From positions 1,152,816 through 1,216,815 of the forward strand of contig NZ_LN812102.1 in the NCBI RefSeq assembly GCF_000942395.1: DNA of 64,000 nt, in the 5' to 3' direction. How positions within the stretch are numbered: the first letter of the stretch is position 1; each line of letters begins with the position of its first letter. The position numbers were made by a program, and so were the translations under genes. Source of the DNA: Risungbinella massiliensis (GTDB lineage Bacteria > Bacillota > Bacilli > Thermoactinomycetales > Thermoactinomycetaceae). The notes beneath the pieces were generated by a model, which was not told the DNA's origin, made no database searches, and was given only the letters and a program-made list of their open reading frames with translations. Shown here piece after piece: positions 1 through 64,000 of this stretch.

Positions 1-187
1 TGTCCCGGCGCATCGGCGCTCCACCATCATGGCGCATTGTGCCGATCGCTTCGACATGCGTCTCACCGCACCAGCTGACCAGGGCGACGAGCCCAGGGAT
101 TTTCCCGGAATCGACATGCCGTGCCAGCACCTCACGCAGTCTACGCAGCCCTGATTCGGAGAAGCCGCTATTACCTTGTCCCATCAT
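1..187 (-). CDS. Serine hydrolase (beta-lactamase family), N-terminal part only
   Basis: The gene runs off the left edge, so only about 62 codons are visible. The start is the first of two ATG codons (187-185 and 184-182), preceded on the minus strand by an AAAGGAG ribosome-binding site. The N-terminus contains LRRLREVLARHVDSGKIPGL, followed by a short strand and an EAIGTMRHDG-like segment. This is the usual opening of class C beta-lactamase-related serine hydrolases and esterases (EstB type). The catalytic SxxK would lie beyond the edge. By my count the fragment is about 61% GC, far above its neighbours, which suggests acquisition from a high-GC donor. The family call rests on the N-terminus alone. 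Confidence 0.6.
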   Translation of the reverse strand, partial: MMGQGNSGFSESGLRRLREVLARHVDSGKIPGLVALVSWCGETHVEAIGTMRHDGGAPMRRD

Positions 188-460
188 GAATCTCTCCTTT
201 TCTTCTACCAATTCTCTTTTGTTATTCATGCTTGAAAGCCCTTTGTCAAAAAGGGGTACTCGATGCATCAAAGACGGGTACGGCAAGAATTACTTCTTTT
301 TTGGGCCACTCACTGATAACCATGAATTCTACGACACTCTTTTTGTGTATTAGATGATCTAATTCGTTGATTTTTCTCGCCACCAGTGGCTATAAGTAGC
401 GTAGATCACTATTTCTGTGTCACTTTTTACTATGTGGTCCCAAAAGTAACGAATTCTTGC
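188..460. other. Intergenic region, possible 45-codon ORF on the minus strand
   Basis: The base composition drops sharply to AT-rich here, next to the GC-rich hydrolase gene. A GTG-initiated minus-strand frame (383 to 246) reads VARKINELDHLIHK and ends VFDASSTPF. It has no clear ribosome-binding site and I do not recognise it. It may be a chance frame or the tail of a decayed gene. Confidence 0.3.
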
Positions 461-829
461 CTACTCCCCTTTACCAAGCTTTTTACGAATGTTTTCGCTC
501 AATTGTTCTTTTCTTTTTCCGGTCCAGGTTTGCCCTTGAAGCTCATGTAACAGGTCATCGCAAAACCCCCCCACATCCTGACCCACTACATCCAGCACAT
601 CCCTTCCCTCTTGTGCGTTTGATTCAAAAAGTTCTAGTACATCTTGTAGCGCTTTAAACATGATCATAGCAGAGTCATGGTCGGCTGCAGAAGTCCACAG
701 GAAATCCTCAATCTCTTTCATCACGATCTGATAATCCCTTGGTAAATCATGAATCCGTTTTTTGTAACTTTTATATTCCGCTTTCTCTTGTTTCCATCTT
801 TTTAAAATCGAAAAAATATTAATTTCCAT
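461..829 (-). CDS. DUF1048 family protein, partner of PadR regulator
   Basis: This is a 122-residue, helix-rich, cytoplasmic protein with no signal peptide or membrane segment. The N-terminus (IFSILKRWKQEKAEYKSYKKR) and the central LPRDYQIVMKEIEDFLW segment match my recollection of DUF1048 proteins, which are commonly encoded just downstream of a PadR regulator. The ATG is preceded by AAGGAG at 7 bases. The gene overlaps the end of the padR-like gene by 11 bases, so the two are probably translationally coupled. The molecular function of DUF1048 is unknown; a role with the regulator is inferred only from this arrangement. Confidence 0.75.
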   Translation of the reverse strand: MEINIFSILKRWKQEKAEYKSYKKRIHDLPRDYQIVMKEIEDFLWTSAADHDSAMIMFKALQDVLELFESNAQEGRDVLDVVGQDVGGFCDDLLHELQGQTWTGKRKEQLSENIRKKLGKGE

Positions 830-1151
830 CCTGATTCTCCTTTAATTCATTCATTTTTGATGCGATAAAATCCCATTTACGCCAAAAGGTTTGGAGTTGA
901 TTTCGCCCAGCAGTATTCAGTGTGTAGAACTTTCGTGGCGGTCCGATTTCCGAAGGCTTCTTCTGAATGTCGACTAATTTGTTCTTTTCTAGCCTTAGTA
1001 AAATCGTATATACCGTTCCTTCGACAACATCTTCAAAACCGAGGGAATTCAACTTTTTTACGATCTCGTAACCATACGTTTCTTTGCGACTGATGATTTC
1101 GAGGACGCAACCCTCCAGAACCCCCTTTAGCATTTCGGTCAAATTTTCCAA
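819..1151 (-). CDS. PadR family transcriptional regulator
   Basis: A 110-residue PadR-type winged-helix regulator. The N-terminal helix (ENLTEMLKGVLEGCVLEII), the YGYEIVKKL recognition-helix region and the GTVYTILLRLEKNKLV wing are characteristic. An upstream ATG at 1160 is possible, but TTG at 1151 sits 9 bases from a GGAAGG ribosome-binding site and gives the usual family N-terminus, so I prefer it. It is the first gene of a two-gene unit with the DUF1048 gene. A perfect 8-bp inverted repeat lies just upstream and is the likely autoregulatory operator. The ligand or inducer cannot be inferred. Confidence 0.85.
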   Translation of the reverse strand: MENLTEMLKGVLEGCVLEIISRKETYGYEIVKKLNSLGFEDVVEGTVYTILLRLEKNKLVDIQKKPSEIGPPRKFYTLNTAGRNQLQTFWRKWDFIASKMNELKENQDGN

Positions 1152-1177
1152 AGCGAGCATCCTTCCTACTCTGTATC

Positions 1178-1207
1178 ACTTAGTACCTCTATATAGTAAT
1201 ACTAAGT
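1178..1207. promoter_or_regulatory. Inverted-repeat operator of the PadR/DUF1048 unit
   Basis: The arms ACTTAGTA (1178-1185) and TACTAAGT (1200-1207) are perfectly complementary across a 14-base spacer, and lie directly upstream of the padR start. PadR proteins usually repress their own promoter through such sites; binding here is inferred. Confidence 0.6.
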
Positions 1208-1247
1208 AGAAGAAAGTGTCAATAGTCTGTTTTATTTCTTTTCTTAA

Positions 1248-1547
1248 TCAAAAAATATCATAATGCTTCCCATACACAATCGTACTATTCTCATTCATCC
1301 GTATAATCCTTGCATCTAGCAGATCGATCTGAATCACCTTTCCATCCGTCGTCGTCAACCCCACCTTCATCACTGCCCTCTGGGGATTACCATTTACCAC
1401 AAACAGATCCAGGCGCACATCATCCACCCACTTCTTCTTATTAACCAGGTAGGAGCGGTAAAAAATATGATACTCCCGCAAACATTCAAAACATCTCACA
1501 AAGTTTTCTACCTGATCTTTTTGTCCCTCTACTAAAACCTTAATCAT
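1248..1547 (-). CDS. Conserved-looking hypothetical protein (99 aa)
   Basis: The frame extends to a GTG at 1556, but the ATG at 1547 lies 8 bases after a GAGG site and gives the sensible N-terminus MIKVLVEGQKDQVENFVRCF. That opening resembles the small DUF3970-like Bacillus proteins (YvzF type), though this protein is longer. The C-terminal half contains beta-strand-like segments (RLDLFVVNGN, VIQIDLLDARIIRM). There is no signal peptide or membrane segment. It stands alone, with no clear partner. Function unknown; the DUF3970 resemblance is weak. Confidence 0.55.
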   Translation of the reverse strand: MIKVLVEGQKDQVENFVRCFECLREYHIFYRSYLVNKKKWVDDVRLDLFVVNGNPQRAVMKVGLTTTDGKVIQIDLLDARIIRMNENSTIVYGKHYDIF

Positions 1548-1664
1548 CTCCAACACCTCGTTTTTCTCATCCAGATATAGGATTATTTAAATTGGATTAC
1601 CAAAAGTGGAGCTTGTTTTTTGATTATAGTTAATAGTAAAATAAGTCACAAATTATTGAAGCTT

Positions 1665-1717
1665 CACCTTTCCTACCTATCGTTTCAATGAAATGGTAAG
1701 GTGTTTTTTGTTTTTTC
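1665..1717 (+). terminator. Hairpin with U-tract inside the leader of the TPR regulator gene
   Basis: The arms CACCTTTCC and GGTAAGGTG (one mismatch) are followed by six T, a G and six T. No plus-strand gene lies upstream to be terminated, so this may be an attenuator or the end of a short RNA starting near a possible TATAGT -10 box around 1624. Confidence 0.55.
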
Positions 1718-1814
1718 TCTACTTTTATCCGTTACTTCAATTTTCTAGAGTGAAACTTCACCAAAAACAACCTGATTAGAGAAGAAATCCTGAAAAAATT
1801 TTTTTGAGGAGGGA

Positions 1815-3215
1815 ATGATGAATAGCTATTCTATCAATCAACTTGGACGAGCCTTTCGTAAAAAACGAGAGGAGATGGGGGTAAAGCTAGAGGAGCTAGT
1901 AGAAAAAGGAATATCTGCTGGCACCATCTCCAATTTTGAAAACAGCAAAAAGAAGGTGCATCCAAACAAGATCATCCGCCTCTTTGCCAAGATCGGCATT
2001 GAGCGTGATCAACTACCCTATCTAGTAGAACAAGAAGAGGAAGCGCCATTTATTGAGAAACTAGAGATCGATTTGATGGCCATCGAGAGTGCAATGGATC
2101 TAGTCGAGGTCAAACAATCTCATAAAAAGTTGATCGAGATCAAAGAGATGAATCCTCCCATTCGATTTCAGCCACTGATTGAGTATCTTCTAGGCAAAGC
2201 GTGCTATAAGAAAGAGAAATGGAGCAAGGCCCAACAGTATTATCTACAAGCGATTCAACTGATGGAGGAAAATCCGAGTTTACAGGAAACAAATATAGCC
2301 TCCCTTGCTTATTACGGACTTGCTCGCTCCTCTTACCGAGAAAATGATTTATCCCAAGCATTACAGTTTATAAAACTTGGGCTCGAATCATTTGATGAAA
2401 ATGGGGAACGTGATCATCTAAAGTACCAACTACTCCTAAGTAAAGCGATCTATCTAGAAAAATTAGAACAAAACGAAGAAGCCATGGATGTACTGAGTGA
2501 ATTGTGGAACTATATGGAACGGATTGATACAGAGATAGCACTAAACATGTATCAACTTACTGCCAGCTTATATATTAAGAGCAAACGAGATCACAAAGCT
2601 TTACCTTATATCTTAAAAGGGATTGATATTGCTAGACGAAATGAGAACTATGATCGAAGCTTTGAACTCTGGACTACTTTGGGAACTGCATATTTAAATT
2701 CCGAAAAACTAGATCAAGCCAAAGCTTGTTTTGAAATCGCTTCCAAGTTGGAATGCAAAATACGCCGAAAATACTTATCTGTACAAAACGATATCCAGTT
2801 AGGACAACTGTATATGAAAGAAGGAGAGTTTGAAAAAGCACGAGAGGTACTTGATGAAGCTATCAAGAAAGGGAAAAAGGAGAACGATGCTCATCTTCTT
2901 TTTAAAGCGTTAGATACTTCGGGAGACTGCTACTTACAACTCCAAGAGTTACCGCAAGCTCTAGAAAACTTTGAGCGAGCACTAGAAATTGGTCAGAAGC
3001 ATAATTTTCTGGTACTGCAAAGAGAGTTGGCCCTAAAATTGGCCCTATTGTATGAAAAGAGGGACTTATTTAAATTCCAAAAATACTCTACCCTGCATTT
3101 TCGACTTAGTGTACAATTAGCGCAAAATGGGGGTGAAATTACAATGCAAGCAAATGAAAACCTTCAGTATCTATTGAACGAGAGAATGGCAGTGGCTGAT
3201 CCTCCAGAGCCATAG
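1815..3215 (+). CDS. HTH regulator with TPR repeats (RRNPPA-like)
   Basis: A 466-residue protein with an N-terminal Xre-type helix-turn-helix (about residues 8-60: LGRAFRKKREEMGVKLEEL, GISAGTISNFENSKKKVHPN). A long tetratricopeptide-repeat array follows, in which units such as ALQFIKLGLESF, ALPYILKGIDIARR and ALENFERALEIGQK recur. This HTH-TPR layout is that of RRNPPA quorum-sensing regulators (PlcR, Rgg and PrgX relatives), in which the TPR part binds a short exported peptide. The ATG follows a GAGGAGGG site. I found no convincing signal-peptide-bearing pheromone gene directly downstream; the nearest small gene (3476-3640) encodes a two-helix membrane peptide. A peptide-responsive role is inferred. 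Confidence 0.8.
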   Translation: MMNSYSINQLGRAFRKKREEMGVKLEELVEKGISAGTISNFENSKKKVHPNKIIRLFAKIGIERDQLPYLVEQEEEAPFIEKLEIDLMAIESAMDLVEVKQSHKKLIEIKEMNPPIRFQPLIEYLLGKACYKKEKWSKAQQYYLQAIQLMEENPSLQETNIASLAYYGLARSSYRENDLSQALQFIKLGLESFDENGERDHLKYQLLLSKAIYLEKLEQNEEAMDVLSELWNYMERIDTEIALNMYQLTASLYIKSKRDHKALPYILKGIDIARRNENYDRSFELWTTLGTAYLNSEKLDQAKACFEIASKLECKIRRKYLSVQNDIQLGQLYMKEGEFEKAREVLDEAIKKGKKENDAHLLFKALDTSGDCYLQLQELPQALENFERALEIGQKHNFLVLQRELALKLALLYEKRDLFKFQKYSTLHFRLSVQLAQNGGEITMQANENLQYLLNERMAVADPPEP

Positions 3216-3247
3216 AAGTTGGTAGAAGAAAGAGAATAGCAATAAGA

Positions 3248-3273
3248 AAAGGCGATCAGAGATGGTCGCCTTT
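3248..3273 (+). terminator. Terminator hairpin of the TPR regulator gene
   Basis: AAAGGCGATC and GGTCGCCTTT form a short GC-rich stem with one G-U pair, 30 bases after the stop. A near-identical hairpin follows the gene ending at 5725. Confidence 0.6.
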
Positions 3274-3475
3274 GGTTGCATGTTTATAAGAGTTATAATG
3301 CAGATGCTGAAGGATGGAGTTGTAGAAACTGCTGTAGAACTGTAGTAGATTATAAGTTAAGGATTGTTTCCCCTTGAATCTGAATTTTTTTAATTTTAAT
3401 TGTCAGATCAAGGAAAAAGCTTCTAAATGTAGATAAATAAAATAATTAAGGAGGCTGATTGATATATCTTTACCT

Positions 3476-3640
3476 ATGATTTTTAATCTGAGCGTAATTG
3501 TTATCTACGCTGTTGTTATCATTGTTGTATTAGTGTATGCGCGTATTTCGGGGAAAGATCCAACATCGACAATGATAACCTTAATAGGACTCTTATTACT
3601 TTATTTCATACTATCATTATGGATTTTTCGTAAATTTTAA
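3476..3640 (+). CDS. Small two-helix membrane protein (54 aa)
   Basis: A short frame with two hydrophobic segments (SVIVIYAVVIIVVLVYA and ITLIGLLLLYFILSLWIF) joined by a polar loop (RISGKDPTST). An AAGGAGG site lies 22 bases before the ATG. The site may instead serve an upstream TTG that opens a six-codon leader ending in TGA, which overlaps the ATG (ATGA), or a non-ATG start in the same frame. The hydrophobicity pattern and clean ribosome-binding site make it likely to be real. It could be a small regulator or toxin-like membrane peptide; nothing in the sequence decides this. Confidence 0.5.
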   Translation: MIFNLSVIVIYAVVIIVVLVYARISGKDPTSTMITLIGLLLLYFILSLWIFRKF

Positions 3641-3989
3641 CATCAAGCAAACCATCAGCCCCTTTGCGTTTGTTCTATTGCAAATATTTCGTCAAACCGT
3701 GCTAGGCGGCAATTCCCCATAAAACGAACCTCCTAGTTATTAGGAGATTCTATTCTTTGATGATCAAAACTTCATCGCGCATCTTATATATTTCATTTTT
3801 TTCGGCTTTGGTTTCGGATAAATGAACCTCGGGTTTCTCGATAGTGGAAAGTTTTTCACCAATCGTTTCAAAACGGAGCAACGGTATTTTGATGTAAGGT
3901 ATCAATATATCTTCTAAGGTTTTGGTTTGGAGGTAATATATGAAGAATATGAACTACGGTCATTAACTTCCCAGTTTAGGAGGTTAATG
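3641..3989. other. Intergenic region with a protein-like minus-strand remnant
   Basis: On the minus strand, 3905 to 3750 is an open 51-codon frame with a protein-like composition (KIPLLRFETIGEKLSTIE, then KMRDEVLIIKE before the stop). It starts only at a TTG with weak ribosome-binding potential, and the frame is closed by a stop a short way upstream. It is probably the C-terminal remnant of a lost gene. No RNA gene was seen. Confidence 0.3.
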
Positions 3990-4274
3990 ATGAGTAGAAG
4001 CTACAAAAAGTCACCAATATTTGCTGAATATTATTCAGGTAGACGTTGGACCAAACGTCTAGCAAGTAAAGCAGTTCGACGTTATCAAGATCGTATCCCG
4101 AATGGTACAGCATATCGTAAGATCTATTGTTCTTGGCTTCTCTGTGAGTTTCGGGTGTACTATCCATTGGAAGAAGCTATTCATGATTGGGAGATTGATC
4201 AATATTCCGATTATCAAGGGGTATCGAGAACAGAGATGATCAATAATTGGGCGAAAATGTATTATAGGAAATAG
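3990..4274 (+). CDS. Hypothetical basic protein (94 aa)
   Basis: The frame is open from 3927, but an AGGAGG site 6 bases before the second of two adjacent ATG codons (3990) points to the start MSRSYKKSPIFAEYY. The N-terminal half is strongly basic (RRWTKRLASKAVRRYQDR) and the C-terminal half is acidic and aromatic (HDWEIDQYSDYQG). It has no membrane segment. The pattern is like small conserved proteins of phage or plasmid origin, but I do not recognise the family. It is followed by a strong terminator. Confidence 0.6.
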   Translation: MSRSYKKSPIFAEYYSGRRWTKRLASKAVRRYQDRIPNGTAYRKIYCSWLLCEFRVYYPLEEAIHDWEIDQYSDYQGVSRTEMINNWAKMYYRK

Positions 4275-4312
4275 AATTGGATAATCGCTGTACTGGGAAG
4301 TTGCAGTGAAAA

Positions 4313-4350
4313 AAGAGAGCAGACATATAGCCTGCTCTCTTTCTTTTTTA
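4313..4350 (+). terminator. Strong intrinsic terminator
   Basis: AAGAGAGCAG and CTGCTCTCTT are perfect 10-bp arms, followed by a T-rich tract. It ends the 94-residue gene. Confidence 0.85.
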
Positions 4351-4438
4351 ATTCATTTATTTATCGAAATATAACTTTTTAGGGTGTTTTCATCATCATA
4401 TAATTTTGTATAAAAGAGAAAAACGACAGAAGATAAAA

Positions 4439-5725
4439 ATGAAACCAAAAAGAAAACGCTGGGGAATAGGGTTATCTATCTTTTTGAGCATAGTCTTTCT
4501 CTTAGGAGCAATCAACCCCTTAAGTACAAACATTACACTGACGGAAGTACCCTATCCAATGGATTATTCCAATCAAGCTGGTTGGTGGAGTCCGCTCGAA
4601 ACCTATGGAAGTACAAAGGAGTATGCCTATTTAGTGTACAATGCACCAGGCAGTACAAATGACAAACATACAGTAAAAATCGCCAAAAGAGATGGATGCG
4701 GAAATTGGTCGAACCTTCCTATCATGGATGGGAATACAGCTGTGGAGTACCCTGACGATCTTGGTCACAATCAGCCTTCTATGGCCAGAGATGGTGATGG
4801 TTATTTTCACGTATTTGCATCCATGCATAACAACTCTTGGCGTTATTTTCGTTCAGATCAAGTTGGGAGCGCACCTCAAAATCATTCAGATGAGTTGCCT
4901 GATAGCAACCTTACATTCACTTACCCAATTGTCGCCACTGCCCCTAATGGAGATCTATATCTCATCGCGCGTGCTTCAGAAAACGACAGAAGAAGCGGAA
5001 GATTGTACCATTGGGACAACAAGCTGAAAAGCTGGAAGCGAGTGGCGATATTTGCTTCTGAGTCAAAAAAGTCCGTTTATCCGAACGATATCCAAGTAGA
5101 TGCCGCTGGAAATGTGCACATACTTTTTGAATGGTCCACTTATCCCTCAAGCGGTTTAAGACATGAACTATCTTATTTAAAATACTCTCCATCCACAGGC
5201 AAGTTTTATAAAGCAGATAACACACCAGTCTCTGCACCTGTTACAACGGCAACTGCTGATGTCATCCAACCTTTGGCGACAACAGAACAATATATCCGGG
5301 ATTATGGTGATCCGGGCGGTCCTGGCGTACAAAGCGGAAAATTAACACTGGATCATAACAATCAGCCACAAATTGTGTATCGTTATCGCTCACCCTATAG
5401 TGGGTCTATCTTTACCATTCAATACGCCTACTTCCGTAATGGTCAATGGCAACGGGAAACAGCCCATTCTTCCACCCAAACAAAAGTAGCAGTCGATATT
5501 ACTTGGGATGGTACCAAAAGTCGCGTGTACTATGTCTTAAGTTCTGGACCTGATCGAGTGTTTGCTACAACAAAAGATTCCAGAACTTGGACTCCTATCT
5601 CGCTGGCACCAGGTAAACCAATTGAACGGTTAGCAGTTGAACAAAATGCGAATGGTACTGATATTTTATATTTGGTTGATAGTAGGAATTTAAAATTGTA
5701 TTACGGTAGATTTTCTGTGGATTGA
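4439..5725 (+). CDS. Secreted BNR/sialidase-like repeat protein
   Basis: A 428-residue exported protein. The basic N-terminus (MKPKRKRWG) and hydrophobic stretch (IGLSIFLSIVFLLGAINPLS) form a signal peptide or membrane anchor. The body contains repeated strand-rich blocks typical of BNR-type beta-propellers: HNQPSMARDGDGYFHVFAS, YPIVATAPNGDLYLIAR and YPNDIQVDAAGNVHILFEWS. These resemble the BNR_4 group, which binds or acts on glycans. Clear sialidase active-site residues were not identified. A TTG at 4406 in the same frame is an alternative start; neither has a strong ribosome-binding site. It stands alone between two terminators. Confidence 0.7.
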   Translation: MKPKRKRWGIGLSIFLSIVFLLGAINPLSTNITLTEVPYPMDYSNQAGWWSPLETYGSTKEYAYLVYNAPGSTNDKHTVKIAKRDGCGNWSNLPIMDGNTAVEYPDDLGHNQPSMARDGDGYFHVFASMHNNSWRYFRSDQVGSAPQNHSDELPDSNLTFTYPIVATAPNGDLYLIARASENDRRSGRLYHWDNKLKSWKRVAIFASESKKSVYPNDIQVDAAGNVHILFEWSTYPSSGLRHELSYLKYSPSTGKFYKADNTPVSAPVTTATADVIQPLATTEQYIRDYGDPGGPGVQSGKLTLDHNNQPQIVYRYRSPYSGSIFTIQYAYFRNGQWQRETAHSSTQTKVAVDITWDGTKSRVYYVLSSGPDRVFATTKDSRTWTPISLAPGKPIERLAVEQNANGTDILYLVDSRNLKLYYGRFSVD

Positions 5726-5778
5726 TGGTAACCTACTGGCTTGTGAGTCTAGTCATTATTCTCTTGATAGGAAATGAG

Positions 5779-5804
5779 AAAGGCGATCCGGGATGGTCGC
5801 CTTT
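5779..5804 (+). terminator. Terminator of the BNR-like gene
   Basis: AAAGGCGATCC and the matching TGGTCGCCTTT form a stem about 55 bases after the stop; it is nearly identical to the hairpin at 3248-3273. I see nothing further between 5805 and 6133 apart from a weak 29-codon frame at 6001-6090. Confidence 0.65.
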
Positions 5805-6133
5805 GGTTTGTATTTTACATAGTTCACTTGAATAACAAGCTCCTACAAAATCCTATCAGAGAACTTCTTGATTACGTCCATAAATACCCTGTTGTTGATA
5901 ACTCCCATTTATTAAACGATAAATTTCAACGGTTCAAACTTGGTTCTATCATCCAATACTCCTTTACTACATACCTTTCAAAGAGATTATAGTTCTCCCA
6001 ATGATCAATACGAGCGGTGCTATTGTACAAAACTTCTACGAGAACCCCTCCGTCGAAAACCAAGCAACTAACCAAGCTTATCGAAATTGACCAGAAAAGC
6101 CAGTAAACATCTTTTCTCTAAATCATATCATCA

Positions 6134-7745
6134 CTAATCACTCTTAAATCTACCCTTTGACAGTTTTATTAGCTCATCTAATGAGTTCTTTAGTATCAAC
6201 GGTATCTTAATATTTGGAAGCTGATTTTGAATAAACTGTTTAAATGACGCGTGTGGAAAATTGAGTTTATGATTCAGGAGACGAAATATAGTTTTTTTCT
6301 TTCTAATGCAGAAGTAAACATTTCAAACTCATCTATACTCATATAATAATTATTAACTTTTGCATCGATTCCATCAAGTTTCTTCCAGTCATCCATCGTT
6401 TTTTGTTCTAATGGTCGAAGGACTGGGAACTCTCCCTGATTTACTACAATCAAATAGACTTCCTCCACATTAGAAAGATCGATTTTCCCAGTAGCTCCAC
6501 TAATAAGTTCTTTTACCCTCTTATATAGCTGTTTCATAGGTGCTACTGTCATCTTAATACGATCTTTTTCTATACTTTCTAAGTTCCCTCCAACAATTGA
6601 TTTTTTATAGTTAACTCTTTGCGCTTTGCTTTCAATTGCAATTAATTTTTTTCCTAATTTAATCATTACATCTGGTGATCTTTTCGATGATTTTGCATAA
6701 CTAAACTCATCAATCACTTCGTATGGTACAGAACTCTTTTCACACGACTCTTTTACCAACCTTTGTACATATAGTTCAAAAGGGCGTCCAAAAAAACTTT
6801 GAAATGAATTGTCTTCCTGTGGGAAACAGTCACGTATTTTCCAATAGAGCCCTTCATTAAATGCGTTTTCCAACAATGTCAAACTAACAGGGAAAATAAT
6901 ATCATCGTTTAATTTAAATATAGGTTTTCTACTGAAAAATCTGTAATCCCATGGATCTTGATATGAATCCGATAATTCTCTTTTTGCTTCCTCAAAGGTA
7001 AAAATTAGTGGTTGTAGTATTTCCTTAGCGGAATCATCCAAGATTGTTAAATCAAATGCAGATCTTTGAAACCAATCTTCTGTTATTTTAAAAGGTTTTG
7101 GCATTTTATAAAAAAATAAACCGTAGATTGCAAATAAACTAAAGATATAATCTTCGATTGAACATTTGTATTTTTTTATAAAATGTTTTTCGATATCAAC
7201 GAATTCTTTATTAAACTTTTCTTTTTCACTAGCAATCCTGTAAATTAGTAATGTCCTTGCTAAAGAAGAAGAAAACTCATCTTTTGAATAAAACATATAA
7301 TCTCTTTTCATTTTCAAGATGATCTGACAGTATTAAAGACCAGATAAGACATTTTAAGTAATTTTGATTTAATAACTCTGACCTCATTTCAAAATGTTCA
7401 TTACCAAAAACCAAAATATGTTTCCACAAAAATAATAATACTTGTGATGTTAAAACTACCCTTTTTTGTAATAGTTCATTTATTTTCTGTTTTGAATTTG
7501 ATTTAATAATTTTTTCAGATGTTGTATTTATCAACAAGTTGATACAAATACCATTGAAGATCTTTTTTAAAAATATCGTAGATCGATTTTTTCATTGAGG
7601 CAGACGCAAGTTGTGACAGAATAGGCAATAAACCACCTGAATTCTTGTATTCACCTATTTCTTTCTTAATTTTTTTTAAATCCGATTTTACTCCAAATAT
7701 CTCACTGTAAACTAAATATGTTTGTGTCTGATCAAGCAAATCCAT
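6134..7745 (-). pseudogene. Frameshifted PD-(D/E)XK-type nuclease gene (about 537 codons)
   Basis: Four consecutive minus-strand frames read as one protein: 7745-7515 (from MDLLDQTQTYLVY), 7537-7277, 7317-6274, and a tail to 6134 ending GRFKSD. At each joint the sense continues across a frame change. Examples are HLENEKR followed by DYMFYSKDEF near 7310, and SALERKK followed by TIFRLLNHKLNFPH at a run of seven A near 6285. The large central part carries SPDVMIKLGKKLIAIESKAQ, a D-x(n)-ExK signature of PD-(D/E)XK nucleases. The N-terminal start is supported by an AGAGGTGA site. It lies downstream of the BREX terminator. It is either a decayed defence gene or carries several sequencing errors. 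The exact family is unknown. Confidence 0.7.
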
Positions 7746-7814
7746 GATGCTCACCTCTAACTAATTGTTGTCTAGTAAACAATAATAGAAAATTTAAAAT
7801 ATCACTTTTTGTAT

Positions 7815-7847
7815 AAAAAGGCAGATCAATAGAATATCCGCCTTTTT
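7815..7847 (-). terminator. Terminator of the BREX operon
   Basis: On the minus strand AAAAAGGCGGAT and ATCTGCCTTTTT form an imperfect stem ending in a T-run, 13 bases beyond the last BREX gene stop. Confidence 0.65.
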
Positions 7848-7859
7848 CCTATGTAACTC

Positions 7860-8567
7860 CTACCGCATCCCCACCACGACCATATCTACTCCCTGACAAC
7901 TAACTTCAAATCGTTCCCTAGTAAGATCTCTAGTTTCAATCCAATAGTCAAATGGAAACAACATAGGCTGCTCTCGAATTAAATCTAATAGCATTACCTT
8001 TTGGTCTGCTACTATCAAAATAACCTGGACTAACCATTTCTTTAGTTCTGCTGAAGTGATCTCAATCTTAGGAGAAATAGGTTGGATTACATTTTTCTGT
8101 GAGCTGATTACACCCCAAAATCGTAAACTGGTCAGCACTGCACTTATGGCTACTTCAACTCTTCGACGATCCCCATATAATGCTTTTAATCTCCGATATA
8201 GCTGTTGGCTAGGCACTTCGAATTGAATACGACTCAATACTCCGATCTCAGTAACTATGTCTTTAAAAAAGGGATAAGCGAGTAGTGTCATTCCATAATG
8301 CAGAACCAATCGTTCTTTTGTAGATAGAGTTGGGAAAATCTCTAACGCTTGCTTCTGAATCTCCTGATGTTGTTCCTCTACTAAATACCAGATCTTCATG
8401 AGCATTGTGATAGCATTTTTTCTTGATTTATCCCCTCGGATATCCGCAAGTAAAAATGTATTGAGCTTCTCATACATGCCTTTTCTTTCGGTATCCCTAG
8501 TTATATTCGCTGTATAATCTAAGTGATTCAACATAATCTTTTGGTCAAAACCTACTGCTTTCTTCAC
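7860..8567 (-). CDS. BrxA-like protein of the BREX operon
   Basis: A 235-residue helical protein at the end of the BREX operon, 12 bases after pglZ, with GTG start and a nearby GAGGG site. The segment LVLHYGMTLLAYPFFKDIV, then VPSQQLYRRLKALYGDRRRVEVAISAVLTSLRFWGVI, follows the BrxA (DUF1819) pattern as I remember it. BrxA is a small DNA-binding component of BREX phage defence. In type 3 BREX, brxA normally follows pglZ, as here. Assignment rests on this segment and the gene order; overall similarity cannot be tested here. Confidence 0.65.
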   Translation of the reverse strand: MKKAVGFDQKIMLNHLDYTANITRDTERKGMYEKLNTFLLADIRGDKSRKNAITMLMKIWYLVEEQHQEIQKQALEIFPTLSTKERLVLHYGMTLLAYPFFKDIVTEIGVLSRIQFEVPSQQLYRRLKALYGDRRRVEVAISAVLTSLRFWGVISSQKNVIQPISPKIEITSAELKKWLVQVILIVADQKVMLLDLIREQPMLFPFDYWIETRDLTRERFEVSCQGVDMVVVGMR

Positions 8568-8579
8568 ACATATCCCTCA

Positions 8580-10550
8580 TTATATATCTGCTTTGGGAGC
8601 CACGCGTACAAATGGTACGACGACTTCTTCTAAACTGATCCCTCCGTGGCTTACCACTACTTGATCTTTTATAATAAAGGCTTGTCCACTTTTTGCCAAT
8701 AGGACATGGCGATTTTTTGGTAGTGCCACATCATTCCAGCGAATAGAAGGATAATTCTCTGCGGCACGGTTTCGTAATGACTCCTCTTGATAAATCCTGA
8801 CTCGCTCTCCCCTTGTTTCTGCTAGCACTCCTTCTAACACTTTACCAATACCAACACTTTCTTTATTGCCATGATCTGAAGCAATATACACATCAAAATC
8901 GGCTGCCAGTAAGTCTGCTATAAGTTGTACTAAATATCTGTTTCTTAGCCATAATGATATTTCTTCTTGAATCCCCTGTAATCCTTGAATGGTTCCATGA
9001 CTAAACTGATCGATTGTATCAACCACTAATCCTGCAATACGAGTATTTGGTTTTTCTAGAGCCCGAATCCGATTACGATCATATCTCCCTTGCCCTAACC
9101 CTTTCTCATAAGTTATGTGCATACGAGAAATCTGTTGATTTTCCCAAAAACTTTTCCATTTCTGCTCTTCTTTATGTGTCGTATGAATAGAATCTGGGAA
9201 ATAAAAAGGAGGTTCTCCTGCAAAAATCGCTTGTCGAGAAACAGACGTAATCGTTGGTACCCAAGCAAACACCCCACGTTCTTCCAAGTGAAAGGTCTGA
9301 GATAGTACCTGCTTGATTTGTCCCCATTGAACAAAACTCATTCCGTCCAATACTATCAAAGCTATTTTCTCTTTCTTTTTCTTCATTTGTAGATAGTGAG
9401 GGATATGATGAACCATAACAGGGTTAGGTAAAAAGGGAAGCCGGACGATACTATGGAAATCACTACACATCCACTGTTGGAATCGATGATCAACCTGTAT
9501 TTCCAGTTGTTTCAGCTGTGTCACTAATTCATCATCAAGAGAAGACCCCAACGAAAGAAAAACATGTTTCCACTCTCCATATGTCTGGGCTATTTTTATC
9601 CAGTTTTTATAAGTAATCTCCTCTTGTAAATGCGCTTCTAATTTCTTAGTGAAATGGGTAAGTTGCTCTTTCTGTTCAAATCCTATATCGGTCTGTATTC
9701 CTACTCGCATCCATTTCGGAAGAGATGGAGATGGTACACCTGTTAATTTAAACAGCTTCCCCTCCATAAATAAATTATCCAATACCGCTTTTACACTTGG
9801 TAAATGGAAATAAGTATAGGGATCTCCTGAGTTGATCCCTATTTCTCTTGCTAGCTGAGGGTTAGCAGAAGTAGACTGAACCAATTGTTTCCATTCCTTC
9901 TGCACATAGAAATAAAAATATGATGCAGAAGAAACCAGCTCCTTTAACGGAAAAGGAGCGAGCGAAGCTTTCTTTTGTAGTTGCTCCACTACAAAATTCA
10001 CAATGGAATTAGGATATATGATCTCTTCATAATGCTTTTTAAATAAAAACTCCATTAAATCCTCTTTTGTTTCGATCTCTTGGTAACCACTTCCTTTGAA
10101 AAACTTCCTCAATAAAAAATCACAAGTATCCGTAACGGAAATAGAGCCTTGATACTGTCCGTAGACAGTAAACAAGGCATCTAACTGTTCAAAGGTTAAT
10201 TGCTTAATCACAGAGAGTGACATCTTGGGAAACAAGTTGGATAGACGAAGTTCAACAATCTCTCCGATTTGTAATAGATCATATGGGAGATGTTGCACGG
10301 ATTCATCCTCCACATGAACAATCAGGGTAACTGAACCGTTGTTTAAACGATCACGGAAAGTTGATTCAAATAAGTACCGAAAACGAATCGGATCTTTGTA
10401 TTCTAGAATCTCTAGTTTTCTCTCTAATAACTGATCCAAAATCTTTTTTTCCAAAAGTAAATGATCAGGATCAGAAACGATCAGTAGGGAAGGAATTGGT
10501 TCAACAAAGTGCTTTAAGATCTCATCTCTCCAATTGATCAATGATGTCAC
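8580..10550 (-). CDS. pglZ: BREX phosphatase-like protein PglZ
   Basis: A 656-residue protein with a C-terminal PglZ domain of the alkaline-phosphatase superfamily. Visible metal-site motifs are IALIVLDGMSF (Asp about 402), TITSVSRQAIFAG (Thr/Ser about 434), a VVDTIDQFSHG segment (Asp about 511) and YIASDHGNKES (Asp/His about 559-560). The N-terminal half is helical and variable, as usual for the family. The start is GTG at 10550 or TTG at 10538; an AAAGG site favours the TTG. It lies 8 bases after the methyltransferase gene. PglZ is essential in characterised BREX systems, though its biochemical role is not settled. Confidence 0.9.
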   Translation of the reverse strand: MTSLINWRDEILKHFVEPIPSLLIVSDPDHLLLEKKILDQLLERKLEILEYKDPIRFRYLFESTFRDRLNNGSVTLIVHVEDESVQHLPYDLLQIGEIVELRLSNLFPKMSLSVIKQLTFEQLDALFTVYGQYQGSISVTDTCDFLLRKFFKGSGYQEIETKEDLMEFLFKKHYEEIIYPNSIVNFVVEQLQKKASLAPFPLKELVSSASYFYFYVQKEWKQLVQSTSANPQLAREIGINSGDPYTYFHLPSVKAVLDNLFMEGKLFKLTGVPSPSLPKWMRVGIQTDIGFEQKEQLTHFTKKLEAHLQEEITYKNWIKIAQTYGEWKHVFLSLGSSLDDELVTQLKQLEIQVDHRFQQWMCSDFHSIVRLPFLPNPVMVHHIPHYLQMKKKKEKIALIVLDGMSFVQWGQIKQVLSQTFHLEERGVFAWVPTITSVSRQAIFAGEPPFYFPDSIHTTHKEEQKWKSFWENQQISRMHITYEKGLGQGRYDRNRIRALEKPNTRIAGLVVDTIDQFSHGTIQGLQGIQEEISLWLRNRYLVQLIADLLAADFDVYIASDHGNKESVGIGKVLEGVLAETRGERVRIYQEESLRNRAAENYPSIRWNDVALPKNRHVLLAKSGQAFIIKDQVVVSHGGISLEEVVVPFVRVAPKADI

Positions 10551-10558
10551 CTTTCTCT

Positions 10559-13330
10559 CTATAGTCCTAGACGAACCTGAGCGTTGTTGAAGTACATAAG
10601 CAACTTGTCATCTTCGTTTATGATTTTCTCTGGCAAACGATCTCCTACTTTGACAATCGTTTCATAATTCTTTTCGCTCCAAGCTTTCTTAAAACCGGCT
10701 CGGATCGCTTCAGTGCGGAACACTTTCATCTTTCTTTTGTTCTTTTCAAGTTCTTCTAAATACGTATTGAACTCTCGAAGCAACGCTTTCTCGCGCAGTT
10801 TTTCCAAGTCTGCTTGTTTATTTGGATCTGGTACATACCAACGATCCATTGCCTTTTCCACACGCTTGGGATCATCTTTCTCTAGAGAGCGAAAGTTTCT
10901 ATTTAAGTAGCTATGGATTTGATCTGGGATGTCTCCATCTCCTTCATAGCGTAAAAAGTTTTGGTTGAGCAAATCAATTAACTCTGGTAATGCTTCGTGC
11001 TTATCGATGTGTTGAATCTCTTTCATGAAGTTAGGATGCAATTCCTGATAGGTTTGTGGTTTTTTCATTAGTTGTTGTCTCAACCATTCAATAGCACTGT
11101 TCTCGTCCGAGACAAATAAATTCAACTGAGTAAACTCTTTGACGAGAATTCTCTTTTTATTATACTCTGCTACTTGTGTATCTAAGAAAACCATACCGTC
11201 AAGCATTGGGAATCGCTGTGCAATTTGCTCTTGGAACTCTGCTGATGAGACTGGTACAGGGTAAGCATTACGAACATGGTAAGCAACCATCCGATCAAAT
11301 AGAATGCGAGGGGTTCTCTCCACATCTACAGCTGCCTCACCCTTTTTCCCAATAAAGGTAGCTAGCTGAGCTAAGTGTCCTTTAACGAACTCCCAAGCTG
11401 ATTCACCAGATCCAACAGAGCTAGTAAGATTGTTAGTCATCTGTTCAGTTGGTTTATATGCAGAAATAACAAGATCTTGCTTTACAGCAGTGGTAGTGGT
11501 AACAGCTTTAAAACTTCCTTGTTTCTTATCTAGAGCTGCTACATGTGCAACAATAAAACCTACCTCCTGTAGTGCTTGTTGAATAGTGTTCCAAACACTT
11601 GCTTGGGAATTAGAGAATTCAACCGTCATCCAACGTCCAGGCTTTAGTACACTATAAGCCTCACTAAAACATTTGGTCATAAGTTTTCTATAATCGTTAA
11701 GTGTTTTTCCTTGCACTTTGTTTTCGATAGCTTCTTGTTCATTATTGGTAGAGGCTGTAAGCCACGATTCCCATAAAAAGTTAAGTTCAGAATACATTAA
11801 GTTTGCTCCGAATGGCGGGTCTAGAAAAATATAATCCGCATTTACACTAACTCTATTTGTTGTCGACATTGTACTAATCAAAGTATTTTGATGTACATTT
11901 TTAAAAGCCTGAATTAACTTAATTAACTTATTCTTGTAAGCAATTAAAACATTTGCTTCTGAAATTTGTGATCCAATATACAAAGTTCCACTTAAAGGAT
12001 TATAGGGGAAAGAAACACCTGGTCTATAACGGTTAAGTTTACTTACATTAATTAGTTGTGAGTTAAATAATAGCAGTAGTTGGGGCAAATCACATTTGGA
12101 ACGAATTGCACTTAGAATCCATAGATTTCTTTTACTATAAAAGTGATGTACATGTGTGATGCCTGTACGATCATTCCGACGAGATTCTCCTCCTTCAATC
12201 ATTCGATTTGTTGGATACCAATAAGGTATTTCACTTTCATCAATCTTTTTGATTCTACTAATATCATTGCTATCTAATAGTTTTTCATATTTCTTTTTAC
12301 CAACTACATAATTGATTAAAACTGGAGTCTGTTTTACTTGGCTAATTGTTTTGCTTAACCTCGAATCATAATAAGTCGTCCATGCTCGTTCTAATTTACG
12401 TTTAGTTAACTGCGAACCACAATTTGAACATTCAAACGAATCATGAACTTTACCTAGCTCTTTATCTACAGCCACATCCGAAAAAACTAATTCCTCGCTA
12501 CAGTCAGGACAAACAAAAACATCACTCCATACCATGTAGTTAATTTTCCCCATAACAGGCTTTCCATCTACATCAACCTGTGGAACCCCATCTACTACAT
12601 GTTGGGTTTCATACATCCATCCACATTCTTTTTCTACTTCTTCCAAAATCCGTTCTGCTTTTTGACGAAAAGCTTCCACATCTACTGGAGTATTGTAGTT
12701 ATAAGCAATAAATGTTGCGACAGGGGAAAGATCATTGAGTACTGCTTTTCTCGCTCCTAGCTTAGAAAATCGTTTCCCATCCTCATCCAAAATCGTACCA
12801 TCATCCAACACTTGATAGCCCAAACTCTCTACAACTGTGTGATCTCCACATAGCTGCGCAGCCACACCTGTCATCCCTGTCCCACAAAATCCATCAAATA
12901 CAGTATCTCCTGGATTCGTGTAGTGCAGGATATATCTCATAATTGCTTTATGTGGCACCTTGGTATGATAAGAGTGTGCATTATAGATCGGATCGTTTTT
13001 CCCCTCAGATACATCCGCTGCAAATGGTTCCCGATGATATTCTTCTTCCTCTTCCCCATATAGCTTTTTCTTTTCCTCTTCCCATTCTTTCATGATCAGT
13101 GGGATAAATGGGTTTGGACATGCTGTGTAGTAAGGAGGATCGGAGAGAGCGAGGATATCTTCATCCTCGCCAATCGGAAAACCCTCTATCTTTCTTAGCT
13201 CAGGTAGTTGTTTACGTAGCTCTTCGGTAAAGTAAGCACGACGAGCTTCATCATTTTCAAATGTCATTCCTAAGCAGGTTACTGGTTCTGCTGCTTTCTG
13301 TTGGAAAGACAGAAATTGTTGATCAGACAA
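10559..13330 (-). CDS. pglX: BREX adenine-specific DNA methyltransferase (PglX/PglXI type)
   Basis: A 923-residue methyltransferase expected to mark host DNA for self-recognition. It has an early SDPPYYTACPNP motif (about 63-74), an SAM-binding FDGFCGTGMTG (about 145-155), a zinc ribbon with CPDC (274-277) and CSNC (301-304), and a second catalytic-type motif FLDPPFGANLMYSELN (about 502-517). The zinc ribbon fits the DUF1156/COG1743 group used in type 3 BREX. The start is TTG, 7 bases from GAGGAGG, and it follows the brxC stop after 2 bases. Having two DPP motifs is notable; the second, in the catalytic domain, is the likelier active site. Confidence 0.85.
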   Translation of the reverse strand: MSDQQFLSFQQKAAEPVTCLGMTFENDEARRAYFTEELRKQLPELRKIEGFPIGEDEDILALSDPPYYTACPNPFIPLIMKEWEEEKKKLYGEEEEEYHREPFAADVSEGKNDPIYNAHSYHTKVPHKAIMRYILHYTNPGDTVFDGFCGTGMTGVAAQLCGDHTVVESLGYQVLDDGTILDEDGKRFSKLGARKAVLNDLSPVATFIAYNYNTPVDVEAFRQKAERILEEVEKECGWMYETQHVVDGVPQVDVDGKPVMGKINYMVWSDVFVCPDCSEELVFSDVAVDKELGKVHDSFECSNCGSQLTKRKLERAWTTYYDSRLSKTISQVKQTPVLINYVVGKKKYEKLLDSNDISRIKKIDESEIPYWYPTNRMIEGGESRRNDRTGITHVHHFYSKRNLWILSAIRSKCDLPQLLLLFNSQLINVSKLNRYRPGVSFPYNPLSGTLYIGSQISEANVLIAYKNKLIKLIQAFKNVHQNTLISTMSTTNRVSVNADYIFLDPPFGANLMYSELNFLWESWLTASTNNEQEAIENKVQGKTLNDYRKLMTKCFSEAYSVLKPGRWMTVEFSNSQASVWNTIQQALQEVGFIVAHVAALDKKQGSFKAVTTTTAVKQDLVISAYKPTEQMTNNLTSSVGSGESAWEFVKGHLAQLATFIGKKGEAAVDVERTPRILFDRMVAYHVRNAYPVPVSSAEFQEQIAQRFPMLDGMVFLDTQVAEYNKKRILVKEFTQLNLFVSDENSAIEWLRQQLMKKPQTYQELHPNFMKEIQHIDKHEALPELIDLLNQNFLRYEGDGDIPDQIHSYLNRNFRSLEKDDPKRVEKAMDRWYVPDPNKQADLEKLREKALLREFNTYLEELEKNKRKMKVFRTEAIRAGFKKAWSEKNYETIVKVGDRLPEKIINEDDKLLMYFNNAQVRLGL

Positions 13331-13332
13331 CT

Positions 13333-16300
13333 TTATTCCTCCTCTTTGTCTAACATAATTCGAACATTGGTTTTGGGTTGAGATCCCACATAAGCAGTGA
13401 TTAACTGATCAAATCGTTTCCGCAGTTCTGCGAGGGTAAGCGGAGCTCCGTCTCCCATCATCTGAATCACATGATCTACTGGGATTTGAACACGATCAAT
13501 TCCTTGTAATAGCTCCTTGATTGCTTGTAGGAATCGTGAATCCACTGGCAAATCTAGTGCCTTCTGAGATAGAAACATATGGACGAGATCTTGTTGCTCT
13601 GGGGATAATAGCTCGATGTTTTCCTTCATCTCTTCTGTCTCTATGTTATTAACTAGCAACTGTGTCCACTGATCCAGAAGAGTTTGCAATTCATCCTCTA
13701 ATTCATCCAATGTCGTTTTTGGCATTGTATCGTTAGCCGGACGAAATTTGCAGAATGGGCATTGCACATTATGGTCCAATTTATCTCTGGTTAGCTGGTA
13801 GCAAATTTGTAGAGATTGGATTCTGTTTTGCCAGGATTCCAGATGTGTTTTTGGGATAATCCGGATTATTTGTAGTTGGTTCAAGACAATATAGCGCTGA
13901 TCTTGCAATAGTTGCATCTTCTGGTTTTCTTCTGTAGCATTCAATCGCGCTTTATTATGCAGATCTAGGTAAATAATCTGGTATTCCTTTTTTAGATCTT
14001 CCGCCTGTCTTAGTTCTGCTCTACCATTTCTTCCATTCTTTAATGCTACTAACAATTCTTGTAATGCCTCATTTGCTTTCTTTTGCCACTCATGACTAGT
14101 TGGTAACAGATTTTGAGCATTAACCAAATACTGTGCTAGCTTGGTCCACTCTTGTACTTTCTTTTTCAATTCTTGAAGCTGTTCTAGTTTTTCTAGGGTA
14201 GCTTTTTGTTCCTGAATCTCTGCTAAGCTGTAGCGTAAGTTTTTCGCTTTTGCAGGGGTATTGAACTTTTGCAGTCCCTCCAAGAACTGTTTGAATTGAT
14301 CCAATCGCTCCTGATCTGTAGTGGAAGTAAGTGATTGTCCATCCCAGGAGACAATTCCTTGGACAAGCTCTCGATTCATTGTTAGTACTTCATTAATTAA
14401 GACATCAACTTTTGTGTGAGCCTGTGTAATCCCTGTCTCTAAAGCTGTACGTAAAAGGCTCGTATTCACATTTAGTAGTTCAAAGATCCCTTCCCACTCA
14501 CGAAGCGGAAGTTCACTCGGTTTTTTAATGTGAGTAAAATCAAGCAGCTGTTGCAGTGGCAATTTCACTAGCTGATCCAATTTCAAAGCATCATACGTAG
14601 TTCCGTTTATGGTAATGACAATGTCTCCACTATAAACCAATGCTGAAAGCACTACTAAGAGAAGCTCTGGTTCTAATTTAAAATTGGAGGATAGTTGGTG
14701 TGTCTGTGTTCCATGTTGATATGCCGTTTCAATCAACTCGGAATTGTTTATCACTTGTCCATGCCCTTTTTGATCTAATAAATCGAGAATCCATCGTGTA
14801 TATCCAGAATTTCTAGGATCCACTTTCTCTTTTTGATCTAGTAACACAAGACCATTCAAGATCGCTTTTCCATTCTTGGTTTTGGGATCAGCAATATTGC
14901 GAAGTGCTTCTGCTACATAGCCTTTTAAACTTTCATGAGTAATAGGAGTATCTACTTTTTTAAATGATGGATAGTCTGGATACCGATCATTAAACCATGA
15001 ATCCAAGCAATCCGCTGCTGCTTCATCCATAATTTCTTTTACTGAAGCTTTATGATGTGCAAAGGTACTCCATTCACCAAGCTTCTTTGTGATACCTTGA
15101 TAAGTCATTTTAAAAGCGGTTGGCATGTTTTGGATAAACCACGTTGTACAATACTTCATATATGTTTGTGCTTTATCCTCATATGTTTTCTTCTGTCTGC
15201 TCTCCGCACTAGCACTCATCTCTCTAGCTGCAGCATAGAGCTTTAATTTGTCGATAAACTCTGGGTCTTTATTGATAAATTTAAAAAAGACTTCGTCAGG
15301 TTTCTTCTCATCTTGAAACTTCGGAGGATCAAAAGGCTGCAAAACATAAAGATAGAAATCTCGTTCGGGCTGAGCCGTAGAACGTTCATTGGGTGCTCCA
15401 AAGAAAAGATATCCTTGGCGGGTTACATTCCGATCATACCAAGGTAGCTCATACTGCCAGATACGATAACCCGTTGTATAAGAATCCCTAGAGTTCTCTG
15501 TTACTCTACTAAACAGTTCAAAGAAATAACGATCTAGTTGTGTATCTGACAATACTTCTGCTTTTTCTCGAATTAACGCATCAAAATCTGTTACTTTTTC
15601 TAAATCAATATAAAACTGCCCGTTATCTTCATTAACTGAGATAAATTGATAGCTTACTGCTTTCAAGATCTCTCTCAGAGCAGCTTCTATATTGGTTCGT
15701 AAGAAACCAGCAGCGTCATCGTCATCGTCCATCACAGTCATATACAGGAAGAGTCCATCACGTAATTCTTCAGATGTTAGGCCAATCTTAGACTGAATAT
15801 CATCCGTAGTAAGACGGAATACTGCCAAAGCATTAATAATCCGTTCGGATATGGGGCGATATATTCCTGGAATTTTAGAGTGTTGCACTCGATCTTTCAA
15901 GGTTTTTACCCGATTCATTACATTACGGATATCTGGGTTACTCTTTAGAGATTTATCATCCTCCATGTAAGTCCAGTAGCTATCATAGGAGACTAAACCA
16001 GGTTGGTCATTAGGTACTTGTTGATCAAGAAGCTTCTTAATTTCACTACTTATTGTTTTTAATGCTACCCTTTTCTCTGTCACCATCACATTTTCAAAGG
16101 TAGACAAATACGAAGGGTGAATCGGGAATAGCTCTACATATTGTTCTAGTTCTTCATTTAATTTGCCATATAGTTTAGTGAACTTCTGTAAATGTTCCCG
16201 AATAAGAGCCTTTTGTTTATCATCTTTCTTTAATAGACGTTGTGAAGCAACATAAGCTAAATCTTCACGAACGATACTTACTTGTTCAAATCGTTCTTTC

Positions 16301-17010
16301 ACACGACGAAGCTGATCAGATACAAATTGGAATTTTGGGTTATCAAAGAGCATCTCCTGAATCCCAGCAATGAATCGGAATTTGGTATGATTACAGATCT
16401 CACCGATTTCACGTAAAAAACCGAGATCTAAGAAACGATCCTGATCATTTCTTGAATGTAGGTAGTCAAGCAACTCGTCGACTACTAATAATAGACCATG
16501 ATCTGGGTATTCTTCGTGAAATGTTCCCATCATCTCTATTAAGTTATCCTTGTTGCTACGTACCTTCTCAATTGGTGGGAACTCATAATCTACACCCATT
16601 TCTGCTAAGTGATCTTCTAACTCACCACAAATAAAATCACGCAGAGACATCTTCGTAGAACTCATCTCTGTGCGAATCACTTTAAACTTTCCTTCGATTT
16701 CTTTTGCCTTAGCAGCTACTTTTGGATTTGATAGGTGTTCACTTGCTCCATCTATTTCAGCAATCGTAGAAATAACACCCATCAAGTGTGATTTACCTGT
16801 TCCGTAGTTCCCGACGATAAGAATCCCTTTATTATCAACAAATCTTTCAAACTGTAATTGCTCGATCAGTATTTCATCTAACTGCTCAGCCATTCTCTCT
16901 GAAATTACGTATGTATCCAACATCTCAAAGGCCTTTTCTCTATTATCAGCTTCTCGAAGTTTTACAATCGATTCTAAAGGTTGAAATTGGATTAAGTCAC
17001 GATAATACAA
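13333..17010 (-). CDS. brxC: BREX ATPase BrxC (DUF6079 type)
   Basis: A 1225-residue P-loop ATPase. The opening YYRDLIQFQPLESIVKLREA, Walker A GNYGTGKS (67-74) and Walker B LLLVVDELLDYL (174-184) match the DUF6079 group that stands in for BrxC/PglY in BREX operons with brxF. The middle and C-terminal parts are helical and coiled-coil rich (about 880-1050). A CPFC pair near residue 1110 may bind zinc. The start codon is TTG, 7 bases from AGGAGG. It is expected to form the large AAA+ machine of the defence complex; the DUF6079 name is from memory. Confidence 0.85.
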   Translation of the reverse strand: MYYRDLIQFQPLESIVKLREADNREKAFEMLDTYVISERMAEQLDEILIEQLQFERFVDNKGILIVGNYGTGKSHLMGVISTIAEIDGASEHLSNPKVAAKAKEIEGKFKVIRTEMSSTKMSLRDFICGELEDHLAEMGVDYEFPPIEKVRSNKDNLIEMMGTFHEEYPDHGLLLVVDELLDYLHSRNDQDRFLDLGFLREIGEICNHTKFRFIAGIQEMLFDNPKFQFVSDQLRRVKERFEQVSIVREDLAYVASQRLLKKDDKQKALIREHLQKFTKLYGKLNEELEQYVELFPIHPSYLSTFENVMVTEKRVALKTISSEIKKLLDQQVPNDQPGLVSYDSYWTYMEDDKSLKSNPDIRNVMNRVKTLKDRVQHSKIPGIYRPISERIINALAVFRLTTDDIQSKIGLTSEELRDGLFLYMTVMDDDDDAAGFLRTNIEAALREILKAVSYQFISVNEDNGQFYIDLEKVTDFDALIREKAEVLSDTQLDRYFFELFSRVTENSRDSYTTGYRIWQYELPWYDRNVTRQGYLFFGAPNERSTAQPERDFYLYVLQPFDPPKFQDEKKPDEVFFKFINKDPEFIDKLKLYAAAREMSASAESRQKKTYEDKAQTYMKYCTTWFIQNMPTAFKMTYQGITKKLGEWSTFAHHKASVKEIMDEAAADCLDSWFNDRYPDYPSFKKVDTPITHESLKGYVAEALRNIADPKTKNGKAILNGLVLLDQKEKVDPRNSGYTRWILDLLDQKGHGQVINNSELIETAYQHGTQTHQLSSNFKLEPELLLVVLSALVYSGDIVITINGTTYDALKLDQLVKLPLQQLLDFTHIKKPSELPLREWEGIFELLNVNTSLLRTALETGITQAHTKVDVLINEVLTMNRELVQGIVSWDGQSLTSTTDQERLDQFKQFLEGLQKFNTPAKAKNLRYSLAEIQEQKATLEKLEQLQELKKKVQEWTKLAQYLVNAQNLLPTSHEWQKKANEALQELLVALKNGRNGRAELRQAEDLKKEYQIIYLDLHNKARLNATEENQKMQLLQDQRYIVLNQLQIIRIIPKTHLESWQNRIQSLQICYQLTRDKLDHNVQCPFCKFRPANDTMPKTTLDELEDELQTLLDQWTQLLVNNIETEEMKENIELLSPEQQDLVHMFLSQKALDLPVDSRFLQAIKELLQGIDRVQIPVDHVIQMMGDGAPLTLAELRKRFDQLITAYVGSQPKTNVRIMLDKEEE

Positions 17011-17021
17011 TTAAATTCCTC

Positions 17022-17477
17022 CTAACAAGAATTAACGATAACCTCACTCTTAAGGTATTTAAAGTACTCTGGATGACCCAGTTCTGCATGAATGAGATAC
17101 GAGTCTGTTTCATTTCCGTACCAGGGAACGATTAATATATACTCTCTACTGATATCTTCTAATAGCTTCCCTGGATCCAACTGTAAGGATGCTTCAAAAA
17201 GGATTTCAATATGATCTAATAAAAAAATAGAATCATTTGTATCTAAAAATAAGTCCTTGAATATACTTGGTGCTTTCCTAGCTCGGACCTTCTGAGATAT
17301 TTCTAGTAACATTCTACTAAATTCTAAGTCAACATTGATATAATTGATATTTAAATCTCTTGAAAGCGCTTGAAAATCATATTTTACATAATTTCCTGCA
17401 AGGAAGATTAATTGTTCTCGATACTGCTTCACTTCTTCTAAATTTTCTTCTAATTGTTCGACAAGTACTTTTATCAT
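17022..17477 (-). CDS. brxF: BREX-3 protein BrxF with degenerate P-loop
   Basis: The ATG at 17477 gives 151 residues, the usual BrxF length; the frame extends further upstream without a ribosome-binding site. Recognisable BrxF features are INYINVDLEFSRMLLEI, the Walker B-like SIFLLDHIEILFEASLQLDP, and GHPEYFKY near the end. In BrxF as I remember it, a canonical P-loop (GxxGSGKT) precedes the first of these. Here that position reads LIFLAGNYVKYDFQ and has no GKS/GKT, so nucleotide binding looks lost. The gene lies 12 bases upstream of brxC. BrxF is the hallmark gene of type 3 BREX. Confidence 0.75.
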   Translation of the reverse strand: MIKVLVEQLEENLEEVKQYREQLIFLAGNYVKYDFQALSRDLNINYINVDLEFSRMLLEISQKVRARKAPSIFKDLFLDTNDSIFLLDHIEILFEASLQLDPGKLLEDISREYILIVPWYGNETDSYLIHAELGHPEYFKYLKSEVIVNSC

Positions 17478-17567
17478 TTTCTGTGATTTCCCTTTTTTTG
17501 ATTTACGTAAATATATCATCAATGTGTAATATTTTATTTTGAATTACACGATTCATTTTGTCTTTTA

Positions 17568-18377
17568 TTAAAAGGTAAAATTGTCATTTTGAGCCAATTT
17601 TGACTGCTCCAAATCAAAAACATTGTACAAAAGATTATCTAAAACTTCGATTGCTATATGAATTAGATCTCGATCTTGGCTGGTAAATTGATGCACAGCT
17701 TTATTTCCGAGTACCCTTACCTTCTGTAGTATGACATGATGTGGTTTAGTGATAATGTTATGATCAAGTAAAATATCGATCATCTTTTGTAAACTCAAGT
17801 TATTTGGAATTGGTTCGATATTTGAATCAATTCCGGATGATATAATATCGATATGCTGTTTACAAATCGCCTCAGTAACCATACGTAATCCTGCTAAGGA
17901 AAGTAATATCGCACCTTGTTCAAAAGCCCTGACCACTTCATTTCGGAGTTCTTTAATCCACTGTGGAACATGTTGGAAAGAATATTTCCCTTGAAGGCGA
18001 TACTTTCTTCTAGGTGGTTCAGGATATATCTTGTAAGTATACGGGTCCTTTCCTTCCTCTACACTTTCTATAGCTAATTCATTTGTCGTCATTTTTACAA
18101 AAGAAACTGTTTCACCACATCCGCGGCATTTGACAATTACATATTTATCATAAAATAGACATTCTACTTCTTCGTGAATTGAGTTAGATGCAGCTAAGGA
18201 TACTTCCTTAGCTGCATCTAACTCTGTAATATCTTGGTTATGACGATGTTTTACTTTTTTCTTCTTAGTTTCTACATATTTTAAAGGTTGATTATCTTGA
18301 TTCATCACCAATTCATGTAGCTGCTTAATCTGGCAATTTCTACAATATAATCTGGAACGTAAGATATTGTCTGACAT
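17568..18377 (-). CDS. DUF4145 protein with N-terminal zinc ribbon
   Basis: A 269-residue protein, the first gene of the BREX transcription unit. Two cysteine pairs, YCRNCQIKQLHE (residues about 11-22) and VKCRGCGETVSF (about 82-93), are likely to form a zinc ribbon. The C-terminal domain (from about residue 150) has ALLSLAGLRMVTEAICKQH and VRVLGNKAVHQF, the pattern of DUF4145, a helical HEPN-like family often fused to or encoded beside restriction and defence genes. A good GAAGGGG site precedes the ATG. It is not a standard BREX gene; 90 bases separate it from brxF, so it may be an added accessory effector. Confidence 0.75.
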   Translation of the reverse strand: MSDNILRSRLYCRNCQIKQLHELVMNQDNQPLKYVETKKKKVKHRHNQDITELDAAKEVSLAASNSIHEEVECLFYDKYVIVKCRGCGETVSFVKMTTNELAIESVEEGKDPYTYKIYPEPPRRKYRLQGKYSFQHVPQWIKELRNEVVRAFEQGAILLSLAGLRMVTEAICKQHIDIISSGIDSNIEPIPNNLSLQKMIDILLDHNIITKPHHVILQKVRVLGNKAVHQFTSQDRDLIHIAIEVLDNLLYNVFDLEQSKLAQNDNFTF

Positions 18378-18704
18378 TTCATCATCCCCTTCAAAATTTC
18401 AAATGAATGTATTACGAATATTATAAATTAATTATATAGATATATCACCTTCTTTTAATACATAAAAACAGGCGATCCATCCTGCTAATAGTCACCTGTT
18501 TCAACTTTTCTAAACTTATTAATATTTTTGCACACACACTTAATCAAACCAATGCACGCTAGATACTTGAGGAAAACAAATCTTCTGATACCAATGATTT
18601 TTTTGCTATTGTTTCTCATGCTCTATTAGTGGCAAAAAGATCTAGCTTTTAATTCGATACCTCAAGCGCAGAAAAATTGTTTATTAATTTAAAAATCCCC
18701 TCTA
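18378..18704. other. Intergenic region between BREX operon and nuclease gene
   Basis: The AT-rich part next to 18378-18450 is the likely BREX promoter (minus strand). A hairpin at 18466-18501 ends the helicase/nuclease unit. Between 18505 and 18700 I see nothing I can support. Confidence 0.5.
18466..18501 (-). terminator. Terminator of the helicase/nuclease operon
   Basis: AAACAGGTGA and TCGCCTGTTT on the minus strand form an imperfect stem followed by T residues. Confidence 0.5.
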
Positions 18705-19970
18705 CTACCCAAACATCTCCTCTACCCGCTCCCCACTAAACCTCCACTCCTCTGGTACTTCCTCCATTCTCCTATCACCAACCGCCTTGAGCTTCTCCGC
18801 CACTTCCTCCGGACTAGCCAAATAGATCCCAGGCAGCTGATCCATCCCTACATCCTGAAATTGCACCAAACAATATACCATCTGCAAATCCTGCTCCGCC
18901 AACCACGCATCGAATACTTCCTCAAAACTCACATCTTCCTCACCAGAAGGTACAATACCCCAATCCCCATCTTGGCTTGCTTTCACCGCAACTTTGAGGA
19001 TCTTGGCTCCTTTGGCAATGATCAGATCATACTCGGATGATTCCGCTCCATACCGCACCGAGACATCATATCCGTATCTGGCAAACATCCCTGTGGCAAA
19101 GGCTCTTGCAGCAATCCCTAAGTGCTTGGAGCTGTTCTCATCTTTGTTATCGGTCTCTGTTTCTTCCTCCATATTTGCCTTGATCCACTCGATCCGATCC
19201 TGCTCATCTCCATAGTTGTCGAGAAATTCAACATACCTTCCATTCGAGATCCCTTCTTTATCTGAGACATATTGTTTAAAAGCATCACAGGAAAATCTCG
19301 CATCACAGTTCCTACAGACGTGAGTACCAAAAGGGACATTTTTCCTCGCTACGACTGGTTGTTTCAGTTTTTCCCAATGAGGTGCTTGGAATCGATTGGA
19401 TTCGATGCAGTCGACCACTTTGCCAAACTGTTCGATGGTGTGGTGGACGTTTTTTGTCTCAATGGGTATTTCGACGACTGGTTCCCACGCATCGACCGCT
19501 TGTTGGATCACTTGCAGATTTTCTGTGCGGTAGGCTTGTTTTAGTTCCTCTGTCTGACCGGTAGCGATGATGGCTGCGCTGTCGAGTGGTTGTTGGCGTA
19601 GATTTTTCCAGATATAGGAGTAGATGTTGAGCTGTCCTTCATAATGCTCGATGCTCCCTTGGACGGTGTCGAGATCATGGGTTTTTACATCGTACATGGT
19701 AGTTTCGTCATTTGCCTGAACAATGTCTACTACGCCCTGGATGGTGTATTTTCTTCCCTCCGGTGTAGTCTGTTCCGGGAGGGTGAGCGTGATTTCCGTA
19801 TCGGTTACTTGCTCCGCCAGGTCATGCAGTTTCTCCCAATAGAGCAATACTTGTTGCAATGCCCGCTCTTTTGCCTCATTGGTGATGGAGTGACCTCCTT
19901 CCAAACGCATCAGCTCATAATTTTCTTCAAACGCTTCTTTGATAAATTCCAGCACTTCCTCGTTGCTCAT
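18705..19970 (-). CDS. RecB-like nuclease subunit, C-terminal part of a split domain
   Basis: A 421-residue protein coupled to the helicase by a 4-base ATGA overlap, with an AAAGGG site 8 bases before its ATG. It carries the catalytic core of a RecB/AddB-type PD-(D/E)XK domain: GVVDIVQA (Asp 82), MYDVKTHD (Asp 94, Lys 96) and GQLNIYSY (motif QxxxY, about 113-118). Next comes a CRNCDARFSC cluster (Cys 219, 222, 228) like the three distal iron-sulphur ligands of AddB. A further segment (about 284-345) with EYDLIIAKGAKILKVAVKAS looks like a second, degenerate PD-(D/E)XK domain. The fourth cysteine and the front of the nuclease fold appear to lie in the preceding gene. Probably a DNA repair or defence nuclease. 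Confidence 0.8.
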   Translation of the reverse strand: MSNEEVLEFIKEAFEENYELMRLEGGHSITNEAKERALQQVLLYWEKLHDLAEQVTDTEITLTLPEQTTPEGRKYTIQGVVDIVQANDETTMYDVKTHDLDTVQGSIEHYEGQLNIYSYIWKNLRQQPLDSAAIIATGQTEELKQAYRTENLQVIQQAVDAWEPVVEIPIETKNVHHTIEQFGKVVDCIESNRFQAPHWEKLKQPVVARKNVPFGTHVCRNCDARFSCDAFKQYVSDKEGISNGRYVEFLDNYGDEQDRIEWIKANMEEETETDNKDENSSKHLGIAARAFATGMFARYGYDVSVRYGAESSEYDLIIAKGAKILKVAVKASQDGDWGIVPSGEEDVSFEEVFDAWLAEQDLQMVYCLVQFQDVGMDQLPGIYLASPEEVAEKLKAVGDRRMEEVPEEWRFSGERVEEMFG

Positions 19971-22528
19971 ACTCTCAACCCTTTCTCTGCGATGATCCGA
20001 TTGTGCAGATCTTCGATAGTCTTATGGACTAAGGTGCCAAAAAACATCGTCTGTGATCGGGAAGGAACAAATCCATATTTGCGAAAGATCATGTATTGAC
20101 GGGCGCATTTTTGATATAACAAGTAATCGGAAGTGTAGGAGTAGACTTTTGGAAGGCTATGATCCTGATGACTATCTACTGCCAGATTCTCCGAATTATA
20201 TTGCGGGATGCGCACTGTCCCATCGCCCAACATCGCTTGAAATGGAGCATAGGTGGAGACACCTCGACCTCTGGGATTGGCGATGATGAGGAGGTTCTCA
20301 GCACGGGACAATGCCACGTAAAATAGTCGCATGGCATCATACGTAGGTACTTGATCTAGTGGTTCCGCATCGCGCTGGATCATCGGTCGGACAATCTCTT
20401 CCGTCCGTTGCACTTTCATTTGCTTGTGGAGGGAACCGAGAACTACCACAGGAAACTCCAGCCCTTTGGATTGATGGATGGTGAGAAAGGGAACACGACC
20501 TTTTGGGAATTGCTCCTCGTCATTTTCCAGTTCGGTTTCCCCCAGCAAGAATAAGGCATAAAGATAGCCACTAAACAATGTTTGCACCAATCTCTGTTCT
20601 GCCAGCAGTTTCCCGGAGATCACGACTTGGTATTGGTCCATATAGCGTGCCAAGTACTTGGTGATCTGAGATAGGTTACAGATCGGACCTTCATCGATCC
20701 CCTGCTCCGCTAGGTCAAACATCTCTTTGAAGTGCTTAAATCCGCACAGCCGATAAAAGAGATCCAACACACTCCAGTCGACGGAGGTGGCACGGTTAAT
20801 GATATATTGTAGGGAAAACGGGGTTCCTTCTTCTTTTTTCTTCTCTGCAATCCGATCCAATATATGACTGCCCAGCCCTTTGATTGCCACTTGGCTTAGA
20901 CCAAGCGTCTCCTTGAATACCAGCTTGTGAACTTCGGGGAGATATTCTGCTCCCGGCTCCCAGCCTTGCTCGATCAGTTTGTTCATCAATAGCAGGTAAT
21001 CCCGAATCGCAGTCTGTACTTCCGCCTGTTTTTGCAGTATGTAGTTATGTAGTTTTTCATCTGCGGACATGAGCTGATCTGCAATCTCCAGACATTGATC
21101 CATCCAATTGAAATACTCGCGATAACTTCCTTTGTAACCCAGGTCTTCTGGCTTGCCAAAGATCTTCAGAAATAACCCAAACATCGCCATCAGTTCTTCT
21201 AGTTCCAGAAATTTGGTGGCACGTGGTACATAGACCTTGATTCCCAAATCTTCCAATGCCTGTTTCATCAGCTGGACCGGTTTGGTATGTAGAGAGGGGA
21301 ATAGAAAGGCGATCTGATTGGGATCGGAAACGCGTCCTTCATCGAGTAATTGTTTCACCAGCTCGGCGATCTCTTTTGCCACTGTTTCTTGATCAGTATT
21401 GGTTGAAGCGATAACAGAAACTCTCGTATCTTGACTATGTGCTTGGATTCCTTTGTCGGCCAAGCGATAGAATCCCTTATTGTCTGGACGAGACCAATCT
21501 TCTTGGTCAATAAAGGAAGTATAGAAATCGACAATCTGCTTTTGCGACCGATAGTTGATGCTCAGTTTGATCGAGGTAGGAGTGACTCCCATATACTCCT
21601 CACAACGCTCCGGGAATTGGACAAAGTTCTCCACGGTCGCTCCTCGAAAACGGTAAAGCGCCTGATCATCGTCTCCCACAACGCAGATATTTTTGTGCCC
21701 TTTGGCTAGCTTGAAAAAGATCTGCTCTTGGATACTGTTGGTATCTTGGTATTCGTCGATGATTATATGCTCGAATTCTTGTTCCACATGCTCGCTCTCC
21801 GACAATAGGTGAAGCGCCTCCTGTTGCAGTAAGGAAAAATCCACTTTTTTCCGCTGACCTTTTGCCAGTTTCTCTATGTACATTTCATAAATGGTGACCA
21901 GTTTATCTAAAAAGTCGTCTTGCTGTGTGAACTCCCGTAATTCGCTGATACTCAGATTATCCTCCGACCAGCGGTTAAAGAGACTCATCATCGATTGTAA
22001 CGTATAATGTTTGGATTGAGAGCGGTTATAGAAATAACTTTTGGCGGTTTCTCGGAATGTCTCTTCGTCCATCTCAATTCGTGCCAAAAACTCCTCCCAA
22101 AAATTACTTTTGCGAAGGAAGAAATATTGATCCAGCTCGTCCATCAAGACAGGGATCTTCCGCCTAGACCGATCCGCCACAAACCGCCGGTCGCTCAACA
22201 CTCTTTGACAGAGCGAGTGTACGGTACCCACATACATCTGGGAAAGATCAAACTTCTGTCCCGTCTGATTGGTTACCAAGCCTAAAATATTCTGCAAACC
22301 GTCTTTCAATTGCTTGGCTGCCTTTTCGGTAAAGGTAGAGAGAAAGATCTTGCTTGGATCTACTTTTTTGAAGACGATTAGATTGATCACACGCCATAAT
22401 AGAACTCTGGTTTTCCCAGACCCTGGTCCGGCGATGAGAAAAAGGGGGTTATCTAAGTGTTGAATTGCTTGTGATTGGGAGGGATTGGGGTGGAATTTGG
22501 AAAGGAAGAATAGATCTTCTAGTTTCAT
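19967..22528 (-). CDS. UvrD/PcrA-type superfamily 1 helicase
   Basis: An 853-residue ATP-dependent 3'-5' DNA helicase. Motifs in order: NPSQSQAI (Q motif), LIAGPGSGKT (Walker A, about 32-41), STFTEKAAKQL (Ia), IIIDEYQDTNS (II, about 256-266), VGDDDQALYRFRGA (III), INYRSQ (IV), LTIHQSKGLEFPVV (V) and RLFYVALSRAENLL (VI). The C-terminus (YTSDYLLYQKCARQYMIF, then FGTLVHKTIEDLH) is the front half of a RecB/AddB nuclease domain, whose rest lies in the overlapping next gene. The ATG at 22528 follows AGAGG. It is transcribed separately from the BREX operon, on the same strand. Confidence 0.9.
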   Translation of the reverse strand: MKLEDLFFLSKFHPNPSQSQAIQHLDNPLFLIAGPGSGKTRVLLWRVINLIVFKKVDPSKIFLSTFTEKAAKQLKDGLQNILGLVTNQTGQKFDLSQMYVGTVHSLCQRVLSDRRFVADRSRRKIPVLMDELDQYFFLRKSNFWEEFLARIEMDEETFRETAKSYFYNRSQSKHYTLQSMMSLFNRWSEDNLSISELREFTQQDDFLDKLVTIYEMYIEKLAKGQRKKVDFSLLQQEALHLLSESEHVEQEFEHIIIDEYQDTNSIQEQIFFKLAKGHKNICVVGDDDQALYRFRGATVENFVQFPERCEEYMGVTPTSIKLSINYRSQKQIVDFYTSFIDQEDWSRPDNKGFYRLADKGIQAHSQDTRVSVIASTNTDQETVAKEIAELVKQLLDEGRVSDPNQIAFLFPSLHTKPVQLMKQALEDLGIKVYVPRATKFLELEELMAMFGLFLKIFGKPEDLGYKGSYREYFNWMDQCLEIADQLMSADEKLHNYILQKQAEVQTAIRDYLLLMNKLIEQGWEPGAEYLPEVHKLVFKETLGLSQVAIKGLGSHILDRIAEKKKEEGTPFSLQYIINRATSVDWSVLDLFYRLCGFKHFKEMFDLAEQGIDEGPICNLSQITKYLARYMDQYQVVISGKLLAEQRLVQTLFSGYLYALFLLGETELENDEEQFPKGRVPFLTIHQSKGLEFPVVVLGSLHKQMKVQRTEEIVRPMIQRDAEPLDQVPTYDAMRLFYVALSRAENLLIIANPRGRGVSTYAPFQAMLGDGTVRIPQYNSENLAVDSHQDHSLPKVYSYTSDYLLYQKCARQYMIFRKYGFVPSRSQTMFFGTLVHKTIEDLHNRIIAEKGLRV

Positions 22529-22965
22529 GAGCAAGACCTCTTTTCTGGGTGGTAATTATAATGGGAAAATATAAGTTAGTTGGAAATAGTAATTGTATTA
22601 CTATTTTGTATTATATAATAATAGGTATAAGAGAGATTTCCTTCTGATAAGTTCAACTATTATAATTATGCATATATAATTCTTGTATTGGAGACAACAT
22701 CAATTGTTTTAGGGATATAGCTAAATGGTATTTAATTTAAAAAGGAAGAACAGGAGTTAATTGATTGGTATCCTCCTGTTCTTCCTTTTTTGGACTTTAG
22801 TGTGGTTTGATCTTGGTATTTTGCTGTATATCTACTTTCGCATCGACTAAATGATAAAAATCATTCCAGTTAATGAGGATATCCATTATTATGACAACGA
22901 GTTTAAACAATCTCTTCTCCAAGAGTTTTCTATCAAATAGTAACGATAATGTATGTATCTACAAA
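22529..22965. other. Intergenic region with bidirectional terminator
   Basis: This AT-rich stretch holds the helicase promoter near 22560-22640 and a strong terminator at 22741-22788. A 29-codon frame on the plus strand (22851-22940, ending LLQEFSIK) lacks a ribosome-binding site and is probably a chance frame or a remnant. Confidence 0.5.
22741..22788. terminator. Perfect 16-bp terminator hairpin
   Basis: AAAGGAAGAACAGGAG and its exact complement flank a 16-base loop, with A and T runs on both sides, so it can work in both directions. It ends the RecQ/coiled-coil unit on the minus strand. Confidence 0.8.
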
Positions 22966-23568
22966 TCACACAATTCTTATTAATATAATTGCTATTAAAA
23001 GAATACATGTCATAAAAATGGACATTCTCTCTATTCTCTTAGTTGATTGTTTCTGGTTTTCAGCCGTTTGTTGAACCGCTTCTTTTAATTCTAAATTTTT
23101 CTGTTCTAACTGATTGATTTGTCGTTGCATTTCAATGATTGAATTATTTACAGTTGATGTCGTAGAAAACATCGATACTATTTGTTGCTCAAGTAGGTTA
23201 GTTTTTGACTGAAGTTCGCGGACGTTTTTTCCAACGATAGATGCCTCTTTCTTAATCACCCCTATTTGATTTTTTAAGTAATACTCTGTCTCAGAAAAAG
23301 AACTTACCACCGTAGAATTTAGCTCTTTAAATCGATCTTCATTTTTCTTTAATTGAGATTCAAATTCCTTCGTTTGATCAGTGAAATGCAATTGAATGGC
23401 TTCAAGCGCTTCTGTTGTCTGCTTAACACGTTCTAACTGCTTCTCCACCAATACATGTTGAGCCTCAATTTCCTGTAAATAGGTAGATGCCTTTTTGACA
23501 TGTTTAATTTCATTGCCTAGCTCATCGATATACGTTTCCAATGTTTCAATGGTCTCTAATTGTCCCAC
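22966..23568 (-). CDS. Coiled-coil protein with C-terminal membrane anchor
   Basis: A 200-residue protein, almost wholly coiled-coil (residues about 5-175, heptad-rich, for example VEKQLERVKQTTEALEAI and MQRQINQLEQKNLELKEAV), ending in one hydrophobic helix (MSIFMTCILLIAIILIRIV). The topology predicts a cytoplasmic rod anchored by its C-terminus. It starts with GTG and overlaps the RecQ-like gene by 13 bases, so the two are translationally coupled. No enzyme motif is visible. A membrane-bound partner is common in abortive-infection systems (as sensor or pore), which makes this pair interesting, but that role is inference. Confidence 0.7.
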   Translation of the reverse strand: MGQLETIETLETYIDELGNEIKHVKKASTYLQEIEAQHVLVEKQLERVKQTTEALEAIQLHFTDQTKEFESQLKKNEDRFKELNSTVVSSFSETEYYLKNQIGVIKKEASIVGKNVRELQSKTNLLEQQIVSMFSTTSTVNNSIIEMQRQINQLEQKNLELKEAVQQTAENQKQSTKRIERMSIFMTCILLIAIILIRIV

Positions 23569-26500
23569 GGATATTCACCACCAATTCTTACTTCTTTAAT
23601 CCTTGAACTTATATGTTTGACAAGTTGTCTATACGAATAATCATCTTCTAACGATTGATATACAATCTTTTGATCTTCCACGGTATTGAAACCATTGGTT
23701 ATTAAAATTTCACTCAAAATAATTTTTTCTTCCTGTTTCAAAAATTCACTTGCTACATCAACAATAGATAACAACATTTCTTTCCGCAATTCATCTTGTA
23801 AGGTTGCAATATGCTTTATAGACTGAATTAAACGCTGTTTGGATTCATGATCTAAGGAACCCTTATTAATTAATGATGTAAAGCCTTCCATTAAGTTTAA
23901 CGCAGGATCATTTTTATAACTTTCTAAAAACCGACTTAATGTAATCGATACATCTTTCATCTCGGTCTCATTTTTAGGAACCGTTTTCAGGTCTGTTTCG
24001 ACATAATAAATTTTCCACCAATTGTTTAAAGCATGAGGATTGGCAACTGTACTTTCTAATAAGTACACATCGTCATTGCGTTTAAAATAAGTTTCTAATT
24101 TATGCTGAAAATCATCTGAATCCTTAAATTCCAATACATAATTATACATATTCTTTAGCGATTGCTTACGGGAATATACTACATTATCGTTATACCATTT
24201 TAGCAATATATAAGCATACTTATATAAAGTCGAGTAAGTATCGCTCTCGTAAACTCTTAAATAATCCGCGAACTCCAGATTGTTGTATTTTTCTTCCTCA
24301 GTAAATGTAGAATCATATTTTTGAATATGTTTAAAAACACTTTCCTTCATTTTGGATTCATCATAATCATTTACGTCCACAATAATCGTATTCGTCTTCC
24401 AATCAATTACCCAGTCATCAACAATTCCAAGTAATCCTAATCTGTATATTATTTTTTCAGTATCATCTTGTTTTGAAATCTGCGTTCTTTGATGCCCTTT
24501 CAAATAATTGAGATAAAAGTCACATATTATAGAAGTCTCTTCCTCAACATCCTTCAATCCTTGTTTCATTAAATACATAATACTATTTAAATCGCCTTGT
24601 AAAACTCTTGTAGTTTTTTCTATTTCAGCCAATTTCGTATTTAAACCAAATAGAATATCATTTTGATTATCAGATAAACGATCCTTTGTGAATAATATAT
24701 AACAGTCAGAATCCGAACGATCCCTTCCTGCACGACCTGCCTCTTGATAATATGATTCAAGCGAGGAAGGAATACCATAATGAATTATTGTGCGTACATC
24801 TGGCTTATCGATCCCCATACCAAATGCCTTTGTAGCAACTAACACATCTATTTCATTATTCATAAAAGCACTTTGCACACTCTCTTTATATTTTGCAAAG
24901 TCCTGTGTCTCAAAATCTTTTGGTTTACTCCCACTATAAAAATCTGTTTTTAGGCCTAATTGATTCCTCAACTGATTACTTAGCTTAAAACATCCGTTTC
25001 GTCCACCAGCTGTTTGTGTAAAAACAATCATTGGTGCTAGATGTTGAGGATTTTTCTTTTCTTGAACTAACAAAGCTAACTTATCTTGTTTATCAAATTT
25101 AGTTGCCTCAACAACATGAAAATGTAATTCTTTTCGTGTAAAGTCCGATATTGTTTTCACGTTTTGACTAGATATACCTAGTTCGTTACGAATATCTTGT
25201 AGTACTTTTGATGAAGCTGTTGCCGTTAATGCTAAAAAAATCGCTGTAGGCACATATCTGCGTATTGTTCGAGCTAACGTTAAATAAGATGTACGAAAAT
25301 CATGTCCCCACTCAGATAAACAATGGGCTTCATCAATCACCGCATATGCAAATTGCTTTTTTGCTTGAATCATCTGGATTCGATTGCGAAATTCCTCTTG
25401 TTGAAACCTTTCAGGAGAAATGACTAAAAACAAAAACTTTCCCTCTGTAAAACCGTTTAAAATATCTGATGCAGTTTGGGATGGCAAATCTCCATTAATA
25501 TAATCTATACAATCGATAAAGTGTTTCTTCTTTAAATTTTGAACTTGATCGATCATTAACGATTTGATCGGTGCGACGACGAAGCTAATCGCCGACTGTA
25601 AAAAAGTGCACATTTGATATGTTAGAGACTTCCCACTGCCTGTTGGCAAAAGCCCTACCGTGTCATTACGATTTAAGGTGTTGATAATAATATCTATTTG
25701 TCCTGCATTAAACGAGCTAAATCCAAAAAGCACATTTAATATATATTGAAGCGATGGCAAGTGTCTTTCCTCTTTTATTGCATAATTTACTATATAACTA
25801 GAGTTCATTACCCGATGGTTCTTTTCTTCAAAATATTCATCCCTGATATAAATGATAGATGGATCATTTAACGAATCATCCCAATACTTCCCAACTAAAT
25901 TATCAATACAAATATACTCTTTTTTCATGGAAGAATGTACAATTATGTTAGGTAGTGAAATGGAATCATTAAACAATGCTCCAACAACTTCTAACCATTT
26001 ATTTAAATCCTCCAAAGCAAGTTGAAGTGATTGAGCCTGTTGCTGAGTATTTACTGCAAAATCCCACTGTTTGTCGCTAAATCGAAGACGCTCACCTTTT
26101 ATTAATTCTATAATCAACACTTGGAAGCGGTAAATTTCAGTTAATTTATAGTGCAATTGATATGAAGATGGGTTTATTAAATATTTTTCGAACAATTTAA
26201 TTTTCAGTCTGTGTTTTTTATAGACTTCTCGTAGTTTCGAGGTAAGATCACTATAATCTTTATTCTTAATTTGCACAGTTGAAATTCGAATCACATCGAT
26301 ACCATTTTTCTTAAAAAATCTATCCCGTGATTGATCCAACTTTTTTTGTTCTCTATCTTTGTGACTACTACCATCCACTTCTATAACCAGCTTTAGCAGA
26401 GGACTATAGAAATCTACCTGCTGCTTTTCAAATTTTCTATTAGGAATAATTTTTGTAATTGGACATTCTGCAATAAATAAATCTGCTAAAAAACTATTTT

Positions 26501-26819
26501 GTTTAAAAATTTGATGCAAATCCTCATAAAACGTTAAAGCAGGATACGACTGATTCACATCATCTCCTCGGATCGAACGACCCCAATCCGAAGAAATAGA
26601 CTGAATAATACGAATATTATCCATCTCATGTAAATAGGATCGCTTCAATTGAAGTTTTTCACGTAAAAATGGTGTCGCAATCGTTGGATTTCCACGCACA
26701 ATCAAATTTTGAATGATTGAGAGAATAGGATTATCAACAGTCCGAGAAGCGTCATTAGATAAATTTTTAATCACAAAATGGTTATTCACTTTGGCATAAC
26801 CAGAATTATAATAAAACAC
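23556..26819 (-). CDS. RecQ-family helicase fused to a DUF559/Vsr-like nuclease domain
   Basis: About 1087 residues. Near residues 95-200 is a Vsr/DUF559-type nuclease fold: QQVDFYSPLLKLVIEVDGSSH, with Asp about 136, Glu 147 and Asp 149, followed by SRDRFFKKNGIDVIRIS. The RecQ helicase core follows: FNAGQIDII (motif 0), LLPTGSGKS (Walker A, about 390-398), AYAVIDEAHCLSEWGHD (DEAH box), LALTATAS (III), GMGIDKPDVRTIIHYG (V) and YYQEAGRAGRD (VI). No HRDC domain is apparent; the last 350 residues are helical and unassigned. A GTG at 26819 follows AAAGGG at 8 bases. It is coupled to a membrane-anchored coiled-coil gene. Likely a DNA-targeting defence effector rather than housekeeping RecQ. Confidence 0.85.
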   Translation of the reverse strand: MFYYNSGYAKVNNHFVIKNLSNDASRTVDNPILSIIQNLIVRGNPTIATPFLREKLQLKRSYLHEMDNIRIIQSISSDWGRSIRGDDVNQSYPALTFYEDLHQIFKQNSFLADLFIAECPITKIIPNRKFEKQQVDFYSPLLKLVIEVDGSSHKDREQKKLDQSRDRFFKKNGIDVIRISTVQIKNKDYSDLTSKLREVYKKHRLKIKLFEKYLINPSSYQLHYKLTEIYRFQVLIIELIKGERLRFSDKQWDFAVNTQQQAQSLQLALEDLNKWLEVVGALFNDSISLPNIIVHSSMKKEYICIDNLVGKYWDDSLNDPSIIYIRDEYFEEKNHRVMNSSYIVNYAIKEERHLPSLQYILNVLFGFSSFNAGQIDIIINTLNRNDTVGLLPTGSGKSLTYQMCTFLQSAISFVVAPIKSLMIDQVQNLKKKHFIDCIDYINGDLPSQTASDILNGFTEGKFLFLVISPERFQQEEFRNRIQMIQAKKQFAYAVIDEAHCLSEWGHDFRTSYLTLARTIRRYVPTAIFLALTATASSKVLQDIRNELGISSQNVKTISDFTRKELHFHVVEATKFDKQDKLALLVQEKKNPQHLAPMIVFTQTAGGRNGCFKLSNQLRNQLGLKTDFYSGSKPKDFETQDFAKYKESVQSAFMNNEIDVLVATKAFGMGIDKPDVRTIIHYGIPSSLESYYQEAGRAGRDRSDSDCYILFTKDRLSDNQNDILFGLNTKLAEIEKTTRVLQGDLNSIMYLMKQGLKDVEEETSIICDFYLNYLKGHQRTQISKQDDTEKIIYRLGLLGIVDDWVIDWKTNTIIVDVNDYDESKMKESVFKHIQKYDSTFTEEEKYNNLEFADYLRVYESDTYSTLYKYAYILLKWYNDNVVYSRKQSLKNMYNYVLEFKDSDDFQHKLETYFKRNDDVYLLESTVANPHALNNWWKIYYVETDLKTVPKNETEMKDVSITLSRFLESYKNDPALNLMEGFTSLINKGSLDHESKQRLIQSIKHIATLQDELRKEMLLSIVDVASEFLKQEEKIILSEILITNGFNTVEDQKIVYQSLEDDYSYRQLVKHISSRIKEVRIGGEYPWDN

Positions 26820-26986
26820 TCTAAACACCCTTTATAATATTTGTAGTATAGACAGATAAAGTGAATTATTATGTACAATTTAACACATTTTTATATGTAT
26901 AAAAACTCTGATATTAGAAAATGATATATTGCATAAAAGTAAATTTTAACGCTTGAAGATATTTCAAAAATGCCGAAGACACATAA

Positions 26987-27224
26987 TTATGTAGGTAAGA
27001 ACAAACAACCACGATACATAAGAACAGAACGATCAAAGCGAACTACACGTCGACGGAGTTTGTAAGCGATTTCGAAATAACTAGTTTTTCTTCCTTACTA
27101 GGTTTCAAGTTTTTTCATAGGAATTCTGGCAAGAATCCCTTTTTGTGTTTAAAGAAAGTACGAATGTTTGACTATTGTATCCTTTATCTGCTTCAAGTAT
27201 CTTGTTTTTTTGATAGGTGCTCCT
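26987..27224 (-). pseudogene. Decayed IS transposase remnant (IS5-like)
   Basis: On the minus strand, broken frames read ILEADKGYNSQTFVLSLN and, further on, FEIAYKLRRRVVRFDRSV, then a stop at 26987. These resemble the DKGYDS catalytic-region segment and the RRIATRYDK C-terminal segment of DDE transposases of the IS5 group. Internal stops and frame changes separate them, and no N-terminal part is seen. It adjoins the ATP-grasp remnant and marks the edge of the defence island. Family assignment is from recalled motifs only. Confidence 0.5.
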
Positions 27225-27317
27225 CTAACTGGCTTCCTTCGCAGACAAAGCTTCATCTTGATAGACTATATCAATCCTCTTGGAATCTAGTTGATTAGCA
27301 TAATAGATCAGATGCAT
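27225..27317 (-). pseudogene. N-terminal remnant of an ATP-grasp gene paralogue
   Basis: Thirty codons from ATG at 27317 read MHLIYYANQLDSKRIDIVYQ. This closely matches the start of the intact ATP-grasp protein at 43978-44880 (MHLIYCADPLDSKKIDIVYQ). The upstream GGAGTGGAGA is also shared. The match ends where the transposase-like remnant begins, so an insertion or deletion removed the rest. It also supports the start codon chosen for the intact copy. Confidence 0.75.
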
Positions 27318-27631
27318 GACTCTCCACTCCCTATGCTATCGATTTGTCTACAATAGCAATCGTATTAATGAAAGTACAGAAAGATGATTGAAGATCTGAA
27401 CGAAGTTATTTTCATTGGTCATAAAGAAGTGCATCTATAAATACAGTCTCCTTGCAAAAAGTAACCAGATTATCGAGCCAAAAAATATGATCACTAATGA
27501 AATAGAATCGTTCAACGATTCTATTTCATTAGTTGATTTATACATTTCATCATTCTTCTTTATGTATAGAAAAAAATTTACACCCCCAACAAAATTACAA
27601 AACCCTCACAATCCCATTCCCCATCTCCTGA
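27318..27631. other. Intergenic region with long palindrome
   Basis: No coding region that I can support. It contains a 41-bp palindrome (27493-27533). A plus-strand frame at 27415-27636 runs through the palindrome and has no ribosome-binding site. Confidence 0.4.
27493..27533. repeat. Perfect 41-bp palindrome
   Basis: Arms of 20 bases (beginning ACTAATGAAATAG) are exact complements around a single central C. No T-run follows on either strand, so it is not an ordinary terminator. It could be a binding site, a transposon end-joint or a structured RNA end. Confidence 0.7.
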
Positions 27632-27753
27632 TATAATAATAGAGATCTGGCTGCTCCTCGTGTTCATTTTGATTCGTGAGCAGGAGGGGCAGCCAGATCT
27701 TCTTTTGCAGGAAGACTCTCGGCTGTACTACATTAGCCGGGAGGCGACCAAAG
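27632..27753 (+). promoter_or_regulatory. Promoter and structured leader RNA, cassette copy 1
   Basis: A TATAAT box (27632-27637) is followed within 6 bases by hairpin 1 (27643-27700). Its 17-bp stem starts AGATCTGGCTGC, and a TCTTCTTTT tract follows. Hairpin 2 (27716-27743) pairs CTCTCGGCT with AGCCGGGAG around the loop GTACTACATT. The GGGAGG ribosome-binding site (27739-27744) lies in the 3' arm of hairpin 2, so translation of the nuclease gene should depend on opening it. The same unit occurs at 29342 and 30124. Confidence 0.75.
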
Positions 27754-28341
27754 ATGGGTAAAAGATCGAATAAACCACACAGCAAGTATCGGAAACCGCT
27801 CAAAAAAAGCAAAAAACATAAAAAAGAACGACGCAAAAAACTAGCAATTTATTTCAAACCACTACAAACCATTTCTCCTTCTAGTTTAAGAGCAGTAGAT
27901 GGTGATACGATCAAATTTACGATGCATAACTTTACCTTCCCTGTTCGACTACTCGGGATTAATGCTCCTGAGCTGAACGGGAATCAAAAAAAACCAGCTC
28001 AACCCTTCTCTTTGGAAGCAAAAGAAAGATTGGATCAACTGTTACGCAAAGCTACCGATTACCAAATAACGCTTCATCGAGATCACATCGACGCCACAGA
28101 AAACAGACTATTAGGCCACTTGCATATCGAACTGGATGGAAAGTATGAGAATGTATGTCATATACTACTTTCCGAGGGACTTGCCGTTCCTTATCTAGTA
28201 GATCGTGGACTTACCGACGAAGAAAGAGATGATTATTTAGATCTAGCTGATCAAGCACGAAGACGCCATATCGGGGTTTACTCTCTTCCATACTACGTTA
28301 CGGAAGAGGGCAGATTTAATGAAAATAGAATAACAGGTTGA
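27754..28341 (+). CDS. Staphylococcal-nuclease-like protein, copy 1
   Basis: A 195-residue protein with a very basic N-terminus (residues 1-30, lysine- and arginine-rich) and no signal peptide, then an SNase-type OB-fold domain. VDGDTIKF corresponds to the calcium-binding Asp21 region of staphylococcal nuclease. VRLLGINAPEL aligns with Arg35 to Glu43, keeping Arg and Glu but with Asn in place of Asp40. TENRLLGHL carries the Arg87 equivalent. The frame is open upstream to 27676, but the ATG 9 bases from GGGAGG is the same as in the other two copies. A secreted role is unlikely without an export signal; it probably acts on nucleic acid inside the cell. Confidence 0.8.
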   Translation: MGKRSNKPHSKYRKPLKKSKKHKKERRKKLAIYFKPLQTISPSSLRAVDGDTIKFTMHNFTFPVRLLGINAPELNGNQKKPAQPFSLEAKERLDQLLRKATDYQITLHRDHIDATENRLLGHLHIELDGKYENVCHILLSEGLAVPYLVDRGLTDEERDDYLDLADQARRRHIGVYSLPYYVTEEGRFNENRITG

Positions 28342-28348
28342 TCTAATC

Positions 28349-28379
28349 TGCTGCGGGAATCATTTTCCTGCAGCATTTT
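28349..28379 (+). terminator. Terminator of cassette copy 1
   Basis: TGCTGC and GCAGCA close an extended stem, followed by TTTT, directly after the stop. Equivalent hairpins end copies 2 and 3. Confidence 0.75.
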
Positions 28380-28452
28380 ATTTACCCAAAAATAAAAAGA
28401 CTCTATCAGCATATGCAAGATAGAGCCTTCCTGTCCTAATTCAGCTAGTTGG

Positions 28453-29058
28453 TTATTGGTCGAACATCTGTATTTGCTTTTCCAGTCTGTACAAATCGGA
28501 TTCCTTTAGTAGGGAATATTCAGCGAATGGTGCAAATCTGCCATTGGAAATCTTACTCACCAAAACATGCAGGATCGCTGTGCTGCCATTGAAGCTAGTA
28601 ATATGGAGCGCAAATCGATCATTGGTTACGATTACCTCGAATCTACCGTCTATGTTGATCAATTCATCATAGACAGTCAAGGATAGCTTGTTTTTTACGA
28701 AATCTGCTAATTCGCTATTGATTGGATAGTAATAGTGTGTTTCCTTTTTTGCTAGATTTGGTAGTTTGGTGATATTACGAAGATATTCGATGTAAGATTG
28801 TATTCCTACCCATGAGCTACCATCGGTCTTCCCATTTTTAAATCGACGACCATTGGGAAGGGAAACCAACGGCTTCATTTGGGTGAGATCGGGCTTGGGA
28901 GTGAAGAATAGTTTCGCCATCCACATGCCCGAATAATTGGACTCCCCCAATTTTACACCTATTCCATTTTCCAATTGCAACATGATTTGCCCATCAAAAC
29001 CCTCTACCACTAACTCTGAATACACCTTTTTTGCGTCTTCTAGTACCTTTTTCACCAT
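28453..29058 (-). CDS. Hypothetical protein between nuclease cassettes
   Basis: The frame is open from 29112, but ATG at 29058, 9 bases after AAAGGGG, gives the likely start MVKKVLEDAKKVYSELVVEG (201 residues). It is a mixed alpha/beta cytoplasmic protein with no membrane segment. Segments such as GIGVKLGESNYSGMWMAKLFF and FEVIVTNDRFALHITSFNG look strand-rich. I do not recognise the family. It lies on the opposite strand between copies 1 and 2 of the nuclease cassette, as if inserted there. A long inverted repeat lies 69 bases upstream of its start. Confidence 0.6.
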   Translation of the reverse strand: MVKKVLEDAKKVYSELVVEGFDGQIMLQLENGIGVKLGESNYSGMWMAKLFFTPKPDLTQMKPLVSLPNGRRFKNGKTDGSSWVGIQSYIEYLRNITKLPNLAKKETHYYYPINSELADFVKNKLSLTVYDELINIDGRFEVIVTNDRFALHITSFNGSTAILHVLVSKISNGRFAPFAEYSLLKESDLYRLEKQIQMFDQ

Positions 29059-29126
29059 GATAATATGCCCCTTTCGCCTATACAGGCAAATGTAGGCACT
29101 ATTCGGCTTCACTAGGAAAGGTTGCC

Positions 29127-29183
29127 GAACAGATACCCCCTAGAAGGCAAAAGTGTTTTTTGAACTCTAGGGGGTATCTGTTC
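29127..29183. repeat. 18-bp inverted repeat upstream of the hypothetical gene
   Basis: The arms (29127-29144 and 29166-29183, beginning GAACAGATACCCCC) are exact complements around a 21-base loop. There is no T-run after the outer arm on either strand. It is placed where an operator or leader structure of the 201-residue gene would be. Confidence 0.65.
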
Positions 29184-29341
29184 CATTGTAATTGTAGCAA
29201 TATGAATTACTTTACAGTGAAAAAATTGTTACTTTTTTTCTAAATTATCTTAATCGTTATATTCCTGAATAGAAAGAGCAACGAAATCAGTAATTTTAAA
29301 AAATGTCAAATAATAACGTATCCCTCTTATAAACCAATCGC

Positions 29342-29465
29342 TATAATAGGATAGATCTAGCTGTTCCTCGTGTTCATTTGGATGAGGTGAGCAGGAGGGG
29401 CAGCCAGATCTCCTTTTGCTTCAGGAGACTCTCGGCTGTTACTACATTAGCCGGGAGGCGTTATT
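29342..29465 (+). promoter_or_regulatory. Promoter and structured leader RNA, cassette copy 2
   Basis: TATAAT at 29342-29347, hairpin 1 at 29353-29411 and hairpin 2 at 29429-29457 match copy 1. In hairpin 1 one position is mismatched and two C-G pairs have become U-G, so the stem is largely kept. Hairpin 2 is unchanged except for one extra base in its loop, and again covers GGGAGG. Confidence 0.75.
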
Positions 29466-30020
29466 ATGGGTAAAAGACATAGCAAAAACAAGAAAAAAAT
29501 AAGAAGAACACTGATGAAGGAAAACTTCAAACCTTTACACACAGTTGTTCCGCAGAGTATTACAGTGGTAGACGGAGATACGGTGAAATTCCGGATGGGC
29601 GAGCATACTTTCTATGTTCAACTGATCGGGATCGACGCTCCTGCACTCAACTCGGGGAATATCCATAAGTCACCAGAACCTTTCTCTATCGAGGCAAAAG
29701 AGAGGTTAGATCAACTGTTGTTTCATCAAGCAATCGATTGGAAAATAGGTCTTCACAAAAAACTAACCGATAGTACAAAAGAAAGACTATTAGGTACTAT
29801 ATATGTGAACCTAGATGGAGAGTATGTAAATGCAAGTCATATTCTACTTTCGGAGGGCCTCGCTGTTCCTTACAAAGGAAGACCCGGGCTTACCAAAGAA
29901 GAAAGAGTAGAGTATGATCTCCTTGCTTTTGAAGCACAAAGGCGCCAACTCGGTGTCTACTCCATCCCAGGATATGTAAAAGAAAACGGAAAGTATAATA
30001 AAAACAACAGAGCAGTTTGA
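29466..30020 (+). CDS. Staphylococcal-nuclease-like protein, copy 2 (probably inactive)
   Basis: A 184-residue paralogue of copy 1 with the same basic N-terminus and VVDGDTVKF motif. The active-site strand reads VQLIGIDAPAL: the Arg35 equivalent is Gln and the Glu43 equivalent is Ala, while Asp40 is kept. The Arg87 position (KERLLG) is intact. In staphylococcal nuclease Arg35 and Glu43 are needed for catalysis, so this copy is probably catalytically dead or altered. The frame is otherwise intact, which argues for a retained binding or regulatory role rather than random decay. Confidence 0.8.
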   Translation: MGKRHSKNKKKIRRTLMKENFKPLHTVVPQSITVVDGDTVKFRMGEHTFYVQLIGIDAPALNSGNIHKSPEPFSIEAKERLDQLLFHQAIDWKIGLHKKLTDSTKERLLGTIYVNLDGEYVNASHILLSEGLAVPYKGRPGLTKEERVEYDLLAFEAQRRQLGVYSIPGYVKENGKYNKNNRAV

Positions 30021-30027
30021 TCTAACG

Positions 30028-30057
30028 TGCTACAGGAATCCATTCCTGTAGCATTTC
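30028..30057 (+). terminator. Terminator of cassette copy 2
   Basis: TGCTACAGGAAT and ATTCCTGTAGCA are perfect 12-bp arms, followed by TTTCT. Confidence 0.8.
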
Positions 30058-30123
30058 TATTTATCTATCTCCTTTGTACAAAGAAAATTTAGAATTATAT
30101 ATTATATAATGAGATAAGTTTGC

Positions 30124-30247
30124 TATAATGAAAAAGATCTGGCTGCTCCTCGTGTTCATCTTGATGATGTGAGCAGGAGGGACAGCCAGATCTTCTTTTG
30201 CTTCAGGAGACTCTCGGCTGTACTACATTAGCCGGGAGGCGATCAAT
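30124..30247 (+). promoter_or_regulatory. Promoter and structured leader RNA, cassette copy 3
   Basis: TATAAT at 30124-30129, hairpin 1 at 30135-30193 and hairpin 2 at 30211-30238 match copies 1 and 2. The linker CTTCAGGAGA before hairpin 2 is shared with copy 2. The ribosome-binding site GGGAGG is again within hairpin 2, 9 bases before the ATG. Confidence 0.75.
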
Positions 30248-30796
30248 ATGGGAAAAAGACAAAACAAAACAGAGAAAAGAAACAGAAGAGCAAAGATGAA
30301 ACAGTACTTCAAACCTTTACACACTGTTGCTCCGCAGAATGTTACAGTGGTGGATGGTGATACAGTAAAATTCTCGAAGGATGGGCATACCTTTTATGTT
30401 CGACTAATCGGGATTAATGCTCCAGAGTTGAACTTGGATAATAGCCAGTCACCGCAACCTTTCTCTATCGAAGCAAAAGAGAGGTTAGGTCAACTGTTGT
30501 TGGACGCTAAGGATGTGAAAATAAGTCTTCATCCGAATCTCACCGATGATACGCAAAACCGTTTATTAGGTCACCTTCATGTGAACCTAAAAGGACAGTA
30601 CATGAACGTAAGTCATGTTCTGCTTTCGGAAGGGCTTGCGGTACCTTACAAAATAAGACGTGGTCTTACCAAGGTAGAACGGATGAACTATGATCTTCTC
30701 GCTTATGAAGCACAAAGGCATCGAATCGGTGTCCACTCGATACCAGGATACGTCACAGAGGACGGAAAATTTGACGAAAACAAAAGAGCAGTTTGA
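30248..30796 (+). CDS. Staphylococcal-nuclease-like protein, copy 3
   Basis: A 182-residue paralogue. The basic N-terminus is followed by VVDGDTVKF, then VRLIGINAPEL (Arg35 and Glu43 equivalents present, Asn for Asp40), TQNRLLGHL (Arg87 equivalent), and a C-terminal YEAQRHRIGVHS helix typical of SNase folds. It has no signal peptide. Copies 2 and 3 share more of their N-terminal linker (FKPLHTV) with each other than with copy 1, suggesting that they are the more recent duplicates. Intracellular nucleic-acid cleavage is the likely activity, with the Asp-to-Asn change perhaps altering metal use. Confidence 0.8.
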   Translation: MGKRQNKTEKRNRRAKMKQYFKPLHTVAPQNVTVVDGDTVKFSKDGHTFYVRLIGINAPELNLDNSQSPQPFSIEAKERLGQLLLDAKDVKISLHPNLTDDTQNRLLGHLHVNLKGQYMNVSHVLLSEGLAVPYKIRRGLTKVERMNYDLLAYEAQRHRIGVHSIPGYVTEDGKFDENKRAV

Positions 30797-30803
30797 TCTA
30801 ATG

Positions 30804-30835
30804 TGCTACAGGAAAATGGATTCCTGTAGCATTTT
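30804..30835 (+). terminator. Terminator of cassette copy 3
   Basis: TGCTACAGGAA and TTCCTGTAGCA form a perfect stem followed by TTTT. Confidence 0.8.
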
Positions 30836-30859
30836 CATTTTTTGGGAAAACATTATAAC

Positions 30860-31348
30860 CTAACGATTATCTACTTTTTCGAGGGTAATATCGTGTTGTT
30901 CTAATCTCTTATTAGCAAAAGTTTCCCATTTGGTATTAGGCTTGCCATAGTTCACATATGGATCAATGCTAATTCCGCCCCGAGGCAAGAATTTCCCCCA
31001 GACTTCAATATATTTTGGGTCCATCTCCTTGATGAGATCTTTCATAATGGTGACAATGCAATTTTCATGGAAGTCCCCATGATTTCGGTAGCTAAATAGA
31101 TAAAGTTTCAGAGATTTGCTTTCTACTAATTTTTGATCTGGTATATAGCTAATATAGATCGTGGCAAAATCTGGCTGTCCCGTAATGGGGCATAAACTAG
31201 TAAACTCTGGACAGTTAAACTTTACAAAGTAATCTACATCCAAATGTCTATTGGTAAACGTCTCAAGAAGGTTGGGATTATATTGATATTCATAGTTCGT
31301 TTTCTCACCTAAATGACTTAATTCTTGTTCTGGTTGAATGTGATTCAT
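30860..31348 (-). CDS. queF: NADPH-dependent 7-cyano-7-deazaguanine reductase
   Basis: QueF reduces preQ0 to preQ1 in queuosine biosynthesis, in the cytoplasm. The 162-residue length is that of the short YkvM type. [16 protein letters not shown] contains the catalytic cysteine, [20 protein letters not shown] is the family signature for NADPH and substrate binding, and [13 protein letters not shown] follows near the end. The ATG lies behind a good AGGAGG site. A queuosine-precursor-type transporter gene is divergent next to it, which supports a shared pathway. I looked for a preQ1 riboswitch in the gap and did not see a convincing one. Confidence 0.93.
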
Positions 31349-31525
31349 TTCGTAACCTCCTATATGGATTAGCCCTTTCCCATCCTAACAAATTTCGACT
31401 GATCCATGTACTAATTTACTCGATTTGCTGTATCTTTTCTTCGCTGTATATTATTGTCAAATGACGAAAGCTACTGTAGAATAAATCGTTGTTTCACTGA
31501 AATATACGAAAAGGAGGAATGATCG

Positions 31526-32047
31526 TTGAGGATCTTGTTTTACATTTTGGCGATCTTGATCGCAAATGTTGTGACTGCAGCCATGAAACCATTGGAAATG
31601 GGGATTTTCTTAATACCTGCAGGGACTTTTTTCATCGGTTTCACTTTTATTTTACGTGATTTTGTTCAAAACCAAATTGGAAGACAAAAAACATATGTTG
31701 TGATTCTGAGTGCCCTTATCCTAAGTGCTATTACTTCCTATTTACTTGGTGACACCATTTGGGTGGTCTTTGCCTCTGCCCTTTCTTTTGCGCTTTCGGA
31801 AACGGCAGATACGGAAATTTACAGTCGCTTACGCCTCCCTCTAAGCTACAGAGTGCTTTACAGTGGGCTAGTTGGAGGAATTTTGGACAGTGTGATCTTC
31901 GTTATTATAGGGATTAGTCCTCTTGGCGCTGGGTTTATACCATGGGAAGCAGTGCCTGCTGCGATCAGTGGACAAATATTAGTAAAATGTATTATGCAGT
32001 TACTAGGAGCATTTGCGGTTCATCGGATTGTTGCTAGTAAAATCTAA
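31526..32047 (+). CDS. VUT family (YhhQ-like) queuosine precursor transporter
   Basis: A 173-residue membrane protein with about six hydrophobic helices. GIFLIPAGTFFIGFTFILRDFVQNQIGR and the SALSFALSETADTEIYSRLR segment are typical of the VUT/YhhQ family, which imports preQ0/preQ1. The start is TTG, 8 bases after GGAGG. It is divergent from queF, which uses or makes the same compounds, so the genes probably cooperate in queuosine supply. A terminator and a MITE-like repeat follow. Confidence 0.85.
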   Translation: MRILFYILAILIANVVTAAMKPLEMGIFLIPAGTFFIGFTFILRDFVQNQIGRQKTYVVILSALILSAITSYLLGDTIWVVFASALSFALSETADTEIYSRLRLPLSYRVLYSGLVGGILDSVIFVIIGISPLGAGFIPWEAVPAAISGQILVKCIMQLLGAFAVHRIVASKI

Positions 32048-32051
32048 ATAA

Positions 32052-32210
32052 AGCATGTTGCATAATGAGCCTAAAGCCAGAGGTTTTCCCCTTTGGAGAT
32101 GCGACTATGAGCAGTAGAGAGCCGGAGCAGATCCTTCGGACAAGCAAAACAAGCGGAAGCGGGAAAACCGGCGGCGTGCCTATGTCTAACTTTGATTTAT
32201 ACAACAAGCT
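32052..32210. repeat. MITE-like repeat, copy R1 (159 bp)
   Basis: It begins AGCATGTTGCATAA and ends TTATACAACAAGCT, imperfect terminal inverted repeats. The interior is more GC-rich and can fold (GGTTTTCCCC against GGGAAAACC). The same sequence recurs at 33345 in the same orientation and at 39589 inverted. It encodes nothing. Confidence 0.8.
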
Positions 32211-32218
32211 ATAAATAG

Positions 32219-32263
32219 AAAAATCAACCGCCTCTTCTCATATTGAAGAGGCGGTTGATTTTT
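32219..32263. terminator. Bidirectional terminator between transporter and protease genes
   Basis: Perfect 19-bp arms (AAAAATCAACCGCCTCTTC and its complement) around a 7-base loop carry A and T runs at the ends, serving convergent genes. Confidence 0.9.
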
Positions 32264-32388
32264 ACTAGGACTTATATCCTTTCCCATTACCAAGTAGCTG
32301 TATAAGATAAAACCTTATCTATAGACTTATTCATATATTACGAAACAAAATATGTTCCCCTATCGGATAATAGGAGGACATATCTACC

Positions 32389-33189
32389 TTATGGCAATGT
32401 CACAAACTCATCCAGAAAATCACGTGCTTGCGGAGTATCCAAGCGATAAATCACATTAGTCGAGCGGCATTGGGCATCACCAGTTACCGTGATCCCAGCG
32501 ATGATATCTGTTTCTTGTGATCCTGTTCCTAAGAAGTTCGGTCCACCTGAGTCTCCATAACAAGTTCCGCCATCACCTGTTGAAGCATTTTGGGAGAGGC
32601 GCAGCCAACTTTTATTTAGAGCGTTGAATTCGGAGACAGATGTCCAGCGTGCTCCATCATATGGATGAACTGGACCACCCGGCTGCTGCTCAGCTTCGTG
32701 AACTCCATAGCCAACAGCTGTGAATTTTTGACTGTTTAATCCACCTTTACTTGCCAACTCATCAAATAGACCTGCTTTTGGTAGTTTGGCTGGTTGGATG
32801 CCTTTGACTGGCTTGTCCAACTGAACCACGGCAATATCTCCTGGATCAGATTGTCTTTGATTATAGTTTGGATTGGTGACAGCACGACCTGAATGGAGGG
32901 TAGTGGAAGAAGTAACGGGATCTACTTGGGTATCAAAGCTGACGTATACTACCTCATCTGGAGGTAAAAAGTCTGTACAGTGGGAAGCAGTTAAAAAGAC
33001 AGTTGGGGAGATGAGCGTACCGGTACAAATATGTTCTTTGACACCTGTTTCGGATTCCACGATCAAGGCACCTACATTTGGGTGTTGATCCCCATCTAAT
33101 TGCCCATTGGTAATGGCATAAGCAGGAAGAACTGTCGTTAAGGTGAGACCAAAAATACTTACCATCATGGTGAATAAAAATCGCTTCAT
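32389..33189 (-). CDS. Secreted trypsin-like serine protease (S1 family)
   Basis: A 266-residue exported protease. The signal peptide is MKRFLFTMMVSIFGLTLTTV followed by LPAYA. The chymotrypsin-fold catalytic triad is visible: His in LTASHC (about 72), Asp in DPGDIAVVQL (about 118) and Ser in GDSGGPN (about 218). ITNGQLDGDQHPNVGAL resembles the mature N-terminus region. Two cysteines (CTGTL with SHC, CYGDS with QCRS) can form the usual disulphides. ATG at 33189 sits 8 bases from AGGGGG, better than the ATG two codons earlier. It is flanked by two MITE copies. Such proteases are less usual in Bacillus than in actinobacteria. Confidence 0.9.
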   Translation of the reverse strand: MKRFLFTMMVSIFGLTLTTVLPAYAITNGQLDGDQHPNVGALIVESETGVKEHICTGTLISPTVFLTASHCTDFLPPDEVVYVSFDTQVDPVTSSTTLHSGRAVTNPNYNQRQSDPGDIAVVQLDKPVKGIQPAKLPKAGLFDELASKGGLNSQKFTAVGYGVHEAEQQPGGPVHPYDGARWTSVSEFNALNKSWLRLSQNASTGDGGTCYGDSGGPNFLGTGSQETDIIAGITVTGDAQCRSTNVIYRLDTPQARDFLDEFVTLP

Positions 33190-33344
33190 TCCCATATCCC
33201 CCTTTCAATCGATACAAGTAAATAATTCGACTATTCTTAATTAAACACCTTCTCTCAATATGAAAAGGTTTTCTTGTTTATTCTGTTGTTTAGTAGGAAA
33301 ATTATTTTTGTACCAAATATTATTATATTTCTATTTATTGTAAA

Positions 33345-33503
33345 ATCTGTTGCATAATTAGTCAAAAGCCAAAGGTTTTCCCCTTTTGAGATGCGACTAT
33401 GAGCGATAGGCAGCCGGAGCAGATCCCTCAGGACAGGCAGGGCAAGCAGAAGCGGGAAAACCGGCGGCACGCCTACATTTCACTTGGATTAATACAGCAT
33501 GCT
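33345..33503. repeat. MITE-like repeat, copy R2 (159 bp)
   Basis: Same length and orientation as R1, with about one change in five positions by eye. It lies between the protease promoter and the next gene, and its edges are ATCTGTTGCATAA and TACAGCATGCT. The rest of the 33190-33560 gap is AT-rich promoter sequence. Confidence 0.75.
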
Positions 33504-33560
33504 CATTGTAATTAAGATATGTTATTTCATTTCAAGAACCATTTAAGGAGGAACAAACCA

Positions 33561-34664
33561 GTGACCACAAAAGTAATCCCAACAACATTAGGATCACAAG
33601 CTGAACATTACGAAAAACTAGGTCTCATAAAGGGGCAGATCGCACCGTGGGAAGATGGTATGCGTACGGATGGAAGCGCTGGAACATATGAATGGTGGTA
33701 TTTTGATTCTCATCTGAACGATGGTTCCAAGCTAGTGATTGTGTTTTATACCAAACCGATGATGGAAATCGACAGTCCTCTAACTCCCTATGTTTCTTTT
33801 ACATGGGATCTACCTGATGGGCGAACTATTCAAAGAACCTATGCTGCCACTTCGGAGAAAAACTTTTTCGCCTCTACAGAACAATGCGAAGTACGGATCG
33901 GTGCCAACGTCTTCAAGGGAAATTTACATGATTACCAGATTCATATCGAGATGGACGAGCTCGTCGCAGATATCTCGCTTTCAGGGAAAGTTCCTCCTTG
34001 GCGACCGGAAACGGGGTATTGGTTGTATGGTGAACAAGATGAGCACTATTTTGCTTGGTTACCTTCCGTTCCTCAAGGAAAAGTGGAAGCAATGATCCAA
34101 ATGGGAGAAGATTATCGGCAATACACTGGTATGGGCTATCACGACCACAATTGGGGAAATATCGCCATGCCAGCCTTGATGAATAACTGGTACTGGGGAC
34201 GGGCACAGGTTGGTGACTATACAGTGATCGTTTGTAACATAACTGCCGAAGAGCAATACGGATATAAAGCTCACCCTGTCTTTATGTTAGCAAAAGGAAA
34301 TAAAATCCTTGCGGATGATGGAAACCTGATCCGTCTTACAAAAAGAGATGAGTACCTTGATGATCTTACTGGAAAGCCTGTTGCCAATACGTTGGTATAC
34401 GAATATGAAGAGGAAGATAAGCATTACACCGTTACATTCCAACGGGAGAAAGATATTTCGAAGTACCGATTTATTGATACATTTAGAGGAGCCAAAAAAG
34501 AAGCAGCAATCGCAGCAGGATTTGATGGAGCTTATTTGCGATTCACCGGGGAGGTTCGTCTAGAGGTATTGGAAGGCAAAGAGATAGTGGAATCCCTACA
34601 AAATGAGGCGATATGGGACTTAATGCATTTGGGAAAAGCTCGACAGAAGCAATCTACAAAGTAA
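33561..34664 (+). CDS. AttH/CrtC-like lipocalin-domain protein
   Basis: A 367-residue protein. EWWYFDSHLNDGSKLVIVFY near the start and YTGMGYHDHNWGN in the middle, followed by NNWYWGRAQVGDYTVIV, match the CrtC (hydroxyneurosporene synthase)/AttH double-lipocalin fold, whose members hydrate or bind hydrophobic compounds. The frame opens at 33519, but GTG at 33561, 9 bases after AAGGAGG, is the better start. There is no signal peptide. No carotenoid genes are near, so the substrate is unknown; a secondary-metabolite or lipid role is possible. Confidence 0.8.
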   Translation: MTTKVIPTTLGSQAEHYEKLGLIKGQIAPWEDGMRTDGSAGTYEWWYFDSHLNDGSKLVIVFYTKPMMEIDSPLTPYVSFTWDLPDGRTIQRTYAATSEKNFFASTEQCEVRIGANVFKGNLHDYQIHIEMDELVADISLSGKVPPWRPETGYWLYGEQDEHYFAWLPSVPQGKVEAMIQMGEDYRQYTGMGYHDHNWGNIAMPALMNNWYWGRAQVGDYTVIVCNITAEEQYGYKAHPVFMLAKGNKILADDGNLIRLTKRDEYLDDLTGKPVANTLVYEYEEEDKHYTVTFQREKDISKYRFIDTFRGAKKEAAIAAGFDGAYLRFTGEVRLEVLEGKEIVESLQNEAIWDLMHLGKARQKQSTK

Positions 34665-34747
34665 AAGCTGAATGAAGGACGCTTTGATGGGCGCTTTTTA
34701 TCTATACCCATTGTTATTTGAGAAAACATTGTTTCAGAAAAATAGAA

Positions 34748-34774
34748 TCAGCTACTTGAACACCAAGTAGCTGA
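34748..34774 (-). terminator. Terminator of the ABC exporter gene
   Basis: TCAGCTACTTG and CAAGTAGCTGA are perfect 11-bp arms. On the minus strand a T-rich stretch follows. Confidence 0.8.
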
Positions 34775-34780
34775 TGAAAC

Positions 34781-36454
34781 TCACGAAATCAATCGAAGTT
34801 TTCCATTGATTACATGAGCGATTTTATGATGAGAAGGACGAGGCTGAGAAAGATCCAGCTTATGGGTCACTTCTATCACAATTTTATTCTCTTGCCATGT
34901 TTGAATTCTCTCGTCTACTTTCCCTGCAGTAGCTTTATCGAGTGCTGAAGTAGCTTCATCGAGAAGTAGAATAGGAGCAAAATGTAATTTTAAGAAAGCT
35001 CTAGCTAACACTACTCGTTGACGTTGCCCTCCAGATAGATGATCCATTGGAGTCTCTAGTCCTTGTGAAAGAATACCTAGAGGAAGCCCCAACTTTTCAA
35101 GCTCTTGAACGGCTTGCTCTTTGGTAATTCCTTTTACCATTTGGAGATTGTCCCAAATGGTACCTGTCTTGTAGGAACACTCTTGATTTACATAAGCAAT
35201 TAACTGGTTTATCTCTTTCCTACTAAAAGAACTGTGTTGAATATGATTAATTTCCATCTCTGTCTCGCCAATTTCAAATAGATAGAGAAACTTTTTTAAT
35301 AACGTACTTTTTCCTGATCCCGATGGGCCGATAATAAAAAGTCGCTCTCCTGGATAGATTATCACTTCATCCATACGAACAGAGTCAACTTGGGTGAGTT
35401 GGATCTCCCGGTTGAAAACCTTTTTCTTCCGTATGGGAAGTTTCTTTACCTCTTGAATGTGCCCTTTTAACTCTTGGTAACAAAACATTACCTCTACTAG
35501 TCGGTCGATGGAATAGTAGAAATTTGCAATCAAGAAGATAAAGCCTACCATTGCGCTCATTTCCATATGCCCAGATGGAATCAAAAATAGTAGTCCTCCA
35601 AATATAGCAATTAACTTACCACATTGATTGAGCAAGGATGTCGAAACAACTTGTTTTACATTGTTCCATTGATAGCTGCTTTCCAATTTTAGAGCCTTCG
35701 CAGCTAAATCGTGGTAATTTTTTACTTCTTCATCTTCGTATTGAAATTGTATGATAAGTTGATCGTCTTTTAGGATTTGGCGAACTTTTAAGCTCTCTTC
35801 TATCCATATTTTACTTCGTTTTATGGCTAGCTGAGCGCTTTTTCTCCTCATGAAAACAACGAAGAAAACACAGACTGCCAATATTAACGTACACAGAGTC
35901 AGTACAGAGGAGATTGCGAGCATTGCAAATACATAAAAAAAGGACCGCATCGATTCCAGTATAAATATAAATACTTTCTCTGCTACATTGGTAAAAGCCA
36001 AAAAAGCATGTTCAAAACTTTCTTTCTGTCCCTGGTCTATTGATTCAGATGAATGAAGAATATTACCTAATATCTTTTCCTTGATGCTAACAAGTGTATA
36101 CCTGGAGATATATTCAAAGTGTCTGGTTGCGATAGCATTTGTTGCATCTGAAGAGAAATATACCAATACCATGATGATTCCGATAATTACTCGGTCCGAT
36201 GTTAGTCCTGTTACATCAAGTGAAATGGTAATTGAAAATAGCTTTTCAACGTGCGAGATCATATCGGTGATCCACCATTGAAAGTAAGCAATAAACTCAT
36301 CTAGAACCGTTTTATTACCTAACAAGGAAGCAATAAAAGCCTGAAATGCCTTGGCAATTCCAACAGACAAGTATCCTGCCAAGATGGTACTAATCAGAAC
36401 AAGAAACCCCAACATTGGTAAAGATCGAAAAATAGTTCCCATCCACTTACGCAT
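34781..36454 (-). CDS. ABC transporter with fused membrane and ATPase domains
   Basis: A half-size exporter of about 557 residues. The N-terminal part has about six hydrophobic helices (for example MLGFLVLISTILAGYLSVGI and VIIGIIMVLVYFS). The C-terminal ATPase has IIGPSGSGKST (Walker A), YVNQECSYKTGTIWDNL (Q loop), LSGGQRQRVVLARA (signature), ILLLDEATSALD (Walker B) and VIEVTHKLD (H loop, His kept). The start at 36454 lies 8 bases from AAAGGGG. The membrane part is diverged from typical MsbA/bacteriocin exporters. Peptide or lipid export is likely; substrate unknown. A palindrome just upstream may control it. Confidence 0.85.
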   Translation of the reverse strand: MRKWMGTIFRSLPMLGFLVLISTILAGYLSVGIAKAFQAFIASLLGNKTVLDEFIAYFQWWITDMISHVEKLFSITISLDVTGLTSDRVIIGIIMVLVYFSSDATNAIATRHFEYISRYTLVSIKEKILGNILHSSESIDQGQKESFEHAFLAFTNVAEKVFIFILESMRSFFYVFAMLAISSVLTLCTLILAVCVFFVVFMRRKSAQLAIKRSKIWIEESLKVRQILKDDQLIIQFQYEDEEVKNYHDLAAKALKLESSYQWNNVKQVVSTSLLNQCGKLIAIFGGLLFLIPSGHMEMSAMVGFIFLIANFYYSIDRLVEVMFCYQELKGHIQEVKKLPIRKKKVFNREIQLTQVDSVRMDEVIIYPGERLFIIGPSGSGKSTLLKKFLYLFEIGETEMEINHIQHSSFSRKEINQLIAYVNQECSYKTGTIWDNLQMVKGITKEQAVQELEKLGLPLGILSQGLETPMDHLSGGQRQRVVLARAFLKLHFAPILLLDEATSALDKATAGKVDERIQTWQENKIVIEVTHKLDLSQPRPSHHKIAHVINGKLRLIS

Positions 36455-36506
36455 ACATTTTTCCCCTTTCGGGAACACCAGTGTTTATGCGCAAGTGAAC
36501 GGAACC

Positions 36507-36540
36507 CCGAACACAATGCACAAAAACACATTGTGTTCGG
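36507..36540. promoter_or_regulatory. Perfect 12-bp inverted repeat upstream of the ABC gene
   Basis: CCGAACACAATG and CATTGTGTTCGG flank a 10-base spacer, about 50 bases before the ABC exporter start. No clear T-run follows in the direction of that gene, so a repressor operator is more likely than a terminator. No regulator gene is adjacent. The remaining sequence to 36752 shows nothing else I can support. Confidence 0.5.
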
Positions 36541-36752
36541 TTTATTTCGAATACTTTTGTATCTTATCATAGTCGGTTCATTAATGACAATGATTTTCAA
36601 TATCATTAAAAAGCTACTTGGGTAATTGCCAATTCCAACTAGAATCCATGCTTTTAGATACGGATATAGCTCCGAAAAGCAGTCTTAGAGTTTCTATTCT
36701 GCCGTTAAAAAAGGAAGGGAGTTTTGGGAAACATCCATTTTGCATCCTAATA

Positions 36753-37193
36753 CTAGCTTGAAGAAACATTGTTTTCATCCGATCTGTCTTTTGGTTTCCG
36801 GCATAAAATCCAACATCCTAGCAGATACGTAATCCCAGGAACACTAAAACTTATTGTCAGCAATATTGTTACTGTTGTTACTGAATTGATTACTGAATAA
36901 GTTACTAAATTAGAATTTATCAAATCATGAATCCCTAATATGCTTAGAATTGAATTAATGATCCCTAAGAAAAAAATATAATAGATCCATCCTCTTTTTG
37001 CTTTTCTAATTTGGTATAGAGCAATCCATGCAATGAAAAAAGGGATAAAATATATAACAATTATTGGATGAAATTTAAACTCCAATTTAGTCAAATAAAC
37101 GAACAGGAAAGGCAAACCTAAAACTGTGGATGTTTGTACTAGATTCCCAGTAAATATCAAGAAAAACCATGATTTATTTTTCATATAATTCAC
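36753..37193 (-). CDS. Hypothetical membrane protein (146 aa)
   Basis: Four hydrophobic segments are visible (FFLIFTGNLVQTSTVLGLPFL, IIVIYFIPFFIAWIALY, IYYIFFLGIINSILSILGI and TVTILLTISFSVPGITYLLG) with a polar C-terminus (RKPKDRSDENNVSSS). GTG start, 6 bases from GGAG. No family recognised. It follows a 64-residue membrane protein gene on the same strand, and the two may form a unit, perhaps an immunity or transport pair with the downstream ABC gene; that is inference. Confidence 0.6.
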   Translation of the reverse strand: MNYMKNKSWFFLIFTGNLVQTSTVLGLPFLFVYLTKLEFKFHPIIVIYFIPFFIAWIALYQIRKAKRGWIYYIFFLGIINSILSILGIHDLINSNLVTYSVINSVTTVTILLTISFSVPGITYLLGCWILCRKPKDRSDENNVSSS

Positions 37194-37257
37194 TTTTATC
37201 TCCCTCTCTTTTTCTTTCCGTTCTTGTTACTTTGATTCCATAAGGCAATCCAACTTA

Positions 37258-37452
37258 TTACAAATGATAAAAAAATGTTACCGAAAATTCTACCCCTACC
37301 ATAATCAACAGTGCTCTATAATCAATTGGATCACTCGATAATAGAAACGACAACAACGTTGGAAACACCATAATAAGACTGACATATAAACCGATCTTCG
37401 CTGCTTGTTTTGTGTAGTTTGTTTTCTTTGTATCTTCCACCTCGTTTTTCAC
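37258..37452 (-). CDS. Small membrane protein (64 aa)
   Basis: GTG start with an AAAGGAGG site 7 bases away, the strongest ribosome-binding site nearby. A charged N-terminus (MKNEVEDTKKTNYTKQ) precedes two hydrophobic helices (AAKIGLYVSLIMVFPTLLSFLL and ALLIMVGVEFSVTFFYHL). It ends abruptly after the second helix, so it may be truncated relative to a longer ancestor, but the frame is clean. Function unknown. Confidence 0.55.
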   Translation of the reverse strand: MKNEVEDTKKTNYTKQAAKIGLYVSLIMVFPTLLSFLLSSDPIDYRALLIMVGVEFSVTFFYHL

Positions 37453-37486
37453 AATAAATCCTCCTTTCAGATAACTATTTATCTAG

Positions 37487-39223
37487 TTATCTCTTAGCCG
37501 CAGGATAGAGAACCTTTTTATTTTTCACGTCATATATACCTTTAGGCGTACACCGAATGTAGGGAAGATGCGTCGCAGAGAAAAACAGCAAGGTAAAAGC
37601 AGGATCGGCATAGGCATATCCTCTTTCTCTAAGTAACATTTTTAGTTCTTTTTCTTCTTCTATTAATTCTTCTACCTCTTTAGCAGACATAAGCCCTTGT
37701 AAAGACAATGCCATCTCATAAATGATCTTTCCTTGTTCTACAATAACAATCCCGCCGCCCATTTCCTTCATTCGATCAAAGGCGAGCAACATATCTTCCT
37801 TCTGGTTTCCTATTAGCAAGATATCTCCTGTCCCAGAATAGGAGCTGGCAAATCCACTAAGCTGATTGGCGAATCCCTTTACATGTGTGTTCACTCGCCA
37901 CTTACCTTTTCGATCTACCATCACAAAAAAACATTCATCGTGTTCGAGTTCACCAGAAGGATAGGATCTGATGGAATATGGTTTGGTAATAACATCATTG
38001 ATCAATTTGATCCCTACTGATATCTCGCACTCTAAGTCTGACATATCTAGCTTCCAATCAAGTTTCATAGAACCTAAACCATATTGATCCCAATCAACAC
38101 CAAATGTATCTTCCATCGCTAGGCCATCCCGTTTTACCCATTTCCCTTTTGCCAGGACCGACACAGGTACCGGATCTGTTTCACTTTGAAGAAAATTGAT
38201 ATTGGCTACTCTACCAGTGGCAATATTTCCGTGTAGATGTTCCATATGGTAATAGCGTGCTACGTTGATCGTTGCCATGTTGTATGCATCGATAACGGGC
38301 ACACCTTGTTCCAGTGCTATTTTAATCATTGCATCGATCATCCCGTTCTCGTAAAAGGAAGGATGCGAGCCATCTGTTGTAAAGAAGAACTTGTCGTAAT
38401 GATAGATTCCCAGTTCGTGAATCTCTCGTAAGATGTTGGCTAGATCTGGCCGAATGGACGAGTTGCGAAGCGATACAGTATATCCTTGCATCAGTCGAGA
38501 CAATACTTCGTTTCCTGTCATCGCTTCATGGTCACAATCAATACCAAATAGCATCATCTTGGCAAGTGTTTTCTCGGATGCCCCTGGAAAATGACCTTCT
38601 ATTTTCTTTCTTCTTCGCTTTGTTTCCTGTACCCAATGAAGCATTTTTTGATCACCAGATAACAGTCTAGGCCAGCCTGTTAGTTCTCCCCCTTGAAACA
38701 CGTCCGCGTGTGCTAGCCAAGCTTTCACTTCACGATCTGTAAAGATCTGATCCTCATTTCTTAGCTCTGTCTGGGCATCAAAACGACACCACCAATACAT
38801 GCTAGCTGGGATATTTCGAAGCTCTTCTAGCAACGAAAAAGCTTCTTCTTTTCCCAGAAGCATAAATAGGAGAAGATTATCTTGGATCAAGGTAGTGGTT
38901 CCTCGATACGATGCGAAACGTGCAAAAGTACATGGATTATATAACTGGTAAGGATGAGCATGAGGTTCGATATAACCGGGAACTAGCAAAAGTCCTTGGC
39001 AATCCACGATCTCACAACGATCTAAATTATCTGGAACTTTGTCGCCTACATAGACGATTCGATCATCATAAATCCAGATGTTTGCTTGCATCCATTTACG
39101 TAATGCTTGGTTCAAGTACGTCGCATTTTTTAACAGGATATGTGGGGATTTCTTTCCATCTAATACCTCAACCTGATCACGTAGTTGTTCATTTGTCCAT
39201 CTATATCGTTGTTCTAGCAACAT
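37487..39223 (-). CDS. yerA: Adenine deaminase-like amidohydrolase (YerA type)
   Basis: A 578-residue metal-dependent hydrolase of the adenine deaminase group. LLLVPGYIEPHAHPYQLYNP carries the HxH metal motif. GHFPGASEKTLAKMM, DCDHEAMTGNEVL and FFTTDGSHPS contain the other expected metal and substrate residues, and a C-terminal adenine-deaminase domain follows (from about 430, with GFANQLSGFASSYSGTGDIL). The length agrees with Bacillus YerA. ATG at 39223 is 5 bases from GGAGG and is preferred to the ATG four codons earlier. Nearby nucleoside phosphorylase and ECF transporter genes fit a purine or nucleoside salvage setting. Confidence 0.88.
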   Translation of the reverse strand: MLLEQRYRWTNEQLRDQVEVLDGKKSPHILLKNATYLNQALRKWMQANIWIYDDRIVYVGDKVPDNLDRCEIVDCQGLLLVPGYIEPHAHPYQLYNPCTFARFASYRGTTTLIQDNLLLFMLLGKEEAFSLLEELRNIPASMYWWCRFDAQTELRNEDQIFTDREVKAWLAHADVFQGGELTGWPRLLSGDQKMLHWVQETKRRRKKIEGHFPGASEKTLAKMMLFGIDCDHEAMTGNEVLSRLMQGYTVSLRNSSIRPDLANILREIHELGIYHYDKFFFTTDGSHPSFYENGMIDAMIKIALEQGVPVIDAYNMATINVARYYHMEHLHGNIATGRVANINFLQSETDPVPVSVLAKGKWVKRDGLAMEDTFGVDWDQYGLGSMKLDWKLDMSDLECEISVGIKLINDVITKPYSIRSYPSGELEHDECFFVMVDRKGKWRVNTHVKGFANQLSGFASSYSGTGDILLIGNQKEDMLLAFDRMKEMGGGIVIVEQGKIIYEMALSLQGLMSAKEVEELIEEEKELKMLLRERGYAYADPAFTLLFFSATHLPYIRCTPKGIYDVKNKKVLYPAAKR

Positions 39224-39764
39224 ATATTCCTCCATTTAAAAGAAATAGGTTCGTACACTATTTTATAAAATAGACTCGTTATTTGTCTCAACCCGAGCAC
39301 ATACGAGGTTGATGCGAATCCGTATCCAATCTGAATGTTTCCAAAAGATAAGCCCTCCTAGCTATACCAGAAGGACTGATCTTTTTTATATGCAATGTAT
39401 AGTGAATCCTATTGATGAAATTAGAGTGACTTTAAAGAGAACATAAATGGAGTGTTTTGTACTAGTTTTCTGGTAACACGGTGAGTTGGGATAATAAAAA
39501 AATTGAGATTAGTGAAAGAGCGATGATCGCAATAAAAGCAACCAATAATAATTTTTTTAAAATAGGAATCTTCCCTATTATCGTATATAGCTTGTTGCAT
39601 AAATCAAAGTTAGATATAGGCGCCGCTTATACTCTGCTCCGGCTCCCTACCGCTCATAGCCGCATCTCCAAAGGGGAAAACCTCTGGCTTTAGGCTCATT
39701 ATGCAACATGCTCGGTATAGATTTAACCTAATACAATGGGATATCTTCTCTATTTAGCATATAA
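39224..39764. other. Intergenic region containing MITE copy R3
   Basis: A plus-strand frame from 39481 (SWDNKKIEISERAMIAIKAT) has protein-like composition but runs into the MITE at 39589 and lacks a good ribosome-binding site. It could be the front of a small gene cut by the repeat. The rest is AT-rich and featureless to me. Confidence 0.35.
39589..39712. repeat. MITE-like repeat, copy R3 (124 bp, inverted)
   Basis: The reverse complement starts AGCATGTTGCATAATGAGCC, identical to R1 for the first 60 or so bases. It then lacks about 35 bases of the R1 interior and ends TTTATGCAACAAGCT. Here both terminal repeats match almost perfectly. Confidence 0.8.
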
Positions 39765-40553
39765 TCACCCTCGTGCTCTTACAAATTCCTCCACCGTCAA
39801 AAACGTCTCCTCATATCCTAGCTTATGCCCCAGCTGCGTAATATAGGGTGGTTCCACATGAGCCTTTGCAAGGAGCACTCGCTCAGAAAAAACTTCTCGT
39901 GTATCTCCATCTAGAAGTACTTTTCCTTGGTTCAATACAATTGTTCGCTCAAAGTTCTCCGCCACAAAGTCCATATCATGAATGATTGTCATCACTAGTT
40001 TTTGTTGGTCTCTTAGACTTTTGATGATCTGTTTGATTTTTTCTTTTCCAGCATGGTCCTGGGCTATAGTCGGTTCATCCAAGATGATAATCGCTGGGTC
40101 CATCGCGACGATGGATGCGATACAGAGAAGCTTTTTATCTGATAGGCTCAGATCTTGTGGGTTCTCTTCTACGCTATCTTCTAACCCTACCATTTCGAGT
40201 GCTTGAAGAGCTTTTTGTTTAGCTGTTTTCGCATCCATTTTGATGTTGAGCGGGCCAAATAGGACTTCATCTAAAACATTCCCTTTAAAGATCTGATCGT
40301 TCGGATTTTGGAATACCAATCCGATTTGCTTGGCTAGTGCGGCAACGGTAGTATCTTTTATATTTTGGCCTTGGATCAGGATATCTCCAGTACTTGGTTT
40401 GAGTAGGCCTTTCAGCAACTTCACCAAGGTTGTTTTCCCTGCTCCATTTTGTCCAATGATTGCAGTCGAGCGTTGATCCAAATCGAGGGTGATATTTTGG
40501 AGGATCTGCTTACCTTCTTGATAGGAAAAGGATAGATTCTTTACTTGGATCAT
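39765..40553 (-). CDS. ECF transporter ATPase, second subunit
   Basis: A 262-residue ATP-binding subunit of an energy-coupling-factor importer. Motifs: IIGQNGAGKTTLVKLLKGL (Walker A), FQNPNDQIF (Q loop with the ECF-type NPNDQ), LSLSDKKLLCIAS (signature, LSxSD in place of LSGGQ), IIILDEPTIAQD (Walker B) and TIIHDMDF (H loop). The signature loop lacks the usual GGQ, which in EcfA pairs may mark a non-canonical site. It follows the first ATPase gene by 67 bases, with AAGGAG before the ATG. It partners EcfA1 and EcfT. Confidence 0.88.
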   Translation of the reverse strand: MIQVKNLSFSYQEGKQILQNITLDLDQRSTAIIGQNGAGKTTLVKLLKGLLKPSTGDILIQGQNIKDTTVAALAKQIGLVFQNPNDQIFKGNVLDEVLFGPLNIKMDAKTAKQKALQALEMVGLEDSVEENPQDLSLSDKKLLCIASIVAMDPAIIILDEPTIAQDHAGKEKIKQIIKSLRDQQKLVMTIIHDMDFVAENFERTIVLNQGKVLLDGDTREVFSERVLLAKAHVEPPYITQLGHKLGYEETFLTVEEFVRARG

Positions 40554-40620
40554 GATGATTCTCTCCTTAAGTACTATAACTATATGCCACTCATAATCTT
40601 GATCAGACTCGCTCCGTTAT

Positions 40621-41466
40621 TCAAATTTTGTGAGAGGCTAATACCTTAGATGCCTCATCAAGAGTGACCGGATACGAAGAGGAATCCACATTTTTCGCAT
40701 TTAGCTCTTTACACACCCTAGTATAGATGGGAGCTTGTACTCCATAGTCTGCTAGGTCATCACGGGAAAAGACATTTGCCGGAGTATCCCAATCGATCAA
40801 TTTTCCTCGATCAAGTAGGGCAACTCGGTTGCAGTATTGGGCGATTTTTTCCATCTTGTGCTCTACCATCACGACAGTCATGCCTTCTTGGCTCAGGCGC
40901 TGAATCGCTAGAAATACTTCCTCCGATCCTTTTGGGTCTAGCTGGGAAGTAGGCTCGTCCAACACAATGACCTCTGGTTTCATTGCGATCATACTGGCGA
41001 TTGCCATTCGTTGCATCTGTCCACCAGATAAATCAAATGGATTGCGATCCTTTAATTCGGAGATATGGAGTAGATCTAGTACATAGTTAATACGGTCGAT
41101 CATTTCGCTACGGGTTAGTCCCATATTTTCCAACCCAAATGCAACCTCTTCATAAACGGTTAACTTGGAACCTGTTACTTGGGTGAACGGATTTTGAAAG
41201 ACGATCCCCACTTTTAAAGATAGCTCGCTGATCGAACTATGTTTTACCTCCACCCCATCGACAATCACCTTGCCCCCATAAGCCCCTTGGTAAAAATGGG
41301 GGACTAGTCCTACTAGAGCCTGACAAAGGGTGGATTTACCTGATTGATTGCGACCAACAATGCCGACCATCTCTCCTTGTTCTATTTCCAATGAGAGATC
41401 ATGGAGGGCTAATGTTTCCGAACCTGGATACTTGTATTTCAAATGTTCGATGACAATTTTTTTCAT
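40621..41466 (-). CDS. ECF transporter ATPase, first subunit
   Basis: A 281-residue ATPase with IVGRNQSGKSTLCQALVGL (Walker A), FQNPFTQVTGSKLTVYEEVAFGL (Q loop), LSGGQMQRMAIASM (canonical signature), VIVLDEPTSQLD (Walker B) and VMVEHKMEKIA (His switch). The ATG at 41466 overlaps the ecfT stop as ATGA, showing tight coupling; GGAGG lies just upstream. With the other ATPase it forms the asymmetric motor of the importer. The substrate is set by the S component at 42352-42957. Confidence 0.9.
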   Translation of the reverse strand: MKKIVIEHLKYKYPGSETLALHDLSLEIEQGEMVGIVGRNQSGKSTLCQALVGLVPHFYQGAYGGKVIVDGVEVKHSSISELSLKVGIVFQNPFTQVTGSKLTVYEEVAFGLENMGLTRSEMIDRINYVLDLLHISELKDRNPFDLSGGQMQRMAIASMIAMKPEVIVLDEPTSQLDPKGSEEVFLAIQRLSQEGMTVVMVEHKMEKIAQYCNRVALLDRGKLIDWDTPANVFSRDDLADYGVQAPIYTRVCKELNAKNVDSSSYPVTLDEASKVLASHKI

Positions 41467-42230
41467 GAGATAACCCTCCAAACGACTGCCAACACCACTA
41501 GTAACACCAGTCCCCCCTGTATCAGGTGACTATAGGCATAGCTTTTTTCTTCATGTAAATAGGTCTTTTGTCCACTGGCATTGAACCCTCGTACTTCCAG
41601 TGCCATCGCTCGTTCTTTTGTTTGGATGAGGGAATTCAACACCACAGGGCCGAGCAACGGGAGGAATGCTTTCATTCGTACCCATAGATTCCCTTCGGTC
41701 TCCATTCCTCTGGAACGCTGTGCATCCGTGATTGTCCCCATAGTAGACATCATCTGTGGAATGATCTGAAAAACAGATTGAAGTACATAGCCGAATCGTG
41801 GAGAGAGTCCTTTGCGAACTAGTGACTCTACTAAATCAGATGGCTTGGTCGTGAGAACCAGGATCATAAAAGCCCCAACGATATTGATCACTCTCAGCGA
41901 GATCAACAGAGCATAAAGTAGCCCTTCTTGATAAAAAACGAGTGATCCTAGTGAAAAAAGAGGGGTGGTGTTCCCCTCATAGAATAAACTTTGAATAATA
42001 AGGACAGTAGAAAGAACCAAGAGAACAAAACCATAAATCGGGAGACTTTTCCAAAAAACCTTTGCCATTACTAATAAAGCAATACTCATCATGGAACAAA
42101 CCAAAGCAATAGAAATCATAGGCAAAATGATCGGAACTGCAATCGCAAAAAGAATATAAACGATTTTACTGATTGGATCGATCCGATGTACAAATGAATC
42201 TCTTTCCACAAATAAACTAATCGATTTCAA
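41463..42230 (-). CDS. ecfT: ECF transporter transmembrane coupling protein EcfT
   Basis: A 255-residue membrane protein (CbiQ/EcfT family) with five or six hydrophobic helices. The DAQRSRGMETEG segment and ERAMALEVRGFNASG supply the two Ala-Arg-Gly-like coupling motifs that contact the ATPases. The start is TTG with AAGAAGG upstream. The gene sits between the S component and the ATPases, the usual ECF order. Confidence 0.88.
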   Translation of the reverse strand: MKSISLFVERDSFVHRIDPISKIVYILFAIAVPIILPMISIALVCSMMSIALLVMAKVFWKSLPIYGFVLLVLSTVLIIQSLFYEGNTTPLFSLGSLVFYQEGLLYALLISLRVINIVGAFMILVLTTKPSDLVESLVRKGLSPRFGYVLQSVFQIIPQMMSTMGTITDAQRSRGMETEGNLWVRMKAFLPLLGPVVLNSLIQTKERAMALEVRGFNASGQKTYLHEEKSYAYSHLIQGGLVLLVVLAVVWRVIS

Positions 42231-42351
42231 AGATGTCGCCTTCTTTCTAGCAACTCTGTTTTAATTATAGGCGATACTCACTCCGAGAAACTTGATCAAA
42301 GTCGCTCCCTAGATCAAGGTTCTCTCCGTATACTAAAAATGGTTCTCTAAA

Positions 42352-42957
42352 CTAATCCAGAGACTCTAATTTGTTCTCATTGCGGTAAAGCTGTTTGACG
42401 TTGTTAGGAAGACCTCTAAAAATAGCATAGCTTGCGAGAACCGTAATCACTTTATCTGGCAGATCGACTACTAACTCATCTAAGAAAGAAGCTAGCCATA
42501 CAGACCCTGTATTTGCCATCACGATCGCAAAGAGCCCATCACCCCAGATATTCCCTGTTTGTCCACCCCAGAATGCCACGTTGAGCGGCGTAGAGATAAT
42601 TACTGCAGTGATTCCCACTGCTAGTCCAACTACTACTGCTTTGGACCAACTGGAAATCCATCCCTTATATGTCATCACACCAGCTACTAGTCCAATAAAC
42701 ACACTCGTAATCCCATAAACAAAAGAAATCGGGTCCATTGTCAGTCCATAAATGATGTTATTTACAGCACCAGCAATCGCCCCAATAACCGGACCAGCTA
42801 ACATACTGGCTAGAATCGTACCAATTGCATCGAGCCAAAGTGGCAGTTTGAGAACCCCTGCAAATAGCTTCCCAATATAGTTGATCCCAACTGCAACTGG
42901 AATCAATACCAGAGCAGCAGTAGAAAAACGAAATGACCACATACTATTTTTTTGCAT
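42352..42957 (-). CDS. ECF transporter substrate-binding S component
   Basis: A 201-residue integral membrane protein with about six hydrophobic helices. AALVLIPVAVGINYIGKLFA, LPLWLDAIGTILASMLAGP and IGAIAGAVNNIIYGL show the helix-1 small-residue pattern and the GxxxGxxxN helix common to S components. An AGGAGGGG site precedes the ATG. The upstream gene is a nucleoside phosphorylase and an adenine-deaminase-like gene lies beyond, so a nucleoside or nucleobase substrate is a reasonable guess, not a demonstrated one. Confidence 0.75.
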   Translation of the reverse strand: MQKNSMWSFRFSTAALVLIPVAVGINYIGKLFAGVLKLPLWLDAIGTILASMLAGPVIGAIAGAVNNIIYGLTMDPISFVYGITSVFIGLVAGVMTYKGWISSWSKAVVVGLAVGITAVIISTPLNVAFWGGQTGNIWGDGLFAIVMANTGSVWLASFLDELVVDLPDKVITVLASYAIFRGLPNNVKQLYRNENKLESLD

Positions 42958-43040
42958 TCCAAACCCCTCCTGTAATCGCTTTCAGTTTACATTTCCACTA
43001 ATATACAACGATAGAGAAGAAATATAGAATAGGCTGTTTT

Positions 43041-43107
43041 TATTGTTGAATTAACCCAAGTTAAGCGTAGGCTCGCCTCTAGCTTTGGGTTCATTATGCA
43101 ACATACT
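43041..43107. repeat. MITE-like repeat, short copy R4 (67 bp)
   Basis: Ends are TATTGTTGAATTAA and TTATGCAACATACT, with TTAACCCAAG near one end pairing with CTTTGGGTTCA near the other. It is a deleted relative of the longer copies, between the phosphorylase and S-component genes of one operon. Confidence 0.6.
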
Positions 43108-43113
43108 CTATTG

Positions 43114-43857
43114 TTATTTATCTTGACTATAAGCCACAAGCGTCTCTAACGCAGTAACAATCATATTTTCTTCTCCCTGCGCAGTCGTATTTTGCTGATC
43201 TACATAATCGTTGATCCCTGATTCCAAGTCACCCTCTGACTCGACGACTACATTTAAAATAGAAGCCACTTTTACCTTACGTAGTCCCCCAATCACAAAC
43301 AAAGCAGAAGTCTCCATGTCAGAAGCTAGAACACCTTTATTCCCCCAGTATTGGTCAATCTGTTCTTCTTCATCAGTATAAAAACTATCATGACTTCTCA
43401 CGATTCCGCAGTGATAGGACACATCCAATTTTTTAGCAGAGTCGACCATTCGAATGTATAGCTCTGGATCTGGTATAGCAGGGTACCCTTTTTCGATGTA
43501 GGCAACCGATGCTCCATCATGGCGTACGGCACCAGCTGCTAAAATTAGATCTCCTAACTTAATATGTGGTTGTACTGTTCCGCAGCTTCCAATTCGAATC
43601 ATGGCTTTGACACCAACATTTTTTAATTCCTCTACTGCTATGCCGGCAGATGCACCACCGATCCCTGTCGAGGTAACAAGGAGCTTGACCCCTTTATACC
43701 AACCAACGACTGTTTTATACTCGCGATGGTAGGCAACTTCCTGAGCATTTTCTAGATACTTTGCTACTTTCTCTACTCGACCAGGATCACCTGGTAATAG
43801 AGCGTACTCTGCTGCCAGTTCACTGCTAATCCGGATATGTGGTTGTACGATTTCCAC
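43114..43857 (-). CDS. Nucleoside phosphorylase (uridine phosphorylase type)
   Basis: A 247-residue NP-I family enzyme that would cleave a nucleoside with phosphate to base and ribose-1-phosphate. ALLPGDPGRVEKVAKYL (phosphate binding), VTSTGIGGASAGIAVEEL, MIRIGSCGTVQP and VLASDMETSALFVIGGL (ribose/base site, MET motif) are typical. GTG at 43857 lies 6 bases from AAAGGAGGA and aligns with the usual QPHIRIS start; the frame is open further upstream. It heads the ECF transporter operon. The uridine/purine preference cannot be settled by eye; family resemblance is closer to uridine phosphorylase. Confidence 0.85.
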   Translation of the reverse strand: MEIVQPHIRISSELAAEYALLPGDPGRVEKVAKYLENAQEVAYHREYKTVVGWYKGVKLLVTSTGIGGASAGIAVEELKNVGVKAMIRIGSCGTVQPHIKLGDLILAAGAVRHDGASVAYIEKGYPAIPDPELYIRMVDSAKKLDVSYHCGIVRSHDSFYTDEEEQIDQYWGNKGVLASDMETSALFVIGGLRKVKVASILNVVVESEGDLESGINDYVDQQNTTAQGEENMIVTALETLVAYSQDK

Positions 43858-43977
43858 CCTACTCCTCCTTTCTGTATCATCCACCTTCTGTCTAGAATAT
43901 AGCATCAAAAAGGGTAGGGTGGGTTGCTATTTTTCGTTTTGAATTATTAGTTTTTAATATGGGGAAAAAAGCCACCT

Positions 43978-44880
43978 TCATATAGTGGCTTTTGCAATAT
44001 TTTTATAAAATACATCCACCTCTAACCTCTCTGGTAGACCAGCTACCTGACCATCTCCTAACTCCATGATCATCCAAGACCCATCCTTACATTGAGCTAT
44101 ATCCATCGTAAAGAATCGGCTTGGTACTAGTTTTGCTATATCCTGAAATTGCTCTATCGGGACATTCTCCACATGATACTCTCCATGCTCCCAATAGGGA
44201 CTTTGACTGATACATTCTCCATCCAAATAAAACAGACGATACTCTACTGTTAAAGGCATACCACTCTGTGGGTGCTCTGTTAATTCTTCCAATTCAATAA
44301 ATTCTCGAAAGACGATCCCCTCATTGAGCTCGTTCCCCTGTAATTCCAAAAAGCGTTGAACTACCTTTTCTACCTGAACACGATTGGAGGCATCCGGAAT
44401 ATAGCAAGCTTCCTCCCACTCGTGTTTACGAGATTTAACAAAATCTTTTACGATAACAGGGACATTTCCAAAAGGTGCTAATAATTGATGAACTTGTTCC
44501 ATATGGAATGTTGGATCTACTGGAATCCATCTAGAACGAGGAGTTCGTTCTTGAATAATCGGATATGTATATGGAAAATAGTGACAAACTCCATATTGAT
44601 TTGGCCCATTGATCAACCGTAAGCCACGTTGCAACAATGCCTCGTACAATTGCTGATACTGTCCCTTTTTTAACATCCATCCTCGATAGATCGCAGTTTC
44701 TAGTTGGTCTAGCTCTTTTACCCAACGTACTGCCTTTGTAACGTTCCCTTCTTCTATTAGAGCCTCTAAATCAATACGAGCCACAGAAAATCCAGCTCTC
44801 TCCGCAGCTAATGATTCTTCTTGGTAAACTATATCAATCTTTTTTGAATCTAGTGGATCTGCACAATAGATCAGATGCAT
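43978..44880 (-). CDS. ATP-grasp domain protein
   Basis: A 300-residue member of the ATP-grasp superfamily, which ligates a carboxyl to an amine or thiol through an acyl phosphate. VPVIVKDFVKSRKHEWEEAC fits the ATP-binding lysine region, EGIVFREFIELEEL the nucleotide-contact strand, EYRLFYLDG the catalytic strand, and FTMDIAQCKDGSWMIMELGDGQVAGLP the terminal metal-binding Asp/Glu-Asn-like motif. ATG at 44880 is chosen because its surroundings are conserved in the remnant at 27225-27317. It stands alone after a terminator-poor gap. Substrate unknown. Confidence 0.8.
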   Translation of the reverse strand: MHLIYCADPLDSKKIDIVYQEESLAAERAGFSVARIDLEALIEEGNVTKAVRWVKELDQLETAIYRGWMLKKGQYQQLYEALLQRGLRLINGPNQYGVCHYFPYTYPIIQERTPRSRWIPVDPTFHMEQVHQLLAPFGNVPVIVKDFVKSRKHEWEEACYIPDASNRVQVEKVVQRFLELQGNELNEGIVFREFIELEELTEHPQSGMPLTVEYRLFYLDGECISQSPYWEHGEYHVENVPIEQFQDIAKLVPSRFFTMDIAQCKDGSWMIMELGDGQVAGLPERLEVDVFYKNIAKATI

Positions 44881-45000
44881 TCCTTTCTCCACTCCTTCAT
44901 ACTGTTCGATTGTACTATATACAATAATTTTATTAGTCTTTTGTCATGATCATCGCTCTTTTTTTCGAGATACTGTCTATGCCACTCATGTCTCCTCCAC

Positions 45001-45018
45001 ATATGTTAATGAACATAT
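45001..45018. promoter_or_regulatory. Palindromic operator-like site
   Basis: ATATGTT and AACATAT are perfect arms around AATG, 20 bases before the start of the 60-residue gene and in the divergent promoter region of the ATP-grasp gene. Confidence 0.45.
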
Positions 45019-45038
45019 ATCTCGAGAGGAGCATTTCC

Positions 45039-45221
45039 ATGAATAAACGCCTAGCAAAGCTTCTTCAAAAGACCAGTCTATATGGTACATTAGCAAAATA
45101 TTATGAGCATATGAACCCTGAAAAGCATATTTACTTCTATCGTAAGCATCTGAAATACGAGCGACAATTGGTTCATCTTTATTGGCAATTAAAAGGCGTA
45201 GGCGAATACCCACGTTGCTAG
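45039..45221 (+). CDS. Small basic hypothetical protein (60 aa)
   Basis: ATG at 45039 with a GAGAGGAG site; the frame is open further upstream without a start signal. The protein is basic and aromatic (MNKRLAKLLQKTSLYGTLAK, then YYEHMNPEKHIYFYRKHLKY), probably helical, with no membrane segment. It is divergent from the ATP-grasp gene. No family recognised. Confidence 0.55.
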   Translation: MNKRLAKLLQKTSLYGTLAKYYEHMNPEKHIYFYRKHLKYERQLVHLYWQLKGVGEYPRC

Positions 45222-45387
45222 AAAAAGTCAGTGGATAGTTATACATGACCTATTGAAACTAGGTAACTTACTGGCTGTCATTTAGAAGATTATCTTCTCT
45301 TAAAGTTACTATCTTTCATGTAAGTACAATCGTTATCGGTTAAAAAGAGTAAACGGGTTAAAATCCATTAGTCACACAACTACAATT

Positions 45388-46070
45388 TTATATATAGCTG
45401 TTGCGGACCTCTTGATGCTCCAAGACAAATTTCAATGTACGACTGATTAGTGGTGGAAGCAAGGTAACATGACCTTCTAGTTCATAGTATTCATACTCCA
45501 GACGAAGTCCCGGTAAAGTATTTGAGGATAACAGCTTATACATATCCAAGGCATCTTGGATCATGAATAGCTTTTCTCGTCCACCCACTGCAATTAGAAG
45601 ACTTGTTTCAGAGCATACGGTATTTTCCTCATGTATTTGTTCCTTTTGTCTAATGAATTCATCCGCCATTTTTACTAGATAACGGTTTTTCCACCAAATC
45701 GAAGGGCTTCCGGCTATATATGTTTGAAAGCTAGAAAGTTTAGTAAATAGAACATGTAAAGCGAATAATCCTCCTAAGGAATGTCCAAACAAAGCTTGAC
45801 GTTTTCGATTAATTTTTAATCGGCTTTGGACCATTGGCTTTAATTCATTTTCTATAAAGCTAAGAAAATGATCAGCCCCTCCTAATTCTGGCCAGTCTGG
45901 GACTCCATGGACCCCACGATCACAATTCTTTTGACTTGTTTGGGTACTGTATATTGTTTACCTAAGTAAGTGATCGTTTGAGTATCGGTCTCTCCATCTA
46001 TCAAAATCCTATCTCCTTTTAATTGAAATCGATTATCATTATCGATATTGTAATAGAATAACATTGCCAA
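45388..46070 (-). pseudogene. Decayed alpha/beta-hydrolase esterase (siderophore-esterase type)
   Basis: Two minus-strand pieces belong to one esterase. The N-terminal 62 codons (46070-45882) hold strands such as NRFQLKGDRILIDGE and KQVKRIVIVG. The second piece reads DWPELGGADHFLSFIENELK upstream of MVQSRLKINRKRQALFGHSLGGLFAL, with the nucleophile motif GHSLGG, then SPSIWWKNRYL and a final EGHVTLLPPLI (catalytic His). A frame change near 45890 and missing central sequence make it non-functional. It resembles YbbA/IroE-type esterases that open trilactone siderophores. Confidence 0.75.
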
Positions 46071-46180
46071 CTAACTTAATAGTTCGCTTGTTCGCTTTTA
46101 AAAAACAACTGTATGGATCGTTGGTATAAATAAATTGCTACACTATATAATGAGACCCTGTTTAAAAGGAGCTACTTTTT

Positions 46181-46407
46181 ATGAGAGACAAACTGATCTC
46201 TTTATCCATAATAAAAAAAATAAAAGCGATTAATACATGGCTGTGTTTGATCCTTTGCTTACCTTGGAGTTTTCTTTTTTTATGTCTGCTTTTTTTACAA
46301 ATCGCACACCTCCATGGACTAATCTTTTTATAATTGGCATGCTTATCTCAATTGGACTTAATTTTTTACTAAATTACTTGATCGAAAAAAAAGAGGGCGT
46401 CATGTAA
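46181..46407 (+). pseudogene. Small membrane protein gene with a poly-T frameshift
   Basis: ATG at 46181 follows AAAAGGAG. The first frame (MRDKLISLSIIKKIKAINTW, then a hydrophobic helix) stops at 46333. After the run of seven T near 46290, the next frame continues sensibly (FFTNRTPPWTNLFIIGMLIS, a second helix, then LIEKKEGVM) to a stop at 46407. The total of 227 bases is one short of a whole number of codons, as if one T were lost. It is either a recent pseudogene or a sequencing error. Confidence 0.5.
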
Positions 46408-46452
46408 AGAAAAGAAGCTCACACCTTCTAAGCGATGTGGGCTTCTTTTCTT
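46407..46452. terminator. Bidirectional terminator
   Basis: AAGAAAAGAAGC and GCTTCTTTTCTT are perfect 12-bp arms extended by a few more pairs, between the convergent small gene and the MFS gene. Confidence 0.8.
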
Positions 46453-46458
46453 AATCTC

Positions 46459-47961
46459 TTAAGTTGCAAACTGCTCATTTCCTGCTTTTTCTTCTCTTGG
46501 ATCATCGACTTCTGCTGGTCTTGCACGTTTCACAAATAACGACAAGATCAATGCTACGATCACCAGAACAACTGATACAGCAAACGAATCGTTGATTCCA
46601 TCTACCATCGCTTGCATCCCAATCTGGTGTTGTATTTCGGCAGTTGGAATGGTTCCTTGACTAATTACGTTCTTGGCCAATTCTTCAGCATGCGTAGCAG
46701 TACGATTAGACATCACCGTTACCAGCAGAGCCGAACCAATCGCTCCTGATACTTGCTGAAGCGTATTGTTCATCGCAGTAGCATGCGGATTAAATTGAGC
46801 TGGTAACTGATTGAGTCCATTTGTCATAATCGGCATCATGACCATGGACATACCAAACATCCGAACAGTGTATAACGTAATCAATGTTGTATAGGTTGTC
46901 TCTAAGGTCAACTGACTAAAGAAATACGTGGTAATCGCAGTAATCGTTAAGCCAATTACAGCCAGCAAACGTGCACCAAATTTGTCAAAAAGCTTACCTG
47001 TAATTGGAGACATGATCCCCATCATTAATGCACCTGGTAACATTAATAGTCCAGAATCAAGTGGTGAGATTTCTCGAATGGTTTGAATATAGATTGGCAT
47101 CAATAACATAGCAGAAAATAATGCCATCGTGATAACAATGGAAATGGTCGAAGATAAAGCAAACATCGGATATCGGAAGATGCGGAATTCTAGCATTGGT
47201 ATTTCCAACTTAAATTGACGGACAATGAATAGCACTAGTCCAATCACACCAACAATGATCGTTCCATAAACTTCTGGCGAATCCCAACCTTTGTCTCCGG
47301 CAGAACTAAATCCATATAGCAAGCCGCCAAAACCGATCGTAGATAATACTAACGATAAGAAGTCTAGGTTGATCGGTGTCTTCTCTTTTTTATCTCTTAA
47401 TAAGAAGACCGCTGCTATTAACACAATAAAGGAAATTGGGGAGACAATATGAAATAACATTCTCCAATCGAAATGCTCGATGAGCCACCCTGACAATGTA
47501 GGTCCGATCGCAGGAGCAAAAATCATCACTAATCCAAAGATCCCCATTGCAGATCCTCGTTTCTCAATAGGGAAGCTTGTTAGCATCACGTTCATTAAAA
47601 GTGGCATCATAATCGCTGCCCCAGAAGCCTGAATCACACGGGCTATTAACAGAACAGAAAAAGCAGGAGACATACCAGCTAAAATAGTCCCAACTGTAAA
47701 TAATGACATTGCAGTCAAGAATAAGCCCCTAACGGTAAAGCGTTGAATCAAAAAGGCCGTGGTTGGAATCATGATTCCGTTTACTAACATGTATCCTGTA
47801 GCCAACCACTGTACAGTAGATGTTGTTACGTCTAAATCTTTCATAATAGATGGTAATGCTACATTCAACAGCGTTTCATTTAACAATGAAATAAATGCGC
47901 CGATTAATAAAATGGCAATGATGCCATATGGTGGTTTATTTAAAGTATCAGTCGATTGCAC
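46459..47961 (-). CDS. MFS drug efflux transporter (DHA2, EmrB/QacA family)
   Basis: A 500-residue inner-membrane drug/proton antiporter with about 14 hydrophobic helices. Helix 1 ends LLNETLLNVALPSIMKDLDV (the conserved D1 motif LDxTIVNVALP-like), followed by STVQWLATGYML. VIQASGAAIMMPLLMNVM is motif B and GIFGLVMIFAPAIGPTLSGWL is motif C, which marks drug exporters. The start is GTG with AAGGAG upstream. A TetR gene is divergent from it with a palindrome between, the common regulator-pump arrangement. Confidence 0.92.
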   Translation of the reverse strand: MQSTDTLNKPPYGIIAILLIGAFISLLNETLLNVALPSIMKDLDVTTSTVQWLATGYMLVNGIMIPTTAFLIQRFTVRGLFLTAMSLFTVGTILAGMSPAFSVLLIARVIQASGAAIMMPLLMNVMLTSFPIEKRGSAMGIFGLVMIFAPAIGPTLSGWLIEHFDWRMLFHIVSPISFIVLIAAVFLLRDKKEKTPINLDFLSLVLSTIGFGGLLYGFSSAGDKGWDSPEVYGTIIVGVIGLVLFIVRQFKLEIPMLEFRIFRYPMFALSSTISIVITMALFSAMLLMPIYIQTIREISPLDSGLLMLPGALMMGIMSPITGKLFDKFGARLLAVIGLTITAITTYFFSQLTLETTYTTLITLYTVRMFGMSMVMMPIMTNGLNQLPAQFNPHATAMNNTLQQVSGAIGSALLVTVMSNRTATHAEELAKNVISQGTIPTAEIQHQIGMQAMVDGINDSFAVSVVLVIVALILSLFVKRARPAEVDDPREEKAGNEQFAT

Positions 47962-48115
47962 TTATGCCATACTCCTTCTTGAACTGTCAGTTTATTTTTT
48001 TATACATATGTTACACACCTAAAGTATATTATACCTTCAGTTCAATTTTTTCAACAAAAAAATATCGTTTAAAATCAAATGATTTGTGCAAACGATTAAG
48101 ATCAGCTATTATATT

Positions 48116-48132
48116 TTAGACAGCCAGTCTAA
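48116..48132. promoter_or_regulatory. TetR-type operator between pump and regulator genes
   Basis: TTAGAC and GTCTAA flank AGCCA, 21 bases before the TetR start. A second short palindrome, AACTGTCAGTT, lies at about 47984-47994, nearer the pump gene. Both are plausible TetR binding sites. Confidence 0.5.
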
Positions 48133-48153
48133 TTTAACTTTCGGGTGAATTTT

Positions 48154-49053
48154 ATGAACAATAGAAAACAGCAGGTTATCAATAACGCTCATCACCTATT
48201 TATTGAAAAGGGATTTCAGGCTACATCAATCCAAGATATCTTGGACTACAGTGGCATTTCCAAAGGGACTTTTTATAATTATTTTTCATCGAAAAATGAA
48301 TTATTAATCGCCGTTTTCAAATGGCTATTTTCAACGTTGGATAAAGAACGAAACAAAGTATTAGTCGGAAAAGATCCTACCGATTTAGATTTATTTATCG
48401 TACAAGTACAAATTCAAATGAAAAATCATCATAAACATAAGCTATTCCGTCTGTTTGAAGAAGTATTCATGTCCAATGATCCGGATTTAAAAGCATACAT
48501 TAACAAAAAGCAATTTGTGGAGTTAAGTTGGTTCTATAATCGTTTTATCGAGCTTTTTGGAGAAGAGAAAAAGCCTTATTTACTTGACTGCGCTATCATG
48601 TTCACCAGCATTTTACATCGCAATTTCCATTTTAACTTTAAAGCCAAAGAAACTAATTTGAATGAAGATGAAGTAATTCGCTATAGCGTGAATCGATTGA
48701 TCCATATGGTAGAAGAAGTTTCGAATACAGGGGAACAGCTTTTGGACCCTCAGTTATTAGAAAAATGGGTACCAACCTGTGAAAGTGCGAAGCTCAAGTT
48801 GGAACAAGAAGTCCTCAACTGTATCATTGAATTGAAAAAATGTATGAACAAAGAGGTAGTAAACGAGCTAGAGCAACAGAAATACTCCGAGCTATTAGAT
48901 TTTATACAAGAAGAACTGTTTCACCAGCCAACATCTCGGAAATTTATTATCGAAAGTGCGTTAAATTCATTGAAGCAAAGTAGTATTGCCTCGTTCAAAC
49001 AGAATCTGAACACACTCAAACAGCTAATTGATTCCTATTTAGAAGAAATTTGA
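48154..49053 (+). CDS. TetR family transcriptional repressor
   Basis: A 299-residue regulator, long for the family (usually about 200). The N-terminal DNA-binding domain is clear: QQVINNAHHLFIEKGFQATS, IQDILDYSGISKGTFYNYFS and SKNELLIAVF. The C-terminal region beyond residue 190 is an extra helical part (for example LEKWVPTCESAKLKLEQEV), perhaps enlarging the ligand pocket. ATG at 48154 is 6 bases after GGGTGA. Divergent from an MFS pump that it probably represses. Confidence 0.88.
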   Translation: MNNRKQQVINNAHHLFIEKGFQATSIQDILDYSGISKGTFYNYFSSKNELLIAVFKWLFSTLDKERNKVLVGKDPTDLDLFIVQVQIQMKNHHKHKLFRLFEEVFMSNDPDLKAYINKKQFVELSWFYNRFIELFGEEKKPYLLDCAIMFTSILHRNFHFNFKAKETNLNEDEVIRYSVNRLIHMVEEVSNTGEQLLDPQLLEKWVPTCESAKLKLEQEVLNCIIELKKCMNKEVVNELEQQKYSELLDFIQEELFHQPTSRKFIIESALNSLKQSSIASFKQNLNTLKQLIDSYLEEI

Positions 49054-49357
49054 ACACTCCCCATCTACCGATAGGGAATGTCTCAAACTGTTCCTACTGC
49101 AAGAAGTCTTAGACCCTCTTATTCTGAGCAGCATGGAGGTCTCGATCATGTTCTACCCGGCACTTAGGGAGAAGTGGGAGTATTTTCAGCTATAATAGAT
49201 AAAAAAACAACATCCAATTGGACCAAATAGGTATTCGTTTACTTCAAAACGGGTACCTAATTTATGTCAGGTAGATATCCTAACAGTGACTTTATTGACT
49301 TCCTTAACTGTATAAATTAAAATTACAGTATTCTTTCTGTGAGAGGAAACGTATTCA
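49054..49357. other. Intergenic region with promoter of the Rrf2 gene
   Basis: Contains the segment AAGTGGGAGTATTTTCAGC followed by TATAATAGATAAAA (49172-49205), nearly identical to a segment at 54048-54080, and an Rrf2-type site at 49307-49329. No coding region was seen. Confidence 0.5.
49307..49329. promoter_or_regulatory. Rrf2-type operator upstream of its own gene
   Basis: ACTGTA and TACAGT arms, 11 bases apart, within an A/T-rich spacer. The same half-sites recur at 49800-49820 and 49861-49867. Confidence 0.5.
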
Positions 49358-49777
49358 GTGAATAGCGAATTTACCATAGCCGTGCACAGCTTAGTTTTTT
49401 TAGCGCATCTTCCTGATCACATGGCTAGTAGTGAATTAATTGCGACCAATGTTTCAACAAATCCCGCTAGAATTCGAAAGATTATGGGTTGTCTACGAAA
49501 AAAGGGATTTGTTAAAACAAAAGAAGGAGTTGGAGGGGGCTATATTTTAGACTGTAACCCTGAAGAAGTCACATTGGCTCAGATTTATCGTACAGTCTCA
49601 TCTAAAATGCTAAAGCCTCACTGGTGTACAGGGAATCCAGAAGAAACTTGTCCCATTTCATCCAATACTCAAGAGGTCATGGATCAAATTTTTCATGAAG
49701 CAGAAATTTACTTCGAAAAATATTTGGACCAAATTACGATATACGCCGTTCTACAAAAAATAAAACAATGTCCATGA
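49358..49777 (+). CDS. Rrf2 family transcriptional regulator (YwnA-like)
   Basis: A 139-residue winged-helix regulator. TIAVHSLVFLAHLPDHMASS, NPARIRKIMGCLRKKGFVKT and KEGVGGGYILDCNPEEVTLAQIY follow the Rrf2 pattern. There are two cysteines in the distal WCTGNPEETCPIS loop, but not the three-cysteine cluster of IscR/NsrR. The first-half cysteines (MGCL, LDC) are further candidates for redox sensing. GTG start, after GAGAGG. Matching inverted repeats lie upstream of this gene and of the following one, which suggests autoregulation and control of 49903-50663. Confidence 0.88.
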   Translation: MNSEFTIAVHSLVFLAHLPDHMASSELIATNVSTNPARIRKIMGCLRKKGFVKTKEGVGGGYILDCNPEEVTLAQIYRTVSSKMLKPHWCTGNPEETCPISSNTQEVMDQIFHEAEIYFEKYLDQITIYAVLQKIKQCP

Positions 49778-49799
49778 TATTGGTTTATTTTTACCTATA

Positions 49800-49867
49800 C
49801 TGTAATTTCTAAAGTTACAGATACAAAAAATCTCCTTCGCTGTTTATCCTTTAAATAGTAACTGTAA
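49800..49867. promoter_or_regulatory. Paired Rrf2-type sites upstream of the IDEAL-domain gene
   Basis: CTGTAA (49800-49805) pairs with TTACAG (49815-49820). A further half-site ACTGTAA lies at 49861-49867. These share the ACTGTA core with the site at 49307. Confidence 0.5.
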
Positions 49868-49902
49868 CTTTATTTATAACATTTAAAAGGAGTGTGCTGT
49901 TA

Positions 49903-50280
49903 GTGACATGGATCAACAACTCCCCATTAAAAGAAGGCGATTGGGTCAAAGGAAAGTCACGGGATGGAGAATTGCTATTCGGTTACCTTCAAAATATAGA
50001 TCTCACAAAAGGCTTGGCAATGATTTACGTTGTCGAATGTGATAACGATCAACAAACTGGAAAGACAATGGTGCTTCAAACAAAGGCGATCGAAAGGCTT
50101 CCAATTTCCACTACGAAAAATGAACACCAACTTGCTCAATTGATTGATCTAGCATTACAAACAAAAGATGAAAAATGGTTTATGGATTTATCCACTGAAT
50201 TAAACGCGATTCGTACTACTTCGAAACAGAATACCAACCTAGATGATACTAGTCCTCATCGTAATAGATTGTACAAATGA
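49903..50280 (+). CDS. IDEAL-domain protein
   Basis: A 125-residue cytoplasmic protein. The N-terminal half is strand-rich (GDWVKGKSRDGELLFGYLQN). The C-terminal half carries an IDEAL-type helix pair (LAQLIDLALQTKDEKWFMDLS, then ELNAI), a short domain found in Bacillus YpiB, ComK-related and other small proteins and thought to mediate protein contacts. GTG at 49903 is 10 bases from GGAG; an earlier GTG would leave no room for the ribosome-binding site. It follows Rrf2-type sites, so it is probably in that regulon. Confidence 0.7.
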   Translation: MTWINNSPLKEGDWVKGKSRDGELLFGYLQNIDLTKGLAMIYVVECDNDQQTGKTMVLQTKAIERLPISTTKNEHQLAQLIDLALQTKDEKWFMDLSTELNAIRTTSKQNTNLDDTSPHRNRLYK

Positions 50281-50354
50281 ATAAACAACAAGGTTTTAAA
50301 AAACGGTTCAAGAAAATAATAACAGTAGACAATATTGGATAGGAGAAGTAAAAC

Positions 50355-50663
50355 ATGAAATGTAAGATTACTCGTAACGCTGCCACCATTTTAAAAGAGA
50401 TGTTAAGCAAAGAAGACGCAGCAGGTAAAATGGTTCGTGTATTTGTTACAGGCAATCATGGTGACCATGCCCATTATGATTTCAAACTGGATACACCTAC
50501 TGAACACGACGAAATCGTAAAAACGAACAAAGATATTGATGTTTTATTGGATAAACGAGAAGCCGATTTGCTCGATGGAGTTTGGATTCAGTATTTTTAT
50601 ATTCCGCAAGAAGGCTTTGTAATAGCCAATCCATCCAAAGGAAATCACCACCACTCATTCTAA
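50355..50663 (+). CDS. HesB/IscA-like domain protein without the cysteine ligands
   Basis: A 102-residue protein with the A-type iron-sulphur scaffold fold: NAATILKEMLSKEDAAGKMV, RVFVTGNHGDHAHYDFKLDT, DVLLDKREADLLDGVWIQYF and a terminal GFVIANPSKGNHHHSF. The canonical C and CxC ligands of IscA are absent; only Cys3 is present, with a histidine-rich tail instead. Bacillus has similar HesB-like YneR/YqkB-type proteins. A GGAG site precedes the ATG. The neighbouring Rrf2 regulator makes an iron or redox role plausible but unproved. Confidence 0.75.
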   Translation: MKCKITRNAATILKEMLSKEDAAGKMVRVFVTGNHGDHAHYDFKLDTPTEHDEIVKTNKDIDVLLDKREADLLDGVWIQYFYIPQEGFVIANPSKGNHHHSF

Positions 50664-50667
50664 TCCA

Positions 50668-50708
50668 AGAGACCACTCATTAGACAAAGCTGTCTAGGAG
50701 TGGTCTCT
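50668..50708 (+). terminator. Terminator of the HesB-like gene
   Basis: AGAGACCACTC and GAGTGGTCTCT are perfect 11-bp arms. Confidence 0.75.
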
Positions 50709-50763
50709 ATCATATATAATAAAAGCCAATCAACCCATTACCTATTTTCATAAGGAGACTATC

Positions 50764-50961
50764 ATGGACGGAAGCATTCGTAGTAACATTCAACCTGGTC
50801 TAGAAGTACATATTGTACTAAAACAAGACCAAAGATCAGGAAAATTAACACACGGGATCGTGAAAGATATTCTAACGAACTCTCCCAAACATCCTCATGG
50901 AATTAAAGTTCGCCTTACAGATGGACAAGTAGGAAGAGTTAAGGAGATCATTTCGAAATAA
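50764..50961 (+). CDS. ywbE: YwbE family protein (DUF2196)
   Basis: A 65-residue small conserved protein. RSNIQPGLEVHIVLKQDQRS, GKLTHGIVKDILTNSPKHPH and GIKVRLTDGQVGRVKEI match the YwbE family over its whole length. It is predicted as a small beta-barrel and has no known function. A clear AAGGAG site precedes the ATG. It is separated from the HesB-like gene by a terminator and followed by another, so it is probably monocistronic. Confidence 0.9.
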   Translation: MDGSIRSNIQPGLEVHIVLKQDQRSGKLTHGIVKDILTNSPKHPHGIKVRLTDGQVGRVKEIISK

Positions 50962-50964
50962 CAC

Positions 50965-50997
50965 CACTTAGGGCATTCATTTCGAATGCCCTAAGTG
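50965..50997. terminator. Terminator between ywbE and the lipase gene
   Basis: CACTTAGGGCATTC and GAATGCCCTAAGTG are perfect 14-bp arms; the genes on either side are convergent. Confidence 0.75.
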
Positions 50998-51018
50998 TAT
51001 TTAGCAAGAAGTGATTTC

Positions 51019-52596
51019 CTACTTTTCAATATATACAGAACGTACAATGGTACGGTTCATCTCTTTGCCTTCTTTATTTTTCCCTTTTACATCTATGGTC
51101 ACATTATAGACGCCAGATTGCTTCACTTCTGGTAAGTTTTCCTCAAAGCTAGCAGCATCTAACTTCTTCGTCGAATGGGTCTCGGCTACCAAGCTTCCTT
51201 CTTTGTCCACAACACGAATGGTAAAGGACACTGCTTCTGAATTGCTAGGCTGTTTAGTAGGTTGCATTAAACGAAATTTTGCTTTTGTTTGCTTCACTTT
51301 CCCTGGTAATTCTAACGAAATAGATTCAGCTTGTTTGAGTTGAGTTACCATAAAATATGCATCTTTTTTAGCTTTACTCTTCAATTGGATTGACCAAGTA
51401 CCTACTTCCATCTGTTTCAATTGAAATGTTTGTACATGTGCACCTATAAAATAGAATTGGTCTGTCCCAGTTACTACATTACTATTTTTATTTGTATATA
51501 CTTTTCCAGACGGTGAGATTAATTTCACTTGGGTATCAGAAGTTGCTGTTAGTACTGAGATATCTCCATCTGTCTTGGTATCTACAACAAAAGTCTGCTT
51601 GTCCCATTTGTTTTTGACAAGTGGTCCTCCTAGAACAGTCTGATTCGAGCTACTCATAATCGGCTGCTCGGATTGGTATGTTGCTAAGTTTTGATTTGTC
51701 GAGTTTATAGTAGCAGTACGAAGTTTCGGTTCAATCCGAGAAAATACTTTGGAACCCACTCGAATATTGTCATGATCCAAATTGGAATCGGTAAACAGAT
51801 GAACTCCATATGGGAGCTTTGTACTCCAAACGTTCACTAGCCCGTCATTGGAACCATAGGAAGATAAATACATCCCTCCTGTATATAACGCGGAGAACAT
51901 AGGACCCCAGTCAGTACCAGCGACAGTATAATACTTATTTAGCTTTGCATTTGGATGAGAATCCGTAACCGAGCGGAAGTTTGCCATCTCTCCTACTTGC
52001 AAGGAATAGGTTCCATCATCGCGTTGTCCGAGCAATGAAGCAAGCCAACCAGCCCACCAACTATAAGATAGATCTGCTAAGTGAGAACCATGATGTGGAG
52101 AACCGAGAGTTATCACGTTTCCAACATATCGATGAGCACCATAATGAACCAATGCAGCTTGAGTATCAGGTCCCCCTTTGCTATGTGCTACAATATTTAC
52201 TTTTTTCCCAAAACGTTGATAGATTTGCTCCAACATCGTCGCTAGCAATCGTCCGTTATCCCACTGACTATAGGAACCATTGCCCGCAGCGTCATATAAC
52301 TGGACAAACACTGTTTGATAACCTGCGTTGTAAGCGCTGTCATACATATCATTTGGACCATGATAACTTGTTTCTCCATACCAACTACTTGCAGTACCAT
52401 TTTTCCCTTGAACGAACACAATAGGTGGCTTATTTGGATCATAATTTGGTGGAGTTGCCCCCAAAAACCACTCTCCTGGAGTAAATGTCTCACCAGGAGG
52501 AGTCAGCTTTCCTGCTTCAACCATTAGTGGTGTAAAAGAAAAAAATGCCATAAAAAGTGCTAGGATAACAGCAGTAATCTTAGATTTTCTAAGCAC
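51019..52596 (-). CDS. Secreted lipase/esterase (alpha/beta hydrolase)
   Basis: A 525-residue exported hydrolase. GTG at 52596, after AAAGGGG, gives a signal peptide (LRKSKITAVILALFMAFFSF, then TPLMVEAG). PPIVFVQGKNGTASSWYGET is the oxyanion-hole region, NIVAHSKGGPDTQAAL has the nucleophile Ser in AHSKGG, SPHHGSHLADLSY follows, and acid and His candidates lie in GSNDGLVNVW and DHDNIRV. This is the pattern of thermoalkalophilic Bacillales lipases. Residues about 310-525 form beta-rich accessory domains, possibly for surface binding. Confidence 0.87.
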   Translation of the reverse strand: MLRKSKITAVILALFMAFFSFTPLMVEAGKLTPPGETFTPGEWFLGATPPNYDPNKPPIVFVQGKNGTASSWYGETSYHGPNDMYDSAYNAGYQTVFVQLYDAAGNGSYSQWDNGRLLATMLEQIYQRFGKKVNIVAHSKGGPDTQAALVHYGAHRYVGNVITLGSPHHGSHLADLSYSWWAGWLASLLGQRDDGTYSLQVGEMANFRSVTDSHPNAKLNKYYTVAGTDWGPMFSALYTGGMYLSSYGSNDGLVNVWSTKLPYGVHLFTDSNLDHDNIRVGSKVFSRIEPKLRTATINSTNQNLATYQSEQPIMSSSNQTVLGGPLVKNKWDKQTFVVDTKTDGDISVLTATSDTQVKLISPSGKVYTNKNSNVVTGTDQFYFIGAHVQTFQLKQMEVGTWSIQLKSKAKKDAYFMVTQLKQAESISLELPGKVKQTKAKFRLMQPTKQPSNSEAVSFTIRVVDKEGSLVAETHSTKKLDAASFEENLPEVKQSGVYNVTIDVKGKNKEGKEMNRTIVRSVYIEK

Positions 52597-52875
52597 ACTA
52601 ACAACCCCTTTCAAAATTATTTTGTAATTCACATTAATTATAACATTTATATTCAAAAAAATTTCATAATCATATATTTCAAACCAATCATCTTGTGCTT
52701 ATAACCTAACATTCTCTTTCATAATAAAACCACAGTATCTACTAACTACTGTGGGATCAAAGATATAAGGACTTGTCTATCTCCATCTTAGGAAGTAAAA
52801 CCGTTTCGCCCTGTCCTTACAAATAAAATGAGCAGTTCAACCTATATGGTTGAGACCGCTCTGATCCAAATCGGG
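52597..52875. other. Intergenic region with two terminators
   Basis: The lipase promoter lies near 52620-52660 (AT-rich). Hairpins at 52730-52754 (CCACAGTA with TACTGTGG) and 52830-52861 (imperfect, GAGCAGTTCAACC against GGTTGAGACCGCTC) both face the minus strand and end the zinc-finger gene. Confidence 0.55.
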
Positions 52876-53058
52876 CTAAATTTTTCCTTTTCCTTCACAC
52901 CTTGGACATTTAGGTGGTACTACATATACTACTGGGCCTTTTGGTTTGACTTGACCTGTTCCACGACAATTAGGACATTTATCTCCATGTTTACTGCTTC
53001 TTCCTGTTGTGTGTCCAACTACTCCAAAATTTGCAATGCCTCTACCAAAATGCATCAT
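52876..53058 (-). CDS. YuiA-like small zinc-finger protein
   Basis: A 60-residue protein with two DnaJ-type zinc-finger repeats, CPNCRGTGQV (about 28-37) and CPRCEGKGKI (51-60), arranged as in YuiA-like small proteins. The N-terminus (MMHFGRGIANFGVVGH) is glycine-rich. An AAGGAGG site precedes the two ATG codons. It probably folds around one zinc ion; partners unknown. Confidence 0.8.
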   Translation of the reverse strand: MMHFGRGIANFGVVGHTTGRSSKHGDKCPNCRGTGQVKPKGPVVYVVPPKCPRCEGKGKI

Positions 53059-53388
53059 AGAGAGATTCCTCCTTCTCTATGACAGATCTTGAAATTTAGC
53101 TCCTCGATTTGTATCGGATCATCGCTTGATCTGCCGGATGAAAAGAAAAGCGATCTCTTCTCTTCATCCGGTAGACCAAGGATGACTTTATAATAGTAAC
53201 GAAAAAACCGCTTTAGATAAACAATATTATCGAAAAACTTTATCTATTTCAGCTTGTTGCATTAATCCAAGTTAAACGTAGATGCGCCGCCGGTTTTGGG
53301 TTAAATATACAACATACTTAATTAGAAAAATTCCATTTCAACATAAATAAACGCCTAGAGGGCTAGGCGTCTATTTTAGTAGATGGAT
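53059..53388. other. Intergenic region with MITE copy R5 and hairpins
   Basis: Holds an imperfect long hairpin at about 53132-53166 (GCCGGATGAA against TTCATCCGGT), the short repeat R5 (53251-53317) and the yndM terminator (53351-53370, ACGCCTAG with CTAGGCGT). No coding region was seen. Confidence 0.55.
53251..53317. repeat. MITE-like repeat, short copy R5 (67 bp)
   Basis: AGCTTGTTGCATTAATCCAA at one end and TTAAATATACAACATAC at the other, with an internal GCGCCGCCGG stretch shared with the longer copies. It has the same length as R4. Confidence 0.65.
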
Positions 53389-53850
53389 TCACTTTTTCTC
53401 TTTTGGTTTTTCTTTGTGATCCCGTATTTCTTTTTCTTCTTCTGCAAATTCTGTTCCGAATGCTAGATTTGGATTAAATCCTGTTTGGAGTGCTTCATTT
53501 CTTTGTTCAGCCGGTTCTTGACCAAGTACATATCGATGGACAAAAACCTCTGATGTGGTAACGATGGTTGCTGCTATGACACTTCCCCAGCCGATTTGCA
53601 CATAGTTATCTAAGAGTACACTACCGAAAATCCACACACTCATGTAGGTCATAATAAAATCGACAACAATCGTATCTCTATTCCCAAAACGCGGCAAAAT
53701 AATTTTATCCCCAATATAGGAGATAATGGTAACAGCTAGACTGAAAGAAACAATATCCACAATAGTCGCATCAAAGAAAATATCCAAACCAATCGCAAAA
53801 GCTACCATACAGGATACAAATTTTACTAACAGTAAGGTTACTGGTCTCAT
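53389..53850 (-). CDS. yndM: YndM family membrane protein (DUF2512)
   Basis: A 153-residue protein with four hydrophobic helices (LLLVKFVSCMVAFAIGLDIF, VSFSLAVTIISYIGDKIILP, VVDFIMTYMSVWIFGSVLL and SVIAATIVTTSEVFVHRYVL), then a charged tail (AEEEKEIRDHKEKPKEKK). The GDKIILPRFGNRDTIVVDF loop is the DUF2512/YndM signature. GGAGG before ATG. It is a Bacillales-specific family of unknown function. Confidence 0.88.
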   Translation of the reverse strand: MRPVTLLLVKFVSCMVAFAIGLDIFFDATIVDIVSFSLAVTIISYIGDKIILPRFGNRDTIVVDFIMTYMSVWIFGSVLLDNYVQIGWGSVIAATIVTTSEVFVHRYVLGQEPAEQRNEALQTGFNPNLAFGTEFAEEEKEIRDHKEKPKEKK

Positions 53851-54130
53851 AATCCGAACCTCCTTCTTTAGCTAATTTGTACTAAAAACAGGAGATTTAT
53901 ACCTCGATTATTTGGAGTAGCCTTACAATTCATGAATGAAAAGAAAAGGTACTACTCATTTTTTACAATTAGGCGATAAAAGTCGGCTGATAGGACTTGC
54001 GAGACCTCGTCCAACGCAGATTCATCTCCCACTTTCGCTATACTGAAAAGTGGGAGTATTCTCAGCTATAATAAATAAAATAGAAGACAACTAATTGAAT
54101 AAATTAGTTGTGCGAAAAGGATGCAAACAA
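53851..54130. other. Promoter region of the FAD oxidoreductase gene
   Basis: A hairpin (CTCCCACTT with AAGTGGGAG, 54027-54056) precedes a TATAATA box at 54068-54074. A perfect inverted repeat, ACAACTAATT and AATTAGTTGT (54087-54111), lies between the -10 box and the gene and is a likely operator. Confidence 0.55.
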
Positions 54131-55252
54131 ATGCCGAAATTTATTATCGTAGGTGCGGGGATTCTAGGAGCTTCTACAGCTTACCAGTTGGCAAAACAAG
54201 GTGTGGAAGTGGTCATTGTAGACCGAAAAGATAAAGGACAAGCCACTGATGCAGCAGCAGGCATCATATGTCCATGGTTATCGCAACGACGAAATCAGGC
54301 TTGGTACCAGCTAGCGAAGGCAGGAGCACGCTTTTATCCAAGTTTGATTAAACAATTAGAACATGATGGTGAAACACAAACTGGTTATGCTCAAGTTGGG
54401 GCAATTAGCATACATAAGGAATTAGAAAAAATACTCAAAATGGAGAAACGTGCTACTACCCGTAAAGAAGATGCTCCCGAAATAGGGGAAATCACTCAGC
54501 TTTCTTTAAATGAAGTAAATGCGTTATTTCCACCACTCACATCTGACTATGCAGGATTACATATTAGTGGTGCCGCTCGTGTCGATGGACGTGCCCTTCG
54601 CAATGCCCTATTACGTGCTGCGCAAAAAAACGGCGCCACCTTTATACACGGCGATGCTACTCTCCAATTCAGCGAGAAACGTGTAACAGGAGTAATGGTA
54701 TCAGGAGAGTCCATCGATGCCGACAACGTAATAGTTTGTGCCGGCGCATGGGCAAAGCCATTATTACAACCGCTAGGTGTTCATCTACAAGTAACCTATC
54801 AAAAAGCGCAAATCGTTCATCTGATGTTGCCAGATACCAACACAAACGAATGGCCTGTTGTCATGCCACCTAGTGATCAGTATCTGTTAGCTTTTGAAGA
54901 TCAAAGAATCATAATCGGAGCAACGCATGAAAATGATATCAATGGGTATGACACACGGGTTACGGCTAGCGGTTTGCAGGAAATTTTCAACAAAGCGTTA
55001 GATATTGCACCAGGCTTAGCCGATAGCACGTTCTTAGAAGCAAGAGTCGGATTTCGCCCCTTCACTCCAGGTTTCCTCCCTATAATTGGGGAGTTACCTC
55101 ATTGGAAAGGGATTTTTATCGCGAATGGATTGGGGGCTTCTGGCTTAACAATGGGTCCGTATATCGGATCACAATTAGCAAAGCTCTCTCTAGGCCAAGT
55201 ACTAGACATCGATCTGGAACTCTATGATGTGCAAGGTGCCATAGAGAACTAA
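54131..55252 (+). CDS. FAD-dependent amino-acid oxidoreductase (DadA/DAAO type)
   Basis: A 373-residue flavoenzyme. The Rossmann motif KFIIVGAGILGASTAYQLAK, VVIVDRKDKGQATDAAAGI and VCAGAWAKPLLQPLG are characteristic, with GFRPFTPGFLPIIGELP and GLGASGLTMGPYIG at the C-terminus closing the FAD site. The family oxidises glycine, sarcosine or D-amino acids. ATG at 54131 is 9 bases from AAAAGG and gives the canonical N-terminus; the frame extends 12 codons upstream. Single gene with its own operator-like repeat and terminator. Confidence 0.87.
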   Translation: MPKFIIVGAGILGASTAYQLAKQGVEVVIVDRKDKGQATDAAAGIICPWLSQRRNQAWYQLAKAGARFYPSLIKQLEHDGETQTGYAQVGAISIHKELEKILKMEKRATTRKEDAPEIGEITQLSLNEVNALFPPLTSDYAGLHISGAARVDGRALRNALLRAAQKNGATFIHGDATLQFSEKRVTGVMVSGESIDADNVIVCAGAWAKPLLQPLGVHLQVTYQKAQIVHLMLPDTNTNEWPVVMPPSDQYLLAFEDQRIIIGATHENDINGYDTRVTASGLQEIFNKALDIAPGLADSTFLEARVGFRPFTPGFLPIIGELPHWKGIFIANGLGASGLTMGPYIGSQLAKLSLGQVLDIDLELYDVQGAIEN

Positions 55253-55288
55253 ATCAAATATAAACTCTAAGAAACTTCTTGATTGGGG

Positions 55289-55307
55289 ATCTGCTATTTT
55301 AGCAGAT
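55289..55307 (+). terminator. Terminator of the FAD oxidoreductase gene
   Basis: ATCTGCT and AGCAGAT around ATTTT, followed by TCTTTTT. Confidence 0.75.
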
Positions 55308-55463
55308 TCTTTTTACTTCCCTTACGATTAGCACACTCGAAATCCAAGCAAAATTTAACAAATCTTTTAAACCCTTGAACTTCTTTTCCCCATCTATTGC
55401 CTATAATGAAGTAGATCTACAAAACTACTAATTCTCAATAGAATTTAGGGGGTAGAAGGTCAA

Positions 55464-56045
55464 ATGAAAAAGTGGAATATCGCTTTTCTTCATTCATTAG
55501 AAAGTGTTTACCAAATGTTTAAAGGAACTTACGCCAATCTAAGTCAGAAGTTTATTCTCTGGAGTCAGAAAGATAGCGGCCAGCAGGAAAACACAAACAC
55601 CTATGATCTTGGTCTAGCAAAAAGAGGATATAGAGCCAAACCGGGTGATAGGAGCATGAGTAAACTGGAATGGAAAGCGCAATTTCAGGAACAGAGGATC
55701 CGCTCCCATCTCTCCTTATCTGCACCTATTCGAATTCCTGTTAGTGCTTTCATAAAAGTGGAATACAAAAATAGTTATAAGCAAATCAAGTTTAACTGGT
55801 GCGAGGGAAATTATCGATACCAAGCTCGTTGGCACACTCGTACTCGTTTTGCTCCGAGTTGGCAAGGGAATACATGGGTTATCGAGCGAACAGATCAAAA
55901 GGAAAAAACCTCGTGCGTTTTAACTAATACAAACGTTTGGACTCCTAAACGAGTTTGGCAACGTGCAATTCAAGCACGGAAACGTGGAAGAGCAAACGAC
56001 GAACAATATTTCTTATTAAACTTTGGTCATTGGACAGCACTATAG
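55464..56045 (+). CDS. Hypothetical basic protein (193 aa)
   Basis: GGGGGTAGAAGG precedes the ATG. The middle of the protein is strand-rich and aromatic (IRIPVSAFIKVEYKNSYKQI, KFNWCEGNYRYQARWHTRTR), and the C-terminus is very basic (KRVWQRAIQARKRGRANDEQ). It has no membrane segment or signal peptide. The pattern suggests nucleic-acid or cell-wall polymer binding, but I recognise no family. It is followed closely by a DUF2642 gene. Confidence 0.6.
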   Translation: MKKWNIAFLHSLESVYQMFKGTYANLSQKFILWSQKDSGQQENTNTYDLGLAKRGYRAKPGDRSMSKLEWKAQFQEQRIRSHLSLSAPIRIPVSAFIKVEYKNSYKQIKFNWCEGNYRYQARWHTRTRFAPSWQGNTWVIERTDQKEKTSCVLTNTNVWTPKRVWQRAIQARKRGRANDEQYFLLNFGHWTAL

Positions 56046-56141
56046 AACTTCCTCTTCGTATATCCTAAACCTTGTGTCATGAGTACTTCCATCACCTCAT
56101 ATATAGTAGAGAATGGATATACGCAAAGGAGACATAATATT

Positions 56142-56477
56142 ATGCATAAAAAGTTGACTCCAATCGTACAACCGATGTATGTGAATCAACAACCTACCGT
56201 ACCTACGTATATTTTTTCCGAACCAGTAGTCCCCCAATCAAATCAATATATAACGAACATCGAGCCTGTCTTTGTCGATCATTTAAGTAGACACAGAGGT
56301 CAGCGTATTATAGTCACCACAACGATTGGTGAGATAGAAGGGGTTCTAACAGGTGTTGCTGTTGACCATATCCAACTCGACGTGAGTGAAAAAGCGTTGC
56401 ATATCCGGATCGCACAGATTGTATCTTTCGAAGGATTTCCGATCTCATACGAAGAGAAGCAGGCTACGAAAAAGTAG
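56142..56477 (+). CDS. DUF2642 protein (YuzF-like)
   Basis: ATG at 56142 follows AAAGGAG; the frame is open further upstream. The 111-residue protein has a low-complexity N-terminal half (VQPMYVNQQPTVPTYIFSEP) and a C-terminal DUF2642/LSm-like barrel (HRGQRIIVTTTIGEIEGVLT, VAVDHIQLDVSEKALHIRIA). Related Bacillus proteins (YuzF, CotD-like) are associated with spores. Its terminator overlaps the stop codon. Confidence 0.75.
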   Translation: MHKKLTPIVQPMYVNQQPTVPTYIFSEPVVPQSNQYITNIEPVFVDHLSRHRGQRIIVTTTIGEIEGVLTGVAVDHIQLDVSEKALHIRIAQIVSFEGFPISYEEKQATKK

Positions 56478-56489
56478 CCTGCTCTTTTT
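56458..56489 (+). terminator. Terminator overlapping the DUF2642 stop codon
   Basis: AGCAGGCTAC and GTAGCCTGCT are perfect 10-bp arms, followed by CTTTTTG. Confidence 0.85.
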
Positions 56490-56668
56490 GTCTAGGAATT
56501 TATCACCTATTATGTTCAAATAAAGATTTTTGCAACTCCGTATCCATAAGATCCACAGTATCAAGTTCTAATTCCTTCTAACCTCCTACAAAAAAATATA
56601 GATAAAATAAAGAAAATATCGCTATAAGTGAAATAAAAAATTTTTTTATCTTCCTCATCCTTTTATAT

Positions 56669-57325
56669 TTATAAGAACCAAAGACTTACAGCAAAGAGCG
56701 TTTGGGCTAAGAAATAGGTGATCATCACTCCCAATTCACCCCATCTATATTTTCTTACAAAACGATTCCACGCCAAAATAGCATCCGACAGATAAAATAA
56801 GAAGGCGCCAACTATTAAAAAAAACATCCCACTTTGCAAGGCACGGAACACCATAAGAGAAATCACCGAGATATACAAAAGCACAGCAACTTGTAAGATG
56901 ATTCCCCCTTCCTGATTCACTCCGGATCGCAAATAGAGAAAGAATATAGTTGCAATAGCTACTAATACAAAGATTTCAAACAGTGTTACACCTGATATTT
57001 CCCTCTTTGCTGGAAATGCAACTACATAGATGACATGGGCAATAAAAAAGGAAACCAACCCTAGTATAAATCGATCGGATGGTAGCATTAAAAAAATATC
57101 TCCCAACATTGAGAAGAAGAGGCCCAGTAAAATAAGCCAGCCAAAGATCCCTACTTCGTCTACCTTTAAATAGGCGATGATCATAATCAGAACCATGGTT
57201 CCTGGCTTTAAAACATATTTCCACGTATATGCTTGGCAAGTAATCGCTACTAGATATCCCCCTATCGAAAGCCCAACGAACAAAAGTAAGCAAATAAGCA
57301 ATGGTTTATTCCATCTCCTTTTCAT
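56669..57325 (-). CDS. YhhN/TMEM86 family membrane protein (lysoplasmalogenase-like)
   Basis: A 218-residue protein with about seven or eight hydrophobic helices. KPGTMVLIMIIAYLK, LLGLFFSMLGDIFLMLP and VGAFLFYLSDAILAWNRFVR show the conserved Lys and Asp-rich positions (the GD and SD motifs) of YhhN proteins, whose animal relative TMEM86B hydrolyses lysoplasmalogen. The bacterial substrate is unknown. No strong ribosome-binding site lies before ATG 57325; a TTG a few codons in, after AAGGAG, is an alternative start. Confidence 0.8.
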   Translation of the reverse strand: MKRRWNKPLLICLLLFVGLSIGGYLVAITCQAYTWKYVLKPGTMVLIMIIAYLKVDEVGIFGWLILLGLFFSMLGDIFLMLPSDRFILGLVSFFIAHVIYVVAFPAKREISGVTLFEIFVLVAIATIFFLYLRSGVNQEGGIILQVAVLLYISVISLMVFRALQSGMFFLIVGAFLFYLSDAILAWNRFVRKYRWGELGVMITYFLAQTLFAVSLWFL

Positions 57326-57536
57326 GTATAAGACCGAATATTACAAAATTTATTCCCTCCATAATACATTCTACCTTTGTAATCTATAAAACATAAGATG
57401 ATCCTGAATAACACTCAAATGGAATATCCTTAACCGACCTAATTTTAGCCTGTTCCAGATCAAATTGAAGGTGCAGAGAGATTATATTGCTGTAACTGTT
57501 CTTCTTCATTATCTAATACTCCTCACAACAAAAACA
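57326..57536. other. Intergenic region
   Basis: AT-rich; I see no feature apart from the YhhN-family promoter region next to 57330-57400. Confidence 0.35.
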
Positions 57537-57558
57537 CCCTACCATCCACATGGCAGGG
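57537..57558 (-). terminator. Terminator of the truncated response regulator gene
   Basis: CCCTGCCAT and ATGGTAGGG on the minus strand form a stem, followed by a T-rich tract, 8 bases after the LuxR-fragment stop. Confidence 0.7.
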
Positions 57559-57565
57559 CCATTCC

Positions 57566-57679
57566 TTAAATCTCCAATTCTCCCAGACGGACGAGTTCCA
57601 CCACGGCTTGCGAGCGTCCTTTGACCGCTAGTTTTTGCATCACATTACTGATGTGTACCCTTTGCAAACCATTAGACAT
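57566..57679 (-). pseudogene. C-terminal end of a LuxR/NarL-type response regulator
   Basis: Thirty-seven codons, MSNGLQRVHISNVMQKLAVK then GRSQAVVELVRLGELEI, match the last helices of the LuxR-type HTH domain (recognition helix, then the KLxVKxRxQAV motif). The receiver domain and first half of the HTH are absent; the sequence switches at about 57680 directly into the serine recombinase gene. The response-regulator reading frame stays open for several codons into the recombinase end. The simplest reading is that an element integrated into this gene, and that the other end of the gene lies outside the window. Confidence 0.8.
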
Positions 57680-57690
57680 ACTAAGGTTTC
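57670..57690. other. Probable attachment-site junction
   Basis: This is where LuxR coding sequence (below about 57680) meets the recombinase stop codon (57681-57683). Large serine recombinases leave a short core of a few bases at such a junction. The exact core cannot be set without the other end of the element. Confidence 0.55.
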
Positions 57691-59141
57691 TCAAACGAAT
57701 ATACAAGGTCTATTTCCAAATTCGGTTGTAGGATCACCTTATCCAATAAGGTTTTGAATACATTCAACAGGTCTTGGTTTTGTTCTTCCAAGGCATTAAA
57801 AGCTTCTTGGATAGTCTTAATTTGCCTTACTTGATAGTCATTTTGTTGGAGAAGTGCTAGCTGCTCTTCAATATGTTGTGTCTGACTATCCAGCTCTGCC
57901 CGCTTCTCTTCGAATTCAGTCTTTGTTATTAACTGATCGAGATAAAGATCAACTAGTTGTTGTTTCTTGGTTTGTACTGTTTTTAAGGCTTTCTGAGCTT
58001 CTTTTATCTGTTCTTCACGATCACTAAATGGATTGTTCGTCAGGTTTAAGTTAATGGATCGTCCTTTTTCCAAAAGTGTCTCGATTAAAAAAGTCCTTAC
58101 TTCTTCATAAGTAATAGGTTCATGATTTACACAACCATCTGATCCCATCCGTCTATATCGCGAACATTTTATATACCGAAAGTGTTTCTTTTTACCAGTA
58201 CTCAAAACTTTATGCGATTGTAGAACCACCATGTTGGAGTCGCAATTGCCACACTTGAGAATCCCTCTTAGATCATTCCATGGAGTGATCTTATTCTTGT
58301 TCGTTCGATTTGGGTTTGCTTGTTCCCATTCTTCTCTAGTGATAATTGCAGGATGGTGATCTCTAAACCAAAGCCACTGTTCCGGAGAGTTACGTATCTG
58401 CTTTTTACGTCCACCAGCTTTAACTGATGTATACTGGTTCAGGATAAAATCTCCGCAGCAAATAGGATTTCCAATCAACCTCTGTACAGAAGTCATCTGC
58501 CATTTGTTATTTTGTTTTGATGGAATACCTAGGCTGTTTAACTCCTTTGTAATCCTTTTAAAACCCCAACCTTGGTTATACCAGTTAAAGATCATTCGAA
58601 CGACTCTAGCTTCATCCTCCAAAATTTTGAGTTTCCCATCTTCCCTATCAAAACCATAAGGAATCTTCCCTATGTGCTCTCCTCTGCGTACTTTAGCAGC
58701 AAGAGCAGCTGATACACCAGCAGATAGTGTTCTACTGTACTGAGCAGAAAAGAGTGACCAAAGTTCAAATGCCATGTCGTTTTTCCCTGCTTTATGAGAG
58801 TCATAACCCTCTTCAACAGAGATAATCCGTACATTGTGTGCGATAAATACTTCTCGTATCTCAAGTGAGTCCTTTAAATCACGTGCCAAACGACTGATGG
58901 ATTTAAATACAACCATATCTATCTCTTTTTTCTTTGCCTTAGCTAAGATTTGTTGGATAGCTGGACGTTCAAGAAAAAGAGTGCCACTTATTCCGTGGTC
59001 TTTAAAGATGCAGTTTTCATTCCATTCTAGTCCTTGGCGTTCTATCCAGTTTCGACAGATATCTATTTGGTTTTCTACAGACGATATTTGCTCGTCTTTA
59101 TCTGTAGAGACACGTACATAAATCGCATAACGAGTATTCAT
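57681..59141 (-). CDS. Large serine recombinase (site-specific integrase)
   Basis: A 486-residue integrase. The N-terminal resolvase domain starts YAIYVRVSTDKDEQISSVEN (catalytic Ser in VRVSTD, about 12), with ISGTLFLERPAIQQIL and VFKSISRLARDLKDSLEI (arginines of the active site). A recombinase domain follows (IPYGFDREDGKLKILEDEAR, VVRMIFNWYNQGWGFKRIT). Next is a zinc-ribbon with CGNC near residue 307 and two distal cysteines, and then a coiled-coil (about 375-455). It sits at the very end of the element, abutting the broken LuxR gene, as integrases do. The target gene is therefore probably this response regulator. Confidence 0.92.
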   Translation of the reverse strand: MNTRYAIYVRVSTDKDEQISSVENQIDICRNWIERQGLEWNENCIFKDHGISGTLFLERPAIQQILAKAKKKEIDMVVFKSISRLARDLKDSLEIREVFIAHNVRIISVEEGYDSHKAGKNDMAFELWSLFSAQYSRTLSAGVSAALAAKVRRGEHIGKIPYGFDREDGKLKILEDEARVVRMIFNWYNQGWGFKRITKELNSLGIPSKQNNKWQMTSVQRLIGNPICCGDFILNQYTSVKAGGRKKQIRNSPEQWLWFRDHHPAIITREEWEQANPNRTNKNKITPWNDLRGILKCGNCDSNMVVLQSHKVLSTGKKKHFRYIKCSRYRRMGSDGCVNHEPITYEEVRTFLIETLLEKGRSINLNLTNNPFSDREEQIKEAQKALKTVQTKKQQLVDLYLDQLITKTEFEEKRAELDSQTQHIEEQLALLQQNDYQVRQIKTIQEAFNALEEQNQDLLNVFKTLLDKVILQPNLEIDLVYSFEKP

Positions 59142-59260
59142 TTATTAACCCCTTACTATGTATTGAGTTAATTATATTGCATTAGATACTTTCCATCTAG
59201 ATCCTCAAACAACAAGAAGGAGTAGCTCAATTGCTCCTAGAAAAAAGACCTAAAAATAAA

Positions 59261-59284
59261 AACCCCCCCGAAACATCGAGGGTT
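59261..59284 (-). terminator. Terminator after the tRNA-like sequence
   Basis: On the minus strand AACCCTCG and CGGGGGGGTT pair around ATGTTT, followed by TTTATTTTT. Confidence 0.7.
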
Positions 59285-59292
59285 TGGTTGAT

Positions 59293-59366
59293 GAAACATA
59301 GCAGAATCGAACTTCTAACCTCTACACTGCTAGTGTAACTGAGCCAGGTTGCCATCTAAATGCCCC
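59293..59366 (-). tRNA. tRNA-like sequence, probably degenerate
   Basis: The 74-base minus-strand stretch can fold like a tRNA. The acceptor ends GGGGCAT and ATGTTTC pair with three G-U wobbles. An anticodon arm TTACA-CTAGCAG-TGTAG has loop anticodon AGC. A T-arm has the canonical loop TTCGATT with one mismatch in its stem. The D-arm region (AGATGGCAACCTGGCTCAG) does not fold in the standard way. There is no encoded CCA. It lies inside the integrated element between the recombinase and pPIWI-RE genes and precedes a terminator. It could be a decayed or non-standard element-borne tRNA. Confidence 0.4.
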
Positions 59367-59411
59367 GAGTTTATCATAGTGTTGTTAAAATGCGATCATG
59401 TGGTGGACAGT

Positions 59412-61817
59412 TTATTTGTTCTTAAAGCTAGTTTCTGCCAATGTAAAAACCTTATTGACCTTACTATGCATATCCATGTATTTTCTCAGAGTGCCTAATG
59501 TATGCATAGGGGCAGGCGCAATTGTTGATTCTTTAAAAGAGACTGATGCTCTCCTCCAGTAGTGTAACTGACTTATAGATAACTCTTTTTCCTGCAAATC
59601 CCTGTGATTTCCTACAGGGAAAAATTCCAATAAATCCGGCTGGCGTAAACTTTTATCAAAGTATGACCTTTCCCTTTTTGGCGACTCTTGAATAAGATCA
59701 CCTTTGGGAGCTAAACTGTAAAACCTTCCATCCAAGAAGTATAAACCTGAAATAAAATGCTCTTCTTTTCCTTTTAAGTGACTAATATACTCTGGAACAC
59801 CACGTTGAGTAGAATTAGTCATCCGGATGATCTTTAAGCGTTCGTTAAAAGATAACTCATTATTCACAAACTTCCAGTTACCATCTGACAATCTATTGTT
59901 ATCAACTGACTTATACATTTTTGTAAGTGAACCACGATCAAAGATGACATACACATTCGAATCAGAACATGTCAGTTCATCCTCTAAAATTCTTTCAATA
60001 AATATAGTTGCCTCATTTATAACTTTCTCTTTTCCATTCTTTTTGGATTTCAAACTTCTTCTTAATCCATCTGGATTTAAAACTAGATTTTGTAAAGAGT
60101 TCCATCCAATTTTAGAATCTTGTAAAAGATAATCGATCCGATGATTCTTATATCGTGAAATCATTACTTTTGGAAGAGAAGAAATACTATTACCTCTAAC
60201 GAACAACCATGTATCTTGATCATTAGTCAAAAGATTCCCTGAATAAATTCCAAAATCCTTAAGTAGATCAAGAAGAGCATTATGTACTCGATATTCTATG
60301 TCATTATCATCATCAACTAAAAATTGTGATAGCATTTTCTCATTCCAGAAAGCATAACGAACAAATTCCTTTGGATCAATTTCTTTCCATTTCTTTTTTT
60401 CCTTGATGTCAATAATAGCTGCTGAAGAGTTCTTTATATGTTTCTTAGTAAGCTGGATATACTTTCTAATCAAATCAACTGAATCAAGAGGTTTAGCAGG
60501 ATCAATTTCTCTAACAACATAACTATCAGGTATGTGATGAAGATTAATAACTAATGGATGTTGATTTGCCTGAAATGCAAAAGAACCATCTCCTAAACTC
60601 TCACATTCAAACGACAAATGATTCTTTTTTTTGTTTGATCTATTCAATAGAACTTCGTTTAATGTATCATAATGTACTTTGGACACATGGCATTGAATAT
60701 CTAGTTGTGTTGGCTCATTAACGACCAATGGAAAAAGATGATACCCTTTTCCTCTGTTAAACAATGTTTTTTCAGTAGTCAATGAAGGTGGCAAGTCTAA
60801 TGTTTGATGCACAAGGTGATATAAACGCTTACGCTCAGGCAATCCTAGTCCAAGTTCAATTACATCATTTCCCTTTACAAAAGTATTAGGATTATAGAGA
60901 ATACACGCTGTTGCCTCTTGGCTCATATTTATATATTGCATTGGATCTTGTAATAAATTACTTAATGACAATTCTTTTCCCAAAAATAAGTTTAGATACT
61001 CTACTGTTCTTCTGTCTCGCCATTTGAGTACTGGTTCTCCATCCTTAGCATCCATATCCTTGCTTACTGGTAAAGAAATAAACGGATGCAAATTAGACAG
61101 ATTCCTCCTTACGAAAATACTTCCATCCTTTTTACTGCGTACTTGCTTCTTATCATTTATCTTTCTTGTAATAAATCGATGATGGACAGGTTTTATAAAA
61201 AGAAAAGTTCTGTCCGACTGATTTGGGAAAGTTTCAATAGTAAAATTCACACCATAAGAGTAATATTTTCCCCCCTTGGAATAGAGCTCTGTCATACAGC
61301 CCACTGGATTTCTTTTTACAAGGAAAAACTTCAATCGCTCAACAATTTCTCCATTTTCATTAGCAACATCAAACAAAGGCTGTTTCTCAACAAATTGTCT
61401 GGCAAAATATGCTGGTAACCAATCAAAAATATTGTCTTTAATACTAGCCGCATCACCCAGTAACCATTCTGCCATTTGCTCATTAAAAAACAATCGTTTG
61501 CCGACTTGTCGTCCGTGTCGTCTAAAATGCTCAGCAATTTCGTCAATACTAATTGGGCGCAAGGAAACAAACATGGGACTTTTTCCTTGAAATACGGCAT
61601 GTTTAAATGAATAGCTAAGTAAATCAGGATACATCTGATATAATTCTTCGCCCAATCTCGTGAGTCTGAACTCTAGCTCGTAATTTGTGGTTTGTGACTG
61701 CTTTTTTACTTCCGCACTCCAGCTTTTTGGACAATACAAAAAGTAAAGGGGTTTGTCTGGAACGTAATTAGTTACTTCGACTGACATTAACTCTAAAAAA
61801 TTGTCCTGACTACTCAT
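59412..61817 (-). CDS. pPIWI-RE protein (prokaryotic PIWI with conserved R and E)
   Basis: About 801 residues. ATG at 61817 lies 6 bases from GAGGAGG and overlaps the helicase gene end by 8 bases. The C-terminal region, with SDSNVYVIFDRGS, MTNSTQRGVPEY and LHYWRRASVSFKESTIAPAP followed by MHTLGTLRKYMDMH, has the features I recall for the pPIWI_RE module (RNase H-like PIWI domain). The N-terminal 400 residues are the helical and strand-rich X/Y region. The family is known from computational work (Burroughs, Iyer and Aravind) as part of a three-gene cassette with a DinG-type helicase and a restriction-type nuclease, proposed to target invading nucleic acid such as RNA-DNA hybrids. Confidence 0.8.
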   Translation of the reverse strand: MSSQDNFLELMSVEVTNYVPDKPLYFLYCPKSWSAEVKKQSQTTNYELEFRLTRLGEELYQMYPDLLSYSFKHAVFQGKSPMFVSLRPISIDEIAEHFRRHGRQVGKRLFFNEQMAEWLLGDAASIKDNIFDWLPAYFARQFVEKQPLFDVANENGEIVERLKFFLVKRNPVGCMTELYSKGGKYYSYGVNFTIETFPNQSDRTFLFIKPVHHRFITRKINDKKQVRSKKDGSIFVRRNLSNLHPFISLPVSKDMDAKDGEPVLKWRDRRTVEYLNLFLGKELSLSNLLQDPMQYINMSQEATACILYNPNTFVKGNDVIELGLGLPERKRLYHLVHQTLDLPPSLTTEKTLFNRGKGYHLFPLVVNEPTQLDIQCHVSKVHYDTLNEVLLNRSNKKKNHLSFECESLGDGSFAFQANQHPLVINLHHIPDSYVVREIDPAKPLDSVDLIRKYIQLTKKHIKNSSAAIIDIKEKKKWKEIDPKEFVRYAFWNEKMLSQFLVDDDNDIEYRVHNALLDLLKDFGIYSGNLLTNDQDTWLFVRGNSISSLPKVMISRYKNHRIDYLLQDSKIGWNSLQNLVLNPDGLRRSLKSKKNGKEKVINEATIFIERILEDELTCSDSNVYVIFDRGSLTKMYKSVDNNRLSDGNWKFVNNELSFNERLKIIRMTNSTQRGVPEYISHLKGKEEHFISGLYFLDGRFYSLAPKGDLIQESPKRERSYFDKSLRQPDLLEFFPVGNHRDLQEKELSISQLHYWRRASVSFKESTIAPAPMHTLGTLRKYMDMHSKVNKVFTLAETSFKNK

Positions 61818-64000
61818 GTTCATCCTCCTCTTCACTTACTATTTGCCGTTCAATCAACTTATTTAAAGATTGAATAAACGGTCCATACAAAGCTTGGTAC
61901 TCATGACCTTCGCTTTCACTAAACAATTTATACCAAACTTCTAGAAGTGTCGGCTCATCATCAATCCTTTGATAGAAAGAAGCATCACAATAATATACTC
62001 TAGCAGGTGCTCCACCTCTGATCAGTCGTCCAATCATTTGCCATATGTTAACAAACAAAAACCAAGCTAAACGCTTACGATCGTCGTCTTTTAACGCAGT
62101 CCAATATTCTGGAGTTACATACATTGTCTGGAATAAAGAATTTGCTCTAATCCTTAATTTCTTGATTTTCTCTACAGCGGTTAAATTCCTGTTCTTTAAA
62201 TCCAGCAAGTAATCATCCATCATACTATGGAGTGCTGTTAACATATAAAGCACATCTTCAGGAGTTGGGTATGGGCGGACCAAAAAGAAAACCGTTCCAA
62301 ACAACGCCTCCCCATATTCATCAACCAAATTTAATCCTCTGTTTATCGCTCCCAAAGGAGCAACTAATACATCAACTTCTTCCGCTTCACGGGTCAAATC
62401 ATTTCGTGTAATGTGATAATCAAAATCTGCTTTTTTTGTTAGAGATCGAAATCTCAATCCTTTATCTTCCCTATCCAACGTTGATGCAACCACGTCACAA
62501 TCCGCATAGGAATTGCCAATTAACAGCACACCTCTTCCCCGTTTCTTGTTATTTTCGTCCCCCCATCTTTTCCATGATGCTAACTGATCTTTTATCTCAG
62601 GAATCAAATGTTTGGTTAATAGTTTTAAGTTAACATCACGCTCTTCTCTATTTTTTCCAGATATTCGATAGGTGAATTTGTTCCAGATAAATTGCTCTAG
62701 CTGATGAGACTGATTAGGTGAAGTTAGTAACCATTGTGAAGGCTGAGAAAGAGTATAAGCTGTCTTCACTGGCGATAATGTAGTACCTGATAATAATACA
62801 ATTGCAGGTCCTTTCAGATCTCCACAGTGTTGAAACAAATTAGACCATTGATAAATTAACTCACGTCCCACTGTGTAATACCCAAATAACCTTAGAATTG
62901 GGTCTTTCGTAGCAGGATCTTCAACCAGTTCATAACCATAACGAAACCCTGTCATCGGAGTAGGCAAGTGTGGAATTAACTCATTATTCCGATTCCCAAA
63001 TGGTACATCCACTGAGAAGTCGTCAATTTTTTGACGGACGATATCCTGATTAGATTCTATATAACTATAACAAGATTCAAAACAGCACAGCCAAAATACA
63101 AATCTCCACCGAGCGTTTATTTCCTCTAATTTATGTTCTGGCACGCTCAATTTAATGTTAAATAGATCTTCAATTCCAAAAGGGGTGCAATCACGCCAAT
63201 TGGAAGATGTTTTTCCTTCTAACAACTTAACTATTTTTCTAGCTTCACTGGCATGATTGTCCCAAAAAGCATCCTCCAGATCGGGATATTGATTCCAATG
63301 AGACAAAATCCTTTTTGTAAGTTCTTTTTTTTCAGGAGTAATATTCCATTTATCAACTTCTTTTTTTAGATCATGGAGCAAAAAGTCTTTAAAAGTTACT
63401 TTTCTTTTCAGATTATTTTTCAATCTATTACTTGAAAGTACGATTTCATACATCTTTCTTGCTGCTTGATCCATCATGTTTTTTCGTTTGCTATATTCTG
63501 TAATTATTCCACTTTGCTCATAAATTCCTGTAATCGAGTTAGTAATATCATACACAGCTTTTTCTACTATGCAATTTCGATTTCCAATAAGTTGTTGATT
63601 CATCATAAATAACTGATCTATTGTTTGCTGGGTAGCGTCAGCCTCATCAACGAAAACAATATCAAGCTTTTGATAAAATAGCTCATAAACTGTCTTTCTA
63701 TTCCCGAAAATCATTATTGGAGCAGTAGTTTGTGTAAGTGCTGCAGGAGTTGTAATGAAGACATCTGCATCATTAAAATCTTTATAATTATGATATATTC
63801 CACAGTGATGAGCTAGAGGACACAAATGTTTTACCTTTTTTCTCTTTTTCTTTCCGCTATGTACATATAAGTCATGGCACGGATAAGAATCTATAAATAT
63901 TTCATCTTCTGCCAACGCTTGAATTAAACAAAACGACGAAACATCTTCTAATCCTGTGTCTTGGATCATTTCGGATACTGACTTTTTAAACAGCCTGTTC
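61810..64000 (-). CDS. DinG-like helicase of the pPIWI-RE system, 5' end off the window
   Basis: The frame stays open to the right edge (reading RLFKKSVSEMIQDTGLEDVS), so the ATG at 63969 is internal and the N-terminus with Walker A is missing. Visible parts are a cysteine-containing HLCPLAHHCGIYHNY segment (perhaps from a DinG-type iron-sulphur region), LDIVFVDEADATQQ (motif II, DEAD), IVLLSGTTLSP (motif III-like), VLLIGNSYADCDVVAS (IV) and MIGRLIRGGAPARVYY (motif VI). It is directly followed by the pPIWI-RE gene, matching the known cassette order. The associated nuclease gene should lie to the right of the window. Confidence 0.8.
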   Translation of the reverse strand, partial: NRLFKKSVSEMIQDTGLEDVSSFCLIQALAEDEIFIDSYPCHDLYVHSGKKKRKKVKHLCPLAHHCGIYHNYKDFNDADVFITTPAALTQTTAPIMIFGNRKTVYELFYQKLDIVFVDEADATQQTIDQLFMMNQQLIGNRNCIVEKAVYDITNSITGIYEQSGIITEYSKRKNMMDQAARKMYEIVLSSNRLKNNLKRKVTFKDFLLHDLKKEVDKWNITPEKKELTKRILSHWNQYPDLEDAFWDNHASEARKIVKLLEGKTSSNWRDCTPFGIEDLFNIKLSVPEHKLEEINARWRFVFWLCCFESCYSYIESNQDIVRQKIDDFSVDVPFGNRNNELIPHLPTPMTGFRYGYELVEDPATKDPILRLFGYYTVGRELIYQWSNLFQHCGDLKGPAIVLLSGTTLSPVKTAYTLSQPSQWLLTSPNQSHQLEQFIWNKFTYRISGKNREERDVNLKLLTKHLIPEIKDQLASWKRWGDENNKKRGRGVLLIGNSYADCDVVASTLDREDKGLRFRSLTKKADFDYHITRNDLTREAEEVDVLVAPLGAINRGLNLVDEYGEALFGTVFFLVRPYPTPEDVLYMLTALHSMMDDYLLDLKNRNLTAVEKIKKLRIRANSLFQTMYVTPEYWTALKDDDRKRLAWFLFVNIWQMIGRLIRGGAPARVYYCDASFYQRIDDEPTLLEVWYKLFSESEGHEYQALYGPFIQSLNKLIERQIVSEEEDEHE

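Follow-up and report, generated by a model that had tools for sequence, protein, structure and literature searches.

Two-hairpin leaders predicted to mask the Shine-Dalgarno sequence recur before SNase-domain and orphan genes of Risungbinella massiliensis

Why should the leaders of neighbouring nuclease genes be more alike than the genes themselves? The question is raised by a window (the whole stretch of R. massiliensis DNA that was analysed, 64 kb) in which a first-pass annotation had described a triplicated cassette made of a promoter, two hairpins, an SNase-like gene and a terminator. All of these parts were recovered where it had placed them; the copy number had to be corrected, since besides the three cassettes of the window the genome holds two more (L049, minus strand, leaders 9122–9235 and 8328–8442), making five in all.

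Five SNase cassettes and a neighbouring gene of like design

In all five cassettes the order is −10 box, a first hairpin of 20–31 bp (P1), a second hairpin whose 3' arm holds the Shine-Dalgarno sequence, SD (P2), an SNase-domain gene and a terminator. The features of the window are as follows.

27632–27637, + strand: −10 box TATAAT of copy 1, extended TG, poor −35; box aligned across all five copies
27642–27701, + strand: P1 hairpin of copy 1, 5' terminal and long, −45.8 kcal/mol (folds and RNAalifold)
27716–27743, + strand: P2 hairpin of copy 1, −17.1 kcal/mol, most of the SD GGGAGG (27739–27744) in its 3' arm
27754–28341, + strand: SNase-domain gene of copy 1, 195 aa, basic N-terminal tail (PF00565)
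28349–28375, + strand: intrinsic terminator of copy 1 (terminator scan)
28453–29058, − strand: 201-aa orphan gene (family B, the second gene family found to have this leader design)
29065–29099, − strand: P2 of the family B leader, containing the SD AAAGGGG (folds)
29127–29183, − strand: P1 of the family B leader (long inverted repeat I4 and folds)
29342–29347, + strand: −10 box TATAAT of copy 2 (sequence)
29353–29411, + strand: P1 hairpin of copy 2 (folds)
29429–29457, + strand: P2 hairpin of copy 2, −16.2 kcal/mol, predicted to mask the SD at 29453–29458
29466–30020, + strand: SNase-domain gene of copy 2, 184 aa (PF00565)
30027–30054, + strand: intrinsic terminator of copy 2 (terminator scan)
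30124–30129, + strand: −10 box TATAAT of copy 3, extended TG (sequence)
30135–30193, + strand: P1 hairpin of copy 3 (folds)
30211–30238, + strand: P2 hairpin of copy 3, −17.1 kcal/mol, predicted to mask the SD at 30234–30239
30248–30796, + strand: SNase-domain gene of copy 3, 182 aa (PF00565)
30803–30832, + strand: intrinsic terminator of copy 3 (terminator scan)

The TATAAT boxes of the window copies have poor −35 hexamers and were missed by a consensus promoter scan. Copies 2 and 3 are arranged in tandem. A plasmid search for a mobile origin of the cassettes gave no match, and a phage origin was discarded because phages carry just generic SNases, of about 31% identity.

The SNase ORFs of the window match PF00565 (E 1e-9 to 1e-12). 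They have the domain of the staphylococcal nuclease family and a similar predicted fold, that of copy 1 (m2d19352f293d) resembling staphylococcal nuclease with a Foldseek E value of 4e-10 and a TMt of 0.84. They differ from staphylococcal nuclease by an N-terminal tail that is basic and shows no obvious signal peptide, and by the replacement of the Ca ligand D40 by N in four copies. The catalytic residues R35, E43 and R87 are kept in the alignment of copies 1, 3, 4 and 5; copy 2, in which R35 is changed to Q and E43 to A, probably encodes a catalytically dead SNase. We found no close relatives of these SNases outside the organism's own genome.

The 201-residue gene between copies 1 and 2 lies where the first-pass annotation had located it, and has a long-hairpin, SD-masking leader of its own that had been missed. 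This leader is conserved with that of its paralogue, found in the same genome only (L084:1498-2127), and the protein gave no match in Pfam, NCBIfam or PHROG.

Folding and conservation of the SNase leaders

Compared with dinucleotide shuffles, the window leaders gave z values of −8.0, −7.6 and −6.6, none of the shuffles equalling the real fold. In all five SNase leaders P2 has an energy of −14.5 to −17.1 kcal/mol, and the computed unpaired probability of the SD at 37 °C is 0.10–0.17 (mean of 0.17 for copy 1). Masking of the SD by P2 is thus a firm prediction of the folds, and one that the earlier reading of the locus had overlooked.

That reading had also held the leaders to be more similar than the coding regions, which could be quantified: among the window copies, identity is 88–91% for the leaders, 65–76% for the coding sequences and 49–59% at four-fold sites. 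For the five copies together, leader identity is 74–91%, as against 26–59% at four-fold synonymous sites, and dS ranges from 0.7 to saturated. Such high identity next to diverged four-fold sites bears out the proposed selection on the leader, which must be purifying.

We then considered whether the leaders belong to a wider or known RNA family. The first-pass annotation knew of no described riboswitch or leader of this form, and in agreement Rfam gave no match above the gathering threshold anywhere in the window; on 137 kb including other leaders of the design (below) it returned cobalamin, T-box, c-di-AMP and tRNA elements only, none at these leaders. Many matches upstream of SNase genes, with compensatory changes, had been envisaged as support for a new family, and these did not appear. 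The covariance model (R1) retrieved five own-genome copies only from the family, the order and 399 class genomes, as did a pattern search for homologous leaders; weak matches in G010 and G077/G253 look unrelated. Both sides had changed in 2 of 35 pairs, and shuffled columns did equally well or better in 195 of 500 trials. With R1 limited to five copies and covariation weak, we reject the idea of a homologous RNA family that is widespread before SNase genes.

A terminator scan for an intrinsic transcription attenuator made no call at P1. The stretch TCTTCTTTTG follows P1 in the SNase copies only, and the missing U run in other members, together with the scan, speaks against P1 being an early terminator.

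Recurrence of the design and complementarity of segments 2 and 3

The two-hairpin leader design recurs in at least 16 gene families, a recurrence that had likewise been overlooked: besides the SNase genes, the architecture precedes at least 15 other families, with unrelated sequences, in the 37% of the genome sampled. None of the other leader-bearing families scanned has an assigned protein family. A P1 of −20 kcal/mol or lower combined with an SD-holding P2 of −8 kcal/mol or lower was found for 18 of 430 genes (2, 0 and 2 in shuffles). P2 hairpins of −8 kcal/mol or lower around SDs were equally common in real and shuffled upstream regions (140 versus 132–138), so what sets the leaders apart is not P2 by itself but P1 and the 2:3 link (see below). 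A looser detector, which asked the folded leader for 13 bp or more in P1 and 6 bp or more in P2, was dropped as uninformative (64 versus 47–63 in shuffles).

In most members P1 is a duplex of 20–31 bp that begins about 0–25 nt from the −10 box. The leader is kept better than the coding sequence also among paralogues of families B, C and O. The members are clustered: an extra 400 kb of the same genome (380 genes) held one or two plausible members, too few for a separate permutation test. Against relatives, with ascertained loci excluded, the enrichment is modest (19/1149 versus 1/400, p 0.02). One gene of a relative, L138:15351, shows a 9 bp 2:3 match, its SD masking not being clear. The loop preceding the SD contains a CATTA motif in 8 of 16 families versus 4.5% of genes, an enrichment that is kept as a lead only, since the motif was noticed before being tested.

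In ermC-type leaders, segments are numbered such that pairings 1:2 and 3:4 are opposed to 2:3. We numbered likewise the 5' arm of P1 (1), its 3' arm (2), the anti-SD strand (3) and the SD (4). Across the leader set, the 3' arm of P1 shows specific complementarity to the sequence that separates P1 from the SD. For 16 representatives, none of 50,000 permutations reached the observed 2:3 complementarity (segment-1 control, p 0.18), and none of 20,000 did so for 25 leaders that were picked automatically, with no curation (control, p 0.12). When the P1 5' arm was occluded, predicted SD accessibility rose from 0.15 to 0.34, compared with 0.20 for a scrambled-arm control (p 0.002 and 0.023). In the paralogous leaders J/O1/O2 both 2:3 strands change jointly, CAAGGAGG/CCTCCTTG versus GCTAGGAG/CTCCTAGC. 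The 2:3 complementarity is thus leader-specific for the set as a whole. Members I, K, F and H are the strong ones in this respect. The SNase copies have a short 2:3 helix, of about 6 bp with 3 more beyond a bulge, which is not significant by itself, and with segment 1 occluded in silico P2 remains closed in SNase copies 1–3 and in O2/O3. For the SNase genes, masking is therefore the firm part, and switching through 2:3 is unproven and proposed by analogy with other members.

Possible mechanisms and relation to known systems

The reading that we hold to be somewhat probable is that the SNase leader acts as a translation gate within a genome-wide set of the same logic and unrelated sequences. 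We infer the transcription start, the repression, the switch and its trigger as follows. The transcript would begin just before P1, as the −10 box suggests; P1 would fold first and lock its purine-rich, SD-like strand (segment 2); P2 would fold next and bury the true SD against segment 3, so that mRNA would be produced yet untranslated while P2 stays shut. Segment 2 being complementary to segment 3, the 2:3 helix would form and the SD be freed once segment 1 was occupied or removed, possibly through a trans-acting RNA or protein, or through cleavage of P1.

P1 could instead be a 5'-terminal stem-loop protecting the mRNA from 5' decay and P2 an ordinary translation-tuning hairpin, with no switch. 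In most members P1 does lie close to the predicted 5' end, P2-type hairpins are equally common in shuffled sequence, the SNase P2 remains shut once P1 is opened, and the aapA3 toxin mRNA of H. pylori is a documented case of a stable 5' stem-loop with a masked SD (PMC6733600). Neither the leader-specific 2:3 complementarity nor the joint change of both strands between paralogues is predicted in this way, however, and we judge it unlikely, if deserving of weight. P1 might also be an RNase III substrate, its length of 20–31 bp in most members being suitable, and cleavage with loss of segment 1 would then activate the mRNA as in type I toxin mRNAs. Removal of segment 1 would free segment 2, and processing-dependent refolding is known for aapA3 (PMC6733600), but RNase III might equally destroy the mRNA, and the chance of this seems small.

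A DNA palindrome serving as operator for a dimeric repressor beside the promoter would account for a long inverted repeat directly after the −10 box with strongly conserved arms. It is very unlikely, because the centre of P1 varies from 4 to 9 nt between SNase copies, several G-U pairs are invariant, which fits RNA and not a DNA palindrome, conservation continues through P2 up to the start codon, and the P1 sequences of other members are unrelated. More improbable still is attenuation of the ermC kind, in which a ribosome stalled on a leader peptide opens P1: the 1:2/3:4 versus 2:3 architecture would suit it, but no frame is open in all five SNase leaders (the IWLLL frame has a stop in copy 2), and P1 lies so near the −10 box in most members (about 0–25 nt) that there is no room for a leader-peptide SD and ORF. 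The candidate peptide MKKIWLLLVFILMM of copy 3 was rejected, as its reading frame starts within the −10 box and is broken in copy 2. An origin by recent duplication or gene conversion, the RNA not being under selection, which tandem copies 2 and 3 might suggest, is scarcely credible with synonymous sites near saturation, leaders still 74–91% identical and no conservation among SNase copies upstream of the −10 box; hardly more so is an RNA thermometer, since at 70 °C the SD, although within a hairpin, is still computed to be paired to about 80% in each of the five leaders.

The translation gate has its closest parallels in several known systems. In the ermC/ermB translational attenuators a hairpin buries the SD (and the start) and an alternative hairpin exposes it (PMC9178857, PMC5118997). 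The leaders described here share this 1:2/3:4 versus 2:3 logic: the SD is sequestered in 3:4 by default in the predicted folds, and segment 2 is complementary to segment 3 for the set as a whole. They differ in that no leader-peptide ORF with its own SD over segment 1 was found in the leaders examined, P1 begins at the predicted 5' end, and the design is common to many unrelated genes of one genome. The aapA3 type I toxin mRNA combines a stable 5' stem-loop, SD-sequestering metastable hairpins and processing-dependent refolding (PMC6733600). With it the leaders have in common a stable stem-loop at the 5' end, anti-SD sequences close to the SD and a default form that is translationally inert (predicted here). 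Their products are SNases and orphan proteins of about 90–360 aa, not small toxic peptides. In E. coli ymdA, the trans factor CsrA opens an SD-sequestering hairpin and activates the leader (PMC7492729), a likeness to the opening proposed here. Control by CsrA itself was rejected, as no CsrA gene was found in the genome by a search that recovers it in B. subtilis and E. coli. In translational T-box leaders an antisequestrator competes for the anti-SD strand, which again resembles the 2:3 pairing; unlike them, the present leaders have no T-box match, while Rfam detects a genuine T-box at another place in that sample.

Altogether, the design of the SNase leader points to an undescribed means of silencing lineage-specific genes until they are needed. 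Bolder, and in our view possible but doubtful, is the idea of a new class of trans-triggered translational switch, in which an SD-mimic strand in a 5'-terminal hairpin would serve dozens of lineage-specific orphan genes as a common off-switch, acquired repeatedly with different sequences and answering to one trigger for all. A leader class that recurs by design and not by descent can be overlooked by homology-based RNA-family searches; the combination of a long 5' hairpin, an SD-masking hairpin and 2:3 complementarity offers a sequence handle for co-regulated orphan genes and opens direct mutational tests. If the leaders act as proposed, mutually exclusive hairpins would extend beyond antibiotic-resistance genes and toxins to a genome-wide regime that controls orphan genes, of all parts of bacterial genomes the one least understood.

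SNase cassettes and constraint on their leaders

The first-pass annotation had described three repeats of a promoter, a two-hairpin leader, an SNase gene and a terminator, and these are indeed found at window positions 27632-28379, 29342-30057 and 30124-30835. Each comprises a TATAAT box, a long 5' hairpin of 20-31 bp (P1), a second hairpin (P2), a gene with an SNase domain (PF00565) and an intrinsic terminator; transcription starts are inferred from the −10 boxes and gene starts were taken from a simple ORF caller, the whole analysis being computed from sequence. The three window leaders fold with energies of −59 to −70 kcal/mol, compared with an average of about −37 kcal/mol for shuffles (z −6.6 to −8.0). 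A whole-genome search revealed two extra copies on another contig (copies 4 and 5, stretch L049) whose leaders adopt the same fold. In the five copies the conserved block spans the −10 box to the start codon, and no conservation was seen among them 5' of the −10 box.

Over the 10 pairs of copies, identity was 74-91% for the leader, 52-76% for the coding sequence and 26-59% at four-fold degenerate sites; dS ranged from 0.72 to saturation, with dN below dS wherever dS was computable. These values indicate that the duplications are old and the proteins maintained, and that the leaders are constrained much more strongly than silent sites, as the first-pass annotation had proposed in claiming selection on the leader. 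Since no reading frame is open through the leader in all five copies, this constraint does not act on a shared peptide. The P1 loop varies from 4 to 9 nt and the stems are preserved; among the five copies, two-sided changes occur at no more than 2 of 35 base pairs, and the leaders score no higher for covariation than shuffles do. What speaks for the structure is thus its stability, its conserved stems and its invariant G-U pairs, not covariation.

P2 has AGCCGGGAG as its 3' arm, which holds the SD sequence GGGAGG, the start codon lying 7-9 nt further 3'. In all five leaders the predicted SD pairing was 83-90% at 37°C and still about 80% at 70°C. Little translation of the SNase mRNA is to be expected from this default fold, and moderate warming should leave the SD closed.

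An Rfam scan of the window gave no match to the SNase leaders, in agreement with the earlier statement that no described riboswitch or leader of such a form was known to its author. The many matches expected of a covariance model did not appear: built on the five leaders, it gave no further convincing hit in 23 genomes of the family, 42 of the order or 399 of the class, and the exact two-part pattern was confined to the own genome and absent from the viral contigs searched. As judged from these searches, which included no other genome of the genus, the SNase leader is not a homologous RNA family in other genomes. The genome collection likewise contained no close relative of the SNase proteins; elsewhere in the taxonomic family, the best matches reached 31-38% identity.

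Directly 3' of copies 4 and 5 (L049:5924-7592, minus strand), a protein resembling pre-toxin-TG/colicin-DNase by weak matches is encoded together with one of the SUKH family, a combination typical of polymorphic toxins with their immunity proteins. In the window, a helicase of 1090 aa that carries a DUF559 nuclease-like domain (23556-26828, minus strand) adjoins a coiled-coil protein with a hydrophobic stretch at its end (22966-23568), possibly a defence-type pair.

The same leader plan on unrelated genes

The gene between SNase copies 1 and 2 (family B; window 28453-29058, minus strand) and its paralogue carry a leader of different sequence with the same plan; their proteins are 46% identical and their leader blocks near-identical. 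A third, degenerate family B leader precedes a different 190 aa orphan protein in the same 20 kb as the paralogue (L088:13056-13628, plus strand), suggesting that leaders may be swapped between genes. Two arrays were also found:

L049:708-3686, minus strand: family C array near the second SNase cluster, five diverged paralogues of 117-127 aa whose leaders and promoters hardly vary
L126:975-4101 plus the gene immediately upstream (L169): four orphan genes in tandem (about 290-300 aa; O0 and O1 among them), with a similar leader on each

The family C proteins are 20-32% identical and their leaders about 75%, a single long hairpin masking the SD; the array resembles an immunity-type array. For O0 and O1 of family O, identity is 64% for the proteins and about 93% for the leaders.

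Generality was examined on 20 kb stretches spread evenly over the own genome. A P1 of −20 kcal/mol or lower with an SD-holding P2 of −8 kcal/mol or lower preceded 18 of 430 genes, against 2, 0 and 2 in dinucleotide shuffles; P2-like hairpins taken alone were not more frequent than in shuffled sequence. After a second 400 kb the catalogue, some of it picked by eye, held 27 members in 16 gene families (A-K, M-Q). The members lie in clusters (another 400 kb, sampled beyond this, gave one or two plausible ones in 380 genes), which makes counts for the whole genome uncertain. Compared with four relatives from the family with similar G+C, enrichment was moderate when the prompting loci were left out (19/1149 versus 1/400, p 0.02). 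The motif CATTA, noticed before it was tested, lies within 40 nt 5' of the start in 8 of the 16 leader families versus 4.5% of all genes; in this genome it sits in loops preceding the SD.

The only clearly annotated members are the SNases. When proteins from families B and C and from ten further members were scanned, none had a confident match in Pfam, NCBIfam or PHROG; the only signals were a weak, below-cut-off match to phosphatidylglycerophosphatase A for family F and a weak phage tail match for one family C protein. The three orphan families searched for (B, C and O) were absent from the other searched genomes of the taxonomic family. Over 137 kb including these leaders, Rfam detected T-box, cobalamin and c-di-AMP riboswitches and matched no leader of the set. 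Taken at the sequence level, the two-hairpin leader is a recurring design, not a sequence family. In one relative a gene (G005, L138:15351, minus strand) is preceded by a near-perfect hairpin, about 20 bp long, with a 9 bp match of its 3' arm to the downstream leader, SD masking not being clear.

Segment 2:3 complementarity and a possible switch

Segment 2, the 3' arm of P1 (segment 1 being the 5' arm), is purine-rich and SD-like. In many members its sequence is complementary to the one that separates P1 from the SD (segment 3, in most cases P2's anti-SD strand; segment 4 is the 3' arm of P2). Examples are GGGACTGGATCT/AGATCCAGTCTC in family K, GAGGTAGGAAG/CTTCCTACCTT in F and ACCAAGGAGGAGG/TCTCTTCCTTGGT in I. 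When partners were exchanged between leaders, the mean pairing score was 14.9 versus 21.0 for own partners (0 of 50,000 permutations), and the same exchange with the P1 5' arm as control had no effect (p 0.18). An automatic set of 25 leaders free of picks by eye, with P1 stability as sole criterion and a later sample included, gave 0 of 20,000 permutations (control p 0.12). These permutations show that the complementarity is leader-specific; the two strands have changed jointly among J, O1 and O2, which are diverged paralogues. With the P1 5' arm forced open, the SD's predicted accessibility rose across members from 0.15 to 0.34, compared with 0.20 for a scrambled segment 2 (p 0.023).

The leaders have the parts that a translational attenuator needs: in the off state 1:2 and 3:4 would pair, in the on state 2:3. 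Among the closest known cases are ermC/ermB (PMC5118997, PMC9178857), type I toxin mRNAs with their 5' stem-loop and SD-masking hairpins (PMC6733600) and CsrA-activated ymdA (PMC7492729). The present leaders differ in that they share no leader peptide and mostly lack the space for one, and a search of this genome found no CsrA; we therefore propose that a trans factor, or else cleavage of P1, may open the leader. In the SNase leaders SD masking is well predicted, whereas the switch would be an extrapolation, because the 2:3 helix is short (about 6 bp and a further 3 across a bulge) and P2 remains closed in the model once P1 is opened.

SNase proteins and copy 2

The structure predicted for copy 1 (mean pLDDT 81) matches staphylococcal nuclease (E 4e-10, TMt 0.84), with an extra basic N-terminal tail of low confidence. 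In the alignment, the catalytic residues R35, E43 and R87 are retained in copies 1, 3, 4 and 5, and D40, a calcium ligand, is replaced by N in four copies. In copy 2 (window 29466-30020) R35 is changed to Q and E43 to A, so this protein is probably enzymatically dead; yet its leader is intact, suggesting that regulation, and not nuclease activity alone, has been maintained.
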